Assembly: GCF_001577755.1 (NCBI RefSeq)
Contig: NZ_CP010776.1
Span: forward strand, 3,782,001 to 3,846,000
Direction of reading: 5' to 3'
DNA: 64,000 nt
Origin: Rufibacter sp. DG15C
GTDB taxonomy: Bacteria > Bacteroidota > Bacteroidia > Cytophagales > Hymenobacteraceae
The notes under the pieces: model-generated
The model's input: the letters and a program-made list of their open reading frames with translations, nothing else
What the model was told of the DNA's origin: nothing
Databases searched by the model: none
Position numbers and translations under genes: made by a program
In this document: positions 1-64,000 of the stretch, piece after piece
How positions within the stretch are numbered: position 1 is the first letter of the stretch
How the letters are laid out: the number at the start of each line of letters is the position of its first letter

Positions 1-328
1 GTTCAAGATTAGATTGCATGTTTGTGGTTTTTTCTTCGAGCAGTTTTGTATTAGTCTTTTCAAGAATCTTCCTTTCTAATTCACTGATTAACTTCTTATT
101 ATCTTCAACCTGCCTTTTAAACCTTTCATTATAGTTAACTATCAATTCTCGGAAGTTGCTTTTGGTTTCTAGCATCTCAACGACCTTTTCATTCATCTCT
201 TCCAAAAGCTTAGATGAACTGCATGCCGCCTCTTTCGCCTCTTCAATGTATGCTACCGCCTTTTTTAACTTGCTTAATTCTTCGGTTAGCTGCTGTTGAA
301 TTTCCTGCTCAGTGGTTAAGGATTCCAT
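1..328 (-). CDS. Coiled-coil protein (C-terminus outside window)
   Basis: The frame is open from an ATG at 326-328 to the window edge, giving 109 codons. The sequence is rich in Glu, Lys, Leu and Gln with heptad-like spacing throughout (for example EELSKLKKAV near residue 16 and KKLISELERKILEK near residue 85). This suggests one long coiled coil with no membrane segment so far. It starts three bases after the stop of the cold-shock-domain gene upstream, so the two are almost certainly co-transcribed and the products may work together. I do not recognise the family, and the rest of the protein lies left of the window. Confidence 0.75.
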   Translation of the reverse strand, partial: MESLTTEQEIQQQLTEELSKLKKAVAYIEEAKEAACSSSKLLEEMNEKVVEMLETKSNFRELIVNYNERFKRQVEDNKKLISELERKILEKTNTKLLEEKTTNMQSNLE

Positions 329-331
329 TTT

Positions 332-3300
332 TTATAATTCAAGACCTTGTAAAAAATAATTATTGAATGATTTCAGAGATTCCAGGAGTGGATTTCGTTT
401 CAAAAATTTAGGCAGTGGCTCTTCCCTGACCTTTATCTGTTGCCCAATACTGAAACCAGTGCTAACATTTCGTCTTGAAGATTCCGCTATTGGCTCTTCT
501 TTCACCTTAATTTGTTGCTCATTACTAAATCCAATTTTAACGTAATCTATGTCAGAGTCCCTAATCTTTTTAGGCGACACTTTGGTTTTAGGTAAATGTG
601 GGATTTTAGGAGAGTGTGGAATTTCTGGAGACCAGTTTTCCAACAGCACTAGTTCATCATCAGATGGAATTGGAATTATAGGCTTACTAAGTGCTTCAGC
701 GAGCTTCTCTTTCCAGTTTTCAAATGAGTAATGCTTCCCTCTTCTTTTCCTTATGGTACCGACAAAGCCTAGGTTTGCCCTAAATACAGGGAGATTAGGG
801 TCTTCTTTATTGCTAATTAAAGCCGACCTGAGTTGGGCGATTGAAACTATGGCGTCAGCTATTTTATGTAGCTTAAAATCAAGGTCAGTGTCGGTGCTTT
901 TGAAAACATAAGTTGCTCTGTCTTCGCTGAAATCACTATTCTCCCACACAATGGCTTTCCCATCTGAGGCATCCAGAGTATAAAGAGTGGTTAGTTCCAT
1001 GGAATCCACCCCTGAGTTTGTGTCTAGCCTCCTGAAGAAGTTCTTGGGTTCTTGTACATAAATTGGTTCTACCCCTGGCACTTGGTTTTCATTCAGGTAG
1101 TCAATTATCAGTTTTCGTGCGCTCCAGTCCTCAGCATATGCCTTGGAGCTATTCCTTCTTTCGCTGAGTGATTCGCCAATTTTTCCAAAAGTCCTTTCGA
1201 TTTCCCCCGTGTGAATGAATGTAAACAACTCCGTCAAACCCTCAATTTGTATAATGCAGTTATCAGCATTTACCTCAACTCTAATCTGTGATTGATTAAA
1301 CTGACTTGTTACAGGTACTCGGTTCAAACCTGAACTTGCCATAACCTCTTCCCATTCACTGGTGTAACTACCGTCTTGAGTGCGCAGCCTTAAACTGCCG
1401 TTTTCAAAGTAAAAGTTAAAAAGTCTCGCATCATACAGGGTGGAATCCTCATCAGCAGATAAAATTACCGTGCATGGCTCTGTTTCTTGCCTCTCGAATT
1501 CTACAACGTCAGTTTGATAGGTGTTATCCTCACCTTGTTTTTTGAAGTCCACCTTTTCTTCAGGTTGAAGTTGGCTAAACTTACTTCTGAAGCCTACATA
1601 GTCGTAATAATGTTGCTCAACCCATCCATAAAGCCAGAGCCTTAGATGATGAACTTCATATCTAGGGATAGAATTATAAATTTCTACTGCTAATTCGCCT
1701 AAGTCTAATTCTTGAACACAGTTTTCATTTATGAATTTTTCAATTTCATCCAAAAATGAAAAACTATTGAAACCGTTTTCTGAGGGGCTAATTGTAGGAG
1801 TTATAAGGGTGTCCCATTCGAAGGAGGTGGCAAAGTCTAGCAGCCCTTGCTGGGTTACTTGAGCGACATCAAGGAGTTGTATAGCGTCAAAACTATCATT
1901 GGTTATGGACGGATGGTTGAATAAAAGGACTTTATAAAAGGCATTTATCGACTCATCGGTATTGCTGAAATATTCTACCGCATTGAACTCAATATTTGTC
2001 CTTAAAATCCATAGGACGAACTTTTGATAAGCACTGCATCTTTCTCCTAATGCAAGTAAAAGCGGACCATGTTGCTTAGGAAAAGAGTTAGCAAAAATCG
2101 AGAGGCGATTTACTATACGTGGAAGCTCCTTTTCAAACTTGGAGGTATTTATACTTAATAGGTAGCCTTCAATAGCTCCCCTGATGGCCTCCGTTACCTT
2201 CGGTTTTTTCTTAGATAAGAAGGCTTTTACATTCGTGAGATTGTCTATGTCTAAATTCCCAAGGATAAAATCCTCTGGCGGTGTACCTATATACCCACTA
2301 AGCCATAAGCTTATTATCTCTGCCGACTTAAATGTCGAGAGTATATAACCCTTTACAGACTGATAGATTTCTTCGTGTCTGCTCTCTGGGTTACGATGAA
2401 CGATGTCTAATAAGGTCTTTATGTTATTATTGACTCCGAGGGCTTTGCCTTCAGCTTTAAGGCTTTCAAAATAATTTTCTAGTACCCTGGCTTTGAAGCC
2501 TTCATCAAACCGTGTAATCAATGCACGTTTTTTGTCTGCGGAAGCTTTATAAAAGTACCTTTCAATTAGGTTAAGGTCGAATTCATAGATTAAGCCTGTC
2601 TCCCAAAGCTGAATCAAATAAACTTCAGAACAGTACTCCTTCAAGATTTGTAAGGTGGCATGGAATCCTAGGTTTTTATATTCTTCTAGTTTCTTGACCA
2701 AGCTTAGATAAGAACTATGGTTGTCTACGTAGCCAATCTTTAAAAATTCTAATTTGAACCTTGCACCATGGGAAAGCTTAGGAAACTCTCTTATCCGTTG
2801 TTTAATATGGTCTAGGATTGGCTCTAGTTGGCTGTCAACGTATTGCTGTCGCAGGAAAACCAGGTTACTCTCTCTTTGGAGTGAGTAGGCGAACAAAGCA
2901 AATAGTTGGTCAGGTGAGTTTGATGACTTCACCTGATGAAAAACTAAATAATCTCCATCCGTTAATGAATCATCAGGATAAAGCATCCTTGATTTAAAGA
3001 ACAGTACCTTTTTCTCCTGCTGAGGGCTTTCAATGAATCCTTTGTCTCCGTCCCAATTTATTAAGCGTCCTACATACCGCTTGTAGTCAGACAGGGTCCC
3101 TCTTTGAGTTATATTTATATTAGTGGCAACGCTTCTATTCTTATACTTGCCTTCTGTAGATTTAGACAAAGTGAAGGTGACTTCATCCAATAGTCTAAAC
3201 CGCTTTATACCAGTAGGCACTTTGCTTTTATTATGAAAGAATACTGCATCCCCATCGGAGGTTTGAATAAAACCATACCCCCCTCCCCAAAAAATTACTC

Positions 3301-3352
3301 TGCCTGACCTTTCGGCTTTGTCAACACCGTCTCCCATTTTGAATTTATACAT
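332..3352 (-). CDS. Large protein with two N-terminal cold-shock-like domains
   Basis: A protein of 1006 residues counted from the ATG at 3352; an in-frame GTG at 3370 would add six. Residues 17-82 and 95-142 each look like a cold-shock (OB-fold) domain. The first has GRVIFW, GYGFI and AVFFH; the second has GRLINW, KGFI and VLFF. These resemble the RNP1/RNP2 strands that bind single-stranded nucleic acid. The middle 700 residues are mostly helical and unrecognised. Near the C-terminus a 25-residue unit with QQIKVKEEP / QQIKVREEP occurs twice (bases about 490-564 and 415-489). The gene is followed three bases later by a coiled-coil gene. Nucleic-acid binding is inferred from the domains; the overall job is unknown. 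Confidence 0.7.
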   Translation of the reverse strand: MYKFKMGDGVDKAERSGRVIFWGGGYGFIQTSDGDAVFFHNKSKVPTGIKRFRLLDEVTFTLSKSTEGKYKNRSVATNINITQRGTLSDYKRYVGRLINWDGDKGFIESPQQEKKVLFFKSRMLYPDDSLTDGDYLVFHQVKSSNSPDQLFALFAYSLQRESNLVFLRQQYVDSQLEPILDHIKQRIREFPKLSHGARFKLEFLKIGYVDNHSSYLSLVKKLEEYKNLGFHATLQILKEYCSEVYLIQLWETGLIYEFDLNLIERYFYKASADKKRALITRFDEGFKARVLENYFESLKAEGKALGVNNNIKTLLDIVHRNPESRHEEIYQSVKGYILSTFKSAEIISLWLSGYIGTPPEDFILGNLDIDNLTNVKAFLSKKKPKVTEAIRGAIEGYLLSINTSKFEKELPRIVNRLSIFANSFPKQHGPLLLALGERCSAYQKFVLWILRTNIEFNAVEYFSNTDESINAFYKVLLFNHPSITNDSFDAIQLLDVAQVTQQGLLDFATSFEWDTLITPTISPSENGFNSFSFLDEIEKFINENCVQELDLGELAVEIYNSIPRYEVHHLRLWLYGWVEQHYYDYVGFRSKFSQLQPEEKVDFKKQGEDNTYQTDVVEFERQETEPCTVILSADEDSTLYDARLFNFYFENGSLRLRTQDGSYTSEWEEVMASSGLNRVPVTSQFNQSQIRVEVNADNCIIQIEGLTELFTFIHTGEIERTFGKIGESLSERRNSSKAYAEDWSARKLIIDYLNENQVPGVEPIYVQEPKNFFRRLDTNSGVDSMELTTLYTLDASDGKAIVWENSDFSEDRATYVFKSTDTDLDFKLHKIADAIVSIAQLRSALISNKEDPNLPVFRANLGFVGTIRKRRGKHYSFENWKEKLAEALSKPIIPIPSDDELVLLENWSPEIPHSPKIPHLPKTKVSPKKIRDSDIDYVKIGFSNEQQIKVKEEPIAESSRRNVSTGFSIGQQIKVREEPLPKFLKRNPLLESLKSFNNYFLQGLEL

Positions 3353-3475
3353 GGGGAAGCTATGTCTCACCCAAAGGTTGTATTATAGTTTTTACAGATA
3401 CAATATATGAAAACCAATTCTAGGTTAACGAAGGTATAATGTATACCTCACTTAAAAATAAATATGGCAACTATT

Positions 3476-4090
3476 TCAAACCTCTATGGTAACAACTACT
3501 GAGGAAAGTTCTTTTAATACAGACTCTATCCTTTCCCTTTCTAGTTGTTCCTCTTTCAAAATCCTATCAGTCTGTTTCTGCATAATCTTCCACTCTTCAA
3601 ATAGATTGACTCCTTTGTCGTCAAAGGCGGCTACTACTCGGTCATCTTTGATTATCACATGGTAACCTTTCTTAATGCTTGCCACATTATGTTTTGCCAT
3701 ATCAGAAAAGCTCTCATTGCAGAAGTCGTTTGATATTTTATCATCAAAATCAATTTCTACGTTATTCCACCTGCCTACTTTTTGACCATTAACATAATTT
3801 CCTTCCATATACAGCCTGACCCCATCTACATTGGTGCCTTTCTCCTTCCAAAACCCATTCCTCACACCGTTTACATAGTTGCCTTCTTGTATCACATTGC
3901 CGCCATCCTGGTATTCTATATATTTTCCATGCCTAATTCCTGCTTTATTCTCTGACCACCTCTCCTTTACCGAAGTCTTGGCACCGTGGGTATTAAAATA
4001 CCAGGTTCTGACTGGCGGGGTCTGAGCCTGCAGATTGGTAAGGACAAATAATAATAGGAGTAGAGAAGTGAATACTTTGATTGTTTGCAT
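3476..4090 (-). CDS. Secreted MORN-repeat-variant protein
   Basis: 204 residues. It starts with a signal peptide (MQTIKVFTSLLLLLFVLTNLQAQ, hydrophobic core residues 9-18, cleavage near AQT). Residues about 45-110 hold MORN-variant repeats of the YwqK type: GIRHGKYIEY, QEGNYVNGVRNGFWKE and MEGNYVNGQKVGRWN. The C-terminal third is charged, helical and unlike a known domain. Such repeats are common in exported Bacteroidota proteins and usually have no assigned function. The gene stands alone on the minus strand between the cold-shock gene and a broken peptidase gene. The antitoxin label often given to YwqK-like proteins is not supported by anything here. Confidence 0.65.
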   Translation of the reverse strand: MQTIKVFTSLLLLLFVLTNLQAQTPPVRTWYFNTHGAKTSVKERWSENKAGIRHGKYIEYQDGGNVIQEGNYVNGVRNGFWKEKGTNVDGVRLYMEGNYVNGQKVGRWNNVEIDFDDKISNDFCNESFSDMAKHNVASIKKGYHVIIKDDRVVAAFDDKGVNLFEEWKIMQKQTDRILKEEQLERERIESVLKELSSVVVTIEV

Positions 4091-4216
4091 TGAGTAAAAG
4101 CTTAGTTAGAATAAGCAGAATAAGTCCTTGGTTGGTAACATAGCCTTTCGGAAACCAGATTGACTTGAATCATTCCTAATCAAAAAAGTCAATCGGGTTT
4201 AGATAGAACATTTTTC

Positions 4217-4698
4217 TCAACCCATGTCTTCCGAGTCAATCCGCAAAGGATTTGGAATGAATGTCATAATCGAGTAATGTAGATGAGGCGGTTTTCCTGC
4301 TGCATTTCCGCTTGCTCCAACGGTGCCAATGGCCTTACCCCTATCTGCCCAAGTAAAGGTTGATGTCTTAATGGCGTGCAGATGCGCATAGTAATGCAGC
4401 CGCCATTTAGGGCCTAGGATTAAAACCACGTTACCGCCCATTGCGATTTGCCCACAGTAGAGAACAAGGCCGCCTGTAGAGGAACGGATTGTGGTTCCCT
4501 TATTAGCAAAAATGTCTACGCCTTTGTGTGTAATGGATTTCCCCCATGGGTAATACCAGAATGACTTTTTATTATAATTCTTTCGGTTGCTCCGTCAACT
4601 GGCATAGTGAATTCTTGCGGAAATGCCACACCTGCCAGTATAATGATTAGGATAACTATTCCAATTCTTCTTACTAGCATCATTACTACTCTGTTCAT
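4217..4698 (-). pseudogene. M23 (LytM-type) metallopeptidase, frameshifted
   Basis: Two reading frames together encode one M23 endopeptidase of about 159 residues. The first frame has a signal-anchor-like N-terminus (RRIGIVILIIILAGVAF) and runs to ..NPLHTKA then stop. The second carries GVDIFANKGT, GGNVVLILGP, YYAHLH and PPHLHYSI. The break lies at (GT)3, 4526-4531 on the plus strand. Removing one dinucleotide gives LHKGVDIF, which restores the HxGxD zinc motif, and HLH supplies the other zinc ligands. The span is 482 bases, that is 480 plus 2. So all catalytic parts are present and only a 2-base insertion breaks the gene. It may be a true pseudogene, a slippage-switched gene or a sequencing error. 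Confidence 0.8.
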
Positions 4699-4867
4699 CG
4701 GCTCATGGAACCGAGATGAAAACTTTTTTCGTGATTAAATATGAAAAGCCCGTTTGTTCACAACAAAACTTGTGGCATATCTATTTAAATCAACAAGTAC
4801 ATTTTTTGGAGCAGGAAGGCTTACGCATATGCATTTAAAGGGAGTCTTCTTATTTTTATTTGAAAAG

Positions 4868-5590
4868 TCACATACATGTTTCATATAGCTCACGCTCTAT
4901 TTTTTTCACAAATTCTATTGAATTATTCTTTACATTACCATATAAATTAGTTCTCATCCACAGATAATTTGAAATCGCATAACTGCAATCAAGGCAAGCG
5001 GCTAATTCTTTTTTAATATACAAAGAATCATAAACAGGAGAATCTCTTTTTAATCTCATATCATACCCATTTGTAATAACTTTGTCTACGTTATTAAAAT
5101 GAGCCACAAGGCCAAACTCAAGAACAGATTCTAACTCTGAATAAGCTGAGTCATCCATTAACCCCCTAATTGTAAACTGCGTATTTTGAATACTTGAATT
5201 CCATTTCAAATATATGTCGTCATATCTATTTTTCCTTTCTTTAAGCTCTTCCAATGGGGCATTCCTTTTTAACGAAGAGGCTAGAAGAACAGAAACAGTA
5301 TATCTTGTATACATCAACTCAGTAATTTCTTTTATTGCTTTTAACCCCTCTTCTCTTTTAACTTTAACTTGTTCAATTTTCTTTTGATTTTCAAGTTGGT
5401 ATGCACTAATTTTTCCTGTAAGAATTCCTCCTATTCCCCAAGTCAATAAGAACCCAACAAACATAGTAGCTAGTGGATGGCGACTAAGCTTATCTATTTT
5501 TGATTGTTTTGGTTCGCCAAACATTTGTCTGACCCTTTGACGTATTTCCTCATCACTAATTATTTCATCTAAATTATCTCGATGAACCAT
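4868..5590 (-). CDS. Unknown single-pass membrane protein
   Basis: 240 residues. The N-terminal 35 residues are charged (DEIISDEEIRQRVRQMFGEPKQ). One clear membrane segment follows at about residues 41-59 (ATMFVGFLLTWGIGGILTG). A long helical, Lys- and Glu-rich part and a C-terminal region with CLDCS complete it. I recognise no family. The gene is AT-rich, as is everything from 4.7 to 9.0 kb. It lies on the minus strand, downstream of another unknown minus-strand gene across about 150 bases, so co-transcription is possible but not shown. Confidence 0.5.
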   Translation of the reverse strand: MVHRDNLDEIISDEEIRQRVRQMFGEPKQSKIDKLSRHPLATMFVGFLLTWGIGGILTGKISAYQLENQKKIEQVKVKREEGLKAIKEITELMYTRYTVSVLLASSLKRNAPLEELKERKNRYDDIYLKWNSSIQNTQFTIRGLMDDSAYSELESVLEFGLVAHFNNVDKVITNGYDMRLKRDSPVYDSLYIKKELAACLDCSYAISNYLWMRTNLYGNVKNNSIEFVKKIERELYETCM

Positions 5591-5742
5591 ATAACTAATA
5601 GATATATTATAAATACTTATTTATGGATAAGAATACTAAGTTCATACCTAATAATTAAATCTAAATTAATTTAAGATTCTAGCACTATCTGGAAAGTATG
5701 AAACATATTATACAAGGAAATACAATAACAAATAGCTTAACA

Positions 5743-6426
5743 TTAACTATTATTCTTACTTGTGGCAAAAATAGAATAATCAATAGTCATATTATTAGTC
5801 AGGTCTGGAACGTCATCCTTCTTTCTTTCTCCATGAAAGTAATGCTCTGTTCTATTTAAAGACATATAAAGAACACCAATCATATCATCCTTATTCTTTT
5901 TTGAAGTTTTTGCAATAATATTTATGGCAAATCTAGCGATTTCCACATAAGCTGAATATGCAGGATTCGTAGCTGCTTTAATTACTGACCCTATGTTTTT
6001 TGAAAAACCTTCAAATCCTTCATCATTTATTATATCCTTAACAAGGTCTGAAGTGTCTCTAACATTCCTATCACTTTCGTAAGCTATAAATTGCCAATCA
6101 AAGCACTCTGGAATCTCATCTGATTGGTGTAAGACATAACCAGTGTCACCGAAGGTTAACTGATGGTTGTCCTTGACATTTTCAATAGGGGTTAGAATTC
6201 GGCTACTTACCACAGAATGAACAGCATCCTTCAAAATACCTTCCTTAACCACCTCTTCATTGGCATTGAGGTACTCTTTCATATCAGGCAAATTCCCTGA
6301 TTTATTTGTAATAATGAAGCTTATGAGCTTTACCTGCGCTTTTTTCTTCCCGAATACCAAGAGGTTTCTTTCACCTTTGCTATCAAATATTTTGATTTTG
6401 TTGATTCTGAAATAGAACATAGACAT
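5743..6426 (-). CDS. Unknown protein
   Basis: 227 residues from the ATG at 6426; an ATG at 6420 is also possible. The frame stays open upstream to 6492, but that stretch reads like untranslated AT-rich DNA. The N-terminal half alternates beta-like stretches (FYFRINKIKIFD, AQVKLISFIITN, NHQLTFGDTGYVL). The C-terminal half has an amphipathic or hydrophobic helix (YVEIARFAINIIAK) and a dense polar motif (GVLYMSLNRTEHYFHGERKK). I recognise no family. The motif-rich C-terminus suggests a conserved module worth a profile search. It is transcribed away from the membrane-protein/peptidase pair at 6751-8789. Confidence 0.5.
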   Translation of the reverse strand: MSMFYFRINKIKIFDSKGERNLLVFGKKKAQVKLISFIITNKSGNLPDMKEYLNANEEVVKEGILKDAVHSVVSSRILTPIENVKDNHQLTFGDTGYVLHQSDEIPECFDWQFIAYESDRNVRDTSDLVKDIINDEGFEGFSKNIGSVIKAATNPAYSAYVEIARFAINIIAKTSKKNKDDMIGVLYMSLNRTEHYFHGERKKDDVPDLTNNMTIDYSIFATSKNNS

Positions 6427-6750
6427 AAATTTAAAGTGAGTATTATTATTAGGATAAATTATAATTAAAACAATACAAGTCATCACTTGCAATAAAAAAT
6501 TGCATTTTATATATAATTATTTTACCATGAAAATGATAATAATCTTATAATCCGCAAACCTTTACATTTAATCTAATCAAAATCTAATTACAGAATGATA
6601 CGTAATATAAATTTATAAGGTACTGAATATTAGAAACAACCATAAATCTATATATAAAAATAATTTAATATTTTATAAGCAGTATTATATTCTATATAGA
6701 GGTGATTTCTGAAATGCCATATATAATTTACAAATAGATTCGAATGCTAA

Positions 6751-7383
6751 ATGGAAAAATACATTAAATGGATGGTTATTATTCCTCCTTTTCTTTTTGT
6801 AGCTATCTCAACATTTCAGCTTGACAAGCTAAATGACCAAATATTAAGCATAAAAACTTTTAGTATAAAGTCCACAATTGAGCCAATCTTTAGTGCAGAC
6901 AGTTCATACAATAAAATAGTAGATAAGCACAAACTTGCAGAGCTTCTCCTATTAGCCCAACTTGAAGCTGATGTTATTAACAGGAGGTATCATCAGGCTA
7001 ACGTATCTATGATGCTGACACTATGGATTAAGTATTTAAGCTTCTTAACAGGAATAATATTAACAATGGTTGGTTCTATATTTATACTTGGCAGAATTAA
7101 CGACCTTAATACAACCGTAAATTACGACACCCCAAATTTTGGTAAAATTGCTTTTCAATCTTCATCTCCAGGAATTATTTTATCATTAATCGGAATGGTA
7201 TTGATTCTTGCAAGTTTCCAAAGTAAAAGTATTGGAGAAATACAAGATACTGCAATCTATGTTGGTAAAAGGAATTCCTCAGTTGAGGAAATTAAAAATG
7301 AAAAACTCTTAATAACTCCTAATGAAGTACAAAAAGATGCAGGATTAAAAGATACCAACAAACCATCAAGGCTCAAATTTTAA
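6751..7383 (+). CDS. Unknown membrane protein with three membrane segments
   Basis: 210 residues. Hydrophobic segments lie at about residues 7-23 (WMVIIPPFLFVAIST), 92-116 (LWIKYLSFLTGIILTMVGSIF) and 137-155 (PGIILSLIGMVLILASF). A loop of about 65 residues between the first two is probably on one side of the membrane. The polar C-terminal 50 residues have no recognised motif. It ends 11 bases before the secreted peptidase gene and shares its very AT-rich composition, so the two look like one transcription unit. I do not recognise the family. Confidence 0.55.
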   Translation: MEKYIKWMVIIPPFLFVAISTFQLDKLNDQILSIKTFSIKSTIEPIFSADSSYNKIVDKHKLAELLLLAQLEADVINRRYHQANVSMMLTLWIKYLSFLTGIILTMVGSIFILGRINDLNTTVNYDTPNFGKIAFQSSSPGIILSLIGMVLILASFQSKSIGEIQDTAIYVGKRNSSVEEIKNEKLLITPNEVQKDAGLKDTNKPSRLKF

Positions 7384-7394
7384 CTAATACTATA

Positions 7395-8789
7395 ATGAAA
7401 AATTTTATTCCATACACCATTTTATTAGCATTTCTACTAAACAGCTATGAATCAACCGCACAGCAGGCATTCATCAAGGAAGGAAGGGAGTTGATTGACA
7501 AGGGTCATTATAAGGATGCAATCAAACTATTAGATGCAAATTGGAGGGTAGCAATAAATAAACTTGAAGTCGATTTATTGATTGCAGTTTGTTATTGCAA
7601 TTTAGGCAAATATGATGAAGGCGTCTCAGAATTTAACAATATTAAATCCAGGTATATAAATTTAAACAAAAACACGCAATATTATATTTCTGAATCAATA
7701 AATAAATGCAGGCCTGGCGAAGTTTCTCCTTCAAAACCTATCCAAGCACTTGCTGTAATTGCTAGTGTTAGATGGAGTGCTGGAAAAGAATTTTATTTCC
7801 CTTCTGACCATATAAAGTATAACAAAAACCCGAGTACTGTAAAAATTGTTCAAACTCGAGTAAATGAAGAATTAATTCCCTACACATGGAGTAATGAATT
7901 AACTAAAATAAAAGTACAAAATACAATAAATAAAATAAACTACAAAAACAAGTATAAAATTAACTCATATTATATAAGCAAAAACTTCATAGTATACAAT
8001 TTCGTCTCTAATAACAATTCTAAAACAATTGAACTTGCGAAAGAGCTAGAAAGAAATTTAGTATTTTATTCCAATTATTATAAAATGACAATTCCCCCAT
8101 ATAAAATTAACGCATTTATAGTTAAAAGCCAAGCACAATTGAATGATATTGCATTAAGGCATCATGGAATATCATTAAACCCAAACAATATAGGTTATTC
8201 CGTTACTAATGATTTGAGCATATTATCATATGCCCCAAATCAAACAACTGGAACTTTAAACCATGAATTAATTCATCTTTTACTCAACTTTAATTATCCC
8301 TTCTTAAAACCTTGGGTAAATGAAGGCCTAGCCTCGCTTTATGAAAGCAATGAGTGGAAAGACAACAAAGTAATTGGCTTGCCGAACTGGCGGGGAGACG
8401 TCATAAGGGATAATCTTTATGAAGAGGAAAAAGAAGTGATAAGGGGTGATATACTTAAAAATAGATATGAAGATACTTATGGATGGAATTTTCTAGACAA
8501 TTTAATAAATATGGATTCTAATGAATTCAATAGACATCCTCTTTTAAATCATGCCATGGCTAGATATTTTTGCTTATATCTACAAGACAAAGGGCTACTT
8601 CAGCCACTCTTCAACGAATATAATAAAATATATTTTGCTAATACAGGCACATTAAGTAGTAGCTACAAATCGGTGAAACACGATGATATGGAAATTCTCT
8701 TCAAAATAAGCAATGGATTAACTATGTTTAATTACCAATATGACTTTAGGAAATGGCTACATTCAGGAATAGGTGATTTAGAATATTAA
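7395..8789 (+). CDS. Secreted gluzincin-type metallopeptidase, unknown family
   Basis: 464 residues with a signal peptide (FIPYTILLAFLLNSYESTAQQ). Residues 25-95 look like a TPR-type helical pair (AFIKEGRELIDKGHYKDAIKLL). Near residue 295 lies HELIH, followed about 17 residues later by WVNEGLASLYE. This is the HExxH...E arrangement of gluzincin (MA clan) zinc peptidases. Two His and the downstream Glu would bind zinc, and the Glu in HELIH would be catalytic. The substrate is unknown. It follows a three-segment membrane protein after 11 bases, suggesting a membrane/periplasm pair. AT content is much higher than in the core genes of the right half, a sign of transfer. Confidence 0.65.
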   Translation: MKNFIPYTILLAFLLNSYESTAQQAFIKEGRELIDKGHYKDAIKLLDANWRVAINKLEVDLLIAVCYCNLGKYDEGVSEFNNIKSRYINLNKNTQYYISESINKCRPGEVSPSKPIQALAVIASVRWSAGKEFYFPSDHIKYNKNPSTVKIVQTRVNEELIPYTWSNELTKIKVQNTINKINYKNKYKINSYYISKNFIVYNFVSNNNSKTIELAKELERNLVFYSNYYKMTIPPYKINAFIVKSQAQLNDIALRHHGISLNPNNIGYSVTNDLSILSYAPNQTTGTLNHELIHLLLNFNYPFLKPWVNEGLASLYESNEWKDNKVIGLPNWRGDVIRDNLYEEEKEVIRGDILKNRYEDTYGWNFLDNLINMDSNEFNRHPLLNHAMARYFCLYLQDKGLLQPLFNEYNKIYFANTGTLSSSYKSVKHDDMEILFKISNGLTMFNYQYDFRKWLHSGIGDLEY

Positions 8790-8959
8790 AACTAGAAACA
8801 TTGAAGAAACTGAAATTCAGTTAAAATTATTTCATCATACTCCTACTTATCCAACATGACTATTCATAAACATATGCCAATGAGATATAACCTTTAATGT
8901 ATAAATTCATTAAATAACTTAATTCTACGGCATGATTTTTCAGGGACATTAATTCTCAA

Positions 8960-9005
8960 CCTTTTATCTACCAAATAATCGTTCAATTATTTGGTAGATA
9001 AAAGG
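8960..9005. repeat. Perfect 20-bp inverted repeat with 6-nt loop
   Basis: The arm CCTTTTATCTACCAAATAAT at 8960-8979 is repeated exactly in reverse complement at 8986-9005, around the loop CGTTCA. Just outside, CTCA and TGAG also pair if one A is bulged. It lies between convergent genes and may end transcription both ways. It is not GC-rich and lacks a clean T run, so a recombination or protein-binding site is also possible. Confidence 0.7.
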
Positions 9006-9096
9006 TGAGGATGACTTTCTAAATATGCGAGAAAAGGTCGTTTTGCCATTACACCATTATTTGGGGAAGATATTTCCAAAGATATAGAAACAGAAA

Positions 9097-9114
9097 ACCC
9101 ACCGATTGGTGGGT
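9097..9114 (-). terminator. Intrinsic terminator for the 9171-9557 gene
   Basis: The stem ACCCACC / GGTGGGT (7 bp) has the loop GATT. Read on the minus strand it is followed by TTTTCTGTTTC. It lies 57 bases past the stop of the minus-strand gene at 9171. Confidence 0.6.
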
Positions 9115-9170
9115 CATGTCTGTTTTAAAGCTCTAATTAGCACTAGAACATTATTCATTCATCAATATTA

Positions 9171-9557
9171 CTAAATTGATTTCAGAAATTTCTTTGGCCT
9201 CTTCCATGAAGGGTCACCGTATTCCCAGAATACATTAGGCTTCATACCGAAACCCATGCTTCCAAAAACTACCTCTCCCCCATTTAGCTCTGCCTCATGC
9301 AAAGCATTGAAGCAGCAATAACCAGGTAGGATAGCGTAACCCTCTTTTACCTTTTCCCAATAGGGCTTCATTAAATCCATGAAGAACTTTTGGACATCCT
9401 CGGGTGCTGCATGATAATGTCTTTTCGTGGGGACTCTCCGAATCAAGGCTTTCTGGTAATACACATCAAAGAATGGGTCTATTATAACGCCATCTTTGAC
9501 TACCCAAAAGTGTCCGTCAAATATTGGGAATTTCATCGTCTGTACTGGGTGTATCAT
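9171..9557 (-). CDS. Unknown 128-residue protein
   Basis: 128 residues with no signal peptide or membrane segment. It is aromatic- and proline-rich (FPIFDGHFWVVKDGVIIDPFFD; YAILPGYCCFNALHEAE; WEYGDPSWKRPKKF). It probably folds into a small alpha/beta domain with a conserved-looking CCF/ALHEAE core. I recognise no family. It lies 70 bases downstream of the serine recombinase gene on the same strand, has its own downstream terminator, and may share the recombinase transcript. Confidence 0.5.
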   Translation of the reverse strand: MIHPVQTMKFPIFDGHFWVVKDGVIIDPFFDVYYQKALIRRVPTKRHYHAAPEDVQKFFMDLMKPYWEKVKEGYAILPGYCCFNALHEAELNGGEVVFGSMGFGMKPNVFWEYGDPSWKRPKKFLKSI

Positions 9558-9627
9558 ATATTAATTGGTTTTAGTTACTTAGTTCATACACTCTATCTTA
9601 TTGGTGCCAAGGGTTCAATGAAAATTC

Positions 9628-10275
9628 TCAGTCCAGACTCATTGCCCTTTTTACTTTGATTATGGTATTCTTTGCTATCCCGTGCAACTTGGCGCACTGG
9701 TTTAAGGAAAGACCTTGATTCAAATCCCTGACAAGCTTCGCATACTCTTTCAACAGTACATCATTCTCCTTTTTCCATCCTTTGGGCCTTCCAATGATTT
9801 TTCCTTTCTTGACCGCATGCGCCAGGCCGCTCTTGATTTTGGCAGACCGTTGTTTGTTGTCCTCCATGCTTAACTCGGCATAGACCGAGATGAGAATGTT
9901 GGTCACGAAAGTCTCTTCTCCGTTGTAATCAAGGCTCTCAAAATTCTGGTTCTTGAAAACTACAGATATCTTATGCTCATGTAGAAAATCGATTGTCCTG
10001 CGAATCATCTTGGCATCCCTGCCCAGTCTCTCAACTGAAGTCACAATAACCTTCTTAAATCTACCAACCTTACTTTGTTTGAATAAATGGTCCAGGTCTG
10101 GCCGCTTGTTTCCTGTTCTTCCCGATATGTTGTTCGCTATGGTTTCAACTATCTCATAGTTGTTGGCGGTGCAAAACTGCTGAAGCTCGTCAAGCTGATA
10201 AGAGTATGATTGCGAGTCTGAAGAGACACGGCAAAAAACTAAAACGGGAATCTTGGCTTCAACTGGTTCAATCAT
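9628..10275 (-). CDS. Small serine recombinase (resolvase/invertase family)
   Basis: 215 residues. The N-terminal catalytic domain has VLVFCRVSSDSQ, with the nucleophilic Ser in the R-x-S-S context. The family's Arg-rich active-site segments follow (SGRTGNKRPDLDHL; VTSVERLGRDAKMI). A helix E region (ISVYAELSMEDNKQRSAKIKSGL) leads to GRPKGW and a C-terminal helix-turn-helix (QGLSLNQCAKLHGIAKNTIIKVKRA). This is the length and layout of Hin/Tn3-type resolvases and invertases, not of the large serine integrases. It would cut and rejoin DNA at short dimer sites, to resolve cointegrates or invert a segment. I found no obvious invertible segment beside it. Confidence 0.9.
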   Translation of the reverse strand: MIEPVEAKIPVLVFCRVSSDSQSYSYQLDELQQFCTANNYEIVETIANNISGRTGNKRPDLDHLFKQSKVGRFKKVIVTSVERLGRDAKMIRRTIDFLHEHKISVVFKNQNFESLDYNGEETFVTNILISVYAELSMEDNKQRSAKIKSGLAHAVKKGKIIGRPKGWKKENDVLLKEYAKLVRDLNQGLSLNQCAKLHGIAKNTIIKVKRAMSLD

Positions 10276-10356
10276 AGCTAAACTTTATTGTGAACTCTTT
10301 ATGCCCTTATTTTTTGTTTCAACCTAGTCAATCAGATGCCATTTATAAAGACACCT

Positions 10357-10623
10357 TTATTTTGAACCACCTTCACCTTTTTCAATATCTAAAAGCCCAT
10401 TTTCTTCTTCCCTCAAGAATGACTCAATTATTCTTCTCCTTCTCTCCTTTATCTTCTCTTCTTCACTGTCAATCTCCACCAAGGTCAGACCTAGCTCTTC
10501 TATGTGCCTGTACTTTATCTGGTCACGGGCAATCCAGTTAGTCACTGCCGCTACTGTTACTCCCTTGCGCTTTGCATACTTGGAGGGTGTCGTCTCTTTA
10601 GACAAGTCAATGATTACTATCAT
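10357..10623 (-). CDS. Small HTH-type DNA-binding protein
   Basis: 88 residues. The N-terminal part (TPSKYAKRKGVTVAAVTNWIARDQI, residues about 12-36) reads as a MerR- or excisionase-like helix-turn-helix. It is followed by IKYRHIEELGLTLVEID, the short wing and strand often seen in such proteins. The C-terminus is a charged helix (EEEKIKERRRRIIESFLREEEN). Bacteroidota mobile elements carry many proteins of this kind as excisionases or small regulators. It sits 81 bases upstream of the recombinase on the same strand, so an accessory or regulatory role for it is possible. Confidence 0.6.
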   Translation of the reverse strand: MIVIIDLSKETTPSKYAKRKGVTVAAVTNWIARDQIKYRHIEELGLTLVEIDSEEEKIKERRRRIIESFLREEENGLLDIEKGEGGSK

Positions 10624-10726
10624 TACTACAATTGTTTATTTATTACACAAATATAGTAATTAAATATTTTAAATCCTAATATAGATTCATTTCGGCAGTG
10701 GATGAAACACTTTTTACAGGAAATGC

Positions 10727-10906
10727 CTATTCTAAATCACCCTGCTTAGGCTCAATTACATTTTCCATCTTTTCCTGAAGAGCCTGCACAGCCTTGTCTA
10801 TAATCAATTGCTTACTGATTCTCTTTTTAAGCTTCTTTGCTAGCATAAGCTGTATCTCCTGGATTGTAAAGCTTGCTTGTTCACTAATGCGATAACTGTG
10901 TGTCAT
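10727..10906 (-). CDS. Small helical protein, possibly RHH-like
   Basis: 59 residues from the ATG at 10906. The frame extends further upstream but would then run antisense into the next gene, so the short start is preferred. The sequence (HSYRISEQASFTIQEIQL, then MLAKKLKKRISKQLIID) suggests a short strand followed by helices, as in ribbon-helix-helix regulators, then an amphipathic helix ending in PKQGDLE. The family assignment is weak. It is divergent from the 11017 gene across 110 bases and could regulate it. Confidence 0.45.
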   Translation of the reverse strand: MTHSYRISEQASFTIQEIQLMLAKKLKKRISKQLIIDKAVQALQEKMENVIEPKQGDLE

Positions 10907-11016
10907 GTGTCTTGTCTTTTTCTTATATATAAAATACAGCACCCCGAAAACCACTTTACCACAATTCGACTTTTCGCCTTCCGATTCTGATATATACTTT
11001 AAACGAATTCGGAAAC

Positions 11017-11754
11017 ATGGAACAGATACTCTACAACGAGACACTATATGACAGCGGGGAGGTGAGGGTCTATAAGACCTATGACCCAGAGCTAAAACTA
11101 TTCGGCCTATACTCGGCCAATGGAAACTGCGGGAAATGCCTGGATGCGGCATACAGGCACATCTTCCCCTTCATTGATGACGATACGGCTCCCGCCATAA
11201 CAGAAAAGGGGGAATACGTCTGGCTAGACCTTGCCTATAATGAAACGGCCATGAACGAGACAGACGGTGAACTTTGGGCTTCGGTTCACATTAACAACTC
11301 ATTATGCAACTGCGGAATAGATATCGAAAAGCTGATGGACTGCGGCATGTGCAGTGCGGGTAAAATACTCAACGAAATGAATTTCAGAAGGCTTAGGGAA
11401 TTCACCGCCACCAGGGTCTATGAATACGAGACGGAAGAGAACCTGTACAGAATAGAGCTGACCCCGAAGGAGGGTGAATGCCAGTCAGCGGACTATCTCT
11501 GGGAAGATGCCGAACTGGAGCCTGGGCTGAGAGGCGAGATTGACACCTATGAAGAGCAGGTGGCTGAGATGAAGAACAACCTGAAAGTATGCGTGTACGA
11601 GCGATTCAGCATGGGTATTAGCATTTTTTTCTACACGGTACGCATCAGTAAAATGGGTTCACCTTTGCTGTTCAGCGATATTATTGCCCCTAAGGTCATT
11701 GGCTTCTATGAGTTCACCTCGAAGTACCGCAGGCCATATGCCAATAGGCATTAA
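11017..11754 (+). CDS. Unknown Cys-rich 245-residue protein
   Basis: 245 residues, acidic, without signal or membrane segments. Cysteines cluster in NCGKC (about residue 37), CNCG (about 98) and DCGMC (about 109), suggesting a metal site built from three Cys motifs. The sequence around them (VWLDLAYNE, ELWASVHINNSLCNCGID) looks like a compact alpha/beta domain. The final 40 residues are beta-like (ISIFFYTVRISKMG). I recognise no family. It precedes another unknown acidic gene by 17 bases on the same strand, and the two probably share a transcript. Confidence 0.5.
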   Translation: MEQILYNETLYDSGEVRVYKTYDPELKLFGLYSANGNCGKCLDAAYRHIFPFIDDDTAPAITEKGEYVWLDLAYNETAMNETDGELWASVHINNSLCNCGIDIEKLMDCGMCSAGKILNEMNFRRLREFTATRVYEYETEENLYRIELTPKEGECQSADYLWEDAELEPGLRGEIDTYEEQVAEMKNNLKVCVYERFSMGISIFFYTVRISKMGSPLLFSDIIAPKVIGFYEFTSKYRRPYANRH

Positions 11755-11771
11755 AAATAATAGAAAGAGAA

Positions 11772-12194
11772 ATGAATGATAAGGTAAAGGAGGCGGCCGA
11801 GGCGATTGACGAAGAACTGTTGGCCAACTCATCGGAGAACAACTGCAAGATGATGTTTGCGGATGATGATGGATATACAATCAAAGACACGGACGTACTC
11901 TATATAATAAGCGGTGGTAGGCTAGAAGAGATTCGCATGAATGAACTAGCTCTTATAGGTTGGCATGAGACGGAGGAATATGTCATAGACAACGACTCGT
12001 CAACGAACTACTATCTGCACAAACCCACAGGAAAAATGGTGTTATGCGAATTGACCTACCAGCACAGCAACTGTATTGCCATATTCAGTGACAGAAGCCC
12101 CGCTGACGTTCCCAGTATGGCGATGGAACACCACAGATATTTCATTGACCTACTCGCCATAAGGAGGTATAAGATTAGTAGACTGCTTGACTAG
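11772..12194 (+). CDS. Unknown 140-residue protein
   Basis: 140 residues, acidic at the N-terminus (VKEAAEAIDEELLANSSENN). A central stretch of alternating strands follows (YTIKDTDVLYIISGGRLEEI; ESSTNYYLHK-like region; GKMVLCELTYQHSNCIAIF), then a helical C-terminus (MEHHRYFIDLLAIRRYKIS). There are no membrane segments. It begins 17 bases after the Cys-rich gene. I recognise no family; the two genes may form a small accessory unit. Confidence 0.45.
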   Translation: MNDKVKEAAEAIDEELLANSSENNCKMMFADDDGYTIKDTDVLYIISGGRLEEIRMNELALIGWHETEEYVIDNDSSTNYYLHKPTGKMVLCELTYQHSNCIAIFSDRSPADVPSMAMEHHRYFIDLLAIRRYKISRLLD

Positions 12195-12221
12195 CATTGG
12201 CCTACTGAGAAGGCAAAAAAT

Positions 12222-12272
12222 AGGGCTTAATTATTATCAGCAATATTATATTGTTAGTAATAATGAAGCCCT
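12222..12272. repeat. 15-bp imperfect inverted repeat over a possible start codon
   Basis: AGGGCTTAATTATTA at 12222-12236 pairs with TAATAATGAAGCCCT at 12258-12272, with one mismatch. The right arm contains the ATG (12263) of the next small reading frame. It lies 28 bases past the stop of the 140-residue gene, so it may be that transcript's terminator. Alternatively it may hide the start codon of the small frame. Confidence 0.55.
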
Positions 12273-12451
12273 TTAAATTAACTTCCCAAGATTCTTCTTG
12301 CCCGTTTACCTATGCACGTTTGATGGTATTAAACGAGTCTGACATTCAGAAATTCCTCACGCATCTTAGGCAAATGAATTTCGCTGAATTAGGAAAACTA
12401 GATAGCCACTTATATATAATAGTGACTATATTACATTTGAATGAAAAGTAG
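12263..12451 (+). CDS. Possible 62-residue protein
   Basis: 62 codons from the ATG at 12263 (KPFKLTSQDSSCPFTYARLM at the N-terminus, then helical VLNESDIQKFLTHLRQMNFAELG). The codon pattern looks protein-like and the frame is uninterrupted. However, its start lies inside a hairpin arm and nothing else supports translation. It ends 24 bases before the GIY-YIG gene and could be the first, small member of that unit. Function unknown. Confidence 0.3.
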   Translation: MKPFKLTSQDSSCPFTYARLMVLNESDIQKFLTHLRQMNFAELGKLDSHLYIIVTILHLNEK

Positions 12452-12475
12452 TTCTAATTCAAGTGATACCTAGCT

Positions 12476-14056
12476 ATGGAAACCTTGCTCAATGATGGGT
12501 ACTGCCCAGAATGCCTTGTCAACGGCAAAAGCATAAGTCTTCGTCTCAATAAAGACGACTTCTGGGAATGTCCTGAAACCAACCTTCAGTTGGCGGTATA
12601 TGGAATCCAGGCCGTGGCCTTGAAGTTCAGGGGAACGGGGCGGTTTAGGGACAGGCCCATATTTGGTTCTGACCAAATTGACGGAGCCATCCTTTTCCGC
12701 TCAGCGGGGTCATCGGCAGACTCGGACGGCTCTGCCTTCCAGTCTGAAGAAGAGTTAAGAGCTTACCTTGATAATGAGGTCGAGCCACAAAAAGAGCTAA
12801 TCCTAAAAAACCTGGCTGACTCCTATGTAAAGTTCAAATATGAGGCTTCTCCCCTTGCCTACCAGCGCCAATCCAAATTCTTCAAGATTGAATTTGACGG
12901 CCAGGGCATCCTAAAGAAACTGGAGAAGCGTGATGCGGACGAGGGTGTAGAGTTCTCCCGCTCCTACACACACTTGTATAGTCTGTTGATGAAGCTGTTC
13001 CAAAATTACCATGAAGGAAACATAGACTGGCTTCCACAGATGGGCATGAGCCAGAACCAACTAGAACTGTGCAATAAGCATCTGCACAGCCCGCCAGAGC
13101 CTGTCACCCATTTGAGTGACAAAAACATCCTGCGGCAACGGCTTATGAATTTTATGGTAGACTTGATTGAAATCATCTACCAAGGTAAAACCATAGAAGT
13201 CGCCCCAAACTACTCCAATGAGTTTCAAGAAGATGCTAAGGTCTCCCAGGCCGATTCCCTGCTCACGCTCCAAGATATACTGAACCTGAAGACTGACCTG
13301 CTTAAAAACGCAAAAGTGAAACTCGTTCGGCACAAGGACAGCAGGAAGGAGTACCGTGACATCATCAAGGACAAGTCATCACTACTGGAATACCAGAGAC
13401 AGCAGAGCAAGGAGGTATTCAAAGACTGCGACTACATCATATCATTTTTGGGTCAGGAAGGCACCAAATCACTTCTGTTCGGAATTTTCAAAGTGAGTGG
13501 CGTGGAGAAGCGTGAAAAGCACTTCTACTATGACTTAAATCTGGTACACGAGCTTGAATTTCTCTATGACCGAATAATCATTGATTGGGGAAATAATGCC
13601 CAAGCCTGGCACCAATGGTACCATACTCAATTAAAGGAGGTCGTCCAGATTCTCCCAAAAGGTTACCTAGGCTCGTTTCCTGGTCTGCTGAATTTCGTGC
13701 TGGACTTCCAAGAACTTGAGAGGCTCATTCTAAACCCTGACGCCAACCAAGACTGGAAGAACCACCTTTCAGCTGTAAACGGCATCTATATGATTCTTGA
13801 CTCCAATACTGGAAACCAATACATAGGCTCCGCCTGCGGCAGCGAAGGAATTTGGCAGAGATGGAGCGAGTACGCAAAATCCCACCATGGCGGCAACCAA
13901 AAACTTATAAAGCTTTGCGCTGAGGCTGGATACCACAGAAACTTTCGCTTCTCTATCCTTCAGACATTGCCAAGTAATATAACTAAGCGTGAGATTGTGG
14001 CGATTGAATTCCTCTATATGGAGAAGTTCGGCACCAGAGCTAACGGATTAAACTAA
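12476..14056 (+). CDS. Protein with C-terminal GIY-YIG nuclease domain
   Basis: 526 residues. The C-terminal 90 residues are a GIY-YIG nuclease domain. GIYMILDS and QYIGSA form the signature strands, GIWQRWSEY carries the conserved Arg, and VAIEFLYMEKFG carries the catalytic Glu. The N-terminus has a partial zinc-finger look (GYCPECL, then WECPETN). The 350 residues between are helical and charged and I do not recognise them; they could choose the target. It is the first of four tightly spaced genes (gaps of 6, 21 and 26 bases) with a UDG-fold protein, a deiminase-fold enzyme and an HNH nuclease. A role in cutting foreign or modified DNA is inferred from this company. Confidence 0.75.
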   Translation: METLLNDGYCPECLVNGKSISLRLNKDDFWECPETNLQLAVYGIQAVALKFRGTGRFRDRPIFGSDQIDGAILFRSAGSSADSDGSAFQSEEELRAYLDNEVEPQKELILKNLADSYVKFKYEASPLAYQRQSKFFKIEFDGQGILKKLEKRDADEGVEFSRSYTHLYSLLMKLFQNYHEGNIDWLPQMGMSQNQLELCNKHLHSPPEPVTHLSDKNILRQRLMNFMVDLIEIIYQGKTIEVAPNYSNEFQEDAKVSQADSLLTLQDILNLKTDLLKNAKVKLVRHKDSRKEYRDIIKDKSSLLEYQRQQSKEVFKDCDYIISFLGQEGTKSLLFGIFKVSGVEKREKHFYYDLNLVHELEFLYDRIIIDWGNNAQAWHQWYHTQLKEVVQILPKGYLGSFPGLLNFVLDFQELERLILNPDANQDWKNHLSAVNGIYMILDSNTGNQYIGSACGSEGIWQRWSEYAKSHHGGNQKLIKLCAEAGYHRNFRFSILQTLPSNITKREIVAIEFLYMEKFGTRANGLN

Positions 14057-14062
14057 AAATAT

Positions 14063-14734
14063 ATGCCTGTAACAACCATACACCATTTCCTAGACCAATA
14101 CCCAGTTCGCCAGACAGACACAAAAATGATAGTGGGGACAATCCACCCACATTCAGTTGAGAATTTCACCATCCCATTCTTTTATGGTAATGTCGGAAGC
14201 TTCTGGGATATCCTTCACAATGCCTTTCCTCACTATCAGATAAGAGAGGCAGGGACTGAAAATTTCTCAATAGAAAATATATTAACGATGCTTGAGCAGA
14301 ACAATACTTGGGTGACAGACATCATAAGGCAATGCGACAGAGAGGATGAAACCGTTACCCAAGACTCCCTTCTATATAACATAATTCCTAATAATATCCA
14401 GATTAGCGAAGCTTTACAAAATGCACCTATAGACACTATTTACTTTACCTCTCGTTTTTCGACCAATAATGCTGCAAGCCTGTTCACCCAAGTATTTAAT
14501 ATAGACTATGCTAATACATTCAATGGTGATACAAGCGAGTTTACTATTCCCGCACAGCACTTTGGCAGGGAAATCAGGTGTGTAGTTTTATATTCCCCGT
14601 CTAATGCCGCCAATGTAGGTGTCTCCCGAACCCCACCTTATCTGAACAACATTGAATATTATCAGCAATTTGAGACGCCAGTAAGGCAGTTCAAGATAGA
14701 CTTCTACCAAAATAAGTTTGAGTTCTTGAATTAG
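14063..14734 (+). CDS. Uracil-DNA-glycosylase-superfamily-like protein
   Basis: 223 residues. KMIVGTIHPHS (about residues 21-31) matches the first UDG-fold motif, a strand followed by G-T-x-x-P. FFYGNVGSFWDIL (about residues 39-51) matches the Y/F...N-x-FW segment that follows it in Mug/TDG-like relatives. Near the end VVLYSPSNAANVG resembles the second active-site motif (S-P-S-x-A-N). The catalytic type cannot be read from this, and the protein may bind rather than excise a base. It begins 6 bases after the GIY-YIG gene and ends 21 bases before the deiminase-fold gene, so it is part of the same operon. Confidence 0.6.
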   Translation: MPVTTIHHFLDQYPVRQTDTKMIVGTIHPHSVENFTIPFFYGNVGSFWDILHNAFPHYQIREAGTENFSIENILTMLEQNNTWVTDIIRQCDREDETVTQDSLLYNIIPNNIQISEALQNAPIDTIYFTSRFSTNNAASLFTQVFNIDYANTFNGDTSEFTIPAQHFGREIRCVVLYSPSNAANVGVSRTPPYLNNIEYYQQFETPVRQFKIDFYQNKFEFLN

Positions 14735-14755
14735 CCAGTAGCTTACAGAAGTTTC

Positions 14756-15592
14756 ATGATAACTGACCAAGATTCTAACTTCCTATATCTAGCTGACACT
14801 CTGCCGCAGTTATACCCATCCTTTTACAAGAGGTTTGAGCAAACGCTAAAAGACAATCAGGTAAACTACGCCCTGCTCCCAGAGACGAAGGACGTATGGG
14901 CGGTTGACTACATGCCAATACAGGTTGATGATGAACGGTTCGTACAGTTCAGGTACAATCCCGACTACCTTCAGACCGTAAAGCTGCGGAAGACCATCTC
15001 TGACGTTTACTCCATCTGCGATACACTTTGTATAAAGCCATTGAAGTCAACAATCGTCTTGGACGGTGGTAACGTCATCCGATGGAAGGACAGGGTGATA
15101 ATGTGCGACAAAGTGTTTCGGGAGAACCCTGCTATGCCAGAGAAAACCCTTATAAAAGAACTGAGGACGCTTTTGGAGGTAGACCACATCTGTTTTATAC
15201 CCACTGACAAAGCAGATAAGATAGGACACGCTGACGGCATGGTGCGTTTCCTAGACTACAGGACGGTGCTGATAAATGACTATTCCAAAGAAAAAAGCGA
15301 GTTTCAGCTAACGTTCAGGATGGCGCTCCACAACGCTGGTCTGGACTGGATTGAGGTGCCTTACAACCCATACCGCAATAAGCAAAATATCCAGGCCAAC
15401 GGAATCTACATCAACTATCTGCAGATGGACGGCTGTTTGGTCCTTCCTATTTTCAACCAGAAAGAAGACGAAGAGGCGGTAAAGCTCTTTAGTCAGCTAT
15501 TCCCGAAGACGAGAATCTCCACCGTTGAAAGCAATGAGATTGCCCAGGAAGGCGGCATCCTAAATTGTATCACCTGGAACGTTAAAAATTGA
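14756..15592 (+). CDS. Agmatine deiminase / peptidyl-arginine deiminase-fold enzyme
   Basis: 278 residues, shorter than typical agmatine deiminases (about 350). The family motifs appear in order: WAVDYMP (family W-x-RD-x-GP), LDGGNV, GHADGMVRF with the catalytic His and Asp, and EGGILNCITW with the nucleophilic Cys near residue 272. The Arg that normally precedes the first Asp is Val here, and the Gly two residues on is Met, so the substrate may not be agmatine. There is no signal peptide, so it is cytosolic, unlike secreted PPAD. It sits third in an operon of DNA-acting proteins, which is unusual for this fold and argues against a plain polyamine role. Confidence 0.75.
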   Translation: MITDQDSNFLYLADTLPQLYPSFYKRFEQTLKDNQVNYALLPETKDVWAVDYMPIQVDDERFVQFRYNPDYLQTVKLRKTISDVYSICDTLCIKPLKSTIVLDGGNVIRWKDRVIMCDKVFRENPAMPEKTLIKELRTLLEVDHICFIPTDKADKIGHADGMVRFLDYRTVLINDYSKEKSEFQLTFRMALHNAGLDWIEVPYNPYRNKQNIQANGIYINYLQMDGCLVLPIFNQKEDEEAVKLFSQLFPKTRISTVESNEIAQEGGILNCITWNVKN

Positions 15593-15618
15593 TTGAATAA
15601 AGCATTTTTAAAGACAAA

Positions 15619-16698
15619 GTGGAAGCAACAGAAACACTCATAGAAAACTACGGTATCCTAGCCTCTATGTCATGGAACAGCAATAAATGGGCAGGTGACC
15701 CAAGCAAGGAAGACTTAGGCCGCTCCAAATACACGTATGTTCAGAATAAACTACATACACATGAGAGTCTGAATTTTGGGCATGAAATCTATCCATCAGA
15801 AGAAGATGGTTATTACATAGGCTACACACCTATGCTTAGAAAGCCCCCCGCTTTTGATAAATCAAGTTCAGTCAAAATTATATTCCTTAGCAGTAGTGAT
15901 TATAAGAACTCTAATAGAAAACTAATCATTGGGTTTTATGGAAACCCTGAGTTTGGCCAGGAATTTCCCCGCTTATCAAAGCATAGGCTATTTAGGAAAT
16001 ATGATGGCGGTAATATAAAAGCACTCCCTGAAGACATTATTTACTTTGACAAACCTTTGGTTATAAGCAATGAAAGTGTTGCAAAGGAAGGTCTGTTACC
16101 AGAAGGAAAGCTTATCTCCCAACGAGGGTTCAATTATTTGAACTCTGACAACGTATACACCATACTTTTACAAGCACAGAGCCTGAACCAACAAAATCAC
16201 AAGCTTAATGCTTATGTAAAAAATTATCCTATAAGGGTTGCTGAAACAAAGGAGCAGGCCACCTCCGAAGACTATTACAATGCTATCTCAGACGCTGATG
16301 CAGACACCTTAAAAGGCATATTGGAGCTAGAAAAAAAGATGGCAAAGCAGACCCCTGAGGTAAGACAGAGAATTGCCTCATTTATTGAACGTGGTGCTAT
16401 TTCATCAAAGGTAAAGAAGCTGACAGGATACAAGTGTCTTATCTGTGATTCACTAAAGGAAAACCCCTATTCATTCAAGAAGCCAAATGGCGACTTCTAC
16501 ATTGAAACACACCATGTCGAGCAGGTTTCCACTTTAAACAAGGGTGTTCTTGGGATAAACAACCTCATCACCGTTTGTGCCAACCACCATAGGCAGCTAC
16601 ATTACGGAGACTCTTTATTAGTAGAACGAACAGCTACCTCGTTCAAATTTAAGATTGATGGGAAAACGATAAAAATTGATGCTATTAAGATACCTTAA
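15619..16698 (+). CDS. HNH endonuclease
   Basis: 359 residues from a GTG at 15619; the next in-frame ATG is 14 codons in. The C-terminal 110 residues are an HNH nuclease: YKCLICD forms the first half of a zinc knuckle, ETHHVEQV holds the catalytic His pair, NNLITVCANHH holds the Asn and the second Cys, and RQLHYG closes it. The N-terminal 230 residues (WAGDPSKEDLGRSKYTYV, GHEIYPSEEDGYYIGY) are unrecognised and could recognise the substrate, as in restriction enzymes for modified DNA. It closes the four-gene run begun by the GIY-YIG protein. In the same frame, beyond its stop, lies the remnant of a type ISP restriction enzyme. Confidence 0.8.
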   Translation: MEATETLIENYGILASMSWNSNKWAGDPSKEDLGRSKYTYVQNKLHTHESLNFGHEIYPSEEDGYYIGYTPMLRKPPAFDKSSSVKIIFLSSSDYKNSNRKLIIGFYGNPEFGQEFPRLSKHRLFRKYDGGNIKALPEDIIYFDKPLVISNESVAKEGLLPEGKLISQRGFNYLNSDNVYTILLQAQSLNQQNHKLNAYVKNYPIRVAETKEQATSEDYYNAISDADADTLKGILELEKKMAKQTPEVRQRIASFIERGAISSKVKKLTGYKCLICDSLKENPYSFKKPNGDFYIETHHVEQVSTLNKGVLGINNLITVCANHHRQLHYGDSLLVERTATSFKFKIDGKTIKIDAIKIP

Positions 16699-16923
16699 CC
16701 ATCTACCCAAAATACTTCACAGCCACTAGCCCCTGTCCTATCATGGGCGTTTTACATCGGTGGCTACCAACCTGCCCAGAAATGGCTTAAAGATAGGAAA
16801 GGCCGAGAGCTAAGCTTTGATGATATCCTACACTACCAAAAGATAATCGTTGCTCTTACAAAGACTGGAAGGCTAATGAAGGAGATTGACTTAGTAATGG
16901 TAAAATCCGCAGTTACTGTTTAA
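16699..16923 (+). pseudogene. C-terminal remnant of a type ISP restriction-modification enzyme
   Basis: From 16741 the frame reads SWAFYIGGYQPAQKWLKDRK, then GRELSFDDILHYQKIIVAL and a terminal KTGRLMKEIDLV, ending in TAA at 16921-16923. This matches the characteristic C-terminus of type ISP / N6-adenine methyltransferase-nuclease proteins (GGYQ-x-x-x-KWLKDRKGR, then HYQ-x-I). No start codon precedes it and no methyltransferase motifs are present. The frame is continuous with the HNH gene's stop codon, so the junction may mark where another gene replaced most of a restriction locus. Confidence 0.8.
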
Positions 16924-16964
16924 AGAAACACCACTCCCTATTATATCAAAAATTAATTAATACG

Positions 16965-18335
16965 ATGGAATCAAATATAATTAATGAGGTAAAACGCAGA
17001 ATAGAGACCTTCAAAGGCTTAGACTTGCTAGAACTTGTCAGTAAAGCCTATCCTGATATGGCAAGCCTGGAATCCAATCTAATATCAAAGTTCACTGTCT
17101 CAGATTATTTGAATATCAGTGAGAGAGTCTTTATTCAACTTGAGAAAGAGATAGATTCCCCCGATGCACTGATACTACCTGCCACATTCAGTTCCACGGA
17201 TATGGGTAATAATAATATCCTCAATATCCTTGACTCACACTTAAGCTATATCCAAAACCTGCAATTTCAAAACAGCGAGAACACCCTGCTTTGGCTTGCG
17301 CAGTATCAATTACAGAATGGGTTTTATGGCAAATCCAAATACAAAGTTCACGATGCGAATGCTTTGAAACTAAAAAAAGCCTCAGATGAAATAAGCCTTC
17401 AAGCTCAGAAGCTGAAACAGCTAGAAGAAGAACAGAGGAAACTAATCAAACAGCTTAATGACCAGAAAAAAGACTTATCTGATTTCCAAACCCAAAAGCA
17501 AAATGAGTTACAGCAGATTACAAGTAACCTAAGTGCAGCGAACACAAATACAAACCAGATACAGCAACTCCTGAATAGTTCTACTCAGGCAAATTCACAA
17601 GTCAATTCAATTGCCGAGCAGGTACAGAAGGAAAAACTAAGGGTAGATACCACATCAGACGAACTTAATAAAACATATGACAAGCATAGAGGCGAATTCA
17701 CTGATTTGATTAGCCGTATGGCAACAAAAGAAAAGGAATTTATTGACCAGTATGTTGATTTTGAGGCTAAGTTAGGCTTCGTGGAAAGCAAGCACAGTTA
17801 TTTTGAAGACAGGAATACATATCTAGACAATCTCATAGGGCGTGAGGTAGGCGCTTCGCTATTTGAAACCTTCAAGCAACGCAAAACTGAATTGTTCAAA
17901 CCGTTGGAGTTATGGCGGTACGCTGTAGGGGCAGTGGGATTGTTAGCAGTCCTTGCAATATTCGCAGTGTTTACCAATTTTTTTGGCCTTTCTGGAACAT
18001 CAAACCCTATTCTAACTTGGGAGGCCATATTTGTAAACACCCTAAAAACACTTCCTTTCTTCTTTCTGCTTTACTATACTATCTCTCAATATAACAAGGA
18101 GCGTAATTTCCAGGAAGAGTATGCATTCAAGTCCGCAGTGGCTCTTACTATTAAAGCATATTCTGATGTTTTAAAGGATGATACCAATAAAGATGCTCTG
18201 ATATTGAAAGCCGTCTACGGTGTATATAGAAGCCCTATCCAGAATGGCTCTAAGCCTTCAAGAGAGGTAAACTCAGCAACAGATATGGTGAAGGAAGTGG
18301 TTACCAAAGGAGCGGAGGTTTTCTCTAAGAACTGA
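16965..18335 (+). CDS. Coiled-coil membrane protein, unknown
   Basis: 456 residues. Residues 1-130 are helical and soluble. Residues 135-280 form a long coiled coil rich in Gln, Lys and Leu (LKQLEEEQRKLIKQLNDQKK). Two membrane segments follow at 318-341 (RYAVGAVGLLAVLAIFAVF) and 355-374 (IFVNTLKTLPFFFLLYYTIS). A soluble tail ends the chain. No enzyme motif is visible. The gene is followed after 23 bases by a PLD-family nuclease gene on the same strand. A coiled-coil sensor anchored next to a nuclease is a common defence layout, but that reading is inference. Confidence 0.55.
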   Translation: MESNIINEVKRRIETFKGLDLLELVSKAYPDMASLESNLISKFTVSDYLNISERVFIQLEKEIDSPDALILPATFSSTDMGNNNILNILDSHLSYIQNLQFQNSENTLLWLAQYQLQNGFYGKSKYKVHDANALKLKKASDEISLQAQKLKQLEEEQRKLIKQLNDQKKDLSDFQTQKQNELQQITSNLSAANTNTNQIQQLLNSSTQANSQVNSIAEQVQKEKLRVDTTSDELNKTYDKHRGEFTDLISRMATKEKEFIDQYVDFEAKLGFVESKHSYFEDRNTYLDNLIGREVGASLFETFKQRKTELFKPLELWRYAVGAVGLLAVLAIFAVFTNFFGLSGTSNPILTWEAIFVNTLKTLPFFFLLYYTISQYNKERNFQEEYAFKSAVALTIKAYSDVLKDDTNKDALILKAVYGVYRSPIQNGSKPSREVNSATDMVKEVVTKGAEVFSKN

Positions 18336-18358
18336 TTTACTATAGATTTACCCATTTC

Positions 18359-19282
18359 ATGAAAATTCTTCAACCGCACAGAATCAGCACCGAGATTCTA
18401 GACATCATATATGAGGCGAAACAATACCTAATCATCGTCTCACCCTACGTCAACTTCAAATACTGGGAGAGCATAGCAAGCGCCCTTAGCAACGCCAACA
18501 AGCGTGGGGTACGGATTGATTTTTTCGTTCGCAACGAGCCTGACAACTCCGCTAGTTGGGAGCAGGTAGAGAGCCTAGGCATCATCCCAAGGCTTGTAAG
18601 CAACCTGCACGCAAAGTTCTACTTCAACGAGAAGAACGGTGTCATCTCATCCATGAACCTGCTGAGCAGCAGTAATAGCAACTCCATTGAGATAGGGTGC
18701 AAGTTGGAAACCATGGAAGAGTTGGACGAGCTTAAAAGGTTCGTCAAGGACTACGTCACCACCAACGAGGTAAAGGAGAAACCCAGTGAAGATGACCTGT
18801 ACGTCAGCAAGGAGAAGTTCCTGACCGTTCTTGAGAACTACCTTAGCAACGATACCAAGAGCAGGTCAAGCGCCTATTTCAAGAACGGTGCCATACACAT
18901 CAAAGCTTGCTCTAACAGCATCACCATGACGATGGACAAGGTAAAGAACAAGGTCTACCTTGACGCCATACTGTCCCAGGACGAGGCTGAAATGTACAAC
19001 AGCGAGCAGTCCAAATACCTGACGCCTGGATATTTTGTCTATCAGTTTAACAAAGGCGGGAACGGCTACCACAATACCGTAGGCGCTTGGTCACAGGCAA
19101 GGCTTTCTAACTCCTATCTGGAGAACCTTCGGGTTGAAGAGAAAAAGCAGTTGATTTATGAGATTTCAGAGTTTGTAAAGAATGTCACCAAGCTCAAAGA
19201 TGCCTGCTATGCGGCTTATAAAGCAAGTAAGGCCAAACCCTCGCTAGAAATCAATCCCATAAAAATTTCATCTGAGGATTAA
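18359..19282 (+). CDS. Phospholipase D-family nuclease-like protein
   Basis: 307 residues. Residues 1-140 form one PLD domain: a strand YLIIVSPYVNFKYW, a Rossmann-like RGVRIDFFVRNE, then NLHAKFYFNEKNGVISSMNL with the HxK catalytic pair and the trailing Asn/Ser. It ends in SNSIEIG, typical of bacterial PLD nucleases (Nuc, BfiI-like), which act as dimers with one HKD motif per chain. The C-terminal half (YFKNGAIHIKACSNSITMTM; GYFVYQFNKGGNGYH) is unrecognised and could bind DNA. It follows the coiled-coil membrane gene by 23 bases. Confidence 0.75.
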   Translation: MKILQPHRISTEILDIIYEAKQYLIIVSPYVNFKYWESIASALSNANKRGVRIDFFVRNEPDNSASWEQVESLGIIPRLVSNLHAKFYFNEKNGVISSMNLLSSSNSNSIEIGCKLETMEELDELKRFVKDYVTTNEVKEKPSEDDLYVSKEKFLTVLENYLSNDTKSRSSAYFKNGAIHIKACSNSITMTMDKVKNKVYLDAILSQDEAEMYNSEQSKYLTPGYFVYQFNKGGNGYHNTVGAWSQARLSNSYLENLRVEEKKQLIYEISEFVKNVTKLKDACYAAYKASKAKPSLEINPIKISSED

Positions 19283-19321
19283 CCTTTACAATCCTGTGGT
19301 TATTAACTAATACAATTCAAG

Positions 19322-19360
19322 GCACCAAACATTGGCATGCCAAGAATCCGCATTTGGTGC
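19322..19360. repeat. Nested inverted repeat after the PLD gene
   Basis: GCACCAAA (19322-19329) pairs with TTTGGTGC (19353-19360). Inside it the 12-bp palindrome TTGGCATGCCAA lies at 19332-19343. It sits 40 bases past the PLD gene's stop and could be its terminator, though no T run follows. Confidence 0.4.
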
Positions 19361-19468
19361 ATTAAAACTGAGAGCCTATTAATACAAGCCATGCTTGAAA
19401 AGTCTTAGTAAACACCTTTGACCCTCCAAGGACCTATTCCATCTAAATCGCTAACAACCTACTACCGA

Positions 19469-21271
19469 ATGAATCCAGACAACACCTTCTCCATTGCCGC
19501 AAAGACATGCACCCTGAAGCATAATTCCCAGGAGGGTCACTCCACCATTTTTAACAGCGGTGTAAAATATGTCATCCCAATTTACCAACGGCCATATTCG
19601 TGGAAGGAGGAACAGATAGCGAAGTTTTTAGGCGACCTGCTCACCTCCTTCTGGGGAGTTGACGGTAATTCCTCGGAAGAGCCTATGTTCATTGGCACCA
19701 TGCAATTATCAGCCAACAACGGGTCTGGCAAACAAGACATCATAGACGGTCAGCAAAGGCTTACTACTTTTCTGATTCTGCTTAAAGTTTTGAAATCCGA
19801 GTTTCCTGATTGCGGTGAGCTGGCTGATATGGATTTCGACTGGTTATCCACTCAGGTGAGCAAACCTACGCAACAATACTATCTGGATGCATTCATTGCA
19901 GCCGACCTAAAAGCGAGCGGTGATTCGCAGAACCCTTATTTCCGCAATGCGATGCTGATGAAGAACATCCTGATGGATGAAAAGACCAATTTCTCCAACA
20001 TTGACATTGACAAGTTTACAAAGCACCTGTTAAGCAACGTCTACTTTGTGGTCATAGAGACAAGGGCAGGTCTATCCAAAACCCTTCAGATATTCAATGC
20101 CATTAACACCACGGGCCTTGACTTGAACGGTGGTGACATCTTCAAAATCAGGATGTATGAGTATCTGACCGACAAAAAGGGCCAGGATGAGTCGGCCTTT
20201 GAAAGAATCAACCATCTCTACCATAAGATAGATGATTACAACTCAAAGCTGAACGCAGATATCATCAACATAAACGAAGTGCTGCGCATCTATCAATATA
20301 TATTGGTAGCAAGGCACGGACTTCCTACAACGCTTTACTACCAGGGCGTAGAAACCTTTTACGAGGGTCTTTTTGACACGGTGTTCAACATTAACCATTG
20401 GGACCACTTCAAGAACAACATCTCCACGCTAGAACTATCACTTGAAGACTTAGAGCAGATAATTGACGTTAGGTATGCCTGGGAAAAGCAATGGAGAAGC
20501 AAAGAGGGCTTCACTGCTGAGGATGCCTGCGCCATGCACTTCATATGGAGTTCAAGATACACCAGATACTGGAATCTAGTCCTCGTCTATCTTCACAAGT
20601 ACAGAGGAACTGAAAACGAATCTGACAACCTGTTACTTTTCATAAGGCAGCTAAGCAAGGTTTTCACCATCTACAGCATACGTTACCAAAAAATCAAAAG
20701 CGATATCTTCTATGGTTTCATGCACAAGGTTATTGATGCCCTGGTCAACAAGCCCTTCGAGGAAACCATGGCCATCATCAACAGCAAGATTGGCAAGGAG
20801 AAAGACCATAACCCAGGTGGCTGGTATGATTTAAACCATTTTCTTTCGGAGAGATTGACAGATAATCCAAGAAGAAAAGGTATCATTTGTAGATTGTCAG
20901 CTATGCTTGAGGAAGACTATAAATCAACTCAAAAGGAGCAGATTAACGCTATTAGGAAGAGGCTGTTTGAATCTAAGATTGATATTGAGCATATTCAGTC
21001 TTACCATGACAGCAACGGTGAATTGAGACAGGAGATATGGGACGAATGGAAGCATAACATCAATTCACTAGGAAACCTGATGGTGCTGGAGCAGTCCATA
21101 AACCGCTCGATTAGCAATAAGCCGTACGAGGTGAAAATTCAAGGGTACCCGACTAGCTCCTTCTCTATTGTAAAAAACCACTCTACTTTATACGGTGAGT
21201 GGGGCTTGGATAAGTGCCTTGAGAGAAAGGAAAAGGAGAAAAACAAAATCCTGAACTATCTCTTCAATTAA
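19469..21271 (+). CDS. Single-chain GmrSD-type DUF262/DUF1524 protein
   Basis: 600 residues from the ATG at 19469; the frame extends upstream to a TTG, which I do not favour. The N-terminal DUF262 domain shows VIPIYQRPYSW (about residues 35-45), FIGTMQL and DIIDGQQRLTTF, the ParB-like NTP-binding set of GmrS. The C-terminal DUF1524 domain has KIDIEHIQSY and NSLGNLMVLEQSINRSISNK, the His-centred HNH-like nuclease of GmrD. GmrSD-type enzymes are modification-dependent (type IV) restriction enzymes of glucosylated hydroxymethylcytosine DNA, and BrxU is a fused relative. All key motifs are present. It lies alone, with its own downstream terminator. Confidence 0.85.
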   Translation: MNPDNTFSIAAKTCTLKHNSQEGHSTIFNSGVKYVIPIYQRPYSWKEEQIAKFLGDLLTSFWGVDGNSSEEPMFIGTMQLSANNGSGKQDIIDGQQRLTTFLILLKVLKSEFPDCGELADMDFDWLSTQVSKPTQQYYLDAFIAADLKASGDSQNPYFRNAMLMKNILMDEKTNFSNIDIDKFTKHLLSNVYFVVIETRAGLSKTLQIFNAINTTGLDLNGGDIFKIRMYEYLTDKKGQDESAFERINHLYHKIDDYNSKLNADIININEVLRIYQYILVARHGLPTTLYYQGVETFYEGLFDTVFNINHWDHFKNNISTLELSLEDLEQIIDVRYAWEKQWRSKEGFTAEDACAMHFIWSSRYTRYWNLVLVYLHKYRGTENESDNLLLFIRQLSKVFTIYSIRYQKIKSDIFYGFMHKVIDALVNKPFEETMAIINSKIGKEKDHNPGGWYDLNHFLSERLTDNPRRKGIICRLSAMLEEDYKSTQKEQINAIRKRLFESKIDIEHIQSYHDSNGELRQEIWDEWKHNINSLGNLMVLEQSINRSISNKPYEVKIQGYPTSSFSIVKNHSTLYGEWGLDKCLERKEKEKNKILNYLFN

Positions 21272-21420
21272 ATATCCAAAAAAGGTTAAACTTCCCGTTA
21301 ACTGATGGTTCTTCGTAGGTTTAAGGAACGGCCTATAAAAAGTCTTTCATATAGTACATAACTGAGTAATAATATATTAAAAGGTAATCCTTTGGCTAGG
21401 TATTATTTCCAATGAATATT

Positions 21421-21458
21421 AAAAAGGCTCTTAGTCCGATAGGATTGGGAGCCTTTTT
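21421..21458. terminator. Bidirectional intrinsic terminator
   Basis: AAAAAGGCTC at 21421-21430 pairs exactly with GAGCCTTTTT at 21449-21458. A T run is present on both strands. It lies between the convergent genes ending at 21271 (plus) and 21500 (minus). Confidence 0.85.
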
Positions 21459-21499
21459 AATAAAACCAGGAGCTAATAATCATTTACTAAGGTCTCCCC

Positions 21500-21895
21500 C
21501 TAGCCTTTAGCTTTCAATAAAACTAATAGCTTCTTTATTTTCTGCTTCCTATTAAGTGCGTTATATTCTGCCGAGTCATATACCATGTCTGGTTCAAGTA
21601 CATGGGCTAAGTTTTTATAATCAAACCTATCCAGTGTATAACTGTGGTTAATATCTTCATTACAAGACCAACTAGAATAAAAGCATAGGTGTGGCTTGCT
21701 AAGGCTCCTAGAAATTTCAACTTCTTTTATATAGAAGTTCTTAGACGGCTTTCCGCAGCCACATCTCCCAACGCATTCGCACCAGTAATCTGAATCCTCT
21801 GGATATTCAGCAATTGTCACCAAGTCATTCTTCTTTGAAAGCTTGTAGTATAATTCATTTGTAACTTCCTCGGAAGTTCTTCTCTTCTTTTTCAT
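21500..21895 (-). CDS. Unknown 131-residue protein with a Cys cluster
   Basis: 131 residues. The N-terminus is basic (KKKRRTSEEVTNELYYKLSK). The centre has CECVGRCGCGKPSKNFYIKE, four closely spaced Cys that may bind a metal. Aromatic and acidic stretches follow (FYSSWSCNEDINHSYTLDRF), then a basic helical end. I recognise no family. It starts about 80 bases after the stop of the polymerase-like gene on the same strand and may be co-transcribed with it. Confidence 0.5.
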   Translation of the reverse strand: MKKKRRTSEEVTNELYYKLSKKNDLVTIAEYPEDSDYWCECVGRCGCGKPSKNFYIKEVEISRSLSKPHLCFYSSWSCNEDINHSYTLDRFDYKNLAHVLEPDMVYDSAEYNALNRKQKIKKLLVLLKAKG

Positions 21896-21973
21896 TTTAT
21901 AATAAGTTAAATACCCTCATTATAGATAAGACTAGAAGAAAGTTTAAATCAGAGAAAAAGAAATTCAACATTT

Positions 21974-23362
21974 TTATGCCGCCATGTCTAAACACGTAGC
22001 AAACTCGCTTTCAGTGACTTGCTCAGCGTCAAGCGATGGTATAATGTTAAATTCCTGGATGAAGTACTTGGTTATGGTGTCCATCACCAATCCTGCGTTA
22101 TAGTCAAAGGTCAGGATAGAATCATGGATGGTGGATAGAAACACTGAGTTACGCATCAAGGCTTTCGTCACCTTGCCAATTATGATATGCGCCTCGTTAA
22201 ACTGCATCCTTCTGCTAAGGTCTTTATGACTTGCAATCTTATGGTGCCTTATCACAGCATAGACGTTTGGGAATCTATTTCTAAAGTATGCAGATTCCTT
22301 ACTTTTATCGGCCCAGCCATTGCTGCAATAAAACAATGTAGCGAACAGCATCTGCTTGAAGGCTGACCTGTTACCCATGTAGTTCATCTCGTCCATCAAC
22401 TCATTGTACAGTCTTCCTCTGCTGCACAGCGAGATATACTCCTGGACGTCTTTTGGGATGTCGGTGCCGTAGTAATCAACCAGTAGGCTACAGAAGATGA
22501 ACGGCTGCGAGTTGCGTATGTCTATGTTCACTAACGGTACGTGGGGATGGTTCCTGTGATACAGGAACTGGCGAAGCGACTTAGATAAGTTGGTCACGAA
22601 GGTGAAGACTCGGCCTGTTTTTAAATCCTCCGTGAAGCAGAATTCCCTATTCATAATGTTTTGGATGGACACCCTATCAGTGTTATACTTGTCTAGCATG
22701 ACCTTTTTAAGGTTCTCAGGAATATTCAATAAGAATAGGTCGTACTTGTCTTCGTGCTTCAATGATATGGAGTAGAAATCCGTGTCAGGGTGATTTTCTA
22801 TACCCACCTTAAATGCCCCATACAAGCCATCTGGCGGCAGCGAATCTATCAGGGTGATAGTGTCTTCGTATTTCTTATTGATGTAATCTAGGGCCTCCTG
22901 ATGGCGTATCAGGATGTTCTTTAGCTGAGACTTAATGTAGTTTGCTGGCTTGGAGTCGCTCTTATGCTTCATCCTATCAAGCTTGTCAGCGAACACCTCC
23001 TTCAGTACCATAATCTGCACCGCCTTCGAACTGTATTCCATGGAGATATCATAGCCTTTGGACTCCTTTCCTTCAATGTAGTGGTTATCGGTGACGATGA
23101 CGTTCCATTCCAACAAATCATTTAGCACCATCTGGTAATAGTCGCTTCCTAGGACCCTAGCCAACATTCGTGCCTTCAGAGATACAAGCCCATTTCTTTT
23201 CGGCTTGGCGAATATCTTCTGCTCTATGATTTTAGACAACACGTAGGCGTATTTGTCTTGGTGGTCAAACTTGTGTTGCGTATTATATTTTGACAGTATT
23301 AGTTTCTCTAACTCAACACTCCCTGGAATATATAGCATCCTTTCTTTTTTCTTTTTCTTCAT
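21974..23362 (-). CDS. Protein with family A polymerase-like palm motifs
   Basis: 462 residues. The C-terminal half carries, in order, motifs like those of family A DNA polymerases and single-subunit RNA polymerases. VNIDIRNSQPFIFCSLL resembles motif A (Asp near residue 287, with an SQ). RSAFKQMLFATLFYC, then FRNRFPNVYAVI, resembles motif B and the O-helix region. LSTIHDSILTF resembles motif C (HDS near residue 414). The N-terminal half looks like winged-helix DNA-binding segments and no exonuclease domain is visible. Such compact proteins could replicate an integrated or plasmid element. Enzyme activity is inferred. It is divergent from a long AT-rich region. Confidence 0.6.
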   Translation of the reverse strand: MKKKKKERMLYIPGSVELEKLILSKYNTQHKFDHQDKYAYVLSKIIEQKIFAKPKRNGLVSLKARMLARVLGSDYYQMVLNDLLEWNVIVTDNHYIEGKESKGYDISMEYSSKAVQIMVLKEVFADKLDRMKHKSDSKPANYIKSQLKNILIRHQEALDYINKKYEDTITLIDSLPPDGLYGAFKVGIENHPDTDFYSISLKHEDKYDLFLLNIPENLKKVMLDKYNTDRVSIQNIMNREFCFTEDLKTGRVFTFVTNLSKSLRQFLYHRNHPHVPLVNIDIRNSQPFIFCSLLVDYYGTDIPKDVQEYISLCSRGRLYNELMDEMNYMGNRSAFKQMLFATLFYCSNGWADKSKESAYFRNRFPNVYAVIRHHKIASHKDLSRRMQFNEAHIIIGKVTKALMRNSVFLSTIHDSILTFDYNAGLVMDTITKYFIQEFNIIPSLDAEQVTESEFATCLDMAA

Positions 23363-24052
23363 TTTACTAATTATTTTTTCTCATTTATATATCATATGAG
23401 AAACCCCCTATTAGTTTTAAAATGAAGTCTGCTATAATAAAATAATTATTTTAAAACCGTTTTGAATACCATCATCCATTACATGTATCCTACCACTGCG
23501 TTATGGATACATATATTAGAAGCCAATAATAAGCAATTGAATGGTTTAACTATTTAGTCTTTCTTATTTTTATATATTTAATTAGAGCATTATTATCTTA
23601 TCCATTTATAACATATTAAATATTAATCTATATATTATTATCTTGTATAAATTTCCCACTAAATATATTAATTATATAAATTCTTATTCTATATCTTACG
23701 ATTCCAGACCTTGAACATTTAAATAGGTAAAACATCGTATACAGCCAGCAAAAGCATATTTTAAGCCATACCCAAAACACCTAAAATTTCACATAGATTT
23801 ACCTGTTTCACCTGCGTGAGCGCATGCGAATGCAACAGTACCTTAGAGTGTCAGAGAGCAGGTGGCTTTAGTTATCATATCTACATCATGCCATTAAAGC
23901 ATTATACTTATTATACTCTGATAAGAAGTATCATAAACTTTTAAAGCAACGAACAAACATATTATTTATCCTTGGTTATGGCCAAATGTACTGTGAACAT
24001 ATTGGTTATGTTGTCCGTTTACTCAGCATAAACTACCTAAAACAATTACAGA
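23363..24052. other. 690-base AT-rich region upstream of the polymerase-like gene
   Basis: No gene was found. The first 350 bases are extremely AT-rich. GTTTTAAAAT at 23414-23423 pairs with ATTTTAAAAC at 23448-23457. A weaker pair, CACCTGC (23809-23815) and GCAGGTG (23858-23864), flanks a GC-richer patch with GCGCATGCG. The place next to a replication-like gene makes an element origin possible. Otherwise it holds the divergent promoters. Confidence 0.4.
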
Positions 24053-24241
24053 ATGAGCGTTATTTTCAAGCAAGTCGGAGACAACATATTAGGGTTTGAT
24101 ATAATAGAAGTTATTCAGTTCAATTATGATGGCCAAGGGTCAGCATTAGCCTACGCTGACAATTACACTATAACAGTATCTGAACCTGAATTATCAGAGG
24201 TATTACTTAATGACGAATTTTATGAGATGGTAAGGTCATAA
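24053..24241 (+). CDS. Unknown 62-residue protein
   Basis: 62 residues (SVIFKQVGDNILGFDIIEVI at the start, then YDGQGSALAYADNYTITVSE). It is probably mostly beta, acidic and soluble, with a helical end (LLNDEFYEMVR). I recognise no family. The protein-like composition and clear ATG make it plausible. It stands alone after the long AT-rich region. Confidence 0.4.
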   Translation: MSVIFKQVGDNILGFDIIEVIQFNYDGQGSALAYADNYTITVSEPELSEVLLNDEFYEMVRS

Positions 24242-24490
24242 CTGGCCGAAACCAAAGCTTGTAGTCTGAAAGCTGAATATCAATGAACTAGCAACTCAAT
24301 ACTGCTTTCCCCTTTCGTGACTTTATTGAATCATCCATACCGTTATGGGTAATCCCTTTTTAGGTATGGGATTATTATCAACCATATAAACCATACTAAA
24401 TTTTTAACACCCTCTAACTGGGCATACTTACCCCACCATTACTTAAATTGCGACAGGGATAACCCATCATAAATCAAGAATACGCTCATC

Positions 24491-24709
24491 GTGGAAGATT
24501 ACATTGAAGAAGTAGACATACAGGAGGTAAAGAGAACGTTCGCCATCAGGGAAGACCTGTTTGAGAAGCTTGAACAAGAGGCATACTGGGAACGCACAAC
24601 ACAGAAGGACATACTGAACGAGGCGCTGGCCCAATATTTCGCTGATAAGAGTGTCAAGGCTATTCCATCTACCTACAACAAGCCCAGGCGTGGCCGCAAG
24701 CCGCAGTGA
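24491..24709 (+). CDS. Ribbon-helix-helix-type DNA-binding protein
   Basis: 72 residues from a GTG at 24491. VKRTFAIREDLFEKLEQEAY is a strand-plus-helix as in CopG/ParG proteins. The second helix is TTQKDILNEALAQYFADKS, and a basic tail follows (PRRGRKPQ). This is the RHH layout, binding DNA as dimers of paired strands. It lies 30 bases before the DNA methyltransferase gene and probably shares its transcript, so it may control it or serve the mobile element. Confidence 0.65.
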   Translation: MEDYIEEVDIQEVKRTFAIREDLFEKLEQEAYWERTTQKDILNEALAQYFADKSVKAIPSTYNKPRRGRKPQ

Positions 24710-24739
24710 CTGAAGCAAACCACCAACGGGCAACTGGAA

Positions 24740-25480
24740 GTGAACAAAATCTATCATGGCGACTGCTTTGACTTCCTACCTCTTATGGAAGATAATTCAG
24801 TTGACCTGGTATTAATAGACTTACCGTTCGGAACAACACGTGCCAAGTGGGATATACCTTTAGACCTTGATAAACTTTGGTCTGAGCTAATTAGGGTCAC
24901 TAAAAGCAATTCAGCCATTCTTATGTTCAGCCAAGCTCCCTATGACAAGGTATTGGCGTCTAGCAACATGAAAATGTTTCGTTATGAAATAATCTGGTCC
25001 AAAACTCATGCTACAGGTCACCTAAATGCTATGAAAATGCCAATGAAGAGCCACGAAAACATTCTGGTTTTTTATAAAAAACTACCAGTTTACAATCCAC
25101 AGAAGACCTATGGTCATAAACTCAAGACGGTAAAAGCCGAGAGTAGGAAGACCGCAGAGACGACCATATATAATAAGCATGACAAGCACATAGACTACGC
25201 CTCGACTGAGCGGTATCCTAGGAGCGTGGTGAGGTTCGCATCCGATAGGCAGAAGCTAAGCCTTCACGAGACGCAGAAGCCCATAGACCTCTTAGAATAC
25301 TTCATAAGGACATACACAAACGAAGGCGCATTGGTACTTGACACATGCTCTGGGTCTGGAAGCTTGGCTGCCGCCTGTATTAACACCAACAGACGGTTCA
25401 TCTGCATGGAAAAGGACGAGAACTTCCATCGGCTATCTGTAGAGCGGATAGAGCAGATGCCAACCAGTATTCAGAAATAG
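24740..25480 (+). CDS. DNA methyltransferase (N4-cytosine/N6-adenine, beta class)
   Basis: 246 residues from a GTG at 24740. The catalytic motif IV comes first as DLPFG (about residues 28-32, a DPPY variant typical of phage and element enzymes). The AdoMet-binding motif I comes late as LDTCSGSGSL (about 208-217), the beta-class order. HGDCFDFLP at the N-terminus and HETQKPIDLLEYFIRTY before motif I fit the family. No restriction endonuclease is adjacent, so it is an orphan enzyme that may protect the element or mark its DNA. The closest upstream gene is the RHH protein. Confidence 0.9.
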   Translation: MNKIYHGDCFDFLPLMEDNSVDLVLIDLPFGTTRAKWDIPLDLDKLWSELIRVTKSNSAILMFSQAPYDKVLASSNMKMFRYEIIWSKTHATGHLNAMKMPMKSHENILVFYKKLPVYNPQKTYGHKLKTVKAESRKTAETTIYNKHDKHIDYASTERYPRSVVRFASDRQKLSLHETQKPIDLLEYFIRTYTNEGALVLDTCSGSGSLAAACINTNRRFICMEKDENFHRLSVERIEQMPTSIQK

Positions 25481-25592
25481 CCAACAAGAAAGCAAAAGGG
25501 AAAGGGTGCCATCAACTAGCACCATTTCCCTTTTTAAAGAAATGGCAAATCTTTTACAATCAAATATTTCTACAGAGTTTACATCAATTACA

Positions 25593-25832
25593 TTATTGGG
25601 CTAACCCGCCACTAGCGGACAGCCTTGCCTCGATATACTCTTCGGCCTTTATTGTAAGTTGTTTCACGTCTTCCATACCGTTTGCAATCTCTTCTCTGAA
25701 AGCATCGTCTAGCAGTCCAAAGTAAATACCGCCAACTATTCTCTCGGTTCTCTGCTTGTTCTTTAATGTGTCTAGGAAGTCGTCTAAGTATGTATCAACT
25801 GTATCCTGGTCAAACCTCGGCATCGTATTCAT
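25593..25832 (-). CDS. Unknown small helical protein
   Basis: 79 residues, mostly helical and acidic (DQDTVDTYLDDFLDTLKNKQ; FGLLDDAFREEIANGMEDVK; TIKAEEYIEARL). An internal ATG four codons in is also possible. I recognise no family. It is convergent with the methyltransferase gene and divergent from the nuclease lipoprotein gene. Confidence 0.45.
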   Translation of the reverse strand: MNTMPRFDQDTVDTYLDDFLDTLKNKQRTERIVGGIYFGLLDDAFREEIANGMEDVKQLTIKAEEYIEARLSASGGLAQ

Positions 25833-25972
25833 TTAGTTTTTACGGTAACAGCCTCTAACTGCTACTTACTGTATATATCAATTACGGCATCCCTTCTAGC
25901 GAATAAACGTTTCTGATTCCACATAATGTATTACATCCTAACTCAATAATACTTAACCATTAATTGATTCCG

Positions 25973-26824
25973 ATGAGAAAGCTTCTCTACATTTCAACCC
26001 TTGTATGGCTAACCGTTGCAGGCTGTAAAGAGACCGAGGTGGTGCCGAAGCAAAGCCAAGATTTGCCGCTAAGCGAGCATCTCACCCTAGGCAACCCAAG
26101 CAACGCCACCACAGATGAGAGCAACTTCAACAACTTCTTAATGGAAAAGCCACAGTATGCGCTCTCCTACAGCCGAGACCGAGGCACCCCAAACTGGGTG
26201 AGTTGGCACCTTACCCAAGATTGGATTGGAAGCGCAGCACGCCAGGACGACTTCAGACCTGACAACACCCTGCCAACTGGGTGGTACAGGGTGACGGCAA
26301 GTAGTTACACTGGAAGCGGGTTTGACCGTGGCCACAACACTCCCTCGGCCGATAGAACCAAATCGGTAGCAGACAACTCGGCCACCTTTCTAATGACCAA
26401 TATGCTGCCACAAGCCCCGAATAATAATCAACAAACCTGGGCTAGACTAGAAGACTACACAAGAGATTTAGTACAAGCGGGCAATGAGGTATATGTCATC
26501 ATGGGTAATTATGGAACTGGCGGCACTGGTAGTAATGGCACAAAAAGCACCATTGACAACGGGCGGGTAACGGTGCCGAGCCAGATATGGAAGGTGATAC
26601 TGGTTCTGCCTATGGGCAATGATGATACCAATAGAGTGACTACTAGCACGAGGGTGATAGCAGTTAACACCCCAAACATTAATACTATCAATTCATCTTG
26701 GGGCATTTACAGGACGTCCGTTGATGAGATTGAGAAAGCAACGGGCTATGACCTTCTAAGCCGCCTACCAGACGACATCGAGGCTTTTTTGGAAAGCAAG
26801 GTGGACACTGGGCCAACGCAGTAA
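25973..26824 (+). CDS. Lipoprotein DNA/RNA non-specific endonuclease (NUC1 family)
   Basis: 283 residues from the ATG at 25973. The signal peptide ends in a lipobox (LLYISTLVWLTVAGC), so it is probably anchored in the envelope. The nuclease core shows WVSWHLTQDWIG, the catalytic GFDRGHNTPSADRT (DRGH motif, general-base His near residue 117), and TFLMTNMLPQAPNNNQQTWARLE with the metal-binding Asn. GNEVYVIMGNYG and IWKVILVLP complete the beta-beta-alpha-metal fold. It would degrade DNA or RNA outside the cytoplasm. Its place in the island could reflect nutrient scavenging or defence at the surface. Confidence 0.9.
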   Translation: MRKLLYISTLVWLTVAGCKETEVVPKQSQDLPLSEHLTLGNPSNATTDESNFNNFLMEKPQYALSYSRDRGTPNWVSWHLTQDWIGSAARQDDFRPDNTLPTGWYRVTASSYTGSGFDRGHNTPSADRTKSVADNSATFLMTNMLPQAPNNNQQTWARLEDYTRDLVQAGNEVYVIMGNYGTGGTGSNGTKSTIDNGRVTVPSQIWKVILVLPMGNDDTNRVTTSTRVIAVNTPNINTINSSWGIYRTSVDEIEKATGYDLLSRLPDDIEAFLESKVDTGPTQ

Positions 26825-26906
26825 GTTGATGAGTTAAAAAACTTAAATAAATTAATCATTTATATTCAAAAAATTAATTTTATACTATTTATAATAAATC
26901 AATAAG

Positions 26907-27473
26907 ATGAAAAAGAAAAACAAATATCAACATCAAGGAAAATATAAATACGACCAACTTAAGTCTAGTTTCAAGCCATACAAAGAACTTAAATGTTATT
27001 CATTTAATAAAAAGAATAATAAAGCGGACTTTGACCAGATAACCTCTTTGTTGCCACAAAATTTTATAACAAAGGAGGAAGTACAATCTATTGACATGAT
27101 TTATTCAGGTTCAACGAATAACTTAGGCAAATCTGAGCTTTACATTACTCTTGTGGTGGGACGGATTGACAAACAGATGTTTGATTATGATGTGTTTAAT
27201 ATAGGTTCAGATAATTCTAGTGGTGACACATATTCAATAATGCAAGCTTATCATTTTAAAGATGAAAATGGAATAAGATTAACGGAAAATTACACAACAC
27301 AAAGCCTCAACGACATTAATGACATGAAGAATGAACTATATAAGAATTATCTGACTGGTAGAACAGAATCATATTCAATTGAGGAATATGAAAAGGAGAA
27401 TAGGAATTTCTTAGAGGCTCATCACCAATCTTTTAAGGAAGTAAACTCACAAAAGGGGAAAAACGATGTATAA
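26907..27473 (+). CDS. Unknown 188-residue protein
   Basis: 188 residues with a basic N-terminus (KKKNKYQHQGKYKYDQLKSS), a central alpha/beta part (SELYITLVVGRIDKQMFDYD; DTYSIMQAYHFKDENG) and a charged helical tail. It has no signal peptide and no recognised motif. The AT-rich composition contrasts with the nuclease gene before it. Function unknown. Confidence 0.45.
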   Translation: MKKKNKYQHQGKYKYDQLKSSFKPYKELKCYSFNKKNNKADFDQITSLLPQNFITKEEVQSIDMIYSGSTNNLGKSELYITLVVGRIDKQMFDYDVFNIGSDNSSGDTYSIMQAYHFKDENGIRLTENYTTQSLNDINDMKNELYKNYLTGRTESYSIEEYEKENRNFLEAHHQSFKEVNSQKGKNDV

Positions 27474-27564
27474 CATTTTATAAACAACGTACTAGACCGT
27501 TGAATGCAAAATGGTGTATACACTTTACCAATGAATATGATACCATTTTTTCACAAACCAATCC

Positions 27565-27900
27565 ATGGGTTATAAAATCAAGGCAGAGTGCGGATGTGGG
27601 CTAGAATCCAAGAAAATATACCAGGGAATCGGATTCAACTACTTTACCACCAGGGTAAGGCTAGAGCCTGCTTACTGTGACCATTGTGGCATCGTGGTAG
27701 GTAGCGATATGAGCAAGACCGAGTCTAAATGCCCCAATTGCGCCAGGGATACGAAATACTATTTCGAGGGTATGGAAGACCAATTCGGTGGTGATTCGGA
27801 CTTCCCGCCTTCAGACTACCTTCAATCCAAAGATTTCTGGCACTGCCCGAAATGCAAAAAGGAAACGCTTCAATTCGCTAGGCTAGGACTCTGGGATTAA
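27565..27900 (+). CDS. Small zinc-ribbon-like protein
   Basis: 111 residues with four Cys pairs: CGCG at about residue 9, CDHCG at about 38, CPNC at about 56 and CPKC at about 93. The pairs suggest two zinc-binding sites of the zinc-ribbon type. The rest is aromatic and acidic (GMEDQFGGDSDFPPSDYLQS). Zinc ribbons often bind nucleic acid or proteins, but the partner here is unknown. It is convergent with the next gene, with only 12 bases between the stops. Confidence 0.6.
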   Translation: MGYKIKAECGCGLESKKIYQGIGFNYFTTRVRLEPAYCDHCGIVVGSDMSKTESKCPNCARDTKYYFEGMEDQFGGDSDFPPSDYLQSKDFWHCPKCKKETLQFARLGLWD

Positions 27901-27912
27901 CTAAGGATACAT

Positions 27913-28266
27913 TTAAGCGATTCTAATACCCGCCACCGCCAATAATTTATTGATGGTAGCCACGAACTCCTTAAAGTTGTCTGGGTAAGAATTAGAACCG
28001 TATGATTTGATATTGAAACCTACTCCTTTTGCTTTCAACTCCCACTGCGTGCCATCGCAGATGAAATTATCATAGTATCTCTTCTGCCATGCGCAGGTTT
28101 TAAGAAATACAAGCACCATCTCCCAGTCTTTGCTTCCGTCCACGTTAACGAACTTATCATTTTCAGATGGAACGCCCATATACTCTGAACAGCGAAGCAT
28201 GGAGCCTTCAAGCTTCAGTCTATACGTATCTCGGCCGTAGCCACCGAGGTAGAAGTCAAATGTCAT
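27913..28266 (-). CDS. Unknown 117-residue protein
   Basis: 117 residues, mostly beta in appearance (TFDFYLGGYGRDTYRLKLEG; TQWELKAKGVGFNIKSYGSN) with a helical end (FKEFVATINKLLAVAGI). No signal peptide or motif was recognised. It is the last island gene before the tRNA-Ser gene. Confidence 0.5.
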   Translation of the reverse strand: MTFDFYLGGYGRDTYRLKLEGSMLRCSEYMGVPSENDKFVNVDGSKDWEMVLVFLKTCAWQKRYYDNFICDGTQWELKAKGVGFNIKSYGSNSYPDNFKEFVATINKLLAVAGIRIA

Positions 28267-28333
28267 ATTCAGCCATAGTTCAACTAGAAAAATTTTACTT
28301 TTTGACTAAAACTTGACCAAAATAAAAACAAAA

Positions 28334-28370
28334 AAGCCCTAAACCGCTATCTAACAGCTATTTAGGGCTT
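28334..28370 (-). terminator. Intrinsic terminator of tRNA-Ser
   Basis: AAGCCCTAAA (28334-28343) pairs with TTTAGGGCTT (28361-28370). Read on the minus strand it is followed by TTTTTTG, nine bases after the tRNA 3' end. Confidence 0.85.
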
Positions 28371-28378
28371 CCTATATG

Positions 28379-28465
28379 CGGAGAGGGAGGGATTCGAACC
28401 CTCGATACCGTTACCAGTATACACACTTTCCAGGCGTGCTCGTTCGACCACTCTGACACCTCTCC
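28379..28465 (-). tRNA. tRNA-Ser (anticodon GGA)
   Basis: 87 bases. The acceptor stem GGAGAGG pairs with CCTCTCC, and the discriminator base is G. The anticodon loop is CTGGAAA (anticodon GGA, reading UCC and UCU). A long variable arm (class II) is present, and the T-arm is GGGTTCGAATCCC. No CCA is encoded. It marks the change from island to core sequence and could be an integration site. Confidence 0.95.
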
Positions 28466-28535
28466 GGTTAACAGGTTGCAAAGAAAGGCAGAAGCTAACG
28501 CTTTTGCAAGCGCATGCCTGTTTTTCCCCGCTTTT

Positions 28536-29609
28536 CTAACCTCTAAAAGTAAGTTCTCCCCTAATATTGGTTTGTAATTGCTTCTTAGTTTCCTCAATGG
28601 ACAGTTTTTGTCCTAAGACAAACATCATTTTGGTGATAGCCGCCTCGGTGGTCATATCCGTTCCTCCTACTACTCCCATCTGGCGCAAGTACAAACTAGT
28701 CTCGTATTGGCCTTGGCGTACTTCTCCCTCTTCGCATTGAGACACATTCAGGATTACTATACCACGGTCTACCGCTTCTTGTAAAAGCTTTAAGAACCAA
28801 GGATAGGTGGGTGCATTGCCAGACCCGAAGGTTTCTAAAACCAACCCTTTCAAGCCTTCGCTTTGCAATACGGCTTTTACCACGGCAGGACTTATGCCCG
28901 GGAATAGTTTCAAAACGGCTACTTGCTCCTCTAAAGCCTGGTATACTTTTAAGGGAGCCTCAGCAATGGCCTTGATTAGTGTCTGGTTGTATTCAATGTC
29001 AATGCCCACATGCGCCAGCGGCGGAAACTTGCCCGAATTAAAGGCGTTGAACATTCTGCTTTCTACCTTGGTAGCTCTGTTGCCGCGCAGTAACTGGGTA
29101 TTGAAGAAAATGCAAACCTCTGGCACCAAGGGCTTTCCTTTTAAGTGGGCAGAAGCAATTTCCAAGGCAGTAATGAGGTTGCGGCGGGCATCAGTGCGCA
29201 TGCGCCCAATGGGGACTTGGGCCCCAGTGAAGATGACGGGCTTGGACAAATTCTCTAACAGAAAGCTCATGGCCGAAGCGCTGTAGGCCATAGTATCTGT
29301 CCCGTGCAGCACCACAAATCCATCATACTCCTCATAGTTTACCTGAATGATCTGGGCCAGCTTTATCCAATGCTCAACACCAATGTTAGATGAGTCTATA
29401 GGCGGATCCAGGCTCAACACCGTAAGCATCACCTTGAATTGGCGCATCTCAGGCACTCTATGGATGACCTCACTGAAGTCAAATGGCACTAGGTGTTCAT
29501 CCTGTTTGTCTGACACCATGCCAATGGTACCACCCGTGTAAATAAGCAAAATAGACGCCTCCGGGTTGCGTGGGGCGGCCGTGTTGATATTTACCTTAAA
29601 AAACTTCAT
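28536..29609 (-). CDS. ansA: L-asparaginase, cytoplasmic type I
   Basis: 357 residues. [12 protein letters not shown] (residues 21-32) carries the first catalytic Thr. [14 protein letters not shown] (about 98-111) holds the second Thr and the Asp. Both are hallmark asparaginase motifs. [13 protein letters not shown] follows, as in AnsA. There is no signal peptide, so it is cytosolic. It hydrolyses asparagine to aspartate and ammonia. The gene begins five bases after tatD ends, so the two are co-transcribed. It is the first core gene right of the tRNA. Confidence 0.93.
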
Positions 29610-29614
29610 AGGCT

Positions 29615-30379
29615 TTAGGCGAATAGTTGGGTGGCATTGGTAGTGGTGGCCAAGGCAACTTCTTCCAATGAGATGGATTTTATTTCTGCGATGCGCTGGG
29701 CAATTTTAGGCAGGTAGGAAGGCTCATTTCGCTTGCCTCTATAGGGAACAGGCGCCAAATAAGGACTGTCCGTTTCCAAGACCAGATGTTTCAAATCTAC
29801 TGCTTGCAAGACAGGCTCCAAACCCCCGTTCTTAAAGGTAGCCACGCCGCCAATCCCTAATAAAAAGCCCGCCTCTATGGCCAAATGTGCCTCTTCTACA
29901 GTACCCGAAAAGCAATGGAAGATTCCTGTAAGGCTACCATCTTGTTGCTGCTGTACAATGTCAAGGGTTTCTTTAAAGGCGTCACGGGTATGCAGGACAA
30001 TGGGAATCTGGTACTGCTTGGCCCACTGGCATTGAGTGCGCAAAACCTCTTGCTGTTGCGCAAAGAACGTTTTGTCCCAGTAAAGGTCCAAGCCGGCCTC
30101 CCCTATTCCTTTAAAAGTCCTTTTATGAAACCAGCTTTCAATTTCATACAACACTTGCTGGTAGTCTTCTTTGACATAGCAAGGGTGCAGCCCCATGAGC
30201 GCATGACACATACCTGGGTGTTTCTCCTCCAGCGCCAACATCGCCTCAATGGAGGTGTTGTCAATGTTTGGCATGAAAATCTGTTCTACCTGCGCCTGTT
30301 TGGCCCGCAGCACCATGTCCTCCTGGTCTTCGGCAAACTCAGGGGCAAAGATATGGGCGTGGGTATCTATAAGTTTCAT
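29615..30379 (-). CDS. tatD: TatD-family metal-dependent hydrolase / DNase
   Basis: 254 residues from the ATG at 30379. The frame opens further upstream, but there it runs through a 38-bp repeat. IDTHAHIF holds the first metal His pair. GEAGLD carries the metal-bridging Glu, VLHTRDAF and IFHCFSGT bring further His ligands, and LVLETDSPYLAP holds the final Asp. The full TatD set is thus present on a TIM barrel. Members act as 3'-5' DNases or deoxyribonuclease-like repair enzymes. It is the first gene of a pair with ansA. Confidence 0.93.
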   Translation of the reverse strand: MKLIDTHAHIFAPEFAEDQEDMVLRAKQAQVEQIFMPNIDNTSIEAMLALEEKHPGMCHALMGLHPCYVKEDYQQVLYEIESWFHKRTFKGIGEAGLDLYWDKTFFAQQQEVLRTQCQWAKQYQIPIVLHTRDAFKETLDIVQQQQDGSLTGIFHCFSGTVEEAHLAIEAGFLLGIGGVATFKNGGLEPVLQAVDLKHLVLETDSPYLAPVPYRGKRNEPSYLPKIAQRIAEIKSISLEEVALATTTNATQLFA

Positions 30380-30403
30380 AAAGGAACTGTAAATGCTAGA
30401 CAC

Positions 30404-30441
30404 CGTTTTTGGGGTATTTTCCAGAAAACAGGCCAGAAACG
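30404..30441. repeat. 38-bp palindromic repeat, copy 1
   Basis: Family consensus: arm CGTTTTTGGCCTGTTTTC, a 2-base centre (TG, CA or TA), then the exact reverse complement of the arm. This copy lies in the 93 bases between tatD and the glycosyltransferase, with a changed left arm (GGGGTATTTT). Confidence 0.8.
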
Positions 30442-30472
30442 ACAAATATAACAGATTACCTTCAACCTGTTT

Positions 30473-31573
30473 TCAATACTGCCGTCCCTTCCAAGTAATC
30501 TTAAAAGGCAAAAAGTAAAATACAATCAGAAGGATGGAAATACTGACCAAATAAACTTCAAGAGAAAGTAGATCCATCCACTTCACGGTTTTACCAGCTC
30601 TGGCAACAGCTATCTTAATGAAAATACTTTGCAAGCCAACTTTCAATAACCCAATCAACACCGCTGCGCCTATAGAGGTGTACCAGAAAAAAGGCACCCA
30701 GATGGGATAATACATAAAGCTGAACACAAACAAGGTCCACATATACCAAGGCAAATGCTTGGCGCCGCTCATCCAGCGTTTGCGTTGGTGCAATAAATCT
30801 AGGAGGGACAAGGCAGGCATGCTAAGCGCTAAGGCAGAAGCGTCATACACGTGGCTAGAGGAATAGTCCTTTTGCAACACATGCTTTAGCAATTGAACAT
30901 CTTCTGTAATGGAAAAGGGTATTCCTTCAAAACCGCCTACTGCTTCATATGCTTCCCGGGTAATGACCATGTTGTTGCCCATGGTAGAAACAGCCAAACC
31001 TCTGTCTGCCACAACCTGCATCAGTCCCAAGGAATACAACCAGTCCAATTGTTGCATTCTATAAAACCAGCGGTTTCCTTTCACGGTAGTGATCCCGGTT
31101 ACTATCGCGGTCTTACCCTTGATTTTAGAAAGCAGGGTTGCAATCCAAGCTGCAGGTACTTCAATATCAGCGTCGGTAAAAAAATAATAACCTGAGGTAG
31201 CTAGGCGGGCTAGCTGGGCCAGCACGTTCGCCTTCCCTTTGATGCCTCCTAGATCCTGCTTAATAGAGACTAGCTGAATGTATGGCTTGTCTATTATAAA
31301 TTCTTGCACCAACCGCATGGTAGCATCTTGAGAACGGTCATCTCCTACCAGTACCTCTAGCTTATCTTTAGGATAATCCAGCTGGTCTATGGCAGTTAGG
31401 CAATTGATAATATTAGCCTCCTCGTTTCTGGCGGCAATAAGAATGGAAACTTTGGGAAGTTCCTTCTCTATGTAAGTATAACCTGAGGCGCCTTTGAACC
31501 TGAACACCCAGAAGAAAAGCAGGCAAAGGAAAACTAGAAAGTACAGGGAAAAATAGACCAGAGAGAAAACCAT
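30473..31573 (-). CDS. Family 2 glycosyltransferase, membrane-anchored
   Basis: 366 residues. An N-terminal membrane segment (residues 2-24, VFSLVYFSLYFLVFLCLLFF) precedes a GT2 domain. PKVSILIAARNEE begins the nucleotide-binding fold, VGDDRSQDAT and FFTDADIEVP are the Asp motifs that bind the UDP-sugar and metal, and QRKRWMSG is the Q/RxxRW acceptor motif. Three C-terminal membrane segments follow (residues about 275-360). This is the processive-type GT2 layout, making a polysaccharide or glycolipid at the inner membrane. It starts three bases after the polysaccharide deacetylase gene ends and is surely co-transcribed with it. Confidence 0.88.
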   Translation of the reverse strand: MVFSLVYFSLYFLVFLCLLFFWVFRFKGASGYTYIEKELPKVSILIAARNEEANIINCLTAIDQLDYPKDKLEVLVGDDRSQDATMRLVQEFIIDKPYIQLVSIKQDLGGIKGKANVLAQLARLATSGYYFFTDADIEVPAAWIATLLSKIKGKTAIVTGITTVKGNRWFYRMQQLDWLYSLGLMQVVADRGLAVSTMGNNMVITREAYEAVGGFEGIPFSITEDVQLLKHVLQKDYSSSHVYDASALALSMPALSLLDLLHQRKRWMSGAKHLPWYMWTLFVFSFMYYPIWVPFFWYTSIGAAVLIGLLKVGLQSIFIKIAVARAGKTVKWMDLLSLEVYLVSISILLIVFYFLPFKITWKGRQY

Positions 31574-31576
31574 GGC

Positions 31577-32206
31577 CTACAATGCTTTAAAAGTATACCC
31601 AAGGCCTGAGAAATGCTCCAGTAGTCTAGGTAAAACATACCTTAAAGATTTTTCAGCTTTCAGGCTGTCGTGCAATACCACAATGGCACCTGGCCTTACC
31701 CGCGACTTTGTTTCTAGCCAGCACGCCTCTTGCGGAAGGGATTGGTCAAAATCATATGGAAGGTTGCTCCACATCACTACTTGATACTTCTTTTGAAGCC
31801 TACGGAGATGAGCAAAGGTCAATTGGCCATGTGGCGGCCTAAATAGCTTGGTGATTGGCTGGGTGATTATTGTCTCCAAAGCTTTTTGGCAACGGTCTAC
31901 TTCCATCCAATAGTCAGGTACATTGGTTTTAAACGCTTGCACATGCTTATGGGTATGATTGCCGAGGGCATGCCCACCTGCCGCCACTTTTCTGGCAATC
32001 TCTGGGTGGCGCTCCACATTCTCACCTACACAGAAAAAAGTAGCTTTTGCCTGGTACTTCTCCAGCTCTGTCAAGACAAACTCTGTAACTCCCGGAATGG
32101 GACCGTCATCAAACGTTAGGTATAATACCTTCTCAGACGTTTTCTTGCGCCACCAAATCTTTGGAAACAACCAAGTAACAAAAGCTGGAGTTTGGTAGAA
32201 TCGCAC
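31577..32206 (-). CDS. Polysaccharide deacetylase (NodB fold)
   Basis: 209 residues from a GTG at 32206; no ATG lies before the conserved domain. LYLTFDDGPIPG carries the two catalytic/metal Asp residues, HALGNHTHKHVQAF the metal His pair (HxxxH), RPPHGQ the Arg-Pro-Pro motif, and VVLHDS the final His. The set is complete for carbohydrate esterase family 4. It removes N- or O-acetyl groups from a cell-wall or exported glycan. It is upstream of and linked to the GT2 gene, so the two probably build and trim the same polymer. Confidence 0.9.
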   Translation of the reverse strand: MRFYQTPAFVTWLFPKIWWRKKTSEKVLYLTFDDGPIPGVTEFVLTELEKYQAKATFFCVGENVERHPEIARKVAAGGHALGNHTHKHVQAFKTNVPDYWMEVDRCQKALETIITQPITKLFRPPHGQLTFAHLRRLQKKYQVVMWSNLPYDFDQSLPQEACWLETKSRVRPGAIVVLHDSLKAEKSLRYVLPRLLEHFSGLGYTFKAL

Positions 32207-32255
32207 TTGTATAAGGCGTTAAAATGCGCTGAATAAACACAGCTTTTGAGGCTGA

Positions 32256-33479
32256 TTATTTAAACCTGCAAGACAGCAAGGTAATGTCATCTGAGTACGT
32301 GGCACTGCTGTTAAAGGTATTGATCTCTTGCAGCAATTGCGTATGGATGTTACGCGAACTCACGTACCGGCAGCACTGCAGCACTCTAATGGTATTGTCA
32401 ATACCAAACTCGTCCTCATCGTTGTTGAATACCTCCGTGAGGCCGTCTGTGTAGCAGAATATGAATGACTTGGGCGGAATCTCTACCTTGGTTACCGTCA
32501 AGAAAGGCAGATCCTCAAAAATCCCCAGCATGGTACACCCCTCTTCTAACAACTGATAGGTATTGTTTTCCAGCAGCAAGATAGAGGCGTTGTGGCCCGC
32601 ATTCACGTAAGATAATTCACGAGTTTCAGAGTTGTACAAACCTAAAAACGTGGTGATAAACTTCTCCGCAATCGCGTTTTGGTAGATGAGGTAATTCAAT
32701 TCTTTGACAATGGTGCCCAAGTCTGTGGTTTGGCGCAAAATGGTGCGCAAACCCGCCTGAAAGTTAGACATCAACAAGGATGCCGGTACACCTTTGCCAG
32801 AAACGTCAGCCACGCAAAACAGAAACTGGTCTTTGTCTATCTGAATGAAGTCATAGTAGTCGCCGCCAATAGAAGAATGCGGAATATAGGTGGCATGGAT
32901 GGATACCTTTTCATTGTTGGGCAGACTCTTGGGGAAGAGCATGTTCTGCACCTCTCTGGCAATTTCAATCTCTTTCCGGATGGCTTCCTGCGCAAGCCTA
33001 TGACGCTCCAGGCGTCGGTTCTCCATGGCCACCAAGATGATGTTGCTCAGGGTCTGCACAAAGCTCAATGCGCCTAAAGTGGTGTAGTAGGAATGCACAT
33101 TGCCAATCATCACAAAGGCTAATATGCGGTTGTTATGGATGATGGGGATGATGGTTTCAAAGTCTTGCCAGCGCTTGTCAATGTGCAGCTTAGACATGGC
33201 CGTGATTTGCCTAAGCTCGGTTACCTCTTTGGGCAATTCTATTTCCCTGAAATTATGCTCCGTCCCAAAGTTCACTTTGCACTCCCAGGCCTCATCATGG
33301 ATGAATAGCGCTAGCCTTCTAATATGCAGCTGGGCCAGTAAGGTGAAATGGTAAATCTTGTAAAGGGCCTCTTCTGGCAGGTTGTTGTTGATGGCTTTGG
33401 TGATTTCCAGCAATGCCGCCAACTCCAACTTCTTCAAGTTCAACTCCTGTTCTACCGTTGGGAACTTCAACTCAGACAT
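32256..33479 (-). CDS. SpoIIE-type (PP2C) serine phosphatase with N-terminal sensor
   Basis: 407 residues from the ATG at 33479. Residues 1-165 look GAF-like (LELAALLEITKAINNNLPEE; a later strand LAFVMIGNVHSYY). A helical linker ending IEIAREVQNMLFP is the usual start of RsbU/SpoIIE phosphatases. SIGGDYYDFIQID and FCVADVSGKGVPAS hold the metal Asp residues, YVNAGHN and FCYTDGLTEVFN the rest. It would dephosphorylate an anti-sigma-factor antagonist or a similar partner in response to a signal bound by the N-terminal domain. No partner genes are adjacent. Confidence 0.88.
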   Translation of the reverse strand: MSELKFPTVEQELNLKKLELAALLEITKAINNNLPEEALYKIYHFTLLAQLHIRRLALFIHDEAWECKVNFGTEHNFREIELPKEVTELRQITAMSKLHIDKRWQDFETIIPIIHNNRILAFVMIGNVHSYYTTLGALSFVQTLSNIILVAMENRRLERHRLAQEAIRKEIEIAREVQNMLFPKSLPNNEKVSIHATYIPHSSIGGDYYDFIQIDKDQFLFCVADVSGKGVPASLLMSNFQAGLRTILRQTTDLGTIVKELNYLIYQNAIAEKFITTFLGLYNSETRELSYVNAGHNASILLLENNTYQLLEEGCTMLGIFEDLPFLTVTKVEIPPKSFIFCYTDGLTEVFNNDEDEFGIDNTIRVLQCCRYVSSRNIHTQLLQEINTFNSSATYSDDITLLSCRFK

Positions 33480-33664
33480 CGTCTTCAATTTATGGGGAAT
33501 ATGAATGATCTTTGAGTTGCTCAGGAAAACCCTGATGCTCCTTTCCGGAAGATTCAAGTGGCAAAATAACGAAAATAAAGCAGCCCCGCACGCATCTACC
33601 CATAAACTCTGTGGCCCGAAATGCTACAACCAACAGATTCAGTATTTGTTCTAAGAGCAATCCA

Positions 33665-33925
33665 CTAGACAATTGTATTATGCGCCAAAAGCCCTGATTT
33701 GGTGGCCAGAAAAAAGTAAGCCGTATAAGATGATTGGAAGTGCTCTGCCTCAAATGGCACTTCGGTGTCTTGGTCAGGGAAAAGGCATTTCACGTAGCCC
33801 TTGCTAATTAAATCCACCAAGGACTTGGTCAATTCATCCTCTGGCAAACCTACCTTTTCCTGCAAGTCTAGAAAAGGCGTTACAAAGTACAATTCATCAA
33901 TGATATCAAATTCCTGATCAGTCAT
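33665..33925 (-). CDS. Small winged-helix-like protein
   Basis: 86 residues from the ATG at 33925, which overlaps the glycosyltransferase stop by four bases (ATGA). A much longer frame exists upstream but only as a shadow of that gene. The sequence (EFDIIDELYFVTPFLDLQEK; DELTKSLVDLISKGYVKCLF) fits a small winged helix, then TAYFFLATKSGLLAHN. The overlap shows translational coupling to the flippase/GT2 pair. Its role is unknown. Confidence 0.65.
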   Translation of the reverse strand: MTDQEFDIIDELYFVTPFLDLQEKVGLPEDELTKSLVDLISKGYVKCLFPDQDTEVPFEAEHFQSSYTAYFFLATKSGLLAHNTIV

Positions 33926-35058
33926 GAGGCCACGTGTTGACGGTCTTTCCAGGCATACGTTCCCCGCCAGCCAAGGATGGCAGTTACTAAAACGTAGGGC
34001 ACATACATTATCTGCAAAAGACCTATAAGGAGTATTAATTTTCGTTTCTGGAAGAAGCCCAGCACCTGTATTAGCAACAACGCATCTGGTAGCAGTTTTA
34101 ACAAAACCATGGCTGCTAAACTGGTCCAGGAGATAATACCGCTCAGCGCTAATCCAATCGCCAGCCATAAAGCTACGTTGACACCTAACACCAGCAAAGC
34201 CAGCGCCTGCGGCATCAAAGAAGTATAATGCTTCCATTTACTGGCCCATCGCTTCCGTTGTTCAATAAAACCGGAGAAGGACGCCAATGCATTGGTAGAA
34301 ACGATGGCCTGCCGGTCTTTAAGGAACGCTACTTGCCCCGGATATTTTTGATGCACCTTATGCATTAGAAACTCATCATCACCAGAAGGAATATCTGCAT
34401 TCCCTTCAAAACCATTCACCGCCAGAAAAACAGCTTTTTCATAAGCTATGTTAGCACCGTTGCACATGGTAGGCTTCTGCAGTCCAATGCAAGCTCCTCC
34501 CACTCCAATCAATGCAGCAAACTCCAGTGCCTGCAACTTTTGAAACCAGCTGGCATCAGTGCTTAAGGTAACCGGGCCGCTTACTAGTTTGGCGTTCTGC
34601 TCATACCGGCATTGGTTGGTAGATTCCAACCAATTCTCTTTTACCCTGCAATCTCCGTCTGTGCAGGCAATCCAATCATCTTTTGCCAAGGAAATTCCCA
34701 AAGTGATGGCACCCTTTTTTAGCCTGTTTTCTGGAAAAGAGGCCAAAAACAAAAGCCGAAGATTTAGGGAGCTGGACCTTTGAAACTCCTCTACCAAATC
34801 TGGAGTCTTATCTGAGGAATGGTCGTCTATGACAAGAACCTCAAAACTACTTTTAGGATACATCTGCCGCTCTAAATCCTGTAGCAAGTTTAGAATATTG
34901 GCAGACTCATCTTTCACCGGAATAATCACCGAGAAGAACGCCTTTGGAGCTGGAGGATTGTTATGAAGGGAAGGCAGATGAAACCACGCCCAGGCACATG
35001 CCAGCAAAACCAGGGCATATACTCCTACCACCAGAAGCAGAAAGGAATAAAGGATCAA
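33922..35058 (-). CDS. Family 2 glycosyltransferase with a repeat copy in its coding region
   Basis: 378 residues from a TTG at 35058 that overlaps the upstream gene's TGA. The N-terminal membrane segment is residues 2-25. FFSVIIPVKDES opens the GT2 fold, VIDDHSSDKT and ACTDGDCRV are the donor-binding Asp motifs, and QRKRWASKW is the acceptor motif. About three membrane segments end the protein. Residues 103-115 (LFLASFPENRLKK) are encoded by a copy of the 38-bp palindromic repeat (34714-34751), placed between the strand and helix before KKGAITLGI. The reading frame is intact, so the insertion seems tolerated. It is cotranscribed with the flippase-like gene and a small winged-helix gene. Confidence 0.85.
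   Translation of the reverse strand: MILYSFLLLVVGVYALVLLACAWAWFHLPSLHNNPPAPKAFFSVIIPVKDESANILNLLQDLERQMYPKSSFEVLVIDDHSSDKTPDLVEEFQRSSSLNLRLLFLASFPENRLKKGAITLGISLAKDDWIACTDGDCRVKENWLESTNQCRYEQNAKLVSGPVTLSTDASWFQKLQALEFAALIGVGGACIGLQKPTMCNGANIAYEKAVFLAVNGFEGNADIPSGDDEFLMHKVHQKYPGQVAFLKDRQAIVSTNALASFSGFIEQRKRWASKWKHYTSLMPQALALLVLGVNVALWLAIGLALSGIISWTSLAAMVLLKLLPDALLLIQVLGFFQKRKLILLIGLLQIMYVPYVLVTAILGWRGTYAWKDRQHVAS
34714..34751. repeat. 38-bp palindromic repeat, copy 2, inside a gene
   Basis: It matches the family consensus at 34 of 38 bases by eye. It is the only copy inside a coding region, in frame in the GT2 gene. Confidence 0.85.
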
Positions 35059-36065
35059 CGGGTGCGGGTGAGTTTAAGCGGAAGAACAAACAACAACCCA
35101 ACAACGCTGGGCAAAGCAATATTCAAGGCCCATAAGGATAGGCTGGCCCCAAGTACCAACAGCGGGTCCTGCCCCATTAACCCAAAGAAGTGCATGGCGC
35201 TCAACTCCCGCATGCCAATGTCTGCCAGCGCGTTGATGGACGGCACCATAGATTTTAACAAGAATGTGCCAGCCACGCCCCAAACGTATTGGTCCAGGGA
35301 TAAGTCCACCCCAAACGCCCAGAGTAGGGCAATGAACTGCGCCATGAACACGGCGTACCGAAGGCCAGAAAGCAGGATCATCCTGTTCAGCTCTTCTGGC
35401 GTGTACTCCCCAATCACGGCAAAGTAATGCACCCAGCGTTTGAGCACCGGCACCTTCTCTAGCACCGCAATGGCCCAATGAAAACTAAACAGTAAGGCCA
35501 GCATCCAACCGTTCAACAGCAGCAATCCAAACGCTACTGATATCCCCACGGGCGTGGCCAGAGGTATATAATAGCTATAGAAAAAGTACGCTAGCGCAGC
35601 AGAACCAACCAACACCGTGGCAAACAACTGGCACAAGCGCCCCAGCAAAATTGCCCCAATAGCGTCTACCCGGTTCTTTTGGTGCATGGTCAAGATACGC
35701 CCGGCATAGTCACCTACTCTGTTGGGGGTAACAAAGCCCAAGGTAAGCCCCGCCAACACCGCCCGATAGGCTTTTAAGAAAGATATTTTTTCAATTTTCT
35801 CAGAAAGGAACTGCCATTTAAGTGCCTCCACTCCCCAATTCACTGGCAGTAAAACCACGGCCAAGGCTGCCACCCAACCACTGTTAGCCCAAACTTGTTG
35901 CCATCTGGCCCAGGAGAAGGCGGTTTGGTTCTCGGCGTCTAGCAAGGCCTGCCGTAAATAATAAAGCGTCAGGCACAAGACCGCCAGCTTACCTCCCCAC
36001 ACCAAAAGGCGGACGGGTAGCCGAAGACTGGCAGTTTGTTTGTAATTTTGTGCTTTATGATTCAT
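35055..36065 (-). CDS. Flippase-like membrane protein (LPG synthetase TM / UPF0104 family)
   Basis: 336 residues with about eight membrane segments, starting with LLVWGGKLAVLCLTLYYLRQ (residues 20-40). The family landmarks are visible: WGVEALKWQFL, then LGFVTPNRVGDYAGRI and, near the C-terminus, VPSINALADIGMRELSAMHF. This is the AglD/MprF-like TM family linked to lipid or lipid-linked sugar transport. It overlaps the downstream GT2 gene by four bases. Its start (ATG at 36065) overlaps the divergent ruvC start by nine bases. Confidence 0.85.
   Translation of the reverse strand: MNHKAQNYKQTASLRLPVRLLVWGGKLAVLCLTLYYLRQALLDAENQTAFSWARWQQVWANSGWVAALAVVLLPVNWGVEALKWQFLSEKIEKISFLKAYRAVLAGLTLGFVTPNRVGDYAGRILTMHQKNRVDAIGAILLGRLCQLFATVLVGSAALAYFFYSYYIPLATPVGISVAFGLLLLNGWMLALLFSFHWAIAVLEKVPVLKRWVHYFAVIGEYTPEELNRMILLSGLRYAVFMAQFIALLWAFGVDLSLDQYVWGVAGTFLLKSMVPSINALADIGMRELSAMHFFGLMGQDPLLVLGASLSLWALNIALPSVVGLLFVLPLKLTRTR
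36043..36050 (+). promoter_or_regulatory. Possible -7 box for ruvC
   Basis: TAATTTTG fits the Bacteroidota -7 consensus TAnnTTTG and lies seven bases before the ruvC ATG. No clear -33 TTTG was seen. If it is used, the transcript would be almost leaderless. Confidence 0.3.
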
Positions 36066-36626
36066 TCTAACTTACCGCTTCCTAATAATAAGCTGATTCT
36101 AGGCGTTGACCCCGGCACCAACGTGATGGGTTATGGCCTAATTGAAATAAACGGCTCTAAAATCAACGTGCTACAGTACGGGGTTTTGCAACTGAAAAGT
36201 TACCCCAACCATGCGGTGAAATTAAAGAAAATATTTGACGCCACCCTGCGACTCATCACTGAGTACCTCCCTGATGAGATGGCCATTGAGGCACCGTTCT
36301 TCGGGACTAACGTACAGTCCATGCTAAAGTTGGGACGGGCCCAGGGCGTTGCCATTGCCGCCGCCCTCTCCAGAGACATCCCCTATGTGGAGTACGCCCC
36401 CAAAAAGATCAAGCAGTCAGTGACAGGCAACGGTAACGCCTCCAAAGAACAGGTAGCTGCCATGCTCCTGCAAATCCTGAAGATCAAGGAAGCCCCTAAA
36501 TTCCTAGATGCCACAGATGCCCTGGCCGTAGCCCTCTGCCACCATTACACCCAAGGCAGTAACCAGAAAGCCGGCGGAAAGTCTTGGAAAGCGTTTTTAA
36601 CTGAGAATCCGGATAGAATCAAATAG
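36057..36626 (+). CDS. ruvC: Holliday junction resolvase RuvC
   Basis: 189 residues from the ATG at 36057. LGVDPGTNVMGYGLIE gives the first catalytic Asp, DEMAIEAPFFGTNVQSMLKL the Glu, and the basic loop KKIKQSVTGNGNASKEQV binds the junction. DATDALAVALCHHY supplies the last two Asp residues. Length and order match RuvC. It cleaves Holliday junctions with RuvAB during recombination repair. The convergent HIT gene lies beyond a long perfect palindrome that probably ends transcription from both sides. Confidence 0.96.
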   Translation: MIHSNLPLPNNKLILGVDPGTNVMGYGLIEINGSKINVLQYGVLQLKSYPNHAVKLKKIFDATLRLITEYLPDEMAIEAPFFGTNVQSMLKLGRAQGVAIAAALSRDIPYVEYAPKKIKQSVTGNGNASKEQVAAMLLQILKIKEAPKFLDATDALAVALCHHYTQGSNQKAGGKSWKAFLTENPDRIK

Positions 36627-36687
36627 ACTTACCCAGACATAAGACACAGAAGACAAGACCCTAGACTTTTCTCCAATAGGGCTAAAC

Positions 36688-36741
36688 AGATCTGCCGTTT
36701 TTGGCTTCTTTTCTAGAAAAGAAGCCAAAAACGGCAGATCT
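36688..36741. repeat. 54-nt perfect palindrome containing repeat copy 3
   Basis: The 27-base left half (36688-36714) is the exact reverse complement of the right half (36715-36741), with no spacer. The inner 36696-36733 is a 38-bp family copy with TTCTTTTCTA in place of CTGTTTTCTG. It lies between the convergent ruvC and HIT genes and probably serves as terminator for both. Confidence 0.9.
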
Positions 36742-36780
36742 TTATTTTCAGTTATATGTCCTGAGTCTTGCGTCCAAAAG

Positions 36781-37182
36781 TTAGCTTATCGCCTCTTTCC
36801 CAATCTTGTGGGCTACGTCTTCCATTTCCTCTGAGGAGAATTTCTGCTTAGGATTGCTGAAATTCATGTCAGACATCTGGTTGATTGGAATAAGGTGAAT
36901 GTGTGCATGCGGCACCTCAAGGCCAATCACTGCCACTCCTACGCGCTCACAGGGCACGGCTTTCTTAATGGCCACGGCTACCTTTCGGGCAAACTTATGC
37001 AGGTCACCTAGCGTGTCTGGATCCAAATCAAAGATGTAGTCAACGGGCTCTTTAGGGATCACCAACACGTGGCCTTTCACCAAAGGGCGAACGTCCAAAA
37101 ACGCCAGGAACCGATCATCTTCCAGCACCTTGTAGGCCGGAATGTCGCCCTTTACAATCTTAGAAAAAATGGTTTCTTCCAT
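36781..37182 (-). CDS. HIT-family nucleotide hydrolase
   Basis: 133 residues. IFSKIVKGDIPAYKVLEDD at the N-terminus and GHVLVIPKEPVDYIFDLD in the middle are typical Hint/HinT sequences. PHAHIHLIPI is the histidine triad (H-x-H-x-H), whose middle His attacks the nucleotide. The protein hydrolyses AMP-linked substrates such as aminoacyl-adenylates. It starts 14 bases after greA ends and is co-transcribed with it. Confidence 0.93.
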   Translation of the reverse strand: MEETIFSKIVKGDIPAYKVLEDDRFLAFLDVRPLVKGHVLVIPKEPVDYIFDLDPDTLGDLHKFARKVAVAIKKAVPCERVGVAVIGLEVPHAHIHLIPINQMSDMNFSNPKQKFSSEEMEDVAHKIGKEAIS

Positions 37183-37196
37183 AGCGCGGCAGTAAG

Positions 37197-37667
37197 TTAT
37201 CTAGAGATTTCTATGATTTCAAGCTTGATGGTGCCGGCGGGCACGGTGATTTCAGCAATGTCACCTACGCTCTTGCCCAGCAACCCTTTGCCAATGGGAG
37301 ATTTCACTGAGATTCTTCCTGCGGCAAGGTTGGCTTCTTCCTCTGCTACCAGGGTATAGTTCACCTCCATGTTGTTGGACAGGTTCTTCAGCTTCACCTT
37401 AGAGAGAATCAAGGCTTTGGAAGGGTCCAAGTTGGAGTCGTCAATCAGACGGGCGTTGCCCACCACTTCTTCTAGTTTAGAGATTTTCAGTTCCAAGTGG
37501 CCCTGTGCGTCTTTGGCGGCGTCGTATTCTGCGTTCTCACTTAAGTCACCTTTGTCACGCGCCTCTGCCAACTGACGAGCGGCTTCGGCGCGTCCTTTGG
37601 TCTTAAGTTCTGCTAACTCTTCTTTGAGTCGTTGCAATCCTTCTGGGGTATAATATGATACTGACAT
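37197..37667 (-). CDS. greA: Transcription elongation factor GreA
   Basis: 156 residues. The N-terminal coiled-coil finger reads YYTPEGLQRLKEELAELKTK, then RAEAARQLAEARDKGDLSEN (acidic tip D..E) and AEYDAAKDAQGHLE. The C-terminal FKBP-like domain has ISVKSPIGKGLLGKSVGD and IEITVPAG-like strands. It rescues backtracked RNA polymerase by stimulating transcript cleavage. The leader holds a terminator-like hairpin (37698-37728), which suggests attenuation of the greA-HIT transcript. Confidence 0.96.
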   Translation of the reverse strand: MSVSYYTPEGLQRLKEELAELKTKGRAEAARQLAEARDKGDLSENAEYDAAKDAQGHLELKISKLEEVVGNARLIDDSNLDPSKALILSKVKLKNLSNNMEVNYTLVAEEEANLAAGRISVKSPIGKGLLGKSVGDIAEITVPAGTIKLEIIEISR

Positions 37668-37697
37668 ATGTAAAAGTTGAGCACTGTGGTAAAAAAG

Positions 37698-37728
37698 AAG
37701 AACGGCCTTCCGTTTGGAGACCGTTCTT
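37698..37728 (-). terminator. Terminator-like hairpin in the greA leader
   Basis: AAGAACGG (37698-37705) pairs with CCGTTCTT (37721-37728), with extra pairing inside (TTCC / GGAG). On the minus strand it is followed by CTTCTTTTTT. It lies about 30 bases upstream of the greA ATG, and no other minus-strand gene precedes it. Confidence 0.6.
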
Positions 37729-37845
37729 ATGCTAAGGTAGTATTATTTTTCTAAAAAACATGGAGTCTAGCCAATAATTTGCCGCTCCTGTCCTGCCTGC
37801 TAAACCATCAAGAGTAAGAACGAATAATACGCGTCTGGCGGTTTC

Positions 37846-37883
37846 CGTTTTTGCCCTGATTTCCAGGAAATAGCCCAAAAACG
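37846..37883. repeat. 38-bp palindromic repeat, copy 4
   Basis: A variant copy with GCCCTGATTTCCAGGAAA in the middle; both outer arms (CGTTTTTG / CAAAAACG region) are kept. It lies between the divergent greA and ppx genes. Confidence 0.75.
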
Positions 37884-37937
37884 CAGTATATAGCCTAGCC
37901 TGCCTATACAATTTTGGCTATATTTGTTTCTACCTCT

Positions 37938-38864
37938 ATGACAGAAGCCACCGAACCCCTCATAAAATTGGCCGCCATTGACATTGGTTCTAATGCGGTC
38001 CGCTGCCAGATTTCCAACGTGTTCAGGTATGAACAACACACCCTCTTTAAGCGGGTAGAATACATCCGCTACCCTATGCGTCTGGGCGAGGACGTGTTTG
38101 CCAGTGGCGTCATCTCTAAGAAGAAAACGGAGAAATTCATTAAGCTGTTGCACGCGCTCAAACTCTTGATAGACGTGCATGAAGTGCAGGATTACATGAT
38201 CTGCGCCACATCAGCTATGCGCTCTGCCACCAATGCCACCGAAATCATCCAGGAAGTGCACAAAAAGCTGGGCATGGACATACAAGTGATTGACGGCACT
38301 ACTGAGGCTGACCTGATCAACATGGTCATCCGCCAGCAACTGGATGACAAAAACTACCTGCACATTGACGTGGGCGGCGGCAGCACCGAATTCAACATCT
38401 ATGTGAACCGCATGAAGGTGGCTTCCCGTTCATTTGAGCAAGGTTCCATCAGGCACATGCAAGGTGATGAATCACAAGAGATGTGGTCAGCCATGCAAGA
38501 CTGGGTCACAGACAAAGCCAAGTTGCACCATGTTACCCGCGCTATTGGTACCGGCGGTAACATCAACAAGATTTATGACATGGCCCGCAAAACCGGAGGC
38601 AAGCCCATCTTCAAAAAGCAGATTGAGGAAGTGGTAGACCATATCTCCAGCTTAACCATGGAAGAGCGCGTGAAAGTCCTGCTCCTCAACGCTGACCGGG
38701 CAGACGTCATCGTGCCCGCTGCCGAAATCTACCTTTCTGCCATGAAATGGGCACACATTGAAAGCATGCTGGTCCCGCAGGTGGGTTTGAAGGATGGCAT
38801 GCTGCAAGCGTTATTGGAGCGCCACCAGGAAGGCATCCACCACCATTTTAAAATAGATTTTTAG
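37938..38864 (+). CDS. ppx: Ppx/GppA-family phosphatase (exopolyphosphatase)
   Basis: 308 residues from the ATG at 37938. LAAIDIGSNAVRCQI is the first phosphate-binding loop, ICATSAMRSATN the region around the catalytic Glu, HIDVGGGSTEFNIY the second phosphate loop, and AIGTGGNINK a third. The protein lacks the C-terminal domains of E. coli Ppx and is the short form common in Bacteroidota. It hydrolyses terminal phosphates from polyphosphate or pppGpp. It is convergent with ppk1, placing polyphosphate making and breaking side by side. Confidence 0.88.
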   Translation: MTEATEPLIKLAAIDIGSNAVRCQISNVFRYEQHTLFKRVEYIRYPMRLGEDVFASGVISKKKTEKFIKLLHALKLLIDVHEVQDYMICATSAMRSATNATEIIQEVHKKLGMDIQVIDGTTEADLINMVIRQQLDDKNYLHIDVGGGSTEFNIYVNRMKVASRSFEQGSIRHMQGDESQEMWSAMQDWVTDKAKLHHVTRAIGTGGNINKIYDMARKTGGKPIFKKQIEEVVDHISSLTMEERVKVLLLNADRADVIVPAAEIYLSAMKWAHIESMLVPQVGLKDGMLQALLERHQEGIHHHFKIDF

Positions 38865-38878
38865 GTCCTTAAAAAGAT

Positions 38879-38916
38879 CATTTTTAGGCTATTTTCCAGA
38901 AAACAGCCTAAAAACA
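38879..38916. repeat. 38-bp palindromic repeat, copy 5
   Basis: A copy with centre CCAG and outer bases CA/CA, between the ppx and ppk1 stops. Its right end overlaps the terminator stem at 38911. Confidence 0.8.
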
Positions 38917-38956
38917 GAAGAGCCCGCCAGTTTTACCTAGCGGGCTCTTCTGTTTT
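38911..38956. terminator. Bidirectional intrinsic terminator between ppx and ppk1
   Basis: AAAACAGAAGAGCCCGC (38911-38927) pairs exactly with GCGGGCTCTTCTGTTTT (38940-38956). T runs are present on both strands, between convergent genes. Confidence 0.9.
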
Positions 38957-38971
38957 ATAAAACTTGCCATT

Positions 38972-41110
38972 TTAGAATAGGCACGCCTCTTTGGTCATCT
39001 CATTGGTGAGGTGATAGAACTCGCGGTGGGCGTTGAACGGCGCCTCGCCTTCTGCCGGATGGCGGCGTACATACGTGCCGTCTTCGCGCATCATGTAAGA
39101 GTTCTGGTTGTCCATGAGGTTAAAGCGCAGGATGTTGATGGCTTGCCGTTTTAACTCGTCATTCACAATGTAGAACAAGGCTTCAATGCGTCGCTCAAAA
39201 CTACGTACCATAATGTCAGCAGATCCGCCCAAGACCGTCGGGATGCCGTTGTTATGGAAGTAAAACAAACGCGCGTGCTCCAAGTATTCACCCACAATGG
39301 AGCTCACCTGAATGTTCTCACTTAATCCCTCACGGCCCGGACGCAGACAGCAGATACCGCGTACAATTAACTTAATCTTCACACCAGCCTGGGAGGCGGC
39401 ATAGAACTCGTCAATAACCTCCTTGTCTTCCAGGGAATTGATCTTGATGACAATGCCTGCTTCAAAGCCTTTTCTGGCGTTCTCAGCCTCGTGCCTGATC
39501 AATTCAATTAACTGCTGGCGCATGTCTTTTGGCGCCGTAATCAGGTACTGGTAATCCTCAGGATACGAGTGGCCGGTGATTACATTAAAGAAGTCAGACA
39601 CGTCATGCGCATACACGTCGTCGGTGGTCAGTAAGCTGATGTCGGTGTACTGGCGGCTGGTAGATTCGTTGTAGTTACCCGAGCCAATGTGCACGTAGCG
39701 CGTTACCTTCTCCCCTTCCTTCCGGATGATCATCATCATCTTGGTATGGGTCTTGTACTTGCTGATGCCGTAAATCACAAAACACCCGGCTTTCTCCAGA
39801 CGCTCGCCTTCCTTGATGTTCTTCTCTTCGTCAAAACGGGCTTTCACCTCAAACAAGGCAGAAACGTGCTTTCCGTTCTCGGCGGCCTTGAGCAAGGCGG
39901 CGGTCACTCTGGAATTATCTGCCAGACGGTAAATAGTCTGCTTGATACCTAGTACATACGGGTCCTCGGCGGCTTTCTCTAAGAGACTCACCACCGGCTC
40001 TATGCTGTTATATGGGTGATGCAGAAGTACGTCGTGCTCTTTCAGGTATTCAAAGAGATTCTCCTCGGCGCCGCGTGGCAAACTTGGCGCTTGCACCGGC
40101 GACGGCGCTTTCATCAGTTTATTCTTGAACAGCGGATGCTTGATGATCTGCCACAGGCCACGTAAATCTACCAGTCCGTTAATCTGGAACAGGTTAGATT
40201 GGTCTATGATCCAGCGCTCTTTCAAAATTTTGAGCATATGAGGCGAAGGCTCTTTGTCCATCTCAAGACGCACCACTCTCCCCTTCTTGCGAGTCTTCAA
40301 CTTGAGCTTGACTTCCTGGACAAAGTCCTGGTCCATGTCATCACTCTCCTCCAGCGTAAAGTCCCCGTTACGGGTAATCCTGAACAGGCTCACCGACAGA
40401 ATCTCTACGTTCCGGAACAGCTTGGGCATGTTCTCCCGTATCACGTCTTCAATGGGCACAAAGATGATTTTGTCCTTGCGCTGAATCTCCATGAACCTAT
40501 TCAAATTGGATGGTATCTGAATAAAGGTCAAGCGGTTAACTGGCTTCACCTCTTCGTCCACTTTGGTGACCACTCCAAAAATAAGGAGCTGGTTCATCAT
40601 TAACGGGAAGCCGTGATAGCTGTCATACACCATGGGCGTGAGCAGCGGAAAGATGGTGTCCTTGAAATAGGCATCCACTTTGCGCTGCTCTGTCTCTGTG
40701 AGGTCTTTTACCTGGCAAATGTCCAGGCCGTTAGTTGGGAACTCCTTCACCAGCTCCTGGTACACTTGGTACTGGTCTGTCACAAACCTATGCGAAAAAT
40801 CTAGCAGCTTCTTGCGGAACGGAACCTCGCGCATGCCAGAGTAGTCTATGCGCTCCTTTCCGTAGTCAATGTAGTTGTACAAACTACCAATCCTGATCAT
40901 GAAAAACTCATCCAGGTTGGACGCAGTAATGGCCAGAAATTTAAGGCGGTCAAAGACGGAGGTGTCTGGGTTGCGTGCCTGGTCCAGCACTCTAAAGTTA
41001 AACCGCATCCAGCTCAGGTCACGTGAGATGTAATTACTTTTCCGGATTTGGTCAGAGACTTTTATTGGGTTCATAGCAGATGAATCATCACTTTTTGAAA
41101 CGTGGTACAT
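38972..41110 (-). CDS. ppk1: Polyphosphate kinase 1
   Basis: 712 residues from the ATG at 41110; an ATG 12 codons in is also possible. YISRDLSWMRFNFRVLDQA opens the N-terminal domain, HHPYNSIEPVVSLLEKAA comes before the catalytic core, and IKQTIYRLADNS follows. YVHIGSGNYNESTSRQYTDI carries the autophosphorylated His, and IVRGICCLRPG the second His/Arg region. The family is complete. It transfers the ATP gamma-phosphate to polyphosphate reversibly. It faces ppx across a shared terminator and lies downstream of gyrB, with a separate terminator between them. Confidence 0.96.
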   Translation of the reverse strand: MYHVSKSDDSSAMNPIKVSDQIRKSNYISRDLSWMRFNFRVLDQARNPDTSVFDRLKFLAITASNLDEFFMIRIGSLYNYIDYGKERIDYSGMREVPFRKKLLDFSHRFVTDQYQVYQELVKEFPTNGLDICQVKDLTETEQRKVDAYFKDTIFPLLTPMVYDSYHGFPLMMNQLLIFGVVTKVDEEVKPVNRLTFIQIPSNLNRFMEIQRKDKIIFVPIEDVIRENMPKLFRNVEILSVSLFRITRNGDFTLEESDDMDQDFVQEVKLKLKTRKKGRVVRLEMDKEPSPHMLKILKERWIIDQSNLFQINGLVDLRGLWQIIKHPLFKNKLMKAPSPVQAPSLPRGAEENLFEYLKEHDVLLHHPYNSIEPVVSLLEKAAEDPYVLGIKQTIYRLADNSRVTAALLKAAENGKHVSALFEVKARFDEEKNIKEGERLEKAGCFVIYGISKYKTHTKMMMIIRKEGEKVTRYVHIGSGNYNESTSRQYTDISLLTTDDVYAHDVSDFFNVITGHSYPEDYQYLITAPKDMRQQLIELIRHEAENARKGFEAGIVIKINSLEDKEVIDEFYAASQAGVKIKLIVRGICCLRPGREGLSENIQVSSIVGEYLEHARLFYFHNNGIPTVLGGSADIMVRSFERRIEALFYIVNDELKRQAINILRFNLMDNQNSYMMREDGTYVRRHPAEGEAPFNAHREFYHLTNEMTKEACLF

Positions 41111-41159
41111 CCCGTTTCTGCCTTGTGCTAAGATACTAGCTTTTTGCTTGCCAGCATGA

Positions 41160-41205
41160 AGACAAACAGAAAAGCCTGCAGATCTGCAGGCTTTTCTGTT
41201 TGTCT
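41160..41205. terminator. Palindromic terminator after gyrB
   Basis: 46-nt perfect palindrome: AGACAAACAGAAAAGCCTGC and onwards pairs with its own reverse complement ending GTTTGTCT. It lies between gyrB's stop and the ppk1 start, both on the minus strand, and closes the gyrB transcript. Confidence 0.8.
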
Positions 41206-41262
41206 AGTATTTCAACTTCTAAACCTGACCTAAGGTTGTCAGAAACAGAAGCTTTTTGCAGG

Positions 41263-43239
<1,977 letters not shown>

Positions 43240-43250
43240 TTATTAACATG

Positions 43251-43258
43251 CAAAAATA
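43251..43258 (-). promoter_or_regulatory. Possible -7 box for gyrB
   Basis: On the minus strand TATTTTTG fits TAnnTTTG, 26 bases upstream of the gyrB ATG. No clear -33 box was seen. Confidence 0.35.
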
Positions 43259-43385
43259 GCGAATTTTATCCGTTTTTGCCAGTAAAACTGCCTGAAATAT
43301 AGGAGAAATTTAATAATTTTTAAAGCCAAATTTTCACCTGCCGCCTTATGTTCACCCCAACAAGGCAACGGACTCCTCTATCTGC

Positions 43386-43423
43386 CGTTTTTGGCCTCTT
43401 TTCTGGGAAACAGGCCAAAAACG
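43386..43423. repeat. 38-bp palindromic repeat, copy 6
   Basis: Close to consensus, with CTCTTTTCTGGGAAACAGGC in the middle, between gyrB and the ROK kinase. Confidence 0.85.
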
Positions 43424-43679
43424 CAACGCTTATCCCGCACTGGCAAAATCATCCTTAGGCAATAATAGGCATGAGCTTTCACATGGCAATCTTGGATTAA
43501 TTAATATTTGAAGACTTTCATTTTGAGCGAGTTACGAGCCTTGCCAGTATAAATACCAAGGGCCGCTATTTGGGTAAATGCACTATTCTTCTTAAGTTTC
43601 GTGCTTTATTGCTGTATCACCCTAGACAGTCGCCCTTTTTGGTTGCCCTGTCTTCCGCTTATATTCTCTACAAACGCAC

Positions 43680-44657
43680 ATGAAGGACGTAATTTTAGGT
43701 ATTGACATTGGGGGCACCAACACCAAATTTGGTTTCTTAGACCGTGATGGCATCAGCTTGGCCCAAGGTGAGCTTTCTACCAATGAAGGCGAAACGGTGC
43801 ATGATTTTTTGCGCACGCTGTACCAAGAGGTTCAAACCAAATTCAAGAAGATTGAAGATGAGGCCACGCTCATTGGCGTAGGCGTGGGCGCACCCAATGC
43901 CAACTATTACACCGGCACCATTGAAGAGGCCCCTAACCTGAAGTGGCACGGCAGCGTTCCCTTGGTGGAGCTTTTGCACCAGTACTTCAAAATGCCCGTT
44001 TTCCTGACCAATGACGCCAACGCCGCCGCCATAGGCGAGATGGTGTACGGCGGTGCCAAGAACATGCGCAATTTTGTGGTCATCACTCTAGGCACTGGCT
44101 TAGGTAGCGGCTTAGTGGTGAATGGACAATTGGTGTACGGCCATGACGGTTTTGCCGGAGAGATTGGCCACACCCTGGTAAACGTGAACGGACGCGGACG
44201 CATGTGTGGTTGCGGCAGAAAAGGCTGCTTAGAGACCTATGTGTCTGCCACAGGCATTAAGCGCACCGTGTATAAATTACTAGCCGACTCTACCGATTAC
44301 AGTGAGTTGCGCAGCGTGAGCTTCAATGACCTTACCGCTGAAATGATCACGCAAGCCGCCAAGCGCGGAGACAAGATTGCCATTGACGCCTTTGAATACA
44401 CCGGCAAGGTGCTGGGCATGAAACTAGCCGACACCGTAGCCCACTTGAGCCCAGAAGCCATCTTCTTGTTCGGCGGACTGGTGCGCGCAGAGGAGTTCCT
44501 GTTTGATCCTGTACGTTACCACATGGAGAAAAACCTGCTGCATGTTTTCAAAAACAAGGTAAAGATTCTTCCTTCAGGCCTAGGCTTGAACAACACCGCC
44601 ATCATGGGCGCGGCCGCCCTGGCCTGGAATGAAATTGAACGCGGAGCCACTGCATAA
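43680..44657 (+). CDS. ROK-family sugar kinase (glucokinase-like)
   Basis: 325 residues. ILGIDIGGTNTKFGFLD is the ATP phosphate-1 loop. FLTNDANAAAIGEMVYGG holds the catalytic Asp, VVITLGTGLGSGLVVNG the phosphate-2 loop, and GEIGHT the sugar-binding Glu and His. MCGCGRKGCLETYVSATGI is the ROK zinc-binding CxCGxxGCxE motif. This set fits glucokinase-type ROK proteins rather than repressors, as no helix-turn-helix is present. It would phosphorylate glucose. That fits the maltose locus 7 kb away, whose phosphorylase releases free glucose. Confidence 0.9.
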   Translation: MKDVILGIDIGGTNTKFGFLDRDGISLAQGELSTNEGETVHDFLRTLYQEVQTKFKKIEDEATLIGVGVGAPNANYYTGTIEEAPNLKWHGSVPLVELLHQYFKMPVFLTNDANAAAIGEMVYGGAKNMRNFVVITLGTGLGSGLVVNGQLVYGHDGFAGEIGHTLVNVNGRGRMCGCGRKGCLETYVSATGIKRTVYKLLADSTDYSELRSVSFNDLTAEMITQAAKRGDKIAIDAFEYTGKVLGMKLADTVAHLSPEAIFLFGGLVRAEEFLFDPVRYHMEKNLLHVFKNKVKILPSGLGLNNTAIMGAAALAWNEIERGATA

Positions 44658-44675
44658 TCAGGATACTTATCTTTT

Positions 44676-44718
44676 AAAAACGAAGAAGGCGCTACATGGT
44701 AGCGCCTTCTTCGTTTTT
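44676..44718. terminator. Terminator of the ROK gene, fused to a repeat
   Basis: A 19-bp stem (44676-44694 with 44700-44718) with loop CATGG, ending in a T run. The last seven bases (CGTTTTT) are also the first seven of repeat copy 7. Confidence 0.88.
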
Positions 44719-44749
44719 GGCCTGTTTTCTGGAAACCAAGCCGAAAACG
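44712..44749. repeat. 38-bp palindromic repeat, copy 7
   Basis: Its left arm is perfect (CGTTTTTGGCCTGTTTTC) and its right arm is decayed (AACCAAGCCGAAAACG). It starts inside the terminator's T run. Confidence 0.85.
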
Positions 44750-45196
44750 AAGTTCGGGTTTGTTCAAACTACTAACCGGGCAACTTTTAAAAACACGCCA
44801 TCACACTTTATAGCAACATTTCTTTAGAATATTAGTATTTACAAATATCCTATCTGTCTAGATACTGGCAGCATGGGGACGTTTACCAGATCAGCTTTCA
44901 ATTCCTCCTTCATACGTTTAGTGCTCTGCCTCCTGCGCTTCCTCTTATAGGAAGAGATAATGACTGGCGTTTCGTTGCTATAAATCCGCTATACTTCAAG
45001 CCTTACCTAATACTACCTTTCGCGCTTTCTGTGTACAAAGCTTTGGTTTTCAAACATTTTAAAGAAAACCATCTGCACTGATAAATCGATAGGTTATATA
45101 ATCACACCAAGATAAACCAAGATATTTCTTTCAAAAACATCTCAGGGCGAAGCCTGTGCCAGCCCTTTAAAGACTTTACTTTTTCTATGAAATAAG
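44750..45196. other. 447-base region without a recognised feature
   Basis: Upstream of the large secreted protein gene. I see no open frame of note, no repeat copy and no clear promoter box. Confidence 0.5.
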
Positions 45197-48100
45197 ATGT
45201 ACTATTTCAAATTCTGTCTCCTAGTCTGCTGCGTTTTCTTTCTGAACCTCGCGCACGTGTTGGCGCAGGACTGTGTTGCCGTCATCACGCCCTCTAACCC
45301 AGCGGCGGTCTGCCAGCCAGATGCCGTGACCCTGGCCGCCAACAGCGGGCCTGGCCTCACCTACCAATGGCAGAAGGACGGCACAGATATTCCAAATGCC
45401 ACCGGCGTAACTTTTACTGCGTCTACTTCTGGCAGCTATACTGTGCGGGTAAGTGCCCCTACGTGTACTACCAAAACCTCCACGCCCGTCACCGTTACCA
45501 TCACGCCGCAACCGGCCCAGCCTACTTTTCTAGTCAACCCCAATAATACGCAGTGCGCGGGCAAGCCTGTGTCTTTTTCCATTGTCAGTCCATTACCCAA
45601 CACCTCGTATGTCTGGGACTTCGGAGATGGCAGAACGGCCTCTGGCACCACGGTGGAGCATACCTATTATTCAGTAGGAACCGGCACCGTCAATTTTACC
45701 GCGCAAGTGTACGCCGTGACAGCTGATGGCTGTAACTCCCCTACGCGTTCAGCCAGTATTTCAGTGGCGCAGATTCCGGCTTTTACGCCGCCCAAAGACA
45801 GCAGTAATTTCCTTGTCTGTGTACCGGACAGCCAAAAGGTAATCAAACAGACTGCCTCGCTGCTCAACCAAACCCCAGTACCCAATAACATCTCCTCGTA
45901 TGTGGTGGACTTTGGAGACGGGGCCGGGCCGAAGGTGTTTACACCCAGTGATTTCACGGCATCCAAATCCATTAGAAACACCGTTCCTTATGACACTACC
46001 GGTGCCTTTCCTATCACCATTAGAGCCATTGGCGCCAACGGCTGTGATTCTGTCTATACCATTGACTATCAGGTAAACCGAAAACCAAAGGCGCATTTTA
46101 CCCCAAACAAGGAGCGCATAAACCCCAGTGAGTGTGTGCCCGTGAAAGTGACTGTAGACACTGACAGCAGCAGCGGCGGCAACTTGGCCTATGAATGGCA
46201 GGTGCTCAACAAGAACGGGCAAGAGGCAGGTGCCAATGATATAGAATATTTGGAGCAGACCAATAACACGTCTAAAAACCCCATCTTCAGCTTCAAGACC
46301 ATTGGCAGGTTCACCATCAAACTCTTCGTGTCTAATTCCTGCGGAAAGGACTCCACGGAGCAGAGCGTGCTCATTGCCTTACCCGAAGTCCGGATGCAGG
46401 CAGACTCTACCTATTGCGGCGCGCCGGCCACCGTCAAGTTTAGCGGGGACTTGGTGGAGTTTGACGCCAACCTGGGCACCATCAGTTCTTATGCCTGGAC
46501 GGTTTCGGGGGCCTCAGGGGCAACGGCTGTGAACGGCACAACGCTGCAAGACAAGGCTCCGGAAATCAGGTTCCCTAACGTGGGCGTGTACACAGTCACG
46601 GTGGTGGTCAAGAACGAATGCGGCGCCTCAGACGAGGTGGAACAACAGATGGCCACTGCTACCATCACCATCAATGACATACCCACGGCTCCTACGTTCA
46701 GTGGCACATCCACGCAAATTTGTAATGAAACAGCAGCCTTGATTAGACCCACAGGCCCGGGTGTGTCCTTTAATTTTTACAGTGATCCTGCCGGCGGTAC
46801 GCCCTTGAAAACCGGAAGAGACTACACCACAGACACCTTGAGCGCATCGGTGACCTACTATGTTTCTGCCGTGACAGACAAAGGCTGTGAAAGCGCAACC
46901 CGCACGCCCTTCACCGTCAACGTCACTCCTGGCATAACGGATAATACCATTGCCGTGGAAGGCACCAATGCTCAGATCTGCGCAGGCTCAGAACCGGGCA
47001 CCATTACCGGCACGGCTGCCAAAGAAGGAAACGCTACGCCTACCTATCTCTGGCAGAAAAGCACTACCAGTGAAACCACCGGTTTTACCACCGTTTCGGG
47101 TGTGACTTCTCAGGATTATGCGCCGGGAGCTCTGGCCGCTACCACGTGGTTTAGAAGGATTGCCCGTTCCAATTTCTCCTGCAACCCAGATACCAGCAAC
47201 GTGGTGGTGGTGGTGGTGAGCCCGCCCATTGAAGGCAATACCATCAACGTAGGCGGCGGCGGGTTGAGCACCATCTGCGAGGGCGTCACTGCCCCAGAGA
47301 TACTTGGCACCCCCATCGCCGGCGTTACCTTCCAATGGGAAAGCAGCAACAATGCCACCGATGGGTTTACTGCCGCACCGGGCGTCAACACGCAGCAGAA
47401 CTACAGCCCAGGCATTTTAACCCAAACCACGTTCTTTAGACGGCGTGTGATTAGTTCTGCTTGTGACCAGGCTTCTGCCTCTGTGGTAGAGATACGCGTC
47501 ACCCCTAAATTGACAGGCAATACCATTGAGGGCAACCAGGAAATTTGCGCTACCGGCGCCGCCCCTTCCCCACTGACTGGAAGCATTCCTACGGGTGGAG
47601 TGCTGGCCAAAACCTATCGATGGGAAAGCAGCCTGACCGGCAACTCTGAAGACTTCCAGACGGCCGCCGGCACCAACACAGGCCAGAATTATTCCCCGGG
47701 CGTTCTTACCCAGACCACGTATTTTAGAAGATTGGTTTCTTCTGGGGGCTGTGATTCTGTGGTAAGTAATATTGTCAAGATTACGGTGAGCGCCACCATC
47801 AATGACAACACCATTTCGGCTACGCAGACTTCAGTTTGCCAAAATACCAGCACCTCTTTTTCTGGGTCTGTTCCTACCGGGGGCTCTGGCACGCTAAGCA
47901 TCCAATGGCAGAAGAGCACCACCAACGGCAGTGATGGGTTCCAGAACATTGCGGGAGCCACTTCACAGAACTACACGCCGCCACCTACCAATCTAAACAC
48001 CTGGTATAGAAGACTGGTCACCTCGTCAGGCAACACGTGCCCGGCTAACATCTCCAACGTGATTCTCATCTCAGTGGAGCCATCTCCCGTGGCCCCAACC

Positions 48101-48823
48101 GTACAGTCTGCCAATGTGACTTCCTGCGCTGGCGAATCCGTGACACTGCGGGCTTCTGGGACGGGTGGCGTGTTTGAGTGGTTTACTACGCCAGAAGGCG
48201 GCACACCGGTATTCATAGGGCCAGAATTCCAGACCGGACCTTTGACGGCTACCACCAACTACTATGTGCAGGCCAAAAACACCAACCAGTGCGTGAGCGT
48301 GACCCGCACCCAGGTGAAGGTGACCGTGAGCAACGCCGTAGCAGACGCCGGGCCAGACGCCACCATCATTGAAGGCCAGGCGGCTACCCTGCGCGGAAGC
48401 GGCGGTGCCACTTATCTCTGGACGCCGGCCACGGGCCTAAGCAGTAACACCGCCGCTAACCCAGCAGCCAGCCCTATTGTGACCACCACGTATACCCTGC
48501 AAGTAACAGATGCCAACGGCTGCACCGACACTGATGAAGTCACGGTAAACGTGATAGGTGGTCTTAAAATTGTGAACACCTTCTCCCCGAACGGCGATGG
48601 CATCAATGAAACCTGGGACTTGGGCAACGTGAGCAATTTCCCTGAGATCAGCATTGAGATTTTCAATAGATGGGGCCAGCGCATTTACACGTCCAAGGGC
48701 TATGCCACGCCTTGGGACGGCACCTACAATGGCAAGGCCCTGCCGGTAGACACTTACTACTACATCATCAGGCTGAACCAGGATGAGAATCCTTTGAAAG
48801 GCAGTGTCACCATTATCAAATAA
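45197..48823 (+). CDS. Large secreted PKD/Ig-like protein with gliding-motility C-terminal domain
   Basis: 1208 residues. A signal peptide (FCLLVCCVFFLNLAHVLAQ) precedes Ig-like and PKD-type domains (SYVWDFGDGRTASG near residue 140; YVVDFGDGAG near 235). At about residues 575-960 lie four related units of about 85-90 residues, each starting near DNTI or GNTI, with WQKS or WESS in the middle and TTWFRR or TTYFRR near the end. The C-terminus (NTFSPNGDGINETWDLGNVS, then EIFNRWGQRIY and PWDGTYNGKALPVDTYYYII) is the CHU_C / type B sorting domain for type IX secretion. The protein is exported, probably cell-surface bound. It is paired with the PorP/SprF-like gene three bases on. Confidence 0.92.
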   Translation: MYYFKFCLLVCCVFFLNLAHVLAQDCVAVITPSNPAAVCQPDAVTLAANSGPGLTYQWQKDGTDIPNATGVTFTASTSGSYTVRVSAPTCTTKTSTPVTVTITPQPAQPTFLVNPNNTQCAGKPVSFSIVSPLPNTSYVWDFGDGRTASGTTVEHTYYSVGTGTVNFTAQVYAVTADGCNSPTRSASISVAQIPAFTPPKDSSNFLVCVPDSQKVIKQTASLLNQTPVPNNISSYVVDFGDGAGPKVFTPSDFTASKSIRNTVPYDTTGAFPITIRAIGANGCDSVYTIDYQVNRKPKAHFTPNKERINPSECVPVKVTVDTDSSSGGNLAYEWQVLNKNGQEAGANDIEYLEQTNNTSKNPIFSFKTIGRFTIKLFVSNSCGKDSTEQSVLIALPEVRMQADSTYCGAPATVKFSGDLVEFDANLGTISSYAWTVSGASGATAVNGTTLQDKAPEIRFPNVGVYTVTVVVKNECGASDEVEQQMATATITINDIPTAPTFSGTSTQICNETAALIRPTGPGVSFNFYSDPAGGTPLKTGRDYTTDTLSASVTYYVSAVTDKGCESATRTPFTVNVTPGITDNTIAVEGTNAQICAGSEPGTITGTAAKEGNATPTYLWQKSTTSETTGFTTVSGVTSQDYAPGALAATTWFRRIARSNFSCNPDTSNVVVVVVSPPIEGNTINVGGGGLSTICEGVTAPEILGTPIAGVTFQWESSNNATDGFTAAPGVNTQQNYSPGILTQTTFFRRRVISSACDQASASVVEIRVTPKLTGNTIEGNQEICATGAAPSPLTGSIPTGGVLAKTYRWESSLTGNSEDFQTAAGTNTGQNYSPGVLTQTTYFRRLVSSGGCDSVVSNIVKITVSATINDNTISATQTSVCQNTSTSFSGSVPTGGSGTLSIQWQKSTTNGSDGFQNIAGATSQNYTPPPTNLNTWYRRLVTSSGNTCPANISNVILISVEPSPVAPTVQSANVTSCAGESVTLRASGTGGVFEWFTTPEGGTPVFIGPEFQTGPLTATTNYYVQAKNTNQCVSVTRTQVKVTVSNAVADAGPDATIIEGQAATLRGSGGATYLWTPATGLSSNTAANPAASPIVTTTYTLQVTDANGCTDTDEVTVNVIGGLKIVNTFSPNGDGINETWDLGNVSNFPEISIEIFNRWGQRIYTSKGYATPWDGTYNGKALPVDTYYYIIRLNQDENPLKGSVTIIK

Positions 48824-48826
48824 ACC

Positions 48827-49828
48827 ATGATGAAAAAATCACTATCGCTTTGGGTTTTGATGCTGGTAGTCACCACAACGGGTTGGGCGCAGCAACGGCC
48901 CCAGTACACCCAGTACATGATTAACAGCTACCTCCTAAATCCCGCCATTACCGGCATTGAAGATTACACAGACATTAAGCTGGGATCCCGGCAACAGTGG
49001 GTAGGCTTAGAGGGCGCACCCAAGACGTATTACTTCAGTGCCCATACGCCTCTGAATAAAGCCGTAGGAAGTGTACGAAGCGCCTCTAGTCCTAGCGGCG
49101 TCCGGACGGTCAACAAGAATAAGTTTGTGCCGGCGTACCCGCACCATGGCGTGGGCATTATGGCCGTGGTTGATAAGGCCGGGCCCTTGCGCAGAACCAA
49201 CGTCAACTTATCCTATGCCTACCACCTACCCGTGACCAGGAGCATCACCGTGTCTGTAGGTGCTCATGGCGGCATATTAAGAAACAGCTTCAATTCAAGC
49301 GAGGCCACCTTCTCCAACCCCGCAGAGCCAGCTCTGGGCAGTGATTTTCTGAACAGGAATTATATCGACGTGGGCTTAGGCACCTGGATTTATGCGCCCA
49401 ATTTCTACGCGGGCTTTTCTGGCGCGCAATTGTTACACACTGAGCTGCGCGCCTCTGAAGGAGCCGTCACCGAAGGGATTGTGCAACGGCATTTCTTCGG
49501 GATGGCAGGCTATAAATTTAGAGTGGGCCCTGCGGTGACGCTAATACCTTCTGTCTTGGTAAAGATTGCCTCGCCTAGTCCTACCACCATAGACGCCAAT
49601 TTGCGCGCCGTGTACGCAGACAGGTTCTGGGTGGGCGCTACCTACCGCACCAAAGATGCCTACGCTGCCATGCTGGGTCTTAACCTCACGTATTTTCTGG
49701 AGGCGAGCTATGCCTATGACTACAACACCTCCAACCTTAACATAGCCAACTCCGGCTCACATGAGGTAACCGTGGGGGTGCGGCTCTTTAACCGAGGCAA
49801 GGTTTTGTGCCCTCGGTGGATGAACTAA
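48827..49828 (+). CDS. PorP/SprF-family type IX secretion membrane protein
   Basis: 333 residues. The signal peptide (LSLWVLMLVVTTTGWAQ) is followed by QRPQYTQYMINSYLLNPAIT, the hallmark start of PorP/SprF proteins. Beta-barrel-like strands run to the end (YKFRVGPAVTLIPSVLVKI; YFLEASYAYDYNTSNL). SprF-type proteins sit in the outer membrane and help attach the partner with a type B sorting domain. The gene begins three bases after that partner's stop, which is the usual pairing in Bacteroidota. Confidence 0.92.
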   Translation: MMKKSLSLWVLMLVVTTTGWAQQRPQYTQYMINSYLLNPAITGIEDYTDIKLGSRQQWVGLEGAPKTYYFSAHTPLNKAVGSVRSASSPSGVRTVNKNKFVPAYPHHGVGIMAVVDKAGPLRRTNVNLSYAYHLPVTRSITVSVGAHGGILRNSFNSSEATFSNPAEPALGSDFLNRNYIDVGLGTWIYAPNFYAGFSGAQLLHTELRASEGAVTEGIVQRHFFGMAGYKFRVGPAVTLIPSVLVKIASPSPTTIDANLRAVYADRFWVGATYRTKDAYAAMLGLNLTYFLEASYAYDYNTSNLNIANSGSHEVTVGVRLFNRGKVLCPRWMN

Positions 49829-49843
49829 TGCCCATTAAAAAGC

Positions 49844-49897
49844 CCTTGCTTCGTTTTTAGCGTATTTCTTAGAAATCAGGCTAAAAACGAAGCAAGG
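49844..49897. terminator. Terminator built on repeat copy 8
   Basis: Repeat copy 8 (49852-49889) is extended by CCTTGCTT (49844-49851) and AAGCAAGG (49890-49897), which pair. A T-rich tract follows on the plus strand. It lies 16 bases past the PorP gene. Confidence 0.7.
49852..49889. repeat. 38-bp palindromic repeat, copy 8
   Basis: A diverged copy (TTAGCGTATTTCTTAGAAAT in the middle) whose outer arms still pair. Confidence 0.75.
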
Positions 49898-49953
49898 ACT
49901 TTTCTTTTTTTTAATATCAAATTTCAGGATGCAAACTCTCCTTACAAGGTCTT

Positions 49954-49991
49954 CAATTTTGGGGTATTTTCAGGAAATCAGGCCAAAAACG
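49954..49991. repeat. 38-bp palindromic repeat, copy 9
   Basis: The left arm has decayed (GGGGTATTTTC, as in copy 1); the right arm is near-perfect. It lies 65 bases from copy 8. Confidence 0.75.
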
Positions 49992-50023
49992 ACTATATAA
50001 AATGTCAATCCCTTATCCAAAGA

Positions 50024-51181
50024 CTATTTCTTTGAAAACAGCCAGGTAAAAGCGTCTGGGAATTCGCGTTGCCAGAAGGATTCTTTGTGTTCTCCGTCTG
50101 CGTGCACCTCATATTGCAGGTTCTTCTTTTTCAAGCCTTTTTGCAACAGCAAGTCGCGCATCCTGGCCATGTCTGGCACCATGTCCTTCCCTTCCTTCTC
50201 GCCGGCCAGCAACACTATTTTCACATCTTTGGGTACTTTGTTTTTTGAAACATAATCATACATCTCTGGAGACACCCAAAACGCTGGTGAAAAGACGCCT
50301 GCTTTCCCGAAAACCTGTGGATGCTTCATTACCGCGTACAAAGAAATCAGGCCGCCCATAGAGCTGCCGGCCACGCCAGTGTACTTTTTCTCGGGCTTGG
50401 TTCTATAATGCGCGTCAATGTATGGCTTTAAGGTCTGGGCCAGGAAATCAACGTAGGCTTCGCCTTGTCCGCCGCCATATTTATCATTCTTCCAGGCAGT
50501 GTATTCGTTCATTCGTTGGTCGCCGCCGTTGTCTGGGGCCACAATGATGGCGCTCAGGCCTTTCTCCATGAACAACTTGTCCATGGACTCATCAATGCCC
50601 CACTCCCCACTGAAACCATAAAAGGCGTCAAACAAATTCTGCCCGTCATGCATGTACAGCACCGGGTACTTTTTGCCCGAAGTGGCATAGTCTGGCGGCA
50701 GGTAAATCCAGACCCGTCGGCTGCGGTTAAGTTGGGGCATCCAGAACTCGTGGCTCAACACCTTCACGTTGGCAGAGGCGGTATGCACTTTGTCTGGACT
50801 AGCATGGAAATCTGACCAGCTTTCAATTTCCACGCGTACGGTGTCGGTTGGTTTTTTGGCCAGGTAGGTTCTGTTGTTTTTAGGGGCGCCGCTGACCAAG
50901 GCCTCGCCGGTGGCCCAACTGCCCCGCGTAATTTTATATTCCAGCTCGTCCTTGCCAGAGGGCATGGTCAGGTACCAATGGCCGTTCGATGCTTTTTTAA
51001 ACGTATGAGCCAGACTTCTGGGGTTCCAATTGTTATGATTGCCCGCCAGGAAAATCGTATCCAGCGCCGGGGTTTTGGAAGGCATTTTGGTTACTTCAAA
51101 AGTGATTTGCGCCGAGGCTGCTTGCACGCCGGCACCCATCAACAGAAGGATCATCAGCTTAGTTTTGAAGCTGTTTTTCAT
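50024..51181 (-). CDS. Secreted esterase with N-terminal starch-binding-like domain
   Basis: 385 residues with a signal peptide (KLMILLLMGAGVQAASAQ). Residues 25-110 resemble a CBM20/E-set carbohydrate-binding domain (IFLAGNHNNWNPRSLAH; EYKITRGSW). The alpha/beta-hydrolase part shows YPVLYMHDGQNLFD, GVAGSSMGGLISL with the nucleophilic Ser, and a C-terminal GEHKESFWQREFP with the catalytic His. This is the esterase D/Fes-like layout. It probably removes acyl groups from a glycan or glycoconjugate. Its place beside the amylases suggests alpha-glucan use, but it is divergent from them. Confidence 0.82.
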   Translation of the reverse strand: MKNSFKTKLMILLLMGAGVQAASAQITFEVTKMPSKTPALDTIFLAGNHNNWNPRSLAHTFKKASNGHWYLTMPSGKDELEYKITRGSWATGEALVSGAPKNNRTYLAKKPTDTVRVEIESWSDFHASPDKVHTASANVKVLSHEFWMPQLNRSRRVWIYLPPDYATSGKKYPVLYMHDGQNLFDAFYGFSGEWGIDESMDKLFMEKGLSAIIVAPDNGGDQRMNEYTAWKNDKYGGGQGEAYVDFLAQTLKPYIDAHYRTKPEKKYTGVAGSSMGGLISLYAVMKHPQVFGKAGVFSPAFWVSPEMYDYVSKNKVPKDVKIVLLAGEKEGKDMVPDMARMRDLLLQKGLKKKNLQYEVHADGEHKESFWQREFPDAFTWLFSKK

Positions 51182-51583
51182 AATTTGGCATTTTTAAATC
51201 AAGGAAATCGATTTCCCTCTCACAAAACTTATTATTTTTGGTGTAAATATTATAAAACTAGCAAAGAATCGCTAGTCCTAAAGATATTCTACCACCAGCG
51301 GGCTTTCAAAAAGGAACTCACCGTAAAACTTAAGATCAGTTGAAATCTAGATTTAAATTTTGAACTACTTCTGTATCAAGTCATAAGTGTTTCACTTTTG
51401 CCAAAGGGTCACCGTAAACACCTTACTTGCTCAGGCACCAGGAAATGAATTAGAGTAAACGATTTCTTAAGCAAAAGAACCGTTGGAGTATAAAAGAGAA
51501 AAGGATTCCATTTTTGGCCTGTTTTCTAGAAATCACGCTGAAAACGAATATTAAAACTTGACTTAAACCATAGAGACAGATAT
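51182..51583. other. 402-base region between divergent esterase and amylase genes
   Basis: It contains repeat copy 10 near its right end. The rest, AT-rich, should hold the promoters of both genes; no clear box or operator was seen. Confidence 0.5.
51509..51546. repeat. 38-bp palindromic repeat, copy 10
   Basis: The left arm is near-perfect (CATTTTTGGCCTGTTTTC), the centre TA, and the right arm decayed (GAAATCACGCTGAAAACG). It ends 37 bases before the amylase ATG. Confidence 0.8.
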
Positions 51584-53479
51584 ATGCGGAATTCTACTTT
51601 CGGTTGGGCAAATAGACTCAATGTTTTGCTTCTTCTTTTGTTGGTCACCTCCACCACGCAGGCCCAGAAAAAAGACGCCATTACACGCATTGACCCAACC
51701 TTCTGGTGGGTGGGCATGAAAAACCCCAACCTGCAACTGTTGGTGTACGGCCCCAATGCTGGTACCTATGACTACTCCTTGAGCCATCCGGGGGTGACGC
51801 TGGTGAAGACCAACAAAGTGGAAAACCCTAACTATGCCTTTATTGATGTGACCATTGCGCCTACCGCCAAAGCGGGCAGCTTCACGTTGACTGGTAAAAA
51901 AGGCGGCAAGACCATCAAACGCACCTATGAGCTAAAGGCGCGCACCGCAGAACCAAAGGCCCAAGGCCTAAACGGCTCTGACTTCATTTACCTGGTCCTG
52001 CCTGACCGCTTCTCCAACGGCGACCCCAAGAATGACAAGTTCAAGGACATGGCCGACCCCAGCGCCGACCGCAACAACCCGTTCCTGCGTCACGGCGGAG
52101 ACATACAGGGCATTCAGAACCATTTAGACTACTTTCAGGAGTTTGGCGTGACGGCGCTGTGGCTGAACCCGGTGATTGAGAACAACCAACCATTGACGGA
52201 TGAGGGCGGCACCAAACGCAGCGCCTACCACGGCTACGCCTTCACCGACCATTACAACGTAGACCGCCGCTTGGGTGGCAACGAAGCGTACAAAAAACTA
52301 GCCCAGGCAGCGCACGCGAGAGGCATGAAAATTGTGCAGGACGCCGTGTACAACCACGTGGGCATCAACCACTGGTTTATCAAAGACCTGCCCAGCAAAG
52401 ATTGGGTGCACCAGTTCCCCAGCTACACCAACACCTCGCACAAGTTCCAGCCCATCATTGACCCCAACGGCTCCAAAGCAGACTGGAGCATCATGCTCAA
52501 CGGTTGGTTCACGCCCTTCATGCCCGACCTGAACCATGACAACAAGTTGGTGGAGAACTACCTCATTCAGCATGCCATCTGGACGGTCGAGCATTTCGGC
52601 GTAGATGCCTGGCGCATTGACACCTACATGTACAATGAGGACCAGTTCATGAACCGCTGTAACCAGGCTCTGCTGGACGAGTACCCCAACATCCACATCT
52701 TCGGGGAGAGCTGGGTGAACAATGTCATCGCGCAGTCCCGCTTTGTGCGCAACAACATCAACTTCCCGTTCAAGAGCAACCAACCCGGCACCTTGGACTT
52801 CGTCCTGTTCAACGCCATTAATGACGCGCTCAACCAGAATTTTGGCTGGGACGAGGGCGTGAGCAAAGTACATCAGGTCTTGGCCCAGGATGCCGTGTAT
52901 GCAGACCCTATGAAACTGGTGACCTTCCTGGACAACCATGACATGAACCGCTACTTCTCCGTGATTGGCGAAGACCTGAACAAATACAAAATGGGCATGA
53001 CCTGGCTCTTGACCACGCGCGGTATTCCGTCCCTGTACTACGGCACCGAGATTCTGATGAAGAACTTCAAGGACCCCTCAGACGCTGAAGTGCGCAAGGA
53101 TTTCCCGGGTGGTTTTGCCGGTGACAAGGAGAACAAGTTCTTGGCCTCAGGGAGAAATGAGCGTGAGAATGACGCCTTCAATTTTGTAAAGGCCCTGGCC
53201 AACTACCGTAAGAACACCCCTGCCCTGCACTCTGGTAAACTGATGCAGTTTGTACCGCAGGACGGTATCTACGTGTACTTCCGGTACAACCAGGACAAGA
53301 CCGTGATGGTGGCCACCAATACTACCGATAAAGAGGTTGATTTAAAAACCGAGCGCTTTGCAGAGCGCACGGCCGGCTTCACCAAAGCCCAGAACGTCAT
53401 CACCAACCAGCCGGTAAGCAGCCTGGCCAGTATTAAGATTCCGGCCAAGACCGCCTTGGTGCTGGAGCTACAGAAATAA
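51584..53479 (+). CDS. Secreted GH13 alpha-amylase / neopullulanase-like enzyme
   Basis: 631 residues. The signal peptide (NVLLLLLLVTSTTQAQ) precedes an Ig-like N-terminal domain (residues 30-120, FWWVGMKNPNLQLLVYG) as in neopullulanase and cyclomaltodextrinase. The GH13 barrel shows DRFSNGDPKND, DAVYNHVG, DAWRIDTYMYN with the nucleophile Asp (about residue 346), FGESW with the acid Glu (about 375), and FLDNHDMNRY with the third Asp (about 449). All catalytic residues are present. It cleaves alpha-glucans outside the inner membrane. It begins the plus-strand maltose operon: amylase, pgmB, GH65, amylase, transporter. Confidence 0.93.
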   Translation: MRNSTFGWANRLNVLLLLLLVTSTTQAQKKDAITRIDPTFWWVGMKNPNLQLLVYGPNAGTYDYSLSHPGVTLVKTNKVENPNYAFIDVTIAPTAKAGSFTLTGKKGGKTIKRTYELKARTAEPKAQGLNGSDFIYLVLPDRFSNGDPKNDKFKDMADPSADRNNPFLRHGGDIQGIQNHLDYFQEFGVTALWLNPVIENNQPLTDEGGTKRSAYHGYAFTDHYNVDRRLGGNEAYKKLAQAAHARGMKIVQDAVYNHVGINHWFIKDLPSKDWVHQFPSYTNTSHKFQPIIDPNGSKADWSIMLNGWFTPFMPDLNHDNKLVENYLIQHAIWTVEHFGVDAWRIDTYMYNEDQFMNRCNQALLDEYPNIHIFGESWVNNVIAQSRFVRNNINFPFKSNQPGTLDFVLFNAINDALNQNFGWDEGVSKVHQVLAQDAVYADPMKLVTFLDNHDMNRYFSVIGEDLNKYKMGMTWLLTTRGIPSLYYGTEILMKNFKDPSDAEVRKDFPGGFAGDKENKFLASGRNERENDAFNFVKALANYRKNTPALHSGKLMQFVPQDGIYVYFRYNQDKTVMVATNTTDKEVDLKTERFAERTAGFTKAQNVITNQPVSSLASIKIPAKTALVLELQK

Positions 53480-53481
53480 AC

Positions 53482-53519
53482 CGTTTTTGGCCTATTTTCT
53501 GGAAAACAGGCCGAAAACG
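53482..53519. repeat. 38-bp palindromic repeat, copy 11
   Basis: Near-consensus copy (CCTATTTTCTGGAAAACAGG in the middle), directly after the amylase stop codon, inside the maltose operon. Confidence 0.9.
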
Positions 53520-53572
53520 CCCTTACCTTCAACCCTCCATTGAGAGGTATAACCTTACAAGAAAAGAAGTAA

Positions 53573-54229
53573 ATGAGCCAGATAACAGCGTGCCTTTTTG
53601 ACTTAGACGGCGTTTTAGTAGACACCGCCGTGTACCATTACAAAGCCTGGCGGGACCTTGCCAACAGCCTGGGCATAGAATTCACCGAAGAGGACAATGA
53701 GCGCTTGAAGGGCGTGAGCCGCGTGCGGTCCCTGGAGATTATCCTAGAGATTGGCAACCAGACCCTGGAGCAGGAGAAGATGCTGGCCCTTTGCGAGCAG
53801 AAAAACACCGAGTACTTGAAAGACGTGGCCCAAATGACGCCCGCCGAGATTCTGCCCGGCGTAGTGGATTTCCTGAAGGCCCTTAAGCAAGAAGGAATTC
53901 TGATTGCCTTAGGTTCGGCGAGTAAGAACGCCCAGTTAATTCTGGAGCGTACAGGTTTGCTAGGCTATTTTGACGCCATCATTGACGGCCGTCATGTCAT
54001 CAACGGCAAACCAGACCCAGAGGTGTTCTTAAAAGGCGCCGAAGCCTTGGGCGTACAGCCTGAAAACTGCGTAGTCTTTGAAGACGCCGTAGCCGGCGTA
54101 GAGGCTGCCAAGAACGCAGGCATGCTGTGCGTAGGCGTAGGTGAACCAGAGACCTTGGCGCTGGCAGACATCGTGGTGAAAGACATGACCGAAATGTCTG
54201 TCGCCAAATTGAGAGAATTAGAAAAGTAA
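53573..54229 (+). CDS. pgmB: Beta-phosphoglucomutase
   Basis: 218 residues, HAD fold with cap. ACLFDLDGVLVDTAVYHYKA carries the catalytic Asp pair (residues 10 and 12). LKGVSRVRSLEIIL is the cap motif with the Arg typical of beta-PGM. ALGSASKNAQLILERTG and CVVFEDAVAGVEAAKNAGM give the other HAD motifs (Ser, Lys and Asp). It converts beta-glucose-1-phosphate, the product of the adjacent GH65 phosphorylase, to glucose-6-phosphate in the cytosol. Its place before the GH65 gene is the standard arrangement. Confidence 0.95.
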   Translation: MSQITACLFDLDGVLVDTAVYHYKAWRDLANSLGIEFTEEDNERLKGVSRVRSLEIILEIGNQTLEQEKMLALCEQKNTEYLKDVAQMTPAEILPGVVDFLKALKQEGILIALGSASKNAQLILERTGLLGYFDAIIDGRHVINGKPDPEVFLKGAEALGVQPENCVVFEDAVAGVEAAKNAGMLCVGVGEPETLALADIVVKDMTEMSVAKLRELEK

Positions 54230-54255
54230 GAGCATAAGAAAAACACCACGCCCTT

Positions 54256-54285
54256 CGTCCCCCTTTGAAGGGGGTTGGGGGATGA
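54256..54285. repeat. 30-nt repeat, left partner of an inverted pair
   Basis: Begins CGTCCCCCTTTGAAGGGGG. Its reverse complement recurs at 54370-54399 with one mismatch. Each unit itself contains the palindrome CCCCCTTTGAAGGGGG. Confidence 0.85.
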
Positions 54286-54369
54286 CAAAGAAGTTATAAG
54301 TTTGAATAGCTTCCCTAAAAGGAGTTAATACTTAATCTTGATTATTTTTTAGTCATCAGCAGAAGGTAA

Positions 54370-54399
54370 TCATCCCCCTACCCCCTTCAAAGGGGGACG
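54370..54399. repeat. 30-nt repeat, right partner of an inverted pair
   Basis: Inverted near-copy of 54256-54285, ending CCCCCTTCAAAGGGGGACG. The 84 bases between the units have no recognised feature. A second extragenic repeat type, unlike the 38-bp family. Confidence 0.85.
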
Positions 54400-54421
54400 C
54401 AGAAGTACCTAAATAAATAAC

Positions 54422-54459
54422 TGTTTTTGGCCTAGTTTCCAGAAAACAGGCCAAAAACG
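54422..54459. repeat. 38-bp palindromic repeat, copy 12
   Basis: Near-perfect right half (AAAACAGGCCAAAAACG); left half with CCTAGTTTCC. Between pgmB and the GH65 gene. Confidence 0.88.
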
Positions 54460-54521
54460 AACATCAGATAAGAAATTAAAAAGACTAGCTATTAGCATCT
54501 AGCTACTAACATCTTAAAAGC

Positions 54522-56840
54522 ATGAAGCAATACCTTACCATAGACGAATGGTCCATCATAGAAGAAGGCTTCCGTCCGGAGTATAATAGAATATCGGAGA
54601 GCGTCTTCAGTTTGGGCAACGGGCGCATGGGCCAGCGCGCCAATTTTGAGGAAACCTACACCGGTGAAACCCTGCAAGGAAATTATGTGGCCGGTGTGTA
54701 TTACCCAGATAAAACCCGCGTGGGCTGGTGGAAGAACGGCTACCCAGAATACTTCGCCAAGGTATTGAATGCCGCCAACTGGATTGGCATTGACGTGACC
54801 ATTGACGGCGAAACCCTTGACCTGCACTACTGCCAGGTGCTGGAGTTCAGACGCGAGCTGAACATGCGCGAAGGCTGGTTGGAGCGCACCTTCACGGCCC
54901 AGCTGCCCAGCGGCAAACAAGTGCGCGTCGTGGCCAAGCGCTTTACCAGCATTGTGGACGATGAGGTAGGCGCCATCAAATACTGCCTCACCCCGTTGAA
55001 CTTCTCGGGCAATATCACCTTCACTCCTTTCGTGGACGTGGACGTGATGAACGCCGATTCTAACTACGATGAGAAGTTCTGGAACGAGGTGCAGAAAGAA
55101 GTCAAAAGCTTGGAAGGGTATGTTACCGCCGAGACCAAGAAGACCGCTTTTCATGTCTGCACCGGCCAGAAAATCAAGGTGACGCTGGACGGCGAGGAAG
55201 TTGCTGTGGACGCCACCAACACAGAGCGCTCCAAGTATGTGGCCTCTACCTTTACCGTGGCTGCCAACCAAGACAAGGACCTGATTATTTATAAAATTGC
55301 CGCCAACCTTTCCTCAGAAAACCACCCAAAGGAGCAATTGCTGGCCAACACCAAACAAGTTATTGCTGAGGCCTATGCTAAGGGGTTCCAGCAGTTACTG
55401 TTAGAGCAGATAGACGCCTGGGCCGCCAAGTGGGAAGAAAGTGACATTGTCATTGAAGGAGACGCCGCCGCCCAACAAGGCATCCGGTTCAACATCTTCC
55501 AACTCAACCAAACCTACACTGGCGAGGATGAACGCCTAAACATCGGTCCGAAAGGCTTTACCGGCGAGAAATATGGCGGGTCTACCTACTGGGACACCGA
55601 GGCGTACTGCCTTCCGTTCTACTTGGCCACCGCCGACCAACAAGTGGCACGCAACCTCTTGGTGTACCGCTATAAGCATTTGCAGAAAGCCATTGAGAAC
55701 GCAGAGAAGTTGGGCTTTACAAATGGTGCCGCTTTGTACCCCATGGTGACCATCAACGGCGAGGAGTGCCACAATGAGTGGGAAATCACCTTCGAGGAGA
55801 TTCACCGCAACGGCGCCATCGCGCACGCCATATATGACTACATCCGGTACACCGGAGATGACGCGTACCTAGCCGAATACGGTGTGGAAGTGTTAGTAGG
55901 TATCTCACGTTTCTGGGCACAGCGCGTGAACTGGTCGGCGGCCAAAAACCAGTACGTGATGCTGGGCGTGACGGGTCCTAACGAATACGAAAACAACGTT
56001 AACAACAACTGGTACACGTCTACCATTGCCACCTGGACGCTGGAGTACACGCTCAAGGCCTTGAAGCACGTGCAGGAAACCAACCTTTCGCGCTATCAGG
56101 AATTGGTAGGCGTCATGAACCTGGACGTAGCCAAGGAAACCGAGCAGTGGCAACACGTGATTGACCACATGTTCTACGCCGAGGACAAAGACCTGGGCAT
56201 CTTCTTGCAGCAGGACGGCTTCTTGGACAAAGAACAGACTCTGGTGAAGGACCTTCCATCCCAAGACCGCCCGCTGAACCAGAAATGGTCCTGGGACAGA
56301 ATCCTGCGCTCGGTGTTCATCAAGCAGGCCGACGTCTTGCAAGGCATCTATTTGTTTGAGGACCGCTATGACCTGGAGACCATCCGGAGAAATTATGACT
56401 TCTATGAGCCGCGCACGGTGCATGAGTCTTCGTTGAGCCCATGTGTACACTCCATCCTGGCGGCCAAGCTAGGCGACGAAGAGCGTGCCTATGAGTTTTA
56501 CCTGCGCACCGCGCGCCTGGACCTGGACGACTACAACAACGACACCGAGGACGGCTGCCACACCACCAGCATGGCCGGCACCTGGATGAGCGTGGTGCAG
56601 GGTTTTGGCGGCATGCGCGTACGAGACAACATACTGCATTTTAATCCTTTTATTCCGGCGGGTTGGTCCAGCTACTCTTTCAAGATTAGGTTCAGAGGCC
56701 ATCTATTGAATGTGAAAGTGAACAAGGAAGGCGTGGAGATTGAGAACCAGCACATCCAGCCGCTGTCGCTTACCATCTTTGACCAGCCCCAGACCATTGA
56801 GGCCAATGGCAAGGTGCAACTGGCGCATCAGGTAGCGTAA
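54522..56840 (+). CDS. GH65 phosphorylase, probably maltose phosphorylase
   Basis: 772 residues, the full GH65 length. The N-terminal beta-sandwich (ESVFSLGNGRMGQRANFEET) leads to an (alpha/alpha)6 barrel. KYGGSTYWDTEAYCLPFYL is a phosphate/substrate-site segment. VTGPNEYENNVNNNWYTS carries the general-acid Glu, and HESSLSPCVHSILAAKLG the phosphate-binding His and Ser. It splits maltose with phosphate into glucose and beta-glucose-1-phosphate. Trehalose, kojibiose or nigerose phosphorylases share the fold, but the amylase and PgmB neighbours favour maltose. It has no signal peptide and is cytosolic. Confidence 0.9.
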   Translation: MKQYLTIDEWSIIEEGFRPEYNRISESVFSLGNGRMGQRANFEETYTGETLQGNYVAGVYYPDKTRVGWWKNGYPEYFAKVLNAANWIGIDVTIDGETLDLHYCQVLEFRRELNMREGWLERTFTAQLPSGKQVRVVAKRFTSIVDDEVGAIKYCLTPLNFSGNITFTPFVDVDVMNADSNYDEKFWNEVQKEVKSLEGYVTAETKKTAFHVCTGQKIKVTLDGEEVAVDATNTERSKYVASTFTVAANQDKDLIIYKIAANLSSENHPKEQLLANTKQVIAEAYAKGFQQLLLEQIDAWAAKWEESDIVIEGDAAAQQGIRFNIFQLNQTYTGEDERLNIGPKGFTGEKYGGSTYWDTEAYCLPFYLATADQQVARNLLVYRYKHLQKAIENAEKLGFTNGAALYPMVTINGEECHNEWEITFEEIHRNGAIAHAIYDYIRYTGDDAYLAEYGVEVLVGISRFWAQRVNWSAAKNQYVMLGVTGPNEYENNVNNNWYTSTIATWTLEYTLKALKHVQETNLSRYQELVGVMNLDVAKETEQWQHVIDHMFYAEDKDLGIFLQQDGFLDKEQTLVKDLPSQDRPLNQKWSWDRILRSVFIKQADVLQGIYLFEDRYDLETIRRNYDFYEPRTVHESSLSPCVHSILAAKLGDEERAYEFYLRTARLDLDDYNNDTEDGCHTTSMAGTWMSVVQGFGGMRVRDNILHFNPFIPAGWSSYSFKIRFRGHLLNVKVNKEGVEIENQHIQPLSLTIFDQPQTIEANGKVQLAHQVA

Positions 56841-56847
56841 AGATGCC

Positions 56848-56901
56848 GCTTCCGTTTTTGGCCTGTTTTCTGGAAATTAGGCCAAAAACGGAAGCTTTTT
56901 T
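56848..56901 (+). terminator. Terminator built on repeat copy 13
   Basis: Repeat copy 13 is extended by the pairing GCTTC / GAAGC (56848-56852 with 56891-56895) and followed by TTTTTT. It lies just past the GH65 stop and may reduce transcription into the next amylase gene. Confidence 0.75.
56853..56890. repeat. 38-bp palindromic repeat, copy 13
   Basis: The left arm is perfect consensus and the centre TG; the right arm is GAAATTAGGCCAAAAACG. Confidence 0.9.
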
Positions 56902-56969
56902 ACCGCTCGGCTAATAACTATTCCTATCGGCTGAGTTAAACATTTGAACCCATTGAAGACCTCTGTTTC

Positions 56970-58862
56970 ATGATACATTCTCAGCGTTCATTCTTGTCCT
57001 TGGCTTTGCTGGCCACGTTAGCGGTTGCGTGTAAATCATCGGCGCCCAGCAACACAACCTTGCCAGACACCGAAACTTCTGTTACCACCATGACTACTTC
57101 TGAAGGTGCCACCGAGGCCATTAACCGGTTCACGACCAACGAGGAGGTGACGGACCAGAAACTGGTGATTTACCAGATGATGACCCGCCTGTTCGGGAAC
57201 AAGAAAACGGTGAACAAAACCTATGGCACTCTGCAGGGAAACGGCGTGGGCAAGTTTAATGACATCACGGACAAGGCCCTGCAGGAAATCAAGAAACTGG
57301 GCGCCACGCACGTGTGGTACACCGGCGTCTTGGAGCACGCGCTCATGACTGACTATACCAAGTTCGGGATTCCCTTGGATGACGCGGATGTCATCAAAGG
57401 ACGCGCCGGCTCACCCTACGCCATCAAGGATTACTATGACGTGAACCCAGACTTGGCCGTGGACGTGCGCAAGCGGATGACGGAATTTGAGGCGCTGGTA
57501 AAACGTACCCACGGCAACGGCCTGAAGGTGATAATTGACTTTGTGCCCAACCACGTGGCCCGCAAGTACCAGTCAGACGCCAAGCCAGCAGGCGTGGAGG
57601 ATTTCGGGGCGAAGGATGATGTGACCGTTGGCTTTAAGCCGAGCAACAATTTTTACTATCTGCCCGGCCAGCCCTTGCAAGTGCATTCTGGGTACAATGC
57701 CTTGAGCGCTTCATTCAAGGGTCCGCAGGAGGACGGCAAGTTCAATGAGAATCCGGCCAAGGCTTCGGGGAATGACGTGTTTAGCGCTACGCCCAGTGTA
57801 GATGACTGGTTTGAGACCGTGAAGCTGAACTACGGCGTAGACTACCAGAACAACCGCACCAAGCACTTCTCTCCCACCCCAGACACCTGGCTTAAGATGC
57901 GCGACATTCTCCTGTACTGGGCAGGTAAAAACGTGGATGGGTTTAGATGCGACATGGCCGAGATGGTACCCGTGGAGTTCTGGGCCTGGGTCATTCCGCA
58001 GGTGAAGGCCAAGCACCCAGACATCAAGTTCATCGCGGAGATTTACAACCCCAAAGAGTACCACAACTACATTAAGACCGGCGGCTTTGACTACCTCTAT
58101 GACAAAGTGGGTCTCTATGACGGCGTGCGCCGTTTGATGGAAAACCGAGGCAAAGGCAATACCCATGACATCACCAAAGTGTGGCAAGAGGAAAGCAAAG
58201 GCATCTCCAGCCAGATGCTACGCTTCTTGGAAAACCATGACGAGCAGCGCCTGGCCTCTGCTGAGTTTGCCGGCACGCCTTGGGCGGGGGTACCTGCCAT
58301 GACCGTAAGCGCCACCCTAGGCAGCGGGCCGGTACTGGTTTATTTTGGGCAGGAAGTTGGGGAGCCGGGCAAAGGCCATGAGGGCTTTCAGGGCGAGGAC
58401 GGCCGCACCACCATTTTTGACTACTGGGGCGTGCCCGCGCATCAGGCCTGGATGAACGGTGGCAAATTTGACGGTGGCACGCTCACCGAAGACCAACAAC
58501 GCCTGCGCGAGTTCTACACCAAACTGCTCAACGTCAGCACCAGCCGCGAAGCCATCCGGAAAGGGAAAATGTATGCCTTGACCGTGCAAGAAGGGGTTGC
58601 TCCGGTGGGCACTTACGCCTACATCCGGCATACTGCCCATGAACGTATCTTGGTAGTAGTCAACTTCAACCGCACTGCGGCAGATTTCAACTTGGCATTA
58701 CCGGCTCAATCATTGTCTGCGGTGGGAATGGACAACAAAGGCACGCTTATCCTGCAGGACCTGCTCACCAGCATGCCGCCTTTGTTTTTGGAGCCTTCGG
58801 TGAAAACCAATATTACCCTGGCGCCTTTGAGCGCGCACCTGTTTCTATTGCAGAAAAAGTAG
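56970..58862 (+). CDS. GH13 alpha-amylase-family lipoprotein
   Basis: 630 residues. The N-terminus ends in a lipobox (LALLATLAVAC), so it is a membrane-anchored lipoprotein. The GH13 core has VIIDFVPNHVARKY, DGFRCDMAEMVPVEF with the nucleophile Asp (about 328), FIAEIYNP with the acid Glu (about 357) and RFLENHDEQRLAS with the third Asp (about 424). The catalytic triad is complete. It likely trims maltodextrins in the periplasm or at the cell surface. It is the fourth gene of the maltose operon. Confidence 0.9.
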   Translation: MIHSQRSFLSLALLATLAVACKSSAPSNTTLPDTETSVTTMTTSEGATEAINRFTTNEEVTDQKLVIYQMMTRLFGNKKTVNKTYGTLQGNGVGKFNDITDKALQEIKKLGATHVWYTGVLEHALMTDYTKFGIPLDDADVIKGRAGSPYAIKDYYDVNPDLAVDVRKRMTEFEALVKRTHGNGLKVIIDFVPNHVARKYQSDAKPAGVEDFGAKDDVTVGFKPSNNFYYLPGQPLQVHSGYNALSASFKGPQEDGKFNENPAKASGNDVFSATPSVDDWFETVKLNYGVDYQNNRTKHFSPTPDTWLKMRDILLYWAGKNVDGFRCDMAEMVPVEFWAWVIPQVKAKHPDIKFIAEIYNPKEYHNYIKTGGFDYLYDKVGLYDGVRRLMENRGKGNTHDITKVWQEESKGISSQMLRFLENHDEQRLASAEFAGTPWAGVPAMTVSATLGSGPVLVYFGQEVGEPGKGHEGFQGEDGRTTIFDYWGVPAHQAWMNGGKFDGGTLTEDQQRLREFYTKLLNVSTSREAIRKGKMYALTVQEGVAPVGTYAYIRHTAHERILVVVNFNRTAADFNLALPAQSLSAVGMDNKGTLILQDLLTSMPPLFLEPSVKTNITLAPLSAHLFLLQKK

Positions 58863-58945
58863 AAAGAGGCCCCGATTCTCGGCTATTTTTCCCAAATTAA
58901 GACAAAACTGACCTAACCCTTTACCTAACAAACGAACCTCCGCTA

Positions 58946-60274
58946 ATGGCACAAACTTTACAGACCGCCTCTACCAAGCCTAGGCTGGGTTTCTGGCAAA
59001 TCTGGAACATGAACTTCGGGTTCCTGGGCATCCAATTTGGCTTTGCCCTGCAGAACGCCAACGTGAGCCGCATCTTTGAAACCCTGGGCGGCACCGAGAT
59101 TGCCCTGTACTGGTTGGCCGCCCCGGTAACGGGTTTGCTGGTACAACCCGTTGTAGGCTATTTGAGCGATAGGACCTGGCACCCGGTGTTTGGCAGACGC
59201 AAGCCCTTCTTCATGATTGGGGCTCTGCTGGCCTCCTTGTCCCTGCTGATTATGCCCAACTCGTCTGTCCTTTGGATGGCTGTGGGGATGCTCTGGATTA
59301 TGGACTCTTCCATCAACATCTCCATGGAGCCGTTTAGAGCCTTGGTGGGTGACTTGTTGCCTTCTAGCCAGCGTACCTCGGGCTTCGCGTTCCAGACGTT
59401 CTTTATTGGGGTGGGCGCCGTGGTGGCTTCTGCCCTGCCTTGGGTACTGACCAATTGGTTTGATGTGCCCAATACCGCTCCGGCCGGTGAGATTCCGCCT
59501 TCGGTGAAGTGGGCCTTCTATCTGGGTGGTGTGGTGTTCTTTTTGACGGTGCTTTGGACGGTCATCAAAACCAAAGAATATCCGCCGGAGGACATGGACG
59601 CCTTTGAGCGCGAAAGAAACGAGACTTCTTTTTGGACCGGAATGCAAGAAACTGTATCGGGCATTTTCAAAATGCCGAAGACTATGTTGCAGTTGGCCAT
59701 TGTGCAGTTCTTTACGTGGTTCGCGCTGTTCTCTATGTGGATTTTCACCACCCCTGCCATCACCAGCCACCTATACCACACCACAGACAAAGCCTCCAAG
59801 CTCTACAACGAAGGCGCTGACTGGGTAGGCATCTTGTTTGCCGTCTACAACGGTGTTTCGGCCATTGCGGCGCTTCTTTTGCCAACCTTGGCCAGAAAAA
59901 CCAACCGCAAAATGACCCACCTTATCTGCCTGGTAATTGGCGGATTGGGTCTTATCTCCTTCTACTTTATAAGCGACCCTAAGATGCTCATTTTCTCCAT
60001 GGTGGGCGTGGGCATTGCCTGGGCCAGCATCTTGTCTATGCCGTACGCCATTCTAGCGGGCTCCCTACCGAGCAACCGGATGGGCTACTATATGGGCGTG
60101 TTCAACTTCTTCATCGTGATTCCGCAGATTGTAGCTGGGTCTTTGCTGGACTTCTTCAACAAAGATGTGTTTGGCGGCGAATCAATTTATGTGTTGGTGT
60201 TAGGCGGTTGTTCTATGGTTTTGGCTGGCCTGCTGACGCTGTTTGTGAAAGACGTAGACGAAGCAGTTGACTAG
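58946..60274 (+). CDS. MFS sugar transporter (SLC45/GPH-like), probably maltose
   Basis: 442 residues with about 12 membrane segments. FWQIWNMNFGFLGIQFGFAL and APVTGLLVQPVVGYLSDRTW are conserved in the SLC45-like disaccharide carriers of Bacteroidota. The loop FGRRKPFF after segment two is the MFS Arg-rich motif. The C-terminal half includes LPSNRMGYYMGVFNFFIVIP. It lies last in the operon of amylases, pgmB and GH65, which points to maltose or maltodextrin uptake with proton symport across the inner membrane. The substrate is inferred. Confidence 0.88.
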   Translation: MAQTLQTASTKPRLGFWQIWNMNFGFLGIQFGFALQNANVSRIFETLGGTEIALYWLAAPVTGLLVQPVVGYLSDRTWHPVFGRRKPFFMIGALLASLSLLIMPNSSVLWMAVGMLWIMDSSINISMEPFRALVGDLLPSSQRTSGFAFQTFFIGVGAVVASALPWVLTNWFDVPNTAPAGEIPPSVKWAFYLGGVVFFLTVLWTVIKTKEYPPEDMDAFERERNETSFWTGMQETVSGIFKMPKTMLQLAIVQFFTWFALFSMWIFTTPAITSHLYHTTDKASKLYNEGADWVGILFAVYNGVSAIAALLLPTLARKTNRKMTHLICLVIGGLGLISFYFISDPKMLIFSMVGVGIAWASILSMPYAILAGSLPSNRMGYYMGVFNFFIVIPQIVAGSLLDFFNKDVFGGESIYVLVLGGCSMVLAGLLTLFVKDVDEAVD

Positions 60275-60292
60275 ACTTCATTCAACAATGGT

Positions 60293-60335
60293 AAAACGAA
60301 GAAGCCCCGGAGTTTATCTGGGGCTTCTTCGTTTT
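60293..60335. terminator. Terminator of the maltose operon, fused to a repeat
   Basis: AAAACGAAGAAGCCCC (from 60293) pairs with GGGGCTTCTTCGTTTT (to 60335). The closing CGTTTT is shared with repeat copy 14, as in copy 7. Confidence 0.88.
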
Positions 60336-60367
60336 TGGCCTGTTTTCTGGAAATCAGGCTAAAAACG
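60330..60367. repeat. 38-bp palindromic repeat, copy 14
   Basis: The left arm is perfect; the right arm is GAAATCAGGCTAAAAACG. It begins inside the operon terminator. Confidence 0.9.
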
Positions 60368-60422
60368 AACATTATCCCTGCTTCTACCTTAAACCTGCTT
60401 AACCTTGAAGACTAAGCAATTC

Positions 60423-61085
60423 TTATTTAAGGAGATAGGGAGCAATGATAGATTGCCAGATGGTGTATCCTTCGGGTTGCATGTGCAGGCGGTCCTGGAC
60501 GTAGAGTTCCTCGCGCATATTTCCTTCCTTGTCCAGCATGGCGCCATATATGTCAATAAAGTCTGTGTTCTTCTGCTTTCTGAGGAAGCGCTTGATGTCC
60601 TTGTTGGCCTGTTTTACCTTGCCTTGTATAAGGGCGCGGCTGGGGCTGGGCTTGATACTGACATAGCTGATTCTGGCAGTTGGCAGATTGGTCCTGATAA
60701 TGCCAAACAAGGTCTTGAACCTGCGTACCGCTTCCTCTGAGGAAATGCTGTCTGCCGAAGCCAAATCGTTTTCGCCGCAGTAAATGACCACCTGCTTGGG
60801 TTGGTATGGCAGGATGATGTCATAGGCGTACCTTATCACATCCACCAAGGTTGAGCCGCCAAAACCTCTGTTTAGGATGGGATAGCCCGGGAAACTTTTC
60901 TGGAGGTTATTCCATCTGGTGAAGGAGGAACTCCCCACAAACAGAATAGGATTGGCCGGAGGGCGCTGGCTCTCATCCTGCTTTTTAAAGGATACTATAT
61001 CTGGCCAAAACGCCGGCGCGGTTTGCGCCTTTACAGATTCCAGGTTAAGAGCTATGAATAAGATAAGGAGTAAAACTTTTTTCAT
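60423..61085 (-). CDS. Secreted SGNH/GDSL hydrolase
   Basis: 220 residues with a signal peptide (VLLLILFIALNLESVKAQ). ILFVGSSSFTRW carries the nucleophilic Ser (block I), NRGFGGSTL the block II Gly, YCGENDLAS the block III Asn (GxND), and DRLHMQPEGY the block V Asp and His. The set is complete. Such enzymes remove acetyl or acyl groups from glycans or lipids. It is convergent with the transporter gene and lies downstream of a terminator, so it is likely a unit of its own. Confidence 0.88.
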   Translation of the reverse strand: MKKVLLLILFIALNLESVKAQTAPAFWPDIVSFKKQDESQRPPANPILFVGSSSFTRWNNLQKSFPGYPILNRGFGGSTLVDVIRYAYDIILPYQPKQVVIYCGENDLASADSISSEEAVRRFKTLFGIIRTNLPTARISYVSIKPSPSRALIQGKVKQANKDIKRFLRKQKNTDFIDIYGAMLDKEGNMREELYVQDRLHMQPEGYTIWQSIIAPYLLK

Positions 61086-61158
61086 GCGCTATGAAGAGGT
61101 TAGGTCTTGTCTAAAAATTAATAGGAGAAGGACTTGAGCTGTAATCTAACATGTAAAC

Positions 61159-61190
61159 AAAACAGACCCAGTTCTGGCCGGGTCTGTTTT
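61159..61190 (-). terminator. Intrinsic terminator of the right-hand amylase operon
   Basis: AAAACAGACCC (61159-61169) pairs with GGGTCTGTTTT (61180-61190). T runs are on both strands; it is 35 bases past the amylase stop on the minus strand. Confidence 0.85.
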
Positions 61191-61224
61191 AATTCAAATG
61201 ATATATCCTTATTTATGTAGTCAA

Positions 61225-63036
61225 TTACTTTTTGACCAATACCACTACGTCCATCCCATTCACCTTTACATCTTTCACTTGGGCGTTGGTAAAGGCGTCT
61301 TTATAAGCGTTCTTCTTCAATAAGGCATGGGTAAAGGTCATGGGCTTAGCGCCGCGGTTTAGTATTACAAACACCTCTTCCTTGCCAAGGTTTCGGCTGA
61401 AGGCATACATCTGGTTGGCATCATCTACCGCCAGGGTGGTATAGCTACCCAGCTTGATGGCCTTGTGCTTCTGGCGCAAAGAGATGAACTTCTTGTACCA
61501 GTTGAACAGGTCCTGGTTGAAAACCACCGCGTCCGGGTCATGCTTGCTTTGGTCGGGGTTGTGGGTCTCTGACTCATACTTCAGGTTTTGCCACACCATG
61601 GGCTTGCGGCAGTCTGGGTCATTGCTTCCCCACATGCCGGCCTCATCGCCGTAGTAAATCATAGGTGCGCCCACGTACAGCAATTGGAAGGCCGCAATCA
61701 ACTTTTGCTTTTTCAGCTGCTCTTGGGTGGGTTTGCGGGCATTGTAGCTTTTATTGTTGCTCTTCTGGCTCCAGTTAAAGTATTTGCCCCAGTTGCCAAA
61801 CCGCTCGCCGTCTGGGTTGGCCACGGCGCTGCCCAAGCGGGTGGCATCATGGCTGTCCATCAGGTTTTGCATGTTCAAGGCCACCCCCGGCCCAAAGGCC
61901 TCGCGCAGTTCCTTTAGTTTCGCGTCAAACTGAGTGACAGTGGTTGCCTTCTTATCCTGTACCATAAAATCATGCACAATGAAGGCGAAGTTGTAGTTCA
62001 TGGTGGCATCAAACTCATCACCGCTTAAGTAGGGCTTGGTCTCGTCAATGGAAAATACCAGTTCTGCGGTCATGTAGGCGTTCGGGTTGAGGCTGCGTAC
62101 GTGCTTGCGCCAGTCCTTCCAGAAGGCATGCCCCACGTCATACGCCACATCCAGTCGCCAGCCGTCAATGCCGTGGGCTATGCCTTTGTCCATCGGGTTC
62201 ATCCAGCGCTTGGAGGCGTTGAAGATGTACTCCTTAGGGCCGGCCACTATGCCGGTGCTGTCCTCCTTGAACTCTGGCAGCGTGCTTACCCCAAACCAGC
62301 CTTTGTACTTGAAAGGGGTGCCTTTGGCCTCATCGCGCCAGCTCTGCACTATAAACCAGTCTTTGTAGGCAGAGGCCTGTTGGTTTTTCACTACATCCTG
62401 GAAAGCGAAACTGTTTAACCCGATGTGGTTGAACACGCCGTCAAAGATGATGTACATCTTGCGCTTGTGGACTTCCTCTATCAGCTTAAGGGCCAGTTTA
62501 TCGGCGCTGGTCCATGCCCAGGTCTTTGGGTCTAAGGGGTTCTCTTTGGCAATAAGCTTCTTGTCGCCTTCTGGGTCTGGCCCGAAGGTGGGGTCTACGT
62601 GGTGGTAGGACAAGGCGTCATACTTGTGCGAAGACGGCGCCCAGAACACGGGGTTCATGTAAATGGCGTTCACACCCAACGATTGAAGGTAATCCAGTTT
62701 GTCAATCACCCCTTGCAAATCGCCTCCGTAGCGGCGGCGCTGCAAATTGTAGTATACGTCTTTCTTGTTCTCCACTTCATAGGGCTGCAGTTTATACCAA
62801 TCACTGGTCCAAGGATGGATTTGAAAAGCAGAGGAGTCATTGAAGGGATAGGCGCCGCGCAGGTCAATCACTTTGGGGTCATTGGTTTTGTCCACGTTGT
62901 GAAACCTATCCGGAAAAATCTGGTACCAGACCACGCCTTTGCTCCAATCTGGAGTGAAGTCATCCTGCGCCAAAGTTGGAAAGGCTACCAGCACCAACAC
63001 TAGCATAGCAAACCAAGAAAAGAACCTTTTTTTCAT
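61225..63036 (-). CDS. Secreted GH13 neopullulanase-like alpha-amylase
   Basis: 603 residues with a signal peptide (FSWFAMLVLVLVAFPTLAQ). WYQIFPDRFHNVDKTND opens the barrel. FDGVFNHIG, GIDGWRLDVAYDV with the nucleophile Asp (about residue 296), MTAELVFSI with the acid Glu (about 325) and NLMDSHDATRLGS with the third Asp (about 395) complete the catalytic set. The family covers neopullulanases and maltogenic amylases. It starts 37 bases after the next GH13 gene on the same strand, so the two form a second alpha-glucan operon facing the first. Confidence 0.92.
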   Translation of the reverse strand: MKKRFFSWFAMLVLVLVAFPTLAQDDFTPDWSKGVVWYQIFPDRFHNVDKTNDPKVIDLRGAYPFNDSSAFQIHPWTSDWYKLQPYEVENKKDVYYNLQRRRYGGDLQGVIDKLDYLQSLGVNAIYMNPVFWAPSSHKYDALSYHHVDPTFGPDPEGDKKLIAKENPLDPKTWAWTSADKLALKLIEEVHKRKMYIIFDGVFNHIGLNSFAFQDVVKNQQASAYKDWFIVQSWRDEAKGTPFKYKGWFGVSTLPEFKEDSTGIVAGPKEYIFNASKRWMNPMDKGIAHGIDGWRLDVAYDVGHAFWKDWRKHVRSLNPNAYMTAELVFSIDETKPYLSGDEFDATMNYNFAFIVHDFMVQDKKATTVTQFDAKLKELREAFGPGVALNMQNLMDSHDATRLGSAVANPDGERFGNWGKYFNWSQKSNNKSYNARKPTQEQLKKQKLIAAFQLLYVGAPMIYYGDEAGMWGSNDPDCRKPMVWQNLKYESETHNPDQSKHDPDAVVFNQDLFNWYKKFISLRQKHKAIKLGSYTTLAVDDANQMYAFSRNLGKEEVFVILNRGAKPMTFTHALLKKNAYKDAFTNAQVKDVKVNGMDVVVLVKK

Positions 63037-63073
63037 GTTTTATACCTTAAAAATCGTTTAACTCTACTATTAT

Positions 63074-64000
63074 TTACTTCTTCAGCAACACGCTGCTGTA
63101 AGCTGGAATGGTGAGAGTATTCTTGTTTAATTTTGCCTTACCGGTAGCATGGTGCACCTTATTAAAGGCCTGCACATTCTCTGGAAGGATGACAGAAACT
63201 TCTTTGCCTGACAAGTTGTGCACCACCAATAAGGCTTCTTGTGCATGGGTTCTGGTAAATGCGCTTAATGCAGGCTCGCTCAAGGTTACTGGTACCAAGT
63301 CGCCGTAAGTCAAGGCATGGCTATGGTTTCTTAGTTTGATGAACTGCTTGTAATGGTTAAATAAGGAGTTCTTGTCTTTGATTTGACCAGCAGCCGGCGT
63401 AACTGTTTTCTCTGTGACATAGGCTGGCTTCATCCACTTAGTGCGGCTTTTGTCTTTGGAATCAATATCCCATAAGAAAGGCTCTCTAATATTAGGGTCG
63501 GGCTTTTTACCAGTCATACCTAGTTCTTCGCCATAATACAAATAAGGGGAACCTGGTAGGGTTAATAAAATGGACGCCGCAACTTTTGCTTTGTTCTTAT
63601 CCCCATTCAGTTCGCTCATGATGCGGTTCTGATCATGATTGCTCAAGATGGTGGCATCAATAAACTCAGGGTTTACTGAGTTATAGAAATTAGTGATTTT
63701 AGCATGCTTGATGGCCAATGAATCACCTTTGCCTTGGTTCAAGGCTTTCAGGATGTCCCAGCTCATTTCAAAGTTGAACAAGGCTGGCAAACCCTTCATA
63801 TAAGGTGCCACAATGTCAGAAGGCGCCCACACCTCACCTACCAGATAGGCGTCTGGTTTGGCTTTCAGCATTTCACTTCTAAAATATTCCCACCAGCGGT
63901 GGTTGTCATAGGGACGCTCATCTGGGAAGATATGGCGGGCCGCATCTAATCTGAATCCATCTACGCCAATTTCCTTCAACCAGAAAGTACCAATCTTGAA
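63074..64000 (-). CDS. GH13 alpha-amylase-family protein (N-terminus outside window)
   Basis: The C-terminal 308 codons are visible, and the frame is open to the window edge (FKIGTFWLKEIGVDGF at the start). DGFRLDAARHIF holds the nucleophile Asp, YLVGEVWAP the acid Glu and ILSNHDQNRIMSE the third Asp. A C-terminal beta-domain ends in IPAYSSVLLKK. It is the first visible gene of the minus-strand amylase pair. Whether it has a signal peptide cannot be seen. Confidence 0.9.
   Translation of the reverse strand, partial: FKIGTFWLKEIGVDGFRLDAARHIFPDERPYDNHRWWEYFRSEMLKAKPDAYLVGEVWAPSDIVAPYMKGLPALFNFEMSWDILKALNQGKGDSLAIKHAKITNFYNSVNPEFIDATILSNHDQNRIMSELNGDKNKAKVAASILLTLPGSPYLYYGEELGMTGKKPDPNIREPFLWDIDSKDKSRTKWMKPAYVTEKTVTPAAGQIKDKNSLFNHYKQFIKLRNHSHALTYGDLVPVTLSEPALSAFTRTHAQEALLVVHNLSGKEVSVILPENVQAFNKVHHATGKAKLNKNTLTIPAYSSVLLKK

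Follow-up and report, generated by a model that had tools for sequence, protein, structure and literature searches.

Gene organization of the locus

The window, the whole 64,000-nucleotide stretch of DNA analysed here, contains a run of four genes on the + strand. P1 (12476..14056, 526 aa), P2 (14063..14734, 223 aa), P3 (14756..15592, 278 aa) and P4 (15619..16698, 359 aa, with a GTG start) are separated by gaps of only 6, 21 and 26 bases. The ORF listing agrees with the first-pass annotation in the positions and gaps of these genes. That annotation had described an operon-like run in which two nucleases stand beside a protein of UDG fold and a guanidino-type enzyme; this holds, and the pieces recur together elsewhere.

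Further genes follow on the + strand: a coiled-coil protein with weak SMC-like matches only, which we count as context (16965..18335), a PLD-fold protein resembling DrmC/MkoB (18359..19282; Pfam, NCBIfam and PADLOC profile matches) and a GmrSD-type modification-dependent restriction enzyme (19418..21271; PF03235, 1.3e-29; PF07510, 2.1e-15), located 2.7 kb downstream of the four-gene run. A serine resolvase gene recognized by a profile match (9628..10275, - strand) perhaps belongs to the island carrying the locus.

The encoded proteins

P1 has an N-terminal domain, P1N (residues ~1-255), followed by a Uzume-type GIY-YIG nuclease (residues 263-526). Its score against the Pfam GIY-YIG profile is below the cut-off (20.4 versus 22.6 bits); residues 263-526 match the PADLOC profile for UzuA (PDLC03973) with an E-value of 4.6e-87, covering positions 3-276 of 278. 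The stretches that we take to be the GIY, YIG, R, E and terminal N motifs are kept in all three full-length P1 rows of the alignment. The predicted structure of P1N reached a pLDDT of only 49.5.

P4 is a predicted HNH protein with a McrA-like HNH part. It scores 17.9 bits against Pfam HNH (cut-off 21.4), and the match to EcoKMcrA (E 4.7e-6) covers the HNH part only (residues 275-332), with no match to McrA in the N-terminal ~270 aa. Relatives of P4 occur in 6 of the 150 family genomes, the window counted; we found none in viral contigs.

Judged from its sequence, P2 is a UDG-superfamily DNA glycosylase-like protein near the DNA-deoxyinosine glycosylases. No Pfam or NCBIfam profile matches it at E<=1, TIGR04274 (DNA-deoxyinosine glycosylase, equivalog cut-off 80 bits) included. 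A profile-profile comparison of the P2 set (n=3) with deoxyinosine-glycosylase-type relatives (n=8) gave a probability of 98.2% over 162 columns, while unrelated pairs score 0.1-3.1%. The P2 family also matches PDB entry 2l3f (E 1.3e-10), and the UDG motif regions are visible in its alignment. In L002/L026, a 43% relative and a deiminase form one fused protein, and a more distant relative stands without a deiminase (L003). Among the UDG-type partners of other deiminases, the one in L034 passes the TIGR04274 cut-off with 94.5 bits and those of L083, L107 and L126 match below it.

P3 is predicted to be a short guanidino-group deiminase of the PAD_porph / agmatine deiminase superfamily (PF04371; E 4e-28, 99 bits, cut-off 25). 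W48, D51, D103, H158, D160 and C271 are invariant across the 17 aligned rows, and D51, H158, D160 and C271 presumably are the catalytic D, H-x-D and C of PF04371. The first-pass annotation had known of no named system with this gene set. This stands for the deiminase, which matches no PADLOC 2.0.0 model at E<=1 and for which our literature searches listed no paper placing it in such a system, but not for P1, whose C-terminal half is the named UzuA.

The relatives of P3 with solved structures are agmatine deiminases and peptidyl-arginine deiminases. One could imagine that the deiminase drains arginine or agmatine and thereby stops growth, while the DNA enzymes sense or damage phage DNA. An acidic protein with its catalytic residues kept would fit such a metabolic effector. 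However, P3 scores only 54.6 bits against TIGR03380 (agmatine deiminase, equivalog cut-off 381.8), and fusions to glycosylases and exchange at one gene position would be odd for a metabolic enzyme, so that we consider this explanation very unlikely.

A deiminase with an exchangeable partner

What is conserved is the pair formed by the deiminase and a single, exchangeable DNA enzyme, not the four genes. We had to abandon the idea of a fixed four-gene system: among the loci examined, the exact four-gene order was found in the window alone, and the recurring core is the pair. In 66 of 94 rows, the deiminase adjoins or is fused to a UDG-type, AAG-fold or HNH partner (an earlier tally gave 66 of 102 clusters; the 94 rows remain after three hand corrections and removal of short rows). 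With P3 alone as query, a partner was present at 16 of 23 loci of the class sample, the window counted. The deiminase mostly lies downstream of its partner with an overlapping start, and in 36 of the 66 pairs measured the overlap is 4 bases. Fusions to the deiminase were found for both UDG-type (L026) and AAG-fold (L181) partners.

Three members of the AAG-like partner family tested against Pfam gave no match at E<=1 (AAG is PF02245), and a sequence search of the PDB gave a best E-value of only 0.072. The predicted structure (pLDDT 90.3) has human AAG as its best Foldseek match (E 3e-5, probability 1.00, TM-score 0.46), and the fold comparison with AAG yields Z 12.4 over 150 residues, versus 4.5 for the next fold. 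A comparison of the family profile with the AAG profile gave 89% probability.

The three partner folds, UDG-type, AAG-fold and HNH, are unrelated to each other. When the 66 labelled rows were placed on the deiminase tree, at least 25 partner changes were needed, and the UDG and HNH labels clustered no more than shuffled labels. Because of this lack of clustering, the partners look interchangeable; on this phylogenetic evidence, they have repeatedly been swapped while the deiminase stayed. The median pI is 5.2 for the deiminases, compared with 6.3 for AAG, 8.6 for UDG and 8.5 for HNH partners. Being acidic, the deiminases are unlikely to hold DNA alone. A single constant partner joins three DNA enzymes that are otherwise unrelated, and partners are exchanged at a fixed and often translation-coupled gene position. 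We know of no DNA defence that uses deiminase chemistry.

It is conceivable that the deiminase controls its partner, turning partner arginines into citrulline or releasing the partner in a check resembling an enzymatic antitoxin. Any arginine-rich DNA-binding partner could be served by one generic chemistry, in agreement with the swap among three folds, and the downstream position with overlapping start would also be in line with such control. So would the 28 of 94 deiminase rows without a recognized partner (in one of these, L037, a DUF1801 gene occupies the partner position) and the two deiminases fused to an ADP-ribosylglycohydrolase according to Pfam (L118, L178), a family that acts in part on ADP-ribosyl-arginine. 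However, the AAG-like enzyme occurs without a deiminase in 6 of 15 matches and therefore is not obligatorily toxic. For this reason we dropped a simple toxin-antitoxin pair, and the control enzyme as such seems unlikely.

Distribution and genomic context

Related arrangements combine the four families in several ways. Full-length P1 together with a UDG-type gene and a deiminase recurs in L050, L101 and L169, and L049 contains a P1N-HNH protein, a deiminase and P4. In a related genome (L178), all four families lie within ~5 kb in another arrangement, with a GIY-YIG protein lacking P1N and a GmrSD gene alongside. Adhaeribacter and Rufibacter genomes carry subsets of the four families.

GmrSD genes were also found near the deiminases of L050, L098 and L110, and in a selection made by eye, the surroundings of the L050, L098, L110, L217, L123 and L091 deiminases contain GmrSD, type I or Mrr genes. 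As evidence of a defence context, the unbiased PADLOC test is weak. A scan of 80 neighbouring ORFs returned 167 families at E<=1e-15, each matched by at most three ORFs and many of them redundant models for a single type of protein (type I specificity); 80 control ORFs, taken from the host chromosome of the window and not from the deiminase genomes, returned 8 families with at most two ORFs each.

This modest outcome would suit a DNA-repair or base-salvage module that is unrelated to phages and is carried by mobile elements in its own right. The UDG, AAG and OGG-like folds (the latter, PF21790, in L050) are repair folds, and in two genomes, L198 and L199, solitary AAG-like genes have the same chromosomal surroundings. 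On the other hand, GIY-YIG, HNH, PDDEXK and GmrSD genes lie in or beside the deiminase builds. The deiminase family is also patchily distributed (21 of 395 class genomes), with some loci on a plasmid or in contigs classed as viral. A repair module seems quite unlikely to us in view of these features.

In some relatives, the pairs lie between attC-like sites, as cassettes in an array. Twelve such sites were found in L058, 10 in L064 and 4 in L096, mostly ~120-126 nt long, compared with 3 in 300 kb of the host chromosome of the window; 12 of 19 picked loci have at least one site and 7 have none. A looser AAC/GTT rule, fitted after viewing the leader sequences and yielding some A+T-rich, doubtful matches, reached threshold in 9 of 92 flanks on the downstream side and 8 of 91 on the upstream side, compared with 10 of 967 control segments. 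Under the strict GTTRRRY rule there were 6 matches, versus 3 in shuffled sequence. The integron integrase profile TIGR02249 exceeded its cut-off in none of 9 genomes, with sub-cut-off matches in all 9 and in 14 of 14 control genomes. An integron cassette was rejected for the window set itself, where the + strand between 8 and 26 kb shows no attC-like site.

A possible attack on modified phage DNA

Sequences and models show the genes, their folds, the retained P3 catalytic residues, the repeated pairing of the deiminase with a DNA enzyme, the fusions and the exchange of partners. We propose that this locus represents one version of a modular anti-phage cassette attacking modified DNA, in which the deiminase uncovers or alters a base for its partner. 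We assign this reading a probability of about 40%. The core of the cassette would pair the small deiminase P3 with an enzyme acting on DNA bases, in this case the UDG-type P2. The deiminase would hydrolyse a guanidino or amidino group carried by a hypermodified base or by its nucleotide precursor; a partner of UDG or AAG type would then excise the base, and one of HNH type would cut at it. In the window, P1 and P4 would cut the DNA, either at the modified base itself or at the abasic site left by its removal.

The first-pass annotation had suggested that a modified base is recognized or made and the DNA then cut, which is possible. Within this scheme, uncovering the base and then excising or cutting would be more likely than making it, because of the Brig3-BapA precedent. 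In that system, described in a paper that also names Brig1, the genes of the Brig3 glycosylase and of BapA overlap, and BapA exposes the base by removing its glucose (PMC13160076).

The deiminase could instead create the lesion by deiminating a purine, either within DNA or among the free nucleotides, as in a conversion of guanine to xanthine. DNA carrying the product would then be destroyed by the partner, which comes from families known to act on hypoxanthine or xanthine. Several UDG partners are related to DNA-deoxyinosine glycosylases and AAG removes hypoxanthine too, so that two unrelated folds would share one classical substrate. Enzymes of the deiminase fold, however, attack open guanidines, not ring amidines. 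The acidic pI of the deiminases also speaks against a lesion maker, the HNH partners fit poorly, and self-damage would need control, of which we found none. We therefore regard it as improbable.

Returning to the uncovering of a modified base by the deiminase, one point against it is that we know of no guanidino-bearing DNA base that could be named in these phages. The nearest base appears to be dG+, an amidine (PMC5567051). Also counting against the proposed cassette are the acidity of the deiminases, the 28 of 94 rows without a recognized partner, the AAG-like relatives and the distant P2 relative that stand without a deiminase, the restriction of the four-gene order to the window among the loci examined, and the weak PADLOC test. 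We dropped the idea that phages bearing deiminase trios hypermodify their DNA by a thymidylate-synthase-based route, since none of 10 records, many of them fragments, matched PF00303.

If the deiminase does uncover a base, a guanidino or amidino modification of phage DNA would be predicted, and the deiminase would serve as an enzyme for finding it. It is tempting, though rather doubtful, to go further and see in the guanidino-group deiminases a new enzyme class of prokaryotic immunity, which would use exchangeable base-excising or base-cutting partners to expose and destroy guanidino- or amidino-decorated phage DNA. Such DNA would then be common in phages of Bacteroidota.

Comparison with known systems

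P3 shares its superfamily and catalytic residues with agmatine deiminase and the Porphyromonas-type PAD. It is shorter (~278 aa versus 330-438 aa in the solved relatives), is tied to DNA enzymes and stays far under the agmatine deiminase cut-off. The neighbouring GmrSD gene and the likeness of the P4 HNH part to EcoKMcrA recall type IV restriction; to our knowledge, neither GmrSD nor McrA includes a deiminase or a glycosylase.

Uzume is presumably a single-gene system. The C-terminal part of P1 matches the UzuA profile from end to end, but P1 has an added N-terminal domain and stands in a run with a glycosylase and a deiminase. Like CMoRE, described as a GIY-YIG type IV enzyme cutting hydroxymethyl- or glucosyl-cytosine DNA, P1 joins a GIY-YIG nuclease to a second domain; in CMoRE the nuclease is N-terminal and acts alone, whereas in P1 it is C-terminal (PMC12923530).

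The closest parallel, in gene architecture, is Brig3-BapA. There, two overlapping genes in a defence island encode a UDG-type glycosylase and a hydrolase that strips off one portion of a hypermodified base, a layout that the pairing of P2 with P3 resembles. The hydrolases differ, BapA being a glucosyl hydrolase and P3 a member of a guanidino-deiminase family. The deiminase pairs moreover exchange the glycosylase for AAG or HNH folds, a swap absent from the cited sections of the Brig3-BapA account (PMC13160076).

Gene order around the deiminase

The ORF listing places the four genes P1–P4 (12476–16698, plus strand), separated by 6, 21 and 26 bases, exactly as the first-pass annotation had it, in a genome that consists of one contig of 4.14 Mb. 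P1 (526 aa) carries its GIY-YIG nuclease at the C-terminal end; residues 263–526 match the UzuA (Uzume) profile of PADLOC end to end (E 4.6e-87), and the Pfam GIY-YIG score is slightly under the cut-off. P2 (223 aa) had no match at E<=1 in either Pfam or NCBIfam. P3 (278 aa) belongs to PAD_porph (Pfam, 4e-28) and scores far under the NCBI cut-off for agmatine deiminase. At its C-terminal end P4 (359 aa) has an HNH part that lies under the Pfam cut-off and is similar to EcoKMcrA. Nearby, profile matches identified GmrSD, a PLD protein similar to DrmC, and a serine resolvase.

Some neighbours recur at deiminase loci of other genomes (L numbers below also cover phage, viral and plasmid records). 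A 462-aa protein (21974–23362, minus strand) has relatives at L049, L050, L106 and L169, and a small HTH-like protein (10357–10623, minus strand) has relatives in L048 and L049. The two upstream ORFs, this one and 11017–12194 (plus strand), are shared with L048, where an HNH-deiminase pair takes the place of the window's set.

A deiminase with exchangeable partners

A P2 search of 241 genomes of the order gave matches in three, including the window's own: the second is a 492-aa fusion of a P2 relative (43%) with a P3 relative, the third a weak partial relative with no adjoining deiminase. Searching 395 genomes of the class with P3 yielded 45 genomes at E<=1e-8. The short P3 family comprises 23 loci in 21 of these, the others being weaker matches, mostly longer frames. 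A DNA enzyme adjoins the deiminase in 16 of the 23 loci: UDG-type in 5 (window included), AAG-like (resembling alkyladenine DNA glycosylase in its modelled fold) in 8 and HNH in 3. Two of the seven loci without a recognised partner lie at a contig end.

A scan of species genomes gave at least 576 P3 relatives, of which the 80 most similar to the P3 of the window were pooled with the loci above and three further loci. The resulting 112 deiminase ORFs formed 102 clusters at 97% identity, 66 of them with a partner; 94 rows of tree length comprised 31 AAG, 18 HNH, 17 UDG and 28 without partner (after three hand corrections). Three partner profiles, seeded from deiminase neighbours, matched 39, 20 and 22 of 4399 ORFs, of which 37, 18 and 20 stand beside a deiminase or form a fusion with one. 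A 4-base gene overlap was seen in 36 of 66 measured pairs, a count that leaves out the window's pair and in which some loci belong to both sets. Fusions to the deiminase occur with UDG (L026) and with AAG (L181, an unverified faecal phage record). Deiminases of 419–433 aa with a hydrophobic N-terminal extension, in L109, L117, L121, L125 and L127 (Prevotella and other Bacteroidetes/Bacteroidales records), stand without a recognised DNA-enzyme partner.

On a quick deiminase tree, at least 25 partner changes occurred among 66 labelled rows. The UDG and HNH labels were not clustered (15 and 16 changes vs shuffled means of 15.9 and 16.8); the AAG label was (19 vs 26.3). L074 (UDG) and L075 (HNH) are 88.9% identical in DNA over 873 columns beginning 14 bases before the deiminase start, and their partner genes show no likeness. 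L060 (UDG) and L064 (HNH) share the deiminase plus 58 columns ending at the partner start. Since partners exchange while the deiminase is shared, they appear to serve one common role for the deiminase, or the deiminase for them.

Nature of the partners

The UDG partner in L034 passes the NCBI cut-off for DNA-deoxyinosine glycosylase (94.5 vs 80 bits), and profile-profile comparison joined the P2 set (n=3) to the set around L034 with 98% probability over 162 columns, against 0.1–3.1% for unrelated profile pairs. The three members of the AAG-like family that were tested had no Pfam match. Its AlphaFold2 model (27 rows, pLDDT 90.3) had human AAG as top PDB match (E 3e-5, probability 1.00, TM-score 0.46); a second alignment gave Z 12.4 (rmsd 3.1, 150 residues), the next fold reaching 4.5, and comparison with a profile of 19 AAG relatives gave 89%. 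There the invariant E44 and Y46 fall on the ETEAY motif of AAG, its general-base region, E44 on the motif's second E and Y46 on its Y. Several members of the HNH partner family have an HTH-like front.

AAG-like genes without deiminase occupy the same site in two related genomes (L198, L199), by eye near an Ogt-like gene; these are perhaps ordinary repair enzymes.

Larger builds

Full P1, UDG and deiminase also occur together in L050 (Adhaeribacter aquaticus; the set is preceded by GmrSD and, before that, an OGG-like glycosylase), L101 (Rufibacter ruber; in between lies a gene whose UDG match is below threshold) and L169 (from the window's genus; a PDDEXK gene in between). In L049 (A. soli), a fusion of P1N, the N-terminal domain of P1, with HNH is followed by the deiminase and P4, and in L170 P1N is fused to an OGG-like glycosylase (Pfam). 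In L178, from the window's family, the four families lie within about 5 kb in a different order. On one side are a GIY-YIG gene lacking P1N (44% to the second half of P1) and a stop-interrupted UDG-type gene (TIGR04274, 32 of 80 bits); facing them are P4 (53%) and a fusion of deiminase and ADP-ribosylglycohydrolase, and behind these comes a GmrSD_N gene.

Of 150 genomes of the family, 6 (the window's among them) have P4 relatives; three of these loci (L252–L254) show no deiminase in the 1.5 kb covered. P1 had any match in 20 of 390 order genomes: full-length in 2 (window included), the UzuA part only in 14 and P1N only in 4.

The first ~100 aa of P1N (window 12476–13240) also stand alone, among L171, L172 and L173; by eye, this lone start precedes a GmrSD-like gene in L171 and has an AlkB-like gene near it in L173. 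ADP-ribosylglycohydrolase, a further modification-removing enzyme at deiminase loci, is fused to the deiminase in L118 and L178 (Pfam), and putative ones apparently lie nearby in L055 (7469–8440) and L101 (10517–11488).

Defence context and carriage

Genes chosen by eye and then tested near the deiminase include GmrSD (window, L050, L098, L110, L178), type I genes (L217, L123) and Mrr (L091). An unbiased PADLOC test of 80 ORFs drawn from 42 deiminase loci returned type I specificity, GmrSD-like and MADS matches, each family in at most 3 ORFs, and 80 host-chromosome ORFs gave 8 families with at most 2 each; the draw is weak support for a defence context.

Some of the pairs form two-gene cassettes flanked by attC-like hairpins, with 12 such sites in L058, 10 in L064 and 4 in 3.5 kb in L096, against 3 in 300 kb of host chromosome. 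Among 93 rows, attC-like flanks were found downstream in 9 of 92 and upstream in 8 of 91 (control segments, 10 of 967). No integron integrase exceeded the cut-off in nine genomes with such cassettes, among them the Bacteroidota genomes of these three arrays. Phage-defence cassettes in integrons are reportedly the topic of Kieffer et al. and Darracq et al. AAG-deiminase pairs lie in contigs classed as viral by IMG/VR (L204, L205, L206, L218), and a Flammeovirga plasmid carries deiminase with HNH.

In other phage contigs (L207, L208, L210, L214, L215, L216, L219–L223) a deiminase relative lies, by eye, beside a phosphatidylserine-decarboxylase-like and/or DDAH-like gene; Pfam, run on L207 and L214, gave PF19420 and PF02666, with PF04371 in L207. 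No thymidylate synthase was found in 10 tested records of these. Bacteroides phages DAC16, DAC19, DAC20, DAC22, DAC23 and SJC03 also encode a deiminase relative, preceded in DAC19 (L179, 11746–12798) by a small HNH-like gene (by eye).

Possible mechanism

Because its catalytic residues are kept in 17 aligned rows, P3 should, judging from sequence, act on a guanidine or amidine. The deiminases are acidic (median pI 5.2), the UDG and HNH partners basic (8.6 and 8.5) and the AAG-like ones intermediate (6.3). The deiminase may therefore reach DNA through its partner, as the fusions would allow directly, or its target may be small molecules or protein. In the main rival reading the deiminase would be a control enzyme targeting arginines of its partner. 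We give a probability of about 40% to the reading, drawn by analogy with the published Brig3-BapA defence pair, that the deiminase would instead expose a base for the DNA enzyme beside it.

No PADLOC 2.0.0 model matched P3 at E<=1, and titles and abstracts, with most subscription journals outside the search, yielded no publication that links a deiminase to a glycosylase or nuclease in a defence role. We file the deiminase as a new part within base-excision or type IV defence. The closest worked-out case found is Brig3-BapA, with overlapping genes for a glycosylase and a hydrolase that exposes the glycosylase's base (PMC13160076); the deiminase would occupy the position of BapA.
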